Shown here: in pieces, positions 1 through 24,242 of the stretch
Layout of the letters: every line of letters starts with the position of its first letter
Position numbering within the stretch: the stretch's first letter is position 1
DNA from: Rhodospirillaceae bacterium
GTDB lineage: Bacteria > Pseudomonadota > Alphaproteobacteria > MPNO01 > UBA2964
Direction of reading: 5' to 3'
Assembly: GCA_018660305.1 (NCBI GenBank)
Contig: JABJKO010000278.1
Location: forward strand, 1 to 24,242
DNA: 24,242 nt
Notes under the pieces: generated by a model
Database searches by the model: none
What the model was told of the DNA's origin: nothing
Seen by the model: only the letters and a program-made list of their open reading frames with translations
Position numbers and translations under genes: made by a program

Positions 1-48
1 CTGTGGGTGGCCGGGAGGGGGAGAGGGCCGGTGCTGCTTAAACTAAAA

Positions 49-825
49 TTAGTCGGAGAGGGGATGTTCCTTCTCCGGCAGGCCGCGTGTCAGGCGATCG
101 ACCAGTCCCGACGGCAGGACGCCCAACAGCCATCCCATGGCGTAGGTGGGAAAAGGAAATCCGATACGGCCCCTGTTGCGGGCCAGCCGGCGGCTTATGA
201 TGGACGCGGCGCGGTCGGCATCCATCAGAAACGGCATGCGGAACGGATTGTCGGCCGTCATCCTGCTTTCGACGAAGCCGGGGCAGATGACCGAAATTTC
301 AAGACCCTGGCGCGCGTAGCGGACCCGCAACCCCTCTCCCCACGATTTAACGGCCGCCTTCGATGCGCAATAGGCCGGCGCACCCGGCAATCCGCGAAAG
401 GCCGCGACGGAACTCACGATGGCGACTTGGCCCCGTCCCCGGCCGGCCATACGGTCCAGCGCCGGCAGCACCGTATTGACGACGCCATCGATATTGACCG
501 CGAAGATGCGCCGAGTGCCGTCCGCGCCCCCCGGCACGCCGTCGCTGCCGCCGGAAACGCCGGCATTGGCGATCACCAGATCCAGCGGCAGGGTGCCGTC
601 GCATCGGTTTATCCAGTCCGCCATGGCTGCGCTGTCGGTGACGTCGAGTACCTCCGTGGCGACGGTGGCACCCTGCGCCCGGCACCTGTCGGCGATCTCC
701 GCGAGCCGGTCGCCATTGCGGCCGCTCAAATACAGTTTGGCGTCCGGGGCGGCATAGGCGAGCGCCAGCCCGGCACCGATTCCGCTCGATGCGCCGGTTA
801 CCAGGATAGATTTGGGGGACTGCAT
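49..825 (-). CDS. SDR family NAD(P)-dependent oxidoreductase
   Basis: This 258-residue protein is a classical short-chain dehydrogenase/reductase, a cytoplasmic Rossmann-fold enzyme that oxidises or reduces an alcohol or ketone. The cofactor-binding motif TGASSGIG is at residues 10-17, NAG at 87-89, the structural Asn in VNID near 111, a catalytic Ser at 138-139, and the catalytic pair Y152/K156 in AYCASK. The length is normal for the family. The open frame continues upstream to 1155, but that part is arginine-rich and antisense to yicC. The ATG at 825, just before SILVTGASSGIG, is the natural start. It is divergent from yicC with about 100 bp between them. The substrate cannot be read from the sequence; a role in lipid or polyketide-like metabolism is only a guess. 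Confidence 0.9.
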   Translation of the reverse strand: MQSPKSILVTGASSGIGAGLALAYAAPDAKLYLSGRNGDRLAEIADRCRAQGATVATEVLDVTDSAAMADWINRCDGTLPLDLVIANAGVSGGSDGVPGGADGTRRIFAVNIDGVVNTVLPALDRMAGRGRGQVAIVSSVAAFRGLPGAPAYCASKAAVKSWGEGLRVRYARQGLEISVICPGFVESRMTADNPFRMPFLMDADRAASIISRRLARNRGRIGFPFPTYAMGWLLGVLPSGLVDRLTRGLPEKEHPLSD

Positions 826-844
826 AGGGATTCGCACCAGTGGC

Positions 845-873
845 TTGTTGCGGAACTTCGCCGCCAGTATAGT
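845..873 (+). promoter_or_regulatory. Predicted sigma70-type promoter of yicC-gmk
   Basis: TTGTTG (845-850) and TATAGT (868-873) are separated by exactly 17 bp, close to the TTGACA-N17-TATAAT consensus. Transcription would start near 880, leaving a leader of about 47 nt before the yicC GTG. It lies in the divergent gap with the SDR gene. This is prediction by eye only. Confidence 0.55.
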
Positions 874-926
874 GCGCCCGACCCGGCGCCGCCTCCGTAT
901 TTCGGGCCGCAGGTAAGGGGAAATTC

Positions 927-1814
927 GTGACCGTTTCCAGCATGACAGGATTTGCCCGCGCCGAGGGCGCCGAGAACGGCTATAGCTGGACATGGGAAAT
1001 CCGAAGCGTAAACGCCCGCGCCATGGATACGCGGCTGCGTGTGCCGTCCGGTATGGAACGGCTTGAAGCGCGTCTGAAGCCGGCCGTCGCCGAGCGTTTC
1101 GTGCGCGGCAACATATCGGCGTCGCTGGCGCTGAGCCGGCCACAACGGCAGACAACGCTGGCGGTGAATAACGAAATCCTCGATCAGGTGATCGAGATCG
1201 CCAAGGATATTTCCGGCCGGATAAAGGCCACGCCCCCCACCATCGATGGGTTGTTGTCCGTCCGCGGGGTCCTGGATGCGGTCGAGGCCGAAGAAAGCGA
1301 CGAAGAGCGCGAGGCGCTTGAAAACGCCATTGTCGTTTCCTTCGAGACCGGTCTCGATGGGCTCAAGGAAAACCGCGGTCAGGAAGGCGGCCGTCTGGCC
1401 GAGGTGGTGAAAGGTCACCTGGAGGATATCGCGTCGCTGTCCAGCCGGGCATCGGGAGCCTCGGCGGCGAGTGCGGCGGCCGTCGAAAAGCGGCTGAGGG
1501 ATCAGATAAGCGCGTTGCTCAAGGACGATCCGGCATTGCCCGAGGACAGGCTGGCGCAGGAGGTGGCGCTGCTTGTGGCCAAAGGGGATATCCGCGAGGA
1601 ACTGGACCGTCTTCAGGCCCATGTGGATGCCGCGCGCGATCTCCTGGAATCCGACGAACCCATCGGGCGGCCGTTTGATTTTCTCTGTCAGGAATTCAAC
1701 CGGGAAGCCAACACGCTGTGTTCAAAGGCCTCGGATATCGAGCTGACCCGGTTGGGTCTTGATCTTAAGGCGTCCATCGAGCGTCTGCGCGAGCAGATAC
1801 AGAATATCGAATAG
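927..1814 (+). CDS. yicC: YicC/YloC family endoribonuclease
   Basis: This 295-residue protein belongs to the YicC/YloC family, cytoplasmic endoribonucleases linked to small-RNA turnover and stationary-phase survival. The family N-terminus SSMTGFAR is at residues 4-11. The C-terminal signature runs through EFNREANTLCSKA and ends in SIERLREQIQNIE, as in most family members. The start is GTG at 927, with the purine-rich stretch AGGTAAGGGG (911-920) at suitable spacing; an ATG at 942 would cut into the conserved motif. gmk follows 13 bp downstream, the usual yicC-gmk pair, probably cotranscribed from the promoter at 845-873. Confidence 0.95.
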   Translation: MTVSSMTGFARAEGAENGYSWTWEIRSVNARAMDTRLRVPSGMERLEARLKPAVAERFVRGNISASLALSRPQRQTTLAVNNEILDQVIEIAKDISGRIKATPPTIDGLLSVRGVLDAVEAEESDEEREALENAIVVSFETGLDGLKENRGQEGGRLAEVVKGHLEDIASLSSRASGASAASAAAVEKRLRDQISALLKDDPALPEDRLAQEVALLVAKGDIREELDRLQAHVDAARDLLESDEPIGRPFDFLCQEFNREANTLCSKASDIELTRLGLDLKASIERLREQIQNIE

Positions 1815-1827
1815 AGCGGACCGATCC

Positions 1828-2466
1828 ATGCCCTCATCCGGAATAGCCCGTCGCGGTCTCATGCTGGTCCTGTCGTCGCCTTCCGGGGCAGGTAAAACCA
1901 CCATATCGCGGCGCATCATGGAACAGGATTCCAATATGACCATGTCGGTCTCGGTGACGACGCGTCCGAGACGGCCGGGTGAGGAAAACGGGCGCGATTA
2001 TCATTTTGTCGACCCCACCGAGTTTAATCTGATGGTGAACCGCCAGGAATTGCTGGAACACGCCAAGGTGTTCGGCAATTACTACGGCACGCCTCGCCAG
2101 CCGGTGGAAGACGCCCTGGCCGCCGGCCGCGACGTGCTGTTCGATATCGACTGGCAGGGCGCCCAGCAGGTGGCGGAGAAAGCGCGTCAGGATCTGGTGA
2201 GCGTCTTTATCCTGCCACCCTCCACCATCGAGCTCGACCGCCGGCTGCATCAGCGGGCGCAGGATCCGGAGGAGGTGGTCGCCGCCCGCATGGCCAAGGC
2301 CTCCGACGAGATGAGCCACTATGCCGAATATGATTTCATCGTGGTCAATGTCGACATCGATGAAAGCGTCGGGCAGGTGGAAGCCATCGTCACCGCCGAA
2401 CGGCTCAGACGCCAGCGCCGGATAGGGCTTTCCGAATTCGTCAAACGCCTCCAGGAAGGCTACTGA
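1828..2466 (+). CDS. gmk: Guanylate kinase
   Basis: This enzyme transfers phosphate from ATP to GMP, giving GDP, an essential step in GTP supply. It has 212 residues, normal for the family. The P-loop SPSGAGKTT is at residues 17-25, followed by the GMP-binding region (VSVTTRPRRPGEENGRDYHF) and the FDIDWQGAQQ segment. The ATG at 1828 is preceded by the purine-rich GAGCGGA (1813-1819). The open frame extends upstream to 1759, but that part overlaps yicC. The gene is 13 bp after yicC and probably in the same operon. Confidence 0.97.
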   Translation: MPSSGIARRGLMLVLSSPSGAGKTTISRRIMEQDSNMTMSVSVTTRPRRPGEENGRDYHFVDPTEFNLMVNRQELLEHAKVFGNYYGTPRQPVEDALAAGRDVLFDIDWQGAQQVAEKARQDLVSVFILPPSTIELDRRLHQRAQDPEEVVAARMAKASDEMSHYAEYDFIVVNVDIDESVGQVEAIVTAERLRRQRRIGLSEFVKRLQEGY

Positions 2467-2548
2467 GCCACAGGGGTCTCCCCACTTACGAGGCGACGAC
2501 CGGCGATCCGGTCAAGACGATAGTCTGGCATAAGAGGAAACTAGAGAT

Positions 2549-2710
2549 ATGAACGCCACAGAATTTGGGTCGAAGCACGTGTGTGAAGCCTGCGCGACCA
2601 AGTTTTACGATCTAAAACGGGCGAACGCCGTCTGTCCGAAGTGCGGCTCCAAACCAATTGCACCAAAGGCCCCGAGGGCGGCCCGGACGGTCGGAAAAAC
2701 CAAGCGCTAA
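2549..2710 (+). CDS. Short FYDLN-type zinc-ribbon protein (TIGR02300-like)
   Basis: This 53-residue protein contains two cysteine pairs, CEAC (C12, C15) and CPKC (C29, C32), that probably bind zinc. The segment KFYDLKR between them matches the signature of the FYDLN-acid family (TIGR02300/PF09538). Family members usually continue into a long Asp/Glu-rich tail. This one instead ends in a short Lys/Arg-rich tail (about residues 40-53) and is unusually small. The ATG at 2549 has AGAGGA (2533-2538) as ribosome binding site. It lies 82 bp after gmk and just before a strong terminator, which supports a real transcribed gene. Function is unknown. Confidence 0.82.
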   Translation: MNATEFGSKHVCEACATKFYDLKRANAVCPKCGSKPIAPKAPRAARTVGKTKR

Positions 2711-2760
2711 GCGAGCATAAAATACGTCTAGAGCCCTATACAGCTAAATTTTCCGCGGAG

Positions 2761-2803
2761 ACGACGGTCCCCCCGTAATTTGGCGGGGCCGCCGTTTTCT
2801 TTT
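2761..2803 (+). terminator. Rho-independent terminator after the FYDLN gene
   Basis: A GC-rich hairpin pairs ACGACGGTCCC (from 2761) with GGGGCCGCCGT (ending at 2794), with one mismatch and one G-T pair, followed by TTTTCTTTT (2794-2803). It ends the yicC-gmk-FYDLN direction. Its T-tract runs into the stop codon of the rsmA remnant, so it probably marks the original border between the two convergent gene groups. Confidence 0.8.
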
Positions 2804-3117
2804 ATGGGGTCTTCGCCTTTGCCGCGCGGGCTGCTTTTAACGCCCGGGCCAGGGCGCAGAATTCTTCCACGGAGAGTGTTTCGGCGCGGAGATCGGGGCG
2901 GATGCCGGCCACTTCCAGCAGGGACAGCGGGGCCACATCAAGGCCCCTGAGGGCCGAGCGCAGCATCTTGCGCCGTTGTCCAAAGGCCGCCGCCGTTATG
3001 GCTTCCACATCCTTGAATTCCGCCGGCGCCAGGATCCGGTCGGCGATTTCCTTCTGGAACATCGGGGTCATGGACTGAATGCCGGCAGGATCGCGCAGCG
3101 AGTCCATGAGCAGCCGG
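2802..3117 (-). pseudogene. Truncated rsmA copy (3' part only, internal deletion)
   Basis: Positions 2813-3117 align with 6036-6496 of the intact rsmA downstream: about 20 mismatches over 305 aligned bases by hand, near 93% identity. The copy lacks the N-terminal SAM-binding half. It also lacks an internal 156 bp (52 codons, in frame), with one GCCAG left at 3028-3032 where the intact gene has GCCAG at both 6251 and 6407. The surviving frame (about 101 residues from an internal ATG) has no frameshift, but it cannot be a working methyltransferase. It keeps its own ending (AKAKTP and TAA at 2802), abutting the terminator, so this is probably the original chromosomal 3' end of rsmA. Homology to rsmA stops abruptly at 3117. 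Confidence 0.88.
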
Positions 3118-3457
3118 TCTGGCTTAAAGTCTTTCGCGCGTCACCCATCCCATCGTCACCTTTGGAATAAATCCGAGGGTGTCCGGTATAATTGTTGGAT
3201 AATTTTTTTGTGCGCCCGACGGCACGCGATTCTCCCGTCCTCGCCACGCCAACTTCTATTGGACTGGGCTATTGGACTGGGGAGGGAAAGCTTTTCAATG
3301 GATTTTCCGGGACTTCGCGGTCACCGGGAGGATCGAAGACTATCAGATGATGAAAAGGTTTTTTACTACTATAGGTAAAGGGATATGGGGTGGTTGCTCG
3401 CAAAAATCTTGAATAATTGTTAACATAAACGGGTAACTATAAAAATATGCACATTAC
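3118..3457. other. Non-coding leader of the chemoreceptor insertion
   Basis: No recognisable gene is seen in this stretch, which begins at the exact end of the rsmA homology. It becomes AT-rich toward the right. It contains a perfect 13-bp tandem repeat (3256-3281). It also contains a 26-codon frame (3298-3378) preceded by a good GGAGGG purine stretch, but the peptide resembles nothing known to me. A weak promoter-like pair, TTGAAT (3409) and TAACTAT (3434), has too long a spacer to trust. Confidence 0.5.
3256..3281. repeat. Perfect 13-bp tandem duplication
   Basis: CTATTGGACTGGG occurs twice head to tail (3256-3268 and 3269-3281) with no mismatch. It lies upstream of the chemoreceptor and has no clear function; replication slippage is the simplest origin. 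Confidence 0.9.
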
Positions 3458-3550
3458 TTATACATATGAGAATTGATCTCATATATATAAATGCAAATGA
3501 GAACTATTCTCATATGTATAAGTGAAAATGATAATTAATCTCTTATGTAT
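3458..3550 (+). promoter_or_regulatory. Three 31-bp repeats with Fur/IRO-box-like palindromes
   Basis: Three contiguous 31-bp units (3458-3488, 3489-3519, 3520-3550) each carry a 15-bp dyad: TGAGAATTGATCTCA (3467-3481), TGAGAACTATTCTCA (3498-3512) and TGATAATTAATCTCT (3529-3543). A fourth, partial unit (AAGTACAAATG) follows at 3551. The spacing is exactly 31 bp, close to three helical turns. The dyads resemble the Fur 7-1-7 consensus (TGATAATnATTATCA), and the first two also fit the rhizobial RirA/IRO form TGA-N9-TCA. TATAAG occurs at 3517-3522 and 3548-3553; the second could be the -10 of the chemoreceptor promoter, with the operators over or just upstream of it. The dyads and spacing are seen directly; iron control is inference. 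Confidence 0.7.
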
Positions 3551-3636
3551 AAGTACAAATGGCGATTCTGCCGGCCAAAATCAGTTTGCGTTCGGTGCGG
3601 CGCATTTCAAAACGCAAGCAAAAGGAAAGTATTGTA

Positions 3637-5802
3637 ATGAATCCCGACGATCAGAATCAAACGGCTGATGATGCGGCGCCCACCGACAGCGACGATAACG
3701 TTGCTCCGAAAACATCGGTAAAATTGAACTCAACGACAAACGCTGGATCACGGCAGAACCTGCTGCGGAATAGTGGCATTGGGAAGAGAATATGGTCCAT
3801 CGTCGGCATTGCGGCGGCTGGGGTAATCGGTCTCGGAATTACCTCGGCAGTATTCCAGTCGAAGTTCGATGCCAACCAGACCCAGCTCGATTCCTACACA
3901 TCGATCGCCAGTCTGATTAGTAAACTGGAGATTAACGCGCTTCAGATGCGACGAAGCGAAAAGGATTTCTTGCTGCGCAGGCTCCCTAAATACCGGGGTA
4001 AATACCTGAAGGCCGCCAAACACGGCCAGGCGGTACTCGGTGAGATCCGTCAGGTGCCCGCTGCCAAGGGGGTCGACGGCGCATCGCAGAAACTTTCCGC
4101 GGGCGTCAAGACCCACATTGCCCAGTTTGAAACTGTCTTCAATCTCCAGAAAACGCTCGGTTTCAATGAGAAGTCGGGACTGCAGGGCGCACTTCGCAAG
4201 GCTGTCCACGGCGTGGAGACCTATTTGAAGAAAGTGAAGCTGGATAATCTAACGGTCAAGATGCTGATGATGCGCCGGCACGAAAAGGATTTCATCATGC
4301 GCGGCGCGCAAAAATATGTCGCCCGTATCGACAAGCGGCAGGCTGAGTTCCGGTCGTTATTGGCGGCATCCACTCTCCCTCCGGCCACACAGAAGGCGAT
4401 AAACGGCCTGTTGAATGATTATGTCGGAAAATTCAAGAATTTTGCCGAAACCAGCCTGATCCTCAAGAAGGAAACGAAGAAGCTTTCGAGCATTTTCGCG
4501 GCCATGGGGCCGTCATTCAAAAAGGTAACGGTATTTTCCCAAACGCGGTTAACCGAGGCACGAGCCACCTACGAGCAGGCAAAAAGCACTCTCTCGCGTA
4601 CCTTGATTGGGCTCACGATCGGCATCCTGATAGTCAGCATTTTTGTCGGATTTTTCATCGCCCGCAGCATTGTTAGTCCGGTTCAAATTCTGTCGGGCGC
4701 TGTCTCGAGGCTGGCGGATGGCGATACCGACGTTGAGATCGTGGGCACGGAATTCCGCGATGAGACTGGCACCATGGCGAAAGCGCTTGAGGTGTTCCGA
4801 GGGAATCTGATCGAAGCGAAAAAGCTCGAATCCCAACAGCGCGATGCCGAGAATAAGGCGCAGGCAGAAGAGCGTCGGCATGAGGCTGAGAAACAGGAAG
4901 CCTCAGGCAAGGAGGCGGAGCGAAAAGAGCGCGAAGCCGCCGAACAGCATAAGCGGACCGAGCAAATCGAAAAGATCATTGCTTCCTTCGACACGCAGAT
5001 CAGTTCAGTCGTAGAGACGTTAAGCTCGGCGACGACGGAGATGCAGTCATCGGCTGAAACCATGTCGGCGACTGCGGAGCAAACCAACAAGCAGGCAACC
5101 GCCGTCGCTGCGGCTTCCGAAAAAGCGTCGGTCAACGTTCAGACGGTTGCTTCTTCCACCGAAGAACTGTCGGCTTCGGTCGAGGAAATCAGTCGTCAGG
5201 TCACCCAGAGCAACGAAATCGCCCAGAACGCGGTGAATGAGGCGAAACAGACCAATGAGAAGGTTGAGGGTTTGGCCGAAGCCGCTCAAAGAATTGGCGA
5301 TGTAGTCAATCTAATTAACGACATTGCGAGCCAGACTAATCTGCTGGCGTTGAACGCGACCATCGAAGCGGCCCGTGCCGGTGATGCCGGTAAGGGCTTC
5401 GCGGTGGTGGCATCGGAGGTCAAATCCCTGGCCACCCAGACCGGCAAGGCGACCGAGGAGATTGCTGCCCAGATCACCGCCATCCAGAACGCTACCAACG
5501 ATGCCGTACAAGCCATCCAGGGTATTGGGTCGACCATCGGCCACCTTGGTGAAATCGCAACTTCGGTCGCTTCGGCCGTCGACCAACAGGGTTCGGCAAC
5601 GCGCGAAATAGCAACCAGCGTTCAGCAGGCCGCCGCCGGCACCCAGGAGGTATCGAACAATATTACCCAGGTCACTCAGGCAGCCAGCGAAAGCCAGTCC
5701 TCCTCTACTCAGATGTTGAGCGCTTCCAAGGAACTTGCCCTGCAGGGCGACGTCCTACGTGGTGAGGTCGACAAATTCCTCCAGGAGATCCGCGCCGCGT
5801 AG
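3637..5802 (+). CDS. Methyl-accepting chemotaxis protein, HBM-type sensor
   Basis: This 721-residue chemoreceptor has a cytoplasmic N-terminal tail of about 50 residues, TM1 (about 52-73), a helical periplasmic sensor of about 245 residues, TM2 (about 322-345), HAMP, an Ala/Glu/Lys-rich coiled coil, and the MCP signalling domain. The conserved hairpin tip (INDIASQTNLLALNATIEAA) starts near 560. The sensor repeats one motif, MRRSEKDFLLR at 104 and MRRHEKDFIMR at 212, typical of two-module helical bimodular (HBM) sensors; McpS, of that family, binds TCA-cycle acids. The C-terminus (EIRAA) lacks a CheR/CheB-tethering pentapeptide. The start was set at ATG 3637 because AAAGGAAAG (3621-3629) sits at proper distance. 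An in-frame ATG at 3559 falls in the last operator repeat and has no ribosome site. There are no neighbouring che genes. It looks acquired, being flanked by rsmA duplicates. Confidence 0.93.
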   Translation: MNPDDQNQTADDAAPTDSDDNVAPKTSVKLNSTTNAGSRQNLLRNSGIGKRIWSIVGIAAAGVIGLGITSAVFQSKFDANQTQLDSYTSIASLISKLEINALQMRRSEKDFLLRRLPKYRGKYLKAAKHGQAVLGEIRQVPAAKGVDGASQKLSAGVKTHIAQFETVFNLQKTLGFNEKSGLQGALRKAVHGVETYLKKVKLDNLTVKMLMMRRHEKDFIMRGAQKYVARIDKRQAEFRSLLAASTLPPATQKAINGLLNDYVGKFKNFAETSLILKKETKKLSSIFAAMGPSFKKVTVFSQTRLTEARATYEQAKSTLSRTLIGLTIGILIVSIFVGFFIARSIVSPVQILSGAVSRLADGDTDVEIVGTEFRDETGTMAKALEVFRGNLIEAKKLESQQRDAENKAQAEERRHEAEKQEASGKEAERKEREAAEQHKRTEQIEKIIASFDTQISSVVETLSSATTEMQSSAETMSATAEQTNKQATAVAAASEKASVNVQTVASSTEELSASVEEISRQVTQSNEIAQNAVNEAKQTNEKVEGLAEAAQRIGDVVNLINDIASQTNLLALNATIEAARAGDAGKGFAVVASEVKSLATQTGKATEEIAAQITAIQNATNDAVQAIQGIGSTIGHLGEIATSVASAVDQQGSATREIATSVQQAAAGTQEVSNNITQVTQAASESQSSSTQMLSASKELALQGDVLRGEVDKFLQEIRAA

Positions 5803-5842
5803 AACTCAACCGGACACAATTTTAGGTAATGACAGGCTTATG

Positions 5843-5884
5843 AATGAAAGCAGACATCCAGAGATGATGTCTGCTTTCATTTTA
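5843..5884 (+). terminator. Perfect 16-bp hairpin terminator after the chemoreceptor
   Basis: Bases 5843-5858 pair perfectly with 5866-5881 around a 7-base loop (CAGAGAT). The top of the stem reads GCAGACATC/GATGTCTGC, the base is AT-rich, and TTTA follows. It lies 40 bp after the chemoreceptor stop. The stem is symmetric enough that it may also stop rsmA transcription coming from the right. Confidence 0.8.
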
Positions 5885-6024
5885 TACTCGGATGTCTGTT
5901 GTCAGAGGGGCGCCGCAGGTGGTTGAAAAGAGTCGCCCGGATGGTGAAATTCACACATTTTTTCACGGCTTTGACCAAAAAAATAACGTTATAAAATAAC
6001 ACGTTATAAATATATGCACCTCGT
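5885..6024. other. AT-rich right edge of the insertion, with short repeats
   Basis: No gene is visible. The stretch 5950-6024 is strongly AT-rich compared with the genes on either side. It contains the palindrome ATAACGTTAT (5983-5992) and a 10-bp direct repeat ACGTTATAAA (5986-5995 and 6001-6010). These could be a protein-binding site or part of the ancestral element; nothing decides between them. Confidence 0.55.
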
Positions 6025-6912
6025 TTAAAGGCTGATCGCCTTTGCCGCGCGGGCTGCTTTTAACGCCCGGGCCAGGGCGCAGAATTCTTCCACGGAGAGT
6101 GTTTCAGCGCGGAGGTCGGGGCGGATGCCGGCCGCCTCCAGCAGGGGCAGGGCGTCCACATCGAGGCTCCTGAGGGCCGAGCGCAGCATCTTGCGCCGTT
6201 GTCCAAAGGCCGCCGCCGTTATGGCCTCAACATCCTTGAATTCCGCCGGCGCCAGCGGCTCCTGTCTCGGCGTAAGCTGGATCACCGTCGACTGCACCTT
6301 GGGCGGCGGCACGAAGGCCTGGGCCGGGATATCGAACAGCCGTCGCACGTCGCACAGCCATTGCGTGATGACGCTGAGACGGCCGAAGCCCGATGCGCCC
6401 GGCGGGGCCAGGATCCGGTCGGCGACTTCCTTCTGGAACATCAGGGTCATTGACTGGATACCGGCAAGATCGCGCAGCCAGTCGATGAGCAGCCGGGTTC
6501 CGATGTTGTAGGGCAGGTTGGCGACGATGATACAGGGTTCATCCGTACCCGCCGCCGCGGCGGGATTGACTGTCAGCGCGTCTGCCTCGACGATTTCCAG
6601 GCGTTCGGGATAGGCGGCGGTCAATATTCCCAGAGCTTCTATGCAGCGCGCATCCCGTTCGATAGCGACAATTCTTTTCGCGTCCGATTCAAGCAGCGAC
6701 CGGGTCAGCCCTCCGGGGCCCGGTCCGATTTCCACCACCGTTCTGCCGGTCAGCGGCCCGGCTTCCCGCGCGATGCGCCGCGTCAAATTCAGATCGAACA
6801 AAAAATGCTGGCCCAGGGACCGGCGGGCGCCGAGACCGTACTGCGCGATGATCTCACGAAGCGGCGGAAGGGTGACGGCGGTGGGGGCGTCGGACGCCGG
6901 GTCAGGCGACAC
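6025..6912 (-). CDS. rsmA: 16S rRNA (adenine(1518)-N6/adenine(1519)-N6)-dimethyltransferase
   Basis: RsmA (KsgA) dimethylates two adjacent adenines in the 3' hairpin of 16S rRNA with S-adenosylmethionine, late in 30S assembly. With a GTG start at 6912 it has 295 residues. It shows LGQHFLFD (33-40), the SAM-binding loop EIGPGPGGLT (61-70), the catalytic NLPYN (132-136) and the full C-terminal helical domain. The longer open frame up to 7050 lies inside pdxA, so the GTG is preferred; it overlaps the pdxA end by 11 bp and implies translational coupling. The last residues (ISL) differ from those of the duplicate at 2802 (KTP), because homology ends at 6036. The 3' end of this otherwise complete gene therefore appears to come from the inserted DNA. 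Confidence 0.93.
   Translation of the reverse strand: MSPDPASDAPTAVTLPPLREIIAQYGLGARRSLGQHFLFDLNLTRRIAREAGPLTGRTVVEIGPGPGGLTRSLLESDAKRIVAIERDARCIEALGILTAAYPERLEIVEADALTVNPAAAAGTDEPCIIVANLPYNIGTRLLIDWLRDLAGIQSMTLMFQKEVADRILAPPGASGFGRLSVITQWLCDVRRLFDIPAQAFVPPPKVQSTVIQLTPRQEPLAPAEFKDVEAITAAAFGQRRKMLRSALRSLDVDALPLLEAAGIRPDLRAETLSVEEFCALARALKAARAAKAISL
6036..6496. repeat. Long direct repeat: rsmA 3' part, copy at 2813-3117
   Basis: This part of intact rsmA is repeated in the same orientation at 2813-3117, where 156 bp are missing. The two copies bracket 3118-6035, the chemoreceptor segment. The mismatches are scattered and mostly conservative, suggesting an old duplication or an rsmA segment from a related strain. 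Confidence 0.9.
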
Positions 6913-7945
6913 GGCGATCCGGGTTCGTTGTATGCCGGCGTGCCGCGCAGGCCTGCGCCAGATCCAGCGCGGCCATAAAGCTCGCCGGGTTGGCCTGTCC
7001 GGTTCCCGCGATATCCAGCGCGGTGCCATGATCCGGCGACGTGCGCACATAGGGCAGGCCGAGGGTCATATTGACGCCGCCGTCGAAATCGATGGTCTTG
7101 AGGGGGATCAGTGCCTGATCGTGATACATGCACAGCACCGCGTCGTAATGCTGCCGGGCGCCGGCGTGAAAAAGCGTATCGGCAGGGAACGGCCCGGTAA
7201 CCGACAACCCGTCGGATTGGAGTTGCGCGACGGCGGGGGCAATGATGTCGATTTCCTCGCGGCCGAGATGCCCGTCTTCGCCGGCATGGGGATTGAGACC
7301 GGCAACGGCGATACGGGGCTTCTCAATGCCGAAATCATGGCTCAATGCCGCCGCTGTCGAGCGCCCGCAATGGACGATCGCCTCCGTGGTCAGGCTGGCG
7401 ACGGCTTCGCTGAGCGAGAGATGAATGCTGACCGGGACTACACGAAGAGAATCACAGGCGAGCATCATCACCGGCGGTGACGTCATTTTTGCCCGGTCCG
7501 CGAGATATTCCGTATGGCCGGGATGCGAAAACCCGGCCTCATAGAGGGTGGATTTCTGAATTGGGTTGGTGACCATGGCCGCGGCATCGCCGGACGCGAC
7601 GAGATCCGCCGCCCGGTCGATGGATTGTATGACCGCCGCCGCCTGAGCCGTATCCGGTGTTCCCGGAATGGAGGGGACGGGCACAGTCAGTGGCAGGACA
7701 GGCACCGCGTCACCAAAGACCGCCTCGGCCGCCTGCGGCTCGCCTATGGGCGTCACCGCGCATTCCAGCCCGATTTGCTCGGCCAGGGCCTGAAGCCGGT
7801 TCGCATCGTCGATAAGAAAAAAGGCCGGTGTTTGTTTAGTGCGCCGGCTCCAGGCGAGCAGGGCAATTTCGCCACCGATGCCGGCCGGTTCTCCCATGGT
7901 GACCGCAATGGGATGAGACCCATTGTCGGAAGGCGCCACCGTCAT
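6902..7945 (-). CDS. pdxA: 4-hydroxythreonine-4-phosphate dehydrogenase
   Basis: PdxA oxidises 4-phospho-hydroxy-L-threonine with NAD(P)+ in the DXP-dependent route to pyridoxal 5'-phosphate. It has 347 residues. The N-terminal MGEPAGIG is at 17-24, GHTEYL at 143-148, LNPHAGE at 217-223, CMYHDQ at 272-277 and RTSPDHGTALD at 301-311. The likely metal-binding histidines are H175, H220 and H275, with the same 45- and 55-residue spacing as H166/H211/H266 of the E. coli enzyme. The ATG at 7945 overlaps the surA stop by 4 bp (ATGA), so the two are translationally coupled. The surA-pdxA-rsmA order is widespread in proteobacteria. Confidence 0.97.
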   Translation of the reverse strand: MTVAPSDNGSHPIAVTMGEPAGIGGEIALLAWSRRTKQTPAFFLIDDANRLQALAEQIGLECAVTPIGEPQAAEAVFGDAVPVLPLTVPVPSIPGTPDTAQAAAVIQSIDRAADLVASGDAAAMVTNPIQKSTLYEAGFSHPGHTEYLADRAKMTSPPVMMLACDSLRVVPVSIHLSLSEAVASLTTEAIVHCGRSTAAALSHDFGIEKPRIAVAGLNPHAGEDGHLGREEIDIIAPAVAQLQSDGLSVTGPFPADTLFHAGARQHYDAVLCMYHDQALIPLKTIDFDGGVNMTLGLPYVRTSPDHGTALDIAGTGQANPASFMAALDLAQACAARRHTTNPDRRVA

Positions 7946-9213
7946 ACGCGGAGATCCACAATCGCCTTGGAACGCAGGTCCCGCAAATATCTTCGTGCCA
8001 GAACCTCTACACGGTCACCTTCCAGCTTTTGCTTTATGGCCTTACGAGAGGGCAAATTGCCAGCCGGCTCCTTGCGGTCACAGACCATCAGGACCGCCAT
8101 GCCACGGCCCGTCCGGACTGGCGGGCTTGCCTTTCCGACGGCGAGTGTCGTCACGGCCTTGCGAATGGTCTGGGACAAGTCACCCAGCCGAAGCTTGCCG
8201 AGCTTTGCTTCGCCTTGGGCGTTGGTTTCCTGAGCCGCGCGCGCATGATCCGTGCAGCCGGAGACCGTATCGGACAAAGTCTTGGCCAGGCTTAGCTGAA
8301 CTTTTATGTCGGAGGCGGACGATGCCTTGTCCAGAGGAAGCAGGATTTGCTGCAGATCGACGACGATATCCTTCTCGGATCCCGCCAGAACTTTGCGCTT
8401 TTGCGTCATACGGTAAATCTGAATACCGCTGAGCGTTTTTATGGGACCGGCAATTTCACCCTTGCTCATGCTGGACGCGATTTTGCGCAAGGTGCTGTTC
8501 ATGGTCGCTTCCTGCAGCCACCCGAGATCGCCACCCACCGAGGCCGTTGCGGTCTGGGAAAACTGTCTGGCAACGGCCGCAAAATTGGCGCCGCGGCGCA
8601 TTTCGTCGGTCAGTCGCTGTGCGGTGCGAAGGACCTCTGTTTCCTGCTCCGGCGTGTCGAATGGCAATAATATTTCGGAAAGCCTGTACTCCATCTGACC
8701 TTTGCGCTTCTTTAACCGGTCGAGCGTTTCGTCAACTTCGTCATCGCTGACGTTTACGCGCGGGAAAAGGACGCGTCGCATGAGCTTTTGCCAGGCTATA
8801 CGTGCGCGAATCTGGTTAACCACGGAATCCTTGGGCAATCTTTGACGCTGGAGGTAGCTATCGAAGGCGCCCGGGCGCAGCTTGTTCTGGCGTTCAATGG
8901 AGGCGATGGCTCGCTTCATGTTCTTTTTGGAAACACGAATATTGCGCCGTTTCGCTTCCTGCATCTGCAGGCGCTCGTCGATCAGATTTCTCAGGACTTG
9001 TTGGGCGAGCCGCTGTTGCAGTTTGGGACTTGGACGCAATTTCGATGAGACAATGACGACCTGCATACGCGCCCGAAGGTCGTATTCCGACACAACGTCT
9101 TCATTGACGATCGCCGCGATGCGCTGAACGCTCTGGGCCGCCGCAAAATCAGGTATATGAATTGCGGCGAAAAACACCAGGGTGGCGAGTGTTGCTGTAA
9201 CCGTTTTCATCAT
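7942..9213 (-). CDS. surA: Periplasmic chaperone / peptidyl-prolyl isomerase SurA
   Basis: SurA escorts unfolded outer-membrane proteins, including LptD, across the periplasm. The 423-residue protein begins with a signal peptide (hydrophobic LATLVFFAAIHI, predicted cleavage near AAA-QS). The N-terminal SurA chaperone domain follows (IAAIVNEDVVSEYDL onward). Next is a parvulin domain (MEYRLSEILLP through GGDLGWL to GIQIYRM). A second region near DLQQILLPL looks like a degenerate second parvulin domain. The open frame starts with a TTG at 9216 and two ATGs; the first ATG (9213) was taken, though the ribosome site is weak. It lies downstream of lptD, its best-known client. Confidence 0.93.
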   Translation of the reverse strand: MMKTVTATLATLVFFAAIHIPDFAAAQSVQRIAAIVNEDVVSEYDLRARMQVVIVSSKLRPSPKLQQRLAQQVLRNLIDERLQMQEAKRRNIRVSKKNMKRAIASIERQNKLRPGAFDSYLQRQRLPKDSVVNQIRARIAWQKLMRRVLFPRVNVSDDEVDETLDRLKKRKGQMEYRLSEILLPFDTPEQETEVLRTAQRLTDEMRRGANFAAVARQFSQTATASVGGDLGWLQEATMNSTLRKIASSMSKGEIAGPIKTLSGIQIYRMTQKRKVLAGSEKDIVVDLQQILLPLDKASSASDIKVQLSLAKTLSDTVSGCTDHARAAQETNAQGEAKLGKLRLGDLSQTIRKAVTTLAVGKASPPVRTGRGMAVLMVCDRKEPAGNLPSRKAIKQKLEGDRVEVLARRYLRDLRSKAIVDLRV

Positions 9214-9299
9214 CAATCGAACAGATCAACATCCTGAAAATATTTGAATTTCGCGACTCTACCGGGTCAGGTTTGGCGACGCAATCACCGAGCTGTCAC

Positions 9300-11444
9300 T
9301 CAGGGACCGGCGGACGTTCCAACCTCACCCAAATTCTTGAAGGAGAGCCGGAGAAATATGGTTTCCGTGGGACGGACATCTCTGTCCTGAGTAAATGTTC
9401 GCGTGAAATCAAGCGACATCTTGAAGCAGTCGCAGACATATTCGAGACGAAAATTATGTCTGAGCGATTCGTCCAGTTCCAGATCACGCTGTGTCGATGC
9501 GCTGAAGGCCCATTCGTTGGTAATCTGGGATCTGAAGCCCGTTATAATTTCCTCTCGGTCGGTGAATTCGCCCGAACCGGTGCCCTGGCCAAAGAAAGAA
9601 TAATTTACGTTCAATTTGAACGCTTTAGGGCCAAGGCTGGCGGTCACTTCGTTGCGGCGTGGTGAGAAATCACCCTTGTCCAGGCGAAAGCGGTACTGAA
9701 TATTAAGTGGAAAGTTGGGCTTGATCGCAACGCGGCCGACAATGTCGGAAAAATGATCTTCCAGACCGGAATCGGTGCTGAAAGTGCTATCCCGCCGAAC
9801 CCGGTAGCTCTGCCCCACAAATGCAGACGTCGTGGCGGCCTGTCCGAACCATCCCATTTGCAGCCCATAATACAGCCGTTGTCCGCCTTCCACCCTGTCG
9901 ATGCCGGTAAAGCGATTGCGACTCAGGAGATTGGTGTCGTCGAATTCCAGATCCTGGCTGTCTTCATTGGGAACTTTATCGGGATTGCCCCCGTTGGGGC
10001 TGATCATGATACCGGCAACGGGTTCAAGTATCCGGGTGGAGCCTCCGGATGACTGGGCAAACGGGAATCGCCAGTCCAGGCCGATACGGGGAAATATTCT
10101 GCCCGTAAAGCCGTCAAGGGTGGTGCCCGGTGCCGCCCCATCGGCGACGACATCATCCACGAAATAGGCATCAGACTGCAGCGACGCATAGAGCCGGTAG
10201 ACTTCGCCGGTCGGCGCGATGTGGGGTAATTCCCATCCGCCCAGAAGCGATAGCCGGCGGCTGTCCGTGCCCGAAGTCCGTGTCAGGGAGAGGAAGTTGG
10301 CATCCAGTGTCCAGCGCCCGCCGCCACGACCGGGCTGGCCCAGGGCGCTATAGGACAGGAGGGGTGCGACGATCGGTGTTTCGCCTGTGTCATCGTCGGC
10401 GGCCAGGCCCCTCCAGTAATACGCCTCCGCGGCAGCATAGTTTTGGCCGCGAAACCCTTCCGCGAACAGATGGCTGGTCAACGTGTCAGGAGAGCGAAAT
10501 CCATAGCGTCTCAAATACGTGTCGTCCGACGCAAACTCGATATCAGCGCCGGTTCGCCATGTATCCGTCAGGTCGAACCGTGTCTTTGAAAATATGTGGC
10601 CGCGAATTTCCTTATTGCCAGTTTCGTCGCTGCCTCTTGTACCGCTGCCTTCGAACTCGAAACGTCCATTGGTGAACCGTTGCCTGTATTGGCCAGCGAG
10701 GACCGGGCCTTCGTCGGATGTGATGATGGGTCTGAGCGTGAGATCCTTATCCGGTGCGATGTTGATGTAGTAGGGGGTCTCCAGAGTAATGCCGAGTTGA
10801 GAATCCGAACCGTATCGCGGTGTTAAAAATCCGCTTTTGCGTTTCACCGTCGGGTCGGGGTGTGAAAGATAGGGTGTGTAAAATACCGGAACTCCGAAAA
10901 ACTCGAGAAAGGCGTCGCGATATTCGATGGTCTGTGCGGGCCTGTCATGGATGACTTTGACTGCCTTCAATTGCCAGATTGGCGGTCGGTTAGGTCCGAG
11001 ACAAGTGCGGCAGGGCGAGTACACGACTTTACGCATCTCGGTGACCTCGCCGCCGATCCGCCGGCCCCCGACGGCGGCAACGCGGGCGTTATCCGATAGT
11101 AAAATTCGGATATTCTGAATAACACCGTCTTTGAAATTGCCGGTCAGTTCCGCGTAGTCAGCGAACATTACATCGCCGGTCGGCTCCATCAGAACGATAT
11201 TGCCGGTCGCCTTCAGCGTGTCGGTCTTTTGATTGTAACTGATGGTGTCGGCGCGGAGGACACGGTCATTTTGCGTGATCTCCACATTGCCCCTGGCGAT
11301 GACTATTCCCAACTTGCGCTCATGGCGGAGTTGATCCGCTTTGAACAGCACGGGGTCGCCAGGCAAAGCGCTGTTTTTTTCCTGAGCGCCGGCAGGTGCG
11401 CCGGCCATCAAAAGAATAAGGAAAAGAGCGACCACGTAACGCAC
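9300..11444 (-). CDS. lptD: LPS-assembly protein LptD
   Basis: LptD is the outer-membrane beta-barrel that, with LptE, inserts lipopolysaccharide into the outer leaflet. The 714-residue protein has a signal peptide (about 1-20, AGAPAGAQ), then an OstA/LptA-like beta-jellyroll domain (about 30-130, LRADTISYNQKTDTLKATG), then a long barrel domain. Two cysteine clusters, C145/C148 (SPCRTC) and C671/C673 (VCDC), probably form the inter-domain disulfides needed for function. The start is GTG at 11444, 6 bp after the lptG stop; a purine stretch at the lptG end could be the ribosome site. It is cotranscribed with lptF and lptG, with surA following 86 bp downstream. Confidence 0.95.
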   Translation of the reverse strand: MRYVVALFLILLMAGAPAGAQEKNSALPGDPVLFKADQLRHERKLGIVIARGNVEITQNDRVLRADTISYNQKTDTLKATGNIVLMEPTGDVMFADYAELTGNFKDGVIQNIRILLSDNARVAAVGGRRIGGEVTEMRKVVYSPCRTCLGPNRPPIWQLKAVKVIHDRPAQTIEYRDAFLEFFGVPVFYTPYLSHPDPTVKRKSGFLTPRYGSDSQLGITLETPYYINIAPDKDLTLRPIITSDEGPVLAGQYRQRFTNGRFEFEGSGTRGSDETGNKEIRGHIFSKTRFDLTDTWRTGADIEFASDDTYLRRYGFRSPDTLTSHLFAEGFRGQNYAAAEAYYWRGLAADDDTGETPIVAPLLSYSALGQPGRGGGRWTLDANFLSLTRTSGTDSRRLSLLGGWELPHIAPTGEVYRLYASLQSDAYFVDDVVADGAAPGTTLDGFTGRIFPRIGLDWRFPFAQSSGGSTRILEPVAGIMISPNGGNPDKVPNEDSQDLEFDDTNLLSRNRFTGIDRVEGGQRLYYGLQMGWFGQAATTSAFVGQSYRVRRDSTFSTDSGLEDHFSDIVGRVAIKPNFPLNIQYRFRLDKGDFSPRRNEVTASLGPKAFKLNVNYSFFGQGTGSGEFTDREEIITGFRSQITNEWAFSASTQRDLELDESLRHNFRLEYVCDCFKMSLDFTRTFTQDRDVRPTETIFLRLSFKNLGEVGTSAGP

Positions 11445-11450
11445 AGGAAT

Positions 11451-12545
11451 TTATCCGTCTTCCATGTGAAACAGGACACCCGTCCCCAGCAGACACCCGA
11501 TGATTGCTGGGCTCCAGGCCGCGAGCAGTGCGGGAAGGCGTGCTGAAAGACCGAGCGCGTACACCACGTCGGAGGCAAAATAGATCATAAAGCCAGTGGC
11601 CACGCCCGCCGCTATGACAATAGTGGCGCCGCCACGACGCTGGGGCCGCAGCGTAAAGGCAGCGGCCAACAAGGCCATCGCGCAGAGCAGAAACGGGTCG
11701 GCGATCAGCGAATACCAGTAAATTCGATGTCGAAGACCTGAAAACCCAGCCTTTTCAAGTACCTCAATAAATCCAGGAAGGGCCCAGAATGACATGGTCT
11801 CAGGCCGGGCAAAACTATCCTGAATGTTTTCCCGAGTCAGATCTGTCGGAATTTGTATTGTCTTCAGATGCTGGAGCGGAATTTCCGGACCGGTCAACCG
11901 TGCCCTGCCCAGGAGCCATGTCTTGTCTTTCAAGCTGGCGCGGTCCGCGTCGAGACGTGAACTGAACCGGTTGTTTGCCTTAAATCGAAAGACGATAACC
12001 TTTTCAATGACCATTTTGGCCGGGTCGATTGCCGCGGCGTGGAGAATGTAGTGACCATCATTAGTATTCTGGCGCAGCCACAACCCTTCGCCTGAAATGG
12101 CGGCCAAACTGCTTTTCCCTTTGTCGTGCTTTGTTTCCAGCTGTTCGTAACGCAGCATCATCGCCGAGGCGAACGGGCTGTAGACTGTAATTTTTACGAT
12201 ACCGATCAAGGCGCTCAGAAGCAGAATGGGCAGGAGAAATTCCCAAGCGGAAATTCCGGCCGACCGGGCGACGACAAACTCGTTGTGCCTGTTGAGGCGC
12301 CAGAACGCCATCATGCCGCCGAACAGTACAGTGAAAGGGATGGCTTCCTGCGCCAGATGCGGCAGCTTGAACGCGGTCATCACCAGGACGCCCAGCAAGG
12401 AAATGTCTGTCGAACTGGCCGTCCGTCGCAGGTTCTCGACGGTGTCGATGAGGGCGATCAGAATCGTGATGCCGACGACAACGCTAAACCACCAAATCAG
12501 GAACTGGCGACCGACATAAGCGCCAAAGGTGGGATGAAGTCTCAT
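11451..12545 (-). CDS. lptG: LPS export ABC transporter permease LptG
   Basis: LptG is one of the two inner-membrane permeases of the LptB2FG transporter, which extracts LPS and passes it to LptC and LptA. The 364-residue protein has the YjgP/YjgQ layout: transmembrane helices in about the first 130 residues, a periplasmic beta-jellyroll domain (roughly 135-260), and three C-terminal helices (from YWYSLIADPFLLCAMALLAA). NEFVVARSAGIS matches the conserved cytoplasmic coupling segment. The start is ATG 12545, 11 bp after lptF. Assignment as LptG rather than LptF rests on order and on the N-terminal sequence. Confidence 0.93.
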   Translation of the reverse strand: MRLHPTFGAYVGRQFLIWWFSVVVGITILIALIDTVENLRRTASSTDISLLGVLVMTAFKLPHLAQEAIPFTVLFGGMMAFWRLNRHNEFVVARSAGISAWEFLLPILLLSALIGIVKITVYSPFASAMMLRYEQLETKHDKGKSSLAAISGEGLWLRQNTNDGHYILHAAAIDPAKMVIEKVIVFRFKANNRFSSRLDADRASLKDKTWLLGRARLTGPEIPLQHLKTIQIPTDLTRENIQDSFARPETMSFWALPGFIEVLEKAGFSGLRHRIYWYSLIADPFLLCAMALLAAAFTLRPQRRGGATIVIAAGVATGFMIYFASDVVYALGLSARLPALLAAWSPAIIGCLLGTGVLFHMEDG

Positions 12546-12556
12546 GTCCCGCCCCC

Positions 12557-13681
12557 TTAACCCTGGTCAGCGACAAGGCGCGCCGGGAAGCGGCGCTGAA
12601 GAAGGTGAGGGACGTTCAGTAGCCAAACCGCGGCAAGAGCGGGGATTAGGGGAATCAGATAAATCAGGAAAGCAATGTTGGGCTCTTTCTCTCCCAAATT
12701 CTTGAGCCCGAGCTGTGCAACCTGAACAATGAAGACGATCGCGATAGCGCTCAATATGCGCCACATTTGTCCGCGCCGGTTGAAGTCCCCCATTAACAAA
12801 AGTGCCAGGCTTACAAGTGTAAAACATAGGGGTAGCAGGGGCATGGAGAGCCTGTGGTGCCCTTCCATACGCAGTTTGTAGTAATACCCGATTGTCTTTG
12901 CCTGATCTTCCGAGAAAAACAGCTCGCTCAAGTACCGTTCGCGCGGTTCGCGCCATCGGTTCGGTATCCCCTGGGACGCGGTGTCCAGATCGAACGAATA
13001 GCGATCGAAATAGAGCAGCGATAGTCTGCCGTCCTTCTCGTCCACCTCCTGCCGGCTGCCGGTTACCAGCACGATACGGGGGCCGGTTTCGGCGGAGACG
13101 ATTGTCCCGCGTTCCGCCATCATCGTGACCGGCCGTTCCCTGTTCCTCGCGTCATGGACGATGATGCCGGATAGCCCGCCATCGTTCCCCCGGCTGCGCA
13201 CATAGACGGTGATGCCGCTCATGACATTGCTGAAAACACCTTCCTGCAACAGGACCGTTGGATGGGCATCGCGCAGCGTGTACTGCATGTCCTTGAAGGT
13301 TCTGTGGGAGGCGGGAATGAGATAAATCGTTAGAGTGTAGCAGGCGATCGTGACGAGACCGGCGAGTATGAGCGCAGGTTTTGACACGGCAAACTGACTG
13401 CACCCACCGGCGCGTAGGACCACGAGTTCGCCGTCGATCAGCAACCGGTTATAGACAAACACGACAGAGATGAACAAGGCGATCGGCAGGATGACACCCA
13501 GGAAGGTGGGCAGTAGCAGCATGGTGAAATAGAGAAACAACGGTGCTGAGAGGCCTCGGTTGATAATCATTTCGACAAAGCGAAGCGACTGGGTGAGCCA
13601 GACGACACCGGTAAGCGTCACGGTAATAAATACCGTTGTGGTGAGAAGCTGCCGGAATATATAGCGATCGATGCGTTTCAC
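12557..13681 (-). CDS. lptF: LPS export ABC transporter permease LptF
   Basis: LptF is the partner permease of LptG. The 374-residue protein opens with MKRIDRYIFRQLLTTTVF, the typical LptF start. It has N-terminal helices, the coupling segment DGELVVLRAGG, a periplasmic domain (about 125-265) and three C-terminal helices (LLPLCFTLVSLALLLMGDF onward). The start is GTG at 13681. It is the first gene of lptF-lptG-lptD-surA-pdxA-rsmA, so the main promoter should lie in 13682-13814. A TTGACC there lacks a convincing -10 box, so none is called. Confidence 0.93.
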   Translation of the reverse strand: MKRIDRYIFRQLLTTTVFITVTLTGVVWLTQSLRFVEMIINRGLSAPLFLYFTMLLLPTFLGVILPIALFISVVFVYNRLLIDGELVVLRAGGCSQFAVSKPALILAGLVTIACYTLTIYLIPASHRTFKDMQYTLRDAHPTVLLQEGVFSNVMSGITVYVRSRGNDGGLSGIIVHDARNRERPVTMMAERGTIVSAETGPRIVLVTGSRQEVDEKDGRLSLLYFDRYSFDLDTASQGIPNRWREPRERYLSELFFSEDQAKTIGYYYKLRMEGHHRLSMPLLPLCFTLVSLALLLMGDFNRRGQMWRILSAIAIVFIVQVAQLGLKNLGEKEPNIAFLIYLIPLIPALAAVWLLNVPHLLQRRFPARLVADQG

Positions 13682-13814
13682 GAATTTGAACTTGATTGGC
13701 GGTTAGGGTCGCGAGCCGCCCCAGTGAAGTGGCAAATCCAAAGTAAGGTCAAGTGCTCAGTGATCGCGCTGAGGGGCTCCGCCCCGTATTCATCCGGTTG
13801 ATCGTCGCTGTGGG

Positions 13815-14636
13815 TCATTTGGTGTCGTTCTTTGTTTCGTGCGCAGCGTCCATCGATTCGAGAATTTTTATATGTGTCAGCACGGGATACAGCGCGGAAA
13901 ACATGGCCAGCGCCATGCCATGCCAGCCCTCCTTGTACCCCCGCCGCTGAACATAGGATTTCAAAAACCGGCTGAAGAACCTTCGCGCCGTCGAAAAACA
14001 ATGGGGGATGTCGTTCTTGGCCAGCGCATCCGCCGCCGCCGCCGCGCTATAACGATTGAGCCGGGCATACATAGCGGTAATGTCTTCATCCACAAAGTGG
14101 TCGATATGCCCGTGCAGACGGCCTCTCTTGCCGTCGAGCACGATGGTGGGATGCACCAGCCCGGACTGCCACTGCTTCATGCCGCGACGAAACAACGCCG
14201 CCTTCGCGCCAATCCCGTTATAAGCCCCCCATCCATGCGCCACCCAGCGGCCGCCGATATAGTTTCTGAAAGGGATCACATAGTAATCCGCGTCATCGGA
14301 TTGTATCTGCGTTGCCACCTCCGCCGCCAGTTCCGCAGATATGCGCTCATCGGCGTCGAGCTCCAGAATCCAGTCACCGCCGCACTGGCTGATTCCGGTC
14401 ATGCGGCGCTCGCCTTCATCCACCCATGACCCGTCGATGATTTTGGCGCCGAGGCGTGCCGCTATGGTTGCACTGGCATCCGTCGAGCGGTCGAGAACCA
14501 CGATTATTTCGTCGGCGAAGGTTCCGCTGGTCAGGCAGTCCTCTAACTGACGTTCTTCATCGCGGGCAACAACAAGCAGTGAAAGTCTATTCGTGGTCAC
14601 GTAAATCCCCGTCGACCCTGCCCCGCCGGGCTCCAT
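13815..14636 (-). CDS. Glycosyltransferase family 2 (WaaE/KdtX-like)
   Basis: This 273-residue GT-A-fold glycosyltransferase has LSLLVVARDEERQLEDCL at the N-terminus, LDRSTD (48-53) and the metal/nucleotide-sugar motif LDADE (93-97) within DWILELDADERIS. This resembles enzymes that add a sugar to the LPS core (WaaE/KdtX). The middle segment (YYVIPFRNYIGGRW) and the basic C-terminal amphipathic part (YVQRRGYKEGWHG) are typical of the group. ATG 14636 is used; a GTG at 14600 with GGGGAT upstream is a credible alternative that begins right before the conserved part. The gene ends 133 bp from lptF, in the same direction, and is the first of the glycan block. The sugar donor and acceptor are unknown. 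Confidence 0.82.
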   Translation of the reverse strand: MEPGGAGSTGIYVTTNRLSLLVVARDEERQLEDCLTSGTFADEIIVVLDRSTDASATIAARLGAKIIDGSWVDEGERRMTGISQCGGDWILELDADERISAELAAEVATQIQSDDADYYVIPFRNYIGGRWVAHGWGAYNGIGAKAALFRRGMKQWQSGLVHPTIVLDGKRGRLHGHIDHFVDEDITAMYARLNRYSAAAAADALAKNDIPHCFSTARRFFSRFLKSYVQRRGYKEGWHGMALAMFSALYPVLTHIKILESMDAAHETKNDTK

Positions 14637-14805
14637 CGTGCTGCCTGCATGCCTCGATCCATGAAATTAGCTTGTGCCCGTCCACGTCATTACTCTATTT
14701 CAGGTGGGGTGTTTCTATGCCATCCCGGAGTCAAAAGCATCGATTTGTTGGTTGCGTCGATGTCGCGATCCATAAACACAATAAGCGAGCCACGGAAATT
14801 GCCCC

Positions 14806-15504
14806 ATGAAAACGCGTAAGTCTCTGTCCGAACGTTTGATACAGAGGTTTTTCTATAAATACTATTCGCGAAACCTGCTCTATGAACTGCAAATTCGAGC
14901 GCGGTCCGAGGCGGCGGACTATGTCCAGAGCCACATGGGGCACGCCACCATATTCCCGACGCACCGGGATATCGTCCGGTATTCGGGAGAAAACGCGCTG
15001 CCGGAGGGGCTTTTCCTGGAGTTTGGCGTGGCCACGGGAAACACCCTGCGGGAGCTGGCATCGGTTTTGCCGTCCGGCGCGACGATTTACGGCTTCGATG
15101 GCTTTACCGGCCTTCCCGGAGACTGGTCGGGACATGTGGAAACAGCCGGCGCGTTTCGCCAGAAGGCGATTCCCAAAGTGCCGGCCAATGCGGAACTTGT
15201 TGTCGGTCTGTTTGGCGATACCCTACCGGATTTTATGGCGGCGCATGAGGGCCCGGTGAGCTTTGCCCATGTGGATTGCGATCTCTACGATTCGACCCGG
15301 ACCATTCTGGATCATATGGGCTCCCGATTGCGGCAGGGCAGTCTGATTCTGTTCGACGAGTATTTTAATTATCCCGGTTGGCGGCTCCATGAATACAAGG
15401 CCTGGCAGGAATTTTGCGCTGAAAACAATGTCCGTTACAGCTATGTCGGCTTTGCCGCGCTGGATGGCCATGTGCTGGTGCGGATCGACGGGATTGGTGC
15501 TTAG
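14806..15504 (+). CDS. TylF/MycF-type SAM-dependent methyltransferase
   Basis: This 232-residue class I methyltransferase resembles the TylF/MycF family, known for sugar O-methylation in antibiotics. The SAM loop LEFGVATGNT is at 71-80, DGFTGLP at 98-104, and the family motif HVDCDLYDST at 155-164 carries acidic metal-ligand residues; DEYFN is at 184-188. The start is ATG 14806, with CGGAAATT upstream. It is divergent from the glycosyltransferase at 13815, separated by 169 bp. In this neighbourhood a sugar residue of a surface glycan is the likeliest substrate; this is inference. Confidence 0.82.
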   Translation: MKTRKSLSERLIQRFFYKYYSRNLLYELQIRARSEAADYVQSHMGHATIFPTHRDIVRYSGENALPEGLFLEFGVATGNTLRELASVLPSGATIYGFDGFTGLPGDWSGHVETAGAFRQKAIPKVPANAELVVGLFGDTLPDFMAAHEGPVSFAHVDCDLYDSTRTILDHMGSRLRQGSLILFDEYFNYPGWRLHEYKAWQEFCAENNVRYSYVGFAALDGHVLVRIDGIGA

Positions 15505-15643
15505 CGCGCCAGCTTGCGGGCTGATGGCCGATATGTCATGTCTGCCATAAGAGCTCTTGTCCCCCGGTCCGTTTACCGATCGCCCACCGAATGGCTGACT
15601 CGATGATTGGATCCGCCGCAACCTTGTTTGACTGGATCGTTAC

Positions 15644-16849
15644 GTGACATTTGTGCTGCTTGGTCCGGTCGGCTTTCTCGCGCCAAAGGGCCTCTGGTTT
15701 CTCATTCTCCTGTTCTTCGTGCTTCATGCCGGGACGTTGAGGTCACTGACCGCTGACGATGTCAGATCGCTACTGAAACAGAAGGCGGTTTTTCTGGCGG
15801 TTCCTTGTTACGCCCTGTTTTCTGCCCTGTGGGCGATCGACCCCGGCGACGCCGCCAAGACCTCCCTGAAACTGCTGGGCTATGTCATCGCTGCCGTTCT
15901 GATCGTGCTCATTGTGCAAAAAGCGTCCGACCGGGAAAAGCGATCGATCCTGTTCTGGTCCGCGATTGGGCTGATGGCCGGGCAGGCTGTCGTCTGGGTC
16001 GACGTGGCGCTGGGGGGCAGCCTGTTTGCCTTCGCCCGAAGCGATCCCTTCATTGCAAGCTCCTACAATCGGGGTGTTGCGATCACCGTTTGCATGATGC
16101 TGCCACTTACCGTCGGGCTGTTGAGGCTATCTTTAAAACCACTGGCGCTGGCGCTGATCGGGACTTCCCTCGTGACGGTCTTTGTTCTGGAGAGCGAGTC
16201 GGCGAAGCTGGCGCTGGTCGCCGGTGTGGTGGTCTATTTCCTGGTGAACCGCTACGGCCGTCTGTTCTGGCCCGTCCTCGTTCTGCTTGCGGGCCTTTTC
16301 GTCGCCATGCCTGCCATCTTTTCCGTTGAGTTGAGCGACAAAACCATCTGTACCCTGTGCGGTTATAAATGTTCTGCCGCGCACCGGCTGCTCATCTACA
16401 ATTACAGTAGCCAGAGAATATTCGAAAAGCCCATCGCCGGATGGGGAATGGATTCCGCCCGGTCCATACCGTCGGGAAAAGAAACGGCTTTTATCAGTGG
16501 CTGCGTTTATGGCACACGGACCGATAACCGCCTTCAGGTCGGCAACTGGATGCCCCTTCATCCCCACAGCGCCGCCCTGCAGACATGGCTGGAACTGGGA
16601 GCGATTGGCGTGTTGCTTGTCCTTGGTTCCCTGGCCCGTTTGGTACGGGGGATGGCCCGTGCCCCGTCCTTTGAGCGGAACCGCGGGCTCGTTGCCGGCA
16701 TAGCCATGAGCCTGTTCATGACTTTCAATATCAGCTTCGGTTTCTGGCAAGGCTGGCTGATGTTTTCCATGGTCCTGCTCTGCGCCCTGGTGGCTCTGAC
16801 ATTGCGTCTGGAACCGGCTGACCGTTCGCCTGTCTCAAAGGGGGCGTGA
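15644..16849 (+). CDS. O-antigen ligase / polymerase-like membrane protein (WaaL/Wzy_C)
   Basis: This 401-residue, multi-spanning inner-membrane protein has the features of O-antigen ligases, which join undecaprenyl-linked polysaccharide to lipid A-core in the periplasm. It shows about ten hydrophobic segments and a large periplasmic loop. The ligase signature is RLLIYNYSSQRIFEKPIAGWG followed by LHPHSAALQTWLELGAIGVLL. The loop carries four cysteines (C236, C239, C243, C287) that I do not associate with the family. The start is uncertain: GTG 15644 follows an in-frame stop at 15629, has a poor ribosome site, and begins inside what looks like the first helix. It overlaps the next gene's possible GTG (16846). 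Confidence 0.8.
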   Translation: MTFVLLGPVGFLAPKGLWFLILLFFVLHAGTLRSLTADDVRSLLKQKAVFLAVPCYALFSALWAIDPGDAAKTSLKLLGYVIAAVLIVLIVQKASDREKRSILFWSAIGLMAGQAVVWVDVALGGSLFAFARSDPFIASSYNRGVAITVCMMLPLTVGLLRLSLKPLALALIGTSLVTVFVLESESAKLALVAGVVVYFLVNRYGRLFWPVLVLLAGLFVAMPAIFSVELSDKTICTLCGYKCSAAHRLLIYNYSSQRIFEKPIAGWGMDSARSIPSGKETAFISGCVYGTRTDNRLQVGNWMPLHPHSAALQTWLELGAIGVLLVLGSLARLVRGMARAPSFERNRGLVAGIAMSLFMTFNISFGFWQGWLMFSMVLLCALVALTLRLEPADRSPVSKGA

Positions 16850-16851
16850 GT

Positions 16852-17544
16852 ATGACGCCCGTCGCTTTTATCTATTCCGTCTTCAACAAGATACGGCGCG
16901 ATATGCATCTCGCCGCCTTCCGACGGCGCAACGGGACCGACGACCCGAAAGAGATTTTCAATTTCTATTACGAGCGCAATTTGTTTGGCGATTCAGAATC
17001 TCTCTCGGGGACCGGCTCGTCGGTAGCCGCGACGGAGACACTGCGCGCCGCACTGCCACGGCTCCTGAAGGAATATGAAGTGGGCCGCCTGTTCGATGTG
17101 CCGTGCGGTGATTTCAACTGGGCAAAGGAAATCGATTGGGGGCGGACACGCTATATGGGCGCCGACATCGTCCCCGGTCCGGTGGCGCAGAACCGGGACA
17201 GGTATGGCAACGACGCACGGGAGTTCGTCACCCTCGACGTCCTGACCGACAAACTGCCCGACTGCGATCTCGTCCTGTGCCGGGATCTGTTTATCCACTT
17301 TCCCAATGCCAGCGTCCGGACGGCCCTGAAAAACATCAAGAACTCCAGTGCCCGCTATCTGCTGACCACCCATTACACGCGGGTCACCGCGAACCGCGAC
17401 ATCAAGCTGGGCTCGTTCCGCCCGCTGAATTTGGAACTGCCGCCGTTTAACCTGCCGGTGCCGCAACAAATAATCCGCGACGACGATTATCTCAAGAGCT
17501 GGGGGCGGACCATGGCCCTGTGGCGCGTCGAGGACCTGCCTTAA
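16852..17544 (+). CDS. Class I SAM-dependent methyltransferase
   Basis: This 230-residue cytoplasmic methyltransferase has FDVPCGDFNW (81-90) as SAM-binding loop, MGADIVPGPVAQNR as the second strand with its acidic residue, and DLVLCRDLFIHFP as motif IV. The N-terminal GTGSSVAATETLRAALP is a conserved lead-in for this group of glycan-cluster methyltransferases. ATG 16852 is chosen because AAAGGGGG (16838-16845) is well spaced; a GTG at 16846 overlapping the ligase stop is possible. It is probably cotranscribed with the ligase gene and ends 8 bp from the convergent glycosyltransferase gene. The substrate is unknown. Confidence 0.78.
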   Translation: MTPVAFIYSVFNKIRRDMHLAAFRRRNGTDDPKEIFNFYYERNLFGDSESLSGTGSSVAATETLRAALPRLLKEYEVGRLFDVPCGDFNWAKEIDWGRTRYMGADIVPGPVAQNRDRYGNDAREFVTLDVLTDKLPDCDLVLCRDLFIHFPNASVRTALKNIKNSSARYLLTTHYTRVTANRDIKLGSFRPLNLELPPFNLPVPQQIIRDDDYLKSWGRTMALWRVEDLP

Positions 17545-17552
17545 GAATCGGA

Positions 17553-18485
17553 TTATCCGTTCCGGCCCGGTCCCGGCATGGAGAGATACCGCATGCGCTT
17601 GGCCTCACGGCGGCCGCGGCTCACCGTATCCAGGATGATGCCGCACAGCCCGGTCAGAAACCCCACCATCATGATGCCGGTGGCCAGCACGGCGGTCGGC
17701 AGACGGGGCACCAGCCCGGTTTCCAGATAGGTCAGGAACAGGGGGATCACCAGGATCAGGGAAATCACCGCGAGGGCGGCAAATAGCGCGCCGAAAAAAC
17801 GCGCCGGGCGGACTTCCTTGAACAGGAACACGATGGTGGCGAAGATCCGAAAGCCATCACGCCAGGTGCTCAGCTTGCTCTCGGATCCCGCCGGGCGCGC
17901 CGCATAGGTGGCGGCAACCTCGGCCACCGGCATCTTAAGCTCCAGCGCATGGATGGTGAGTTCGGTTTCGATTTCGAACCCTGTCGCCAGCGCCGGGAAG
18001 GATTTGACGAAGCGTCGCGAGAACGCGCGGTACCCGGATAGGATGTCGGTGAAGCGGTGCCCGAACAGCCATCCGACAAACCGGGTCAGGGTCACGTTGC
18101 CCATGCGGTGACCGCGCCGGAAGGCATCGTCGGATTCGTCCTGGAGCCGCACGCCCACCACCATATCCAGGCCATCTTCCGATATCTTTCGCGCCATGGC
18201 CGGGGCGACCTTCGGGTCATAGGTTCCGTCGCCATCGGCGATGATATAAATGTCCGCATCCACGTCGGAGAACATGCGGCGAACCACGTTGCCCTTGCCC
18301 TGCAATGTTTCCTTGCGAACGATTGCGCCGGCCTCCTGGGCTCTGGCGATGGTCTCGTCCGTCGAGTTGTTGTCGTAAACATAGATGCTGCAATCCGGTA
18401 TGGCGCTGCGGAAGTCGCGCACCACGTCGCCAATCGTCAGCTCTTCATTGTGACAGGGTATGAGTACCGCGACTCCCTGAGCCAT
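17553..18485 (-). CDS. Membrane-anchored family 2 glycosyltransferase (DPM1-like)
   Basis: This 310-residue protein has a cytoplasmic GT-A domain: VLIPCHNEE (8-15), DNNSTD (38-43) and the metal motif ADGDGTYD (83-90), with the DILSGYRAFSRR acceptor-region motif (147-158). Two C-terminal transmembrane helices follow (about 229-252 and 264-287). This is the layout of polyprenyl-phosphate glycosyltransferases, which load a sugar on the lipid carrier for later transfer in the periplasm. It fits the surface-glycan block. It begins divergently from pepA with a 196-bp gap and converges with the methyltransferase at 17544. The sugar is not known. Confidence 0.87.
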   Translation of the reverse strand: MAQGVAVLIPCHNEELTIGDVVRDFRSAIPDCSIYVYDNNSTDETIARAQEAGAIVRKETLQGKGNVVRRMFSDVDADIYIIADGDGTYDPKVAPAMARKISEDGLDMVVGVRLQDESDDAFRRGHRMGNVTLTRFVGWLFGHRFTDILSGYRAFSRRFVKSFPALATGFEIETELTIHALELKMPVAEVAATYAARPAGSESKLSTWRDGFRIFATIVFLFKEVRPARFFGALFAALAVISLILVIPLFLTYLETGLVPRLPTAVLATGIMMVGFLTGLCGIILDTVSRGRREAKRMRYLSMPGPGRNG

Positions 18486-18681
18486 TTTCTTGTGTCCGAA
18501 TTATCGTCGATGAGTACAGTTTAGAACGGAAGCGTGCCGGTATTCCATCCGGATCGCGGCGGCACAATAGTGTGTCGCGGCTGATTCGCGAAACGCCTTC
18601 CTTTTATCGCGCCCATGGTTACATTGGTGCAACGTCAAAATGTGACGGAGCACGACACATCAATCCTTTGGAGAACGATCT
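18486..18681. promoter_or_regulatory. Divergent promoter region, pepA / glycosyltransferase
   Basis: These 196 bp separate two divergent genes and should hold promoters for both. A minus-strand pair TTGCAC and GATAAA with an 18-bp spacer is possible for the glycosyltransferase. Near pepA there is a dyad, CGTCA-AAATG-TGACG (18633-18647). No pepA promoter is convincing; only the ribosome site TTGGAGA (about 18668-18674) is clear. Confidence 0.4.
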
Positions 18682-20184
18682 ATGCGACTGACTTTTGCGA
18701 GCCCGGACCTGAAACGAAGCGGCGCTCTCGTCCTGTTTACGACCGATGCCAAGACGTTATCGGGGACGGCTCAGAAACTCGACAAGCAGACCGGCGGGGC
18801 CATCAAACGGGCGATGACGGCAGGGCGGTTCAAGGGTAGTAAAGGTCAGGCGCTGAAGATCCTGGCTCCCCAGGGCACCAAGGCAAGCCAGATCCTGCTG
18901 ATCGGGCTGGGCAAGGCCGGCGATATCGACGCGGTGGCGGCCCAGAATGCCGGCGGTAGCATGGTCGGCGCGCTGAGTGGCAGCGCCGATTCAAGCGCGT
19001 CGGTGGTGATCGATGCGATCAAGGGGTGTTCGCTTTCGGCGGCTGACTTCGCGGCCAATGCCGCCTATGGCGCGCAGCTCCGCAGCTACCGGTTCGACAA
19101 ATACCGGACCAAGGAAAAATCCGACGACAAGCCGTCGCTGAACGCGGTGTGCGTGATGACCGGCGACGTGGCCAAGGCGCGTCGGGTCTTTGGCCCTTTG
19201 AGCAAGATTGCCGGCGGTGTGTTCCTTACCCGCGATCTGGTTTCGGAACCGGCCAACGTGATCTACCCGACGAGTTTCGCCGCGCGGGCAAGGTCACTCA
19301 GTAAGCTTGGCGTCAAAATTCAAATCCTTGATGAGAAGCAGATGGCCAAGCTCGGCATGGGCGCGCTGCTCGGCGTCGGACAGGGCAGCGCCAAGCCGTC
19401 CCGCATCGTCGCCATGCGCTGGAACGGCGCGCCGAAGGCCAAGGACAAGCGGCCCATCGCCTTCGTCGGCAAGGGCGTGACGTTCGATACCGGCGGCATC
19501 TCCATCAAACCGGCCGGTGGCATGGAGGACATGAAATGGGACATGGCCGGCGCCGGCGTGGTGGCCGGTTTGATGCATGCGCTGGCCGCCCGCAAGGCCA
19601 AAGTCAATGCGGTGGGGGTCTGTGCCCTGGCGGAGAATATGCCGTCCAGTAATGCGCAGCGGCCGGGCGACGTGGTCAAGACCATGTCCGGCCAGACCAT
19701 CGAGGTCATCAATACGGACGCCGAGGGCAGGCTGGTGCTGTCCGATGCCATGTGGTGGTGCCAGCAGGTCCACAAACCACACACCATGATCGATCTGGCG
19801 ACCCTGACCGGCGCCATCATTGTTTCGCTGGGGCATCACCATGCCGGGCTGTTCGCCAATAACGACAAGCTGGCCGAACAGTTGGACAAGGCCGGCAAGG
19901 CGACCGGCGAAGCGGTCTGGCGCATGCCGCTCGGGGCGGCCTATGACAAGCAGGTCCGCTCGCAGATTGCCGATATGAAGAACGTCGGTGGCCGTGACGC
20001 GGGCAGCATCACGGCGGCGCAGATCCTGCAGCGTTTCGTCAAGGACGATGTTGCCTGGGCCCATCTGGATATTGCCGGCGTCGCGTGGGCCAATTCGGAT
20101 TCGCCCACCGCACCCCGCGGCGGCACGGCCTTCGGCGTCCGGCTGCTCGACCGTCTGGTGGCCGATTACTATGAAAAGGGTTAG
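18682..20184 (+). CDS. pepA: Leucyl aminopeptidase (M17 family)
   Basis: PepA is a cytosolic, two-metal aminopeptidase that removes N-terminal residues from peptides; it is usually a hexamer. The 500-residue protein has a poorly conserved N-terminal domain (about 1-180) and a C-terminal catalytic domain. K264 and D269 (GKGVTFDTGG) and the signature NTDAEGRL (344-351, with metal ligands and the catalytic Arg) are all present. The ATG at 18682 has TTGGAGA as ribosome site. E. coli PepA also binds DNA; nothing here tests that. holC begins on the very next base. A 443-codon antisense frame is a codon-bias artefact. Confidence 0.97.
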   Translation: MRLTFASPDLKRSGALVLFTTDAKTLSGTAQKLDKQTGGAIKRAMTAGRFKGSKGQALKILAPQGTKASQILLIGLGKAGDIDAVAAQNAGGSMVGALSGSADSSASVVIDAIKGCSLSAADFAANAAYGAQLRSYRFDKYRTKEKSDDKPSLNAVCVMTGDVAKARRVFGPLSKIAGGVFLTRDLVSEPANVIYPTSFAARARSLSKLGVKIQILDEKQMAKLGMGALLGVGQGSAKPSRIVAMRWNGAPKAKDKRPIAFVGKGVTFDTGGISIKPAGGMEDMKWDMAGAGVVAGLMHALAARKAKVNAVGVCALAENMPSSNAQRPGDVVKTMSGQTIEVINTDAEGRLVLSDAMWWCQQVHKPHTMIDLATLTGAIIVSLGHHHAGLFANNDKLAEQLDKAGKATGEAVWRMPLGAAYDKQVRSQIADMKNVGGRDAGSITAAQILQRFVKDDVAWAHLDIAGVAWANSDSPTAPRGGTAFGVRLLDRLVADYYEKG

Positions 20185-20640
20185 ATGACCGATATCGGCT
20201 TCTACCACCTGACCCGGACGCCGCTGGAGCGGGCGCTGCCCAAGTTGCTGGAGAAAGTCCTGGGGGCGGGCAAGCGGGCTGTCATAAGGGCCGGATCGGC
20301 GGAGCGGGTTGCGTTCCTCGATAGTGCCCTCTGGACCTATGAGCAATCCTCGTTCCTGCCCCACGGTACGGCGCAGAACGGTCATGCCGCAGACCAGCCT
20401 ATCTGGCTGACCGCCGAGGATGACGGGCCCAACGACCCCCAGATCCTGATCCTGACCGATGGTGTCACGGCGGCGGATATGGAGGGGTTTGAGCGGTGTC
20501 TCGAGATGTTCGATGGCCGCGATCAGGTTGCCGTCGAGGCGGCTCGGTCCCGCTGGCGCGATTATACCGCATCGGGGCATAATTTGGCCTACTGGCAACA
20601 AAATGAACGGGGTGGGTGGGAGCAAAAGGCAGGCGATTAG
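20185..20640 (+). CDS. holC: DNA polymerase III subunit chi
   Basis: The chi subunit links the polymerase III clamp loader to single-strand DNA-binding protein. The 151-residue protein begins MTDIGFYHLTRTPLERALPKLLEKVL, the family signature, and contains the conserved LDSALWTYEQSSFLPHG segment and the ILILTDG strand. The ATG directly abuts the pepA stop (TAG-ATG), so translation is likely coupled. The pepA-holC pair is common in proteobacteria, and the length is normal for alphaproteobacterial chi. Confidence 0.93.
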   Translation: MTDIGFYHLTRTPLERALPKLLEKVLGAGKRAVIRAGSAERVAFLDSALWTYEQSSFLPHGTAQNGHAADQPIWLTAEDDGPNDPQILILTDGVTAADMEGFERCLEMFDGRDQVAVEAARSRWRDYTASGHNLAYWQQNERGGWEQKAGD

Positions 20641-20693
20641 CGGCTGGCCGGCCTGCCGGACAAAATCACTTACCCCGATAGGGCACGACTCGG

Positions 20694-20722
20694 TTGCCGC
20701 AGCCGCTTAGACCGGATATAAG
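20694..20722 (+). promoter_or_regulatory. Predicted sigma70-type promoter of ndk
   Basis: TTGCCG (20694-20699) and TATAAG (20717-20722) are separated by exactly 17 bp. Transcription would start near 20729, about 30 nt before the chosen ndk ATG. It sits in the 118-bp gap after holC, so ndk can be expressed independently of pepA-holC. Confidence 0.55.
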
Positions 20723-20758
20723 GCCGCGCTTTATCGGAACATAGAGAGAATGGGCTCC

Positions 20759-21181
20759 ATGGCCATCGAACGGACACTTTCCATCATCAAGCCGGATGCA
20801 ACGCGGCGAAACCTGACGGGTAAGATCAACGCGCGGCTTGAGGATTCCGGGCTGCGGATCATCGCGCAGCGGCGTCTGAAGCTGACCCGCGAACAGGCCG
20901 AGGGCTTCTACGCCGTCCACTCCGAACGCGCCTTTTTCAATGATTTGTGCGAGTTCATGTGCTCCGGACCTGTGGTGGCCCAGGCGCTGGAAGGGGAAAG
21001 CGCGGTCGCAAAAAACCGTGAGGTTATGGGCGCTACCAACCCGGCCAATGCGGACGAGGGCACCATACGGAAGGAATTCGGCGAATCCATCGAAGCAAAT
21101 TCAGTTCATGGATCGGATTCCGCTGAAAACGCGGCAATCGAAATAGCCTATTTCTTCAGCGAAACCGAAATCGTCGGGTAA
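20759..21181 (+). CDS. ndk: Nucleoside diphosphate kinase
   Basis: Ndk equalises nucleoside triphosphate pools by passing phosphate from ATP to NDPs through a phospho-histidine. The 140-residue protein begins [15 protein letters not shown] and has the active-site motif [12 protein letters not shown] with H117, the usual position. An ATG at 20750 is in frame, but the purine stretch GAGAGA (20744-20749) would touch it; the second ATG (20759) is better spaced and gives the standard length. The gene ends 3 bp from the convergent oxidase-subunit gene. Confidence 0.97.
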
Positions 21182-21184
21182 TTC

Positions 21185-21310
21185 CTAGAGCAGGAAAAGC
21201 CCCATCAGGCCCAGTGCCACGAAAACGGCCACGGTGGAGAGACCAAAAAATTTGCAAAACACCTTGTAACCGGCCTGTGCTTGCTGGGTAACGGCATCAT
21301 TGGTGGACAT
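21185..21310 (-). CDS. Small aa3-type cytochrome c oxidase subunit IV
   Basis: This 41-residue membrane protein has a short polar N-terminus (MSTNDAVTQQAQAGYKVF), then one transmembrane helix (about residues 23-41, ending LMGLFLL). This matches the bacterial aa3-type oxidase subunit IV family (PF07835), small single-helix proteins bound to haem-copper oxidases. The open frame extends to 21376, but the part before ATG 21310 is basic and unlike the family. GAGAGCGAG upstream may serve as ribosome site. It stands alone, away from any other cox gene. Confidence 0.72.
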   Translation of the reverse strand: MSTNDAVTQQAQAGYKVFCKFFGLSTVAVFVALGLMGLFLL

Positions 21311-21392
21311 AGTCACTCGCTCTCTTTTTTTAGTGCTTCGGCAATATGAATATCTGCGGTCGGTGGACCGCGTCAAGAGGCTGTTGCTGTTC

Positions 21393-22049
21393 CTATGACG
21401 CGGTTTCGGGGGTGATTTGCAAACCGGCTGGCGTTGCTGCGCCGTCGATCAGCACTTGTTCGTCTTCAATGGTAACCCGGCCCTCCGCGATCAGCCGGAG
21501 GGCCAGCGGATAACATTGATGCTCGGCACCCAAAACCCGGGCCGCGAGCGACTCAGAATCGTCTTCCGGCAGCACGGGGACCGCCGCTTGTACGATAATC
21601 GGACCGGCATCCATCTCCGCCCTTACAAAATGAACCGTACAGCCGGCAAACCGGACGCCATCGGCGATGGCGCGGGCATGGGTGTCCAGGCCCTTATAGG
21701 CGGGGAGCAGGGACGGGTGAATATTGATCAACCGGTCCAGCCAATGGCTGACAAAACCTGGCGTCAGCAGGCGCATAAACCCGGCCAGGCAGATCAATTC
21801 GACTCCGGCCTGTTCCAGACAGGCCGTTATCTCCGCTTCAAAGCTCTCCCGGTCATCGAAGGCCCGATGGTCTATTACCTGTGTGGCAATCCCTGCCGTT
21901 TCGGCCCGGGCCAGGCCGCCGGCATCGGCGACGTTGGACAGGACCAGGACGATATCGGCGGCCGCATCGGCGGCGGCGCATTCCTCTATCAGGGCCTGAA
22001 GGTTGCTGCCGCGTCCTGAAATCAGGATGGCGGTTTTCAGGCGGGCCAT
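21393..22049 (-). CDS. purN: Phosphoribosylglycinamide formyltransferase
   Basis: PurN adds a formyl group from 10-formyl-tetrahydrofolate to GAR, step three of purine synthesis. The 218-residue protein starts [21 protein letters not shown]; it has the catalytic segment [17 protein letters not shown] and the folate-site [14 protein letters not shown] 22049 is chosen because the family starts there; the upstream open frame is antisense-like sequence inside purM. It overlaps the purM end by 13 bp, so the two are translationally coupled. Confidence 0.96.
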
Positions 22050-23116
22050 TGGGATTTCGTATTGTCGATCACGACCCGGGGCGCATCCTCGTTTTGCAGC
22101 GTGTGCACGGTGCCGATCCGGAACACGGTTTCTCCGGCGTCGGTAAGCGATTTCCTTGCGGCATCGGCGTCGTTCGGCGATGTCAGGACGACCATGCCGA
22201 TACCGCAATTGAAGGTCCGGGCCAGTTCATCATGGGCGATCCCGCCGGCCTTGCCGAGCCACGCGAACACTGCAGGCAGGGGCCAGTTTGCCGCATCCAG
22301 CGTTACACCGAGGCCTTTTGGCAGGACCCGCGGAATGTTATCGATCAGCCCGCCACCGGTGATATGGGCGAGACCCCTGACCAGACCCTGCCGGTGGGCC
22401 GCGAGACATGATCTGACATAAATTTTCGTGGGTGTCAGGAGCGCCGCGCCCAGGGTGGCATCTTCCATCGGTGCCGAATCAAAAGGCGCCGTTGCGGCAT
22501 AATCCAGCTTGAGATCCTCGACAATTCGTCGGACCAGAGAAAAACCATTGGAATGAACGCCGCTGGATGCCAGGCCGAGCACAACGTCACCGGCCTGGAT
22601 CCCGCTGCCGGTGAGGAGAGACCCCCGCTCGGCGGCGCCAACCGAGAAGCCAGCGAGATCGTAATCCTTATGGGCGTACATACCGGGCATTTCGGCCGTT
22701 TCTCCGCCGATCAGCGCACAGCCAGCGTCTCGGCATCCGGCGGCGATGCTGGCGACGAGCGTTTCCGCATGGGCCGGGTCGAGGCTGCCCGTGGCAAAGT
22801 AATCAAGAAAGAAAAGCGGTTCCGCACCCTGGACGACGAGATCGTTGACGCACATGGCGACAAGATCGATACCGACACCCGCATGGTCATTTGCTTCGAG
22901 AGCAACCCTGAGTTTTGTGCCCACGCCATCGGTGGCCGCGACCAATATGGGATCCTTGAACCCGGCCGCCGCCAAATCGAACATCCCGCCAAAGCCGCCG
23001 ATTTCCACATCGGCACCCGGACGGTCGGTCGACCTCACGTGGGGCTTGATCGACTCCACCAGATCGGCGGCGGCGTCCACGTCGACGCCGGCATCTTTGT
23101 AGCTGCGGTTGTTAAT
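22037..23116 (-). CDS. purM: Phosphoribosylformylglycinamidine cyclo-ligase (AIR synthetase)
   Basis: PurM closes the imidazole ring of AIR using ATP, step five of purine synthesis. Landmarks are [30 protein letters not shown] and HSNGFSLVR. The first normal start codon in frame is GTG at 23080, but it cuts off [10 protein letters not shown], which is conserved at the start of PurM proteins. That motif is present in frame just upstream (23081-23104). No ATG, GTG or TTG precedes it before the stop at 23153-23155. ATT at 23116, with GAGGAAG about 4 bases before it, is the best candidate and gives 359 residues. The conservative start at 23080 gives 347. It is divergent from the DUF2066 gene with a gap of under 40 bp. 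Confidence 0.93.
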
Positions 23117-23154
23117 CGCTTCCTCGTCTGTTGGAAACCGGATATTCTCCGATC

Positions 23155-24242
23155 ATGTGTTTGGCATGGTTTCCCGCGAAGATACTTGATCCGCGTCGGT
23201 TTGCAACGGCGACCTCCAAAGGTCTGCGCTCGGCGGCGGGACTTGTTGCGTTTGTGCTGCTCCTCTCGGCACATCCGTCGGTCGCACGCGACCGCTCTAT
23301 CTATACCGTCAACGATGTCATTGTCGACGAAACGGCGGAATCCGCCGCCGCGGCGCGCGATATTGCCCTCTCCAGGGGACAGGCTGCCGCCTTCCAACGG
23401 TTGATGAACCGAATCGCCCCCCTGGCCGGCCATAGTCGGATTCCAGCCCTTTCATCGGCCGTTCTGGTAGACATTGTCGGTGGTATCGACGTGGAGGGCG
23501 AGAAAACGTCACCGGTTCGCTACATTGCGACGCTTACGGTGCGCTTCAATCAGGCGGCAACACGCAAAATGCTCCGTGACGCCGGCGTCCCGTTCGCCGA
23601 AACGCCGGGTAAACCGCTGATTGTTCTTCCCATTTACCGCGCGGCCGGCACCCTTCAGCTTTGGGATGGCGCAAACGACTGGCTCCGAGCCTGGCAGGCC
23701 TTACCGCCGCAGGATGCGTTAATCCCCTTGATCGTCCCGCGGGGCGATTCCGCGGATATTGCCGATATCAGTCCACAACAGGCGCTCAATGGTGCCCAGG
23801 CCCGTCTGACGGCCATCGCGGATCGCTATCGCGCCTCCGGCGTGGTGCTCGCCGCGGCGACGCTACGCCGAAACAGCGCAGCGCACGGATCGGTACTCGA
23901 AATTGCCCTGAGCCGGTTTGGTTCAGGTGTATGGGGCAGCACGTCGGTGAAAAGTTTTTCGTCCGGCCCGAATAATTCGACGGAAGAATTTTTACGGTCG
24001 GCGGCGATGAAAATTCGTGAGGAGGTTGCCGAGAGCTGGAAGCAGGACAATCTCATCCGGTTTGGCGAACAGCGTGAATTGGTTGCGGTTATCCCCCTGT
24101 CGGGGCTACCCGACTGGGTCAGGTTGCGCGAGCGTTTCAGCGAAATTGCGACGCTCGAAAAAACGAACCTGATGTCTCTCTCACTCAACGAGGCGACGGT
24201 CCGATTCAGTTACTTCGGCGATCAGAACCAGCTCGTACTTGC
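23155..24242 (+). CDS. DUF2066 domain-containing secreted protein (3' end outside window)
   Basis: The frame is open from ATG 23155 to the last base, giving at least 362 residues with no stop. A signal-peptide-like segment (about 24-45: GLRSAAGLVAFVLLLSAHPSVA, then RD) precedes IYTVNDVIVDETAESAAAARDIALSRGQAAAFQRLMNRI. This is the start typical of DUF2066 proteins, an uncharacterised exported family, as is the VRYIATLTVRFNQ segment. In alphaproteobacteria this gene commonly lies beside purM, often followed by hda, which would be beyond this window. TTG 23161 is an alternative start. The ribosome site is weak. The function is not known. Confidence 0.82.
   Translation, partial: MCLAWFPAKILDPRRFATATSKGLRSAAGLVAFVLLLSAHPSVARDRSIYTVNDVIVDETAESAAAARDIALSRGQAAAFQRLMNRIAPLAGHSRIPALSSAVLVDIVGGIDVEGEKTSPVRYIATLTVRFNQAATRKMLRDAGVPFAETPGKPLIVLPIYRAAGTLQLWDGANDWLRAWQALPPQDALIPLIVPRGDSADIADISPQQALNGAQARLTAIADRYRASGVVLAAATLRRNSAAHGSVLEIALSRFGSGVWGSTSVKSFSSGPNNSTEEFLRSAAMKIREEVAESWKQDNLIRFGEQRELVAVIPLSGLPDWVRLRERFSEIATLEKTNLMSLSLNEATVRFSYFGDQNQLVL

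Follow-up and report, generated by a model that had tools for sequence, protein, structure and literature searches.

A chemoreceptor gene between two same-direction rsmA 3' ends in an alphaproteobacterial genome: a probable scar of homology-guided insertion

How a single chemoreceptor gene came to stand at the 3' end of rsmA, with a second piece of rsmA on its far side, is the question raised by the stretch of DNA analysed here (24,242 nt of the Rhodospirillaceae bacterium contig JABJKO010000278.1, hereafter the window), which is of alphaproteobacterial affinity as judged by its relatives. A preliminary description had proposed either a Campbell-type insertion of a circle carrying an rsmA fragment or the remains of an element that has the rsmA 3' end as its target and restores the gene. 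The features of the locus are listed below; RNA families and tRNAs were searched for in the window and none was found.

1840..2466, plus strand: gmk (guanylate kinase), convergent neighbour of rsmA; ORF with 72-89% identity to the Gmk of family relatives, start approximate
2549..2710, plus strand: FYDLN_acid gene of 53 aa (PF09538, E 3.5e-12), between gmk and the outer rsmA copy
2781..2801, plus strand: terminator-like hairpin (stem 2781-2794) and T-run, between the FYDLN gene and the outer rsmA copy
2802..3117, minus strand: outer rsmA copy, read as a decayed 3' relic, with its own stop (KTP)
3118..3636, no strand: non-rsmA leader of the MCP gene; GC content 40% as far as 3558; palindrome-like sites, three in number, at 3467-3543
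3637..5802, plus strand: MCP gene (methyl-accepting chemotaxis protein; HAMP and MCPsignal Pfam domains)
5803..6024, no strand: AT-rich DNA from the MCP gene to the complete rsmA, 40.5% GC
5842..5883, plus strand: strong hairpin (-24.3 kcal/mol, z -8.1) followed by TTTT, probable MCP terminator
6025..6912, minus strand: complete rsmA (inner copy), ending in ISL (PF00398, E 8e-52; identical database protein P0001)
6169..6225, minus strand: 57-bp run identical in both rsmA copies (outer: 2946-3002)
6256..6411, minus strand: inner-copy stretch of 156 nt absent from the outer copy

As had been claimed, the rsmA 3' part indeed occurs on both sides of the MCP gene, in two copies of the same orientation. 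These copies align in two blocks, 2798-3032 with 6021-6255 (235 nt, 92% identity, offset 3223) and 3020-3117 with 6399-6496 (98 nt, 90% identity, offset 3379), which self-blastn recovers with E-values of 6e-97 and 2e-33, and they are 92% identical over the 320 nt compared; the direct repeat of the rsmA end is real and far beyond chance. Since the offsets of the two blocks differ, 156 nt (52 codons) must be missing from within the outer copy, which also lacks all rsmA sequence 5' of inner position 6496, and with it the 5' half. Both stops fall at the same codon position after different C-terminal codons, ...KAISL in the inner copy and ...KAKTP in the outer one, and the outer stop adjoins the terminator-like hairpin, which bears out two further points of the preliminary description, namely the differing final codons and a stop of the outer copy's own beside a terminator. 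This 3' end of the outer copy is known from the window alone. The 57-bp identical run is part of an 87-bp stretch with two further differences. The longest identical run, of 70 bp near the rsmA end, does not reach significance for 20 differences spread over 305 positions (P 0.09), so that no att-like core is needed.

The outer copy carries 22 changed codons, of which 13 alter the residue and 9 do not, and among the changes are a W>S and two L>P at sites where close relatives are conserved. Over 104 codons, the Nei-Gojobori method counted 14 non-synonymous and 11 synonymous differences between the copies, which suggests that the outer copy is a relic and not a fresh crossover product. The resulting dN/dS is 0.44 (0.34 without the last three codons). 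In a binomial test, P was 0.0002 (0.005 without these codons) for a true dN/dS of 0.1, as for two functional genes, and 0.045 (0.022) for a true dN/dS of 1.0. Both values are thus unlikely; a ratio in between 0.1 and 1.0 would fit one decaying and one constrained rsmA copy, and the excess of non-synonymous change would likewise fit decay after insertion, without proving it. On the basis of its 5' truncation, the 156-nt loss, the W>S and the two L>P, the outer copy is read as a relic that is probably non-functional. The 156-nt loss sits between short similar stretches and looks like the outcome of slippage. Synonymous divergence between the copies is 0.14, part of which could be older than the insertion event.

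The arrangement without the insert was sought in the 13 genomes of the family of genome G001. An RsmA match was present in 11 of them, and gmk lay on the same piece in 11/11. In 10 of these 11 relatives, rsmA and gmk are convergent with aligned ends 6-39 bp apart, and in the eleventh (G019) 1768 bp separate the two genes; neither the MCP nor the FYDLN protein had a match on the 11 rsmA-gmk pieces, even at E 0.1. These relatives are of family level, with an RsmA only 51-66% identical to that of the window. The compact rsmA-gmk pair, whose gap is too small to house an MCP gene, and the lack of such a gene there point to the MCP gene as a lineage-specific addition. From this comparison of sequences, the MCP gene and the short FYDLN gene both look like additions of this lineage, and since the FYDLN gene is also new at the locus, more than one event would have built the region. 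The FYDLN family is found in 12 of the 13 family genomes, each time away from the rsmA match; short FYDLN genes also occur elsewhere in G001 (L147) and in G019 (L148). The empty site anticipated by the preliminary description, in which the FYDLN terminator would directly precede rsmA, was therefore found in part: rsmA does lie directly against its neighbour in family relatives, but that neighbour is gmk, the FYDLN gene being absent, and the site is gmk-rsmA. The insertion reading thus holds against family-level relatives (10/11 compact), and the same chemoreceptor in all relatives, which would have spoken against it, was seen on none of the 11 family pieces. More broadly, the best match to the RsmA of the window is 65% identical in the species collection (L001) and 67% identical in the family (G019), and among the matches listed in a large protein database the closest are P0002 (88%) and P0003 (86%).

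The added DNA appears to be a single-gene unit. Pfam scans of two of its ORFs, 3637-5799 and 3079-3375, revealed (i) MCPsignal, HAMP and one DUF948 match below the cut-off in the former, (ii) no match in the latter, and (iii) no mobile-element domain, integrase included, in either, in agreement with the earlier claim that no integrase is present. The MCP could alternatively start further upstream, at an ATG at 3559. A consensus terminator scan did not pick out the probable terminator hairpin at 5842..5883. Database MCPs are up to 72% identical to that of the window. The better MCP matches in the family genomes mostly cover residues 280-721 (the signalling part), a weaker match in G001 (35%) covers residues 82-438, and for the sensor part no solved structure gave a meaningful match. 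An MCP identical over 3559-5802 is listed for a single contig, 375303 bases long, and none of the 120 RsmA matches listed lies there; RsmA itself occurs on four contigs among the matches listed, the longest of 24242 bases, which is also the length of the window. Among plasmids, 850 records matched and none covered 80% of the query; the eight matches listed have 16-19% query coverage, all within the MCP part. Five phage records matched, each with 2% coverage and again in the MCP part, and an exact 48-base search for the rsmA 3' end in viral contigs found nothing. Upstream of the MCP gene (3467-3543) stand three 15-bp palindrome-like sites of the TGAGAA...TCTCA type with 31-bp spacing, two exact to the pattern and the third with two mismatches; across the window, the pattern has 5 strand-wise matches against 0.17 expected. 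These sites recall Fur-type operators.

Similar scars were looked for at rsmA ends elsewhere. The survey drew on loci L001-L080 and L151-L210 and on 14 further loci; once pieces without rsmA and duplicates had been dropped, it comprised 145 distinct rsmA loci, the window excluded. A convergent gmk lies downstream of rsmA in 95 of these, with a gap below 150 bp in 66, of 150-500 bp in 2 and of at least 500 bp in 27; gmk was not found in the other 50, of which 9 have less than 2 kb of DNA. Extra DNA of at least 150 bp at the rsmA-gmk junction (29/95 loci) is ordinary and rsmA-end repeats there are uncommon: repeats of at least 60 bp were detected at two of the 145 loci (L058 and L066), and among the 27 loci with a gap of at least 500 bp in L058 only. 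The preliminary description had suggested searching for the rsmA 3' end beside unrelated cargo, and both loci answer to this. In L058, from a Sneathiella MAG, 80 bp that take in the rsmA stop as well as the end of gmk occur twice, at 98.75% identity, with one glyoxalase-family gene (L058:8790-9519) between the repeats; in Sneathiella sp. HT1-7 (L046) the rsmA/gmk junction is present once. In L066, from a Kiloniellales MAG, a complete rsmA is accompanied by a 136-bp, 89% relic of its 3' end, with one scramblase-family gene (L066:1458-2560) as cargo; the two copies have different tails, as in the window, and gmk was not found on that short contig. L058 is a cleaner example of the scar than the window itself.

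A blastn pass returned 10 loci besides the window with extra rsmA matches. Two of them were kept: L066, with 136 bp, and L058, where the match is 39 bp inside rsmA and 80 bp once the gmk side is included. The eight others, of 18-52 bp, were dropped before counting; in the survey of 145 loci, matches in L060 (30 bp, away from the end of rsmA) and in L183 (25 bp) were judged to be probably due to chance and left out, and the L041 repeat and an 80-bp pair in L183 look like dispersed repeats unrelated to rsmA. The former is a repeat of about 147 bp (82%), at L041:6850-6993 and 9037-9183, that flanks pdxA-rsmA. At the protein level, 385 genomes of the class, 353 of them with a match, were searched with up to 13 candidates scored per genome; no adjacent partial second copy of rsmA was found in this search, which did detect the control G414 (the genome of L066) and is blind to repeats as short as those of L058. 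A second match was present in two genomes, on a different contig and near full length in G133 and over 30 model positions at a contig start in G397. The idea of the rsmA 3' end as a strong hotspot was rejected, the class survey of 353 matched genomes having given it no support, and 2 of 6 dispersed-repeat loci (E 1e-10, 85%, more than 300 bp apart) involve the rsmA end, which supports a hotspot weakly.

The reading that we favour, with a probability of about 0.7, is that some 2.9 kb of DNA with the MCP gene were added, guided by homology, where rsmA ends, and that the outer copy decayed later. It fits the anatomy of the locus, which consists of a complete gene, added DNA and a 3' remainder with a sharp edge in mid-gene. 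The added piece, which brought one chemoreceptor gene together with the leader and terminator of that gene, would have landed in the short gap between rsmA and the convergent gmk, rsmA homology guiding its entry. It could have been (i) a circle with an rsmA fragment, entering by a single crossover, or (ii) a linear fragment, one end of which paired with rsmA while the other was joined illegitimately inside the resident rsmA. The Campbell-type insertion first proposed is compatible with the locus, but linear DNA with one end-joined side would leave an identical scar, so the circle itself is unproven. In either case, the complete rsmA would consist of the resident 5' part and a 3' end from the incoming or duplicated copy, and would be followed by the chemoreceptor and then, next to the original terminator, by what was left of the resident rsmA 3' end. 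This left-over copy would then have decayed through substitutions and through the 156-nt deletion between short similar stretches. The duplication with its edges, the decay of the outer copy and the compact family-level arrangement are observed, whereas we infer which way the event ran, what part homologous pairing played in it and the topology, circular or linear, of the DNA that came in. Points that weigh against this reading are the newness of the FYDLN gene at the locus, synonymous divergence that may partly be older, the lack of a full RsmA with the KTP tail among the 120 proteins listed, the differing contigs of the identical MCP and of RsmA, and the lack of a repeat at most loci with added DNA.

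Alternatively, rsmA may first have been duplicated, in tandem or in part; decay of one copy and a later chance entry of the MCP gene between the two, causally unrelated to the repeat, would have followed. The 8% divergence of the two copies, the erosion of the outer one and the frequency with which the rsmA-gmk gap holds extra DNA of at least 150 bp and no repeat would all suit such a history. We nevertheless consider it unlikely, since it needs two independent events at one spot, since repeat and single added gene occur together at three loci (the window, L058 and L066), and since none of the 145 loci has a tandem rsmA duplicate without cargo.

Database proteins ending or switching within the repeat bear on two further readings. 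P0004 is the same RsmA with a last full codon at 6169-6171, and 6169 is the last base of the 57-bp shared run. P0241 (101 aa, on an ENA contig of 2909 bases) corresponds to the outer copy over residues 1-54 and to the inner copy from residue 26 to its end; as these matches overlap, the switch from outer to inner falls within the shared stretch. In addition, P0008 is a chimeric RsmA whose last 139 residues are those of the window, the rest being a different RsmA, with the joint near 6444. The joint of P0241 (outer 5' part, inner 3' part) is that expected for an excised circle or a tandem array, and an assembly fork would produce it equally. The reciprocal joint (inner 5' part and outer 3' part, an empty-site rsmA) and a full RsmA with the outer tail (KTP) were both absent among the 120 database proteins listed. 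It is with little confidence that we mention a still mobile MCP unit, in which recombination between the rsmA stretches would free a circle of about 3.2 kb with the joint of P0241, and integrase-free re-entry at rsmA 3' ends would move single genes between genomes, rsmA/gmk being a recurrent alphaproteobacterial landing site.

The same proteins raise the question of an assembly artefact, in which strain variants of rsmA were merged into one contig. The run common to both copies is exactly where P0004 breaks off and P0241 switches, and P0008 is chimeric; assembly thus does fail around this locus. An artefact as the source of the whole arrangement, the objection foreseen in the preliminary description, is nonetheless very unlikely, because P0241 carries the 5' part of the outer copy and its deletion junction a second time, on a separate contig; furthermore, the outer copy has a truncation of its own and non-rsmA DNA adjoins it at either end, features that a simple mixture of strains would not create.

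Genomic islands at gene 3' ends are bounded by attL/attR repeats, and they resemble the present locus in that the target gene is whole and a partial copy lies at the far end of the insert. A site-specific integrative element that used the rsmA 3' end as attachment site, restored the gene and lost its integrase would agree with this layout and with the recurrence at three loci, but this second proposal of the preliminary description is unsupported and hardly tenable, as no recombinase is present in the ORFs scanned, the repeats vary in length (80 bp at 98.75% in L058, 136 bp at 89% in L066, about 320 nt at 92% in the window), that of the window begins mid-gene and is 8% diverged with an identical run that is not significant, and the cargo is one unrelated gene each time.

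The preferred homology-guided insertion has counterparts among described systems. Insertion with long target duplication, whose primary description is that of Nobusato et al. 2000 (Gene 259:99), has been described in Helicobacter pylori, often with restriction-modification genes, according to the portions consulted of PMC1643837 and PMC3031569. As far as these accounts go, both cases have added genes between long direct target repeats, whereas the present cargo is a chemoreceptor gene and the repeats are unequal, one of them having decayed and lost part of its length. Laboratory crosses, in the part consulted of PMC3240628, are the source for single crossing-over of small DNA and for homology-facilitated illegitimate recombination, in which one end pairs by homology and the other is joined illegitimately; either this recombination or circle integration can leave a complete and a partial gene, as here, but the present case is known from an old scar alone. 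Plant genes flanked by repeats are also on record (PMC2869330, in the part consulted). The remark that rsmA is not known to be described as an insertion site agrees with the literature as far as consulted, in which articles on ksgA with genomic islands or integration sites and on rsmA insertion gave no description of rsmA/ksgA as such a site; titles on rsmA and insertion sites mostly concern the CsrA-type regulator RsmA.

In summary, the locus is a further example of a known, uncommon scar type, with an insertion that is supported at family level and a mechanism that we infer, and it leaves knowledge of mobile elements unchanged. Alphaproteobacteria often have additional DNA in the gap that separates the convergent rsmA and gmk (29 of the 95 loci with gmk). 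With three scars that share a gene end and differ in cargo, the proposed route can be tested by comparison, and the locus provides a readable scar of the way in which a chromosome may gain an accessory gene in the absence of any recognisable mobile element.
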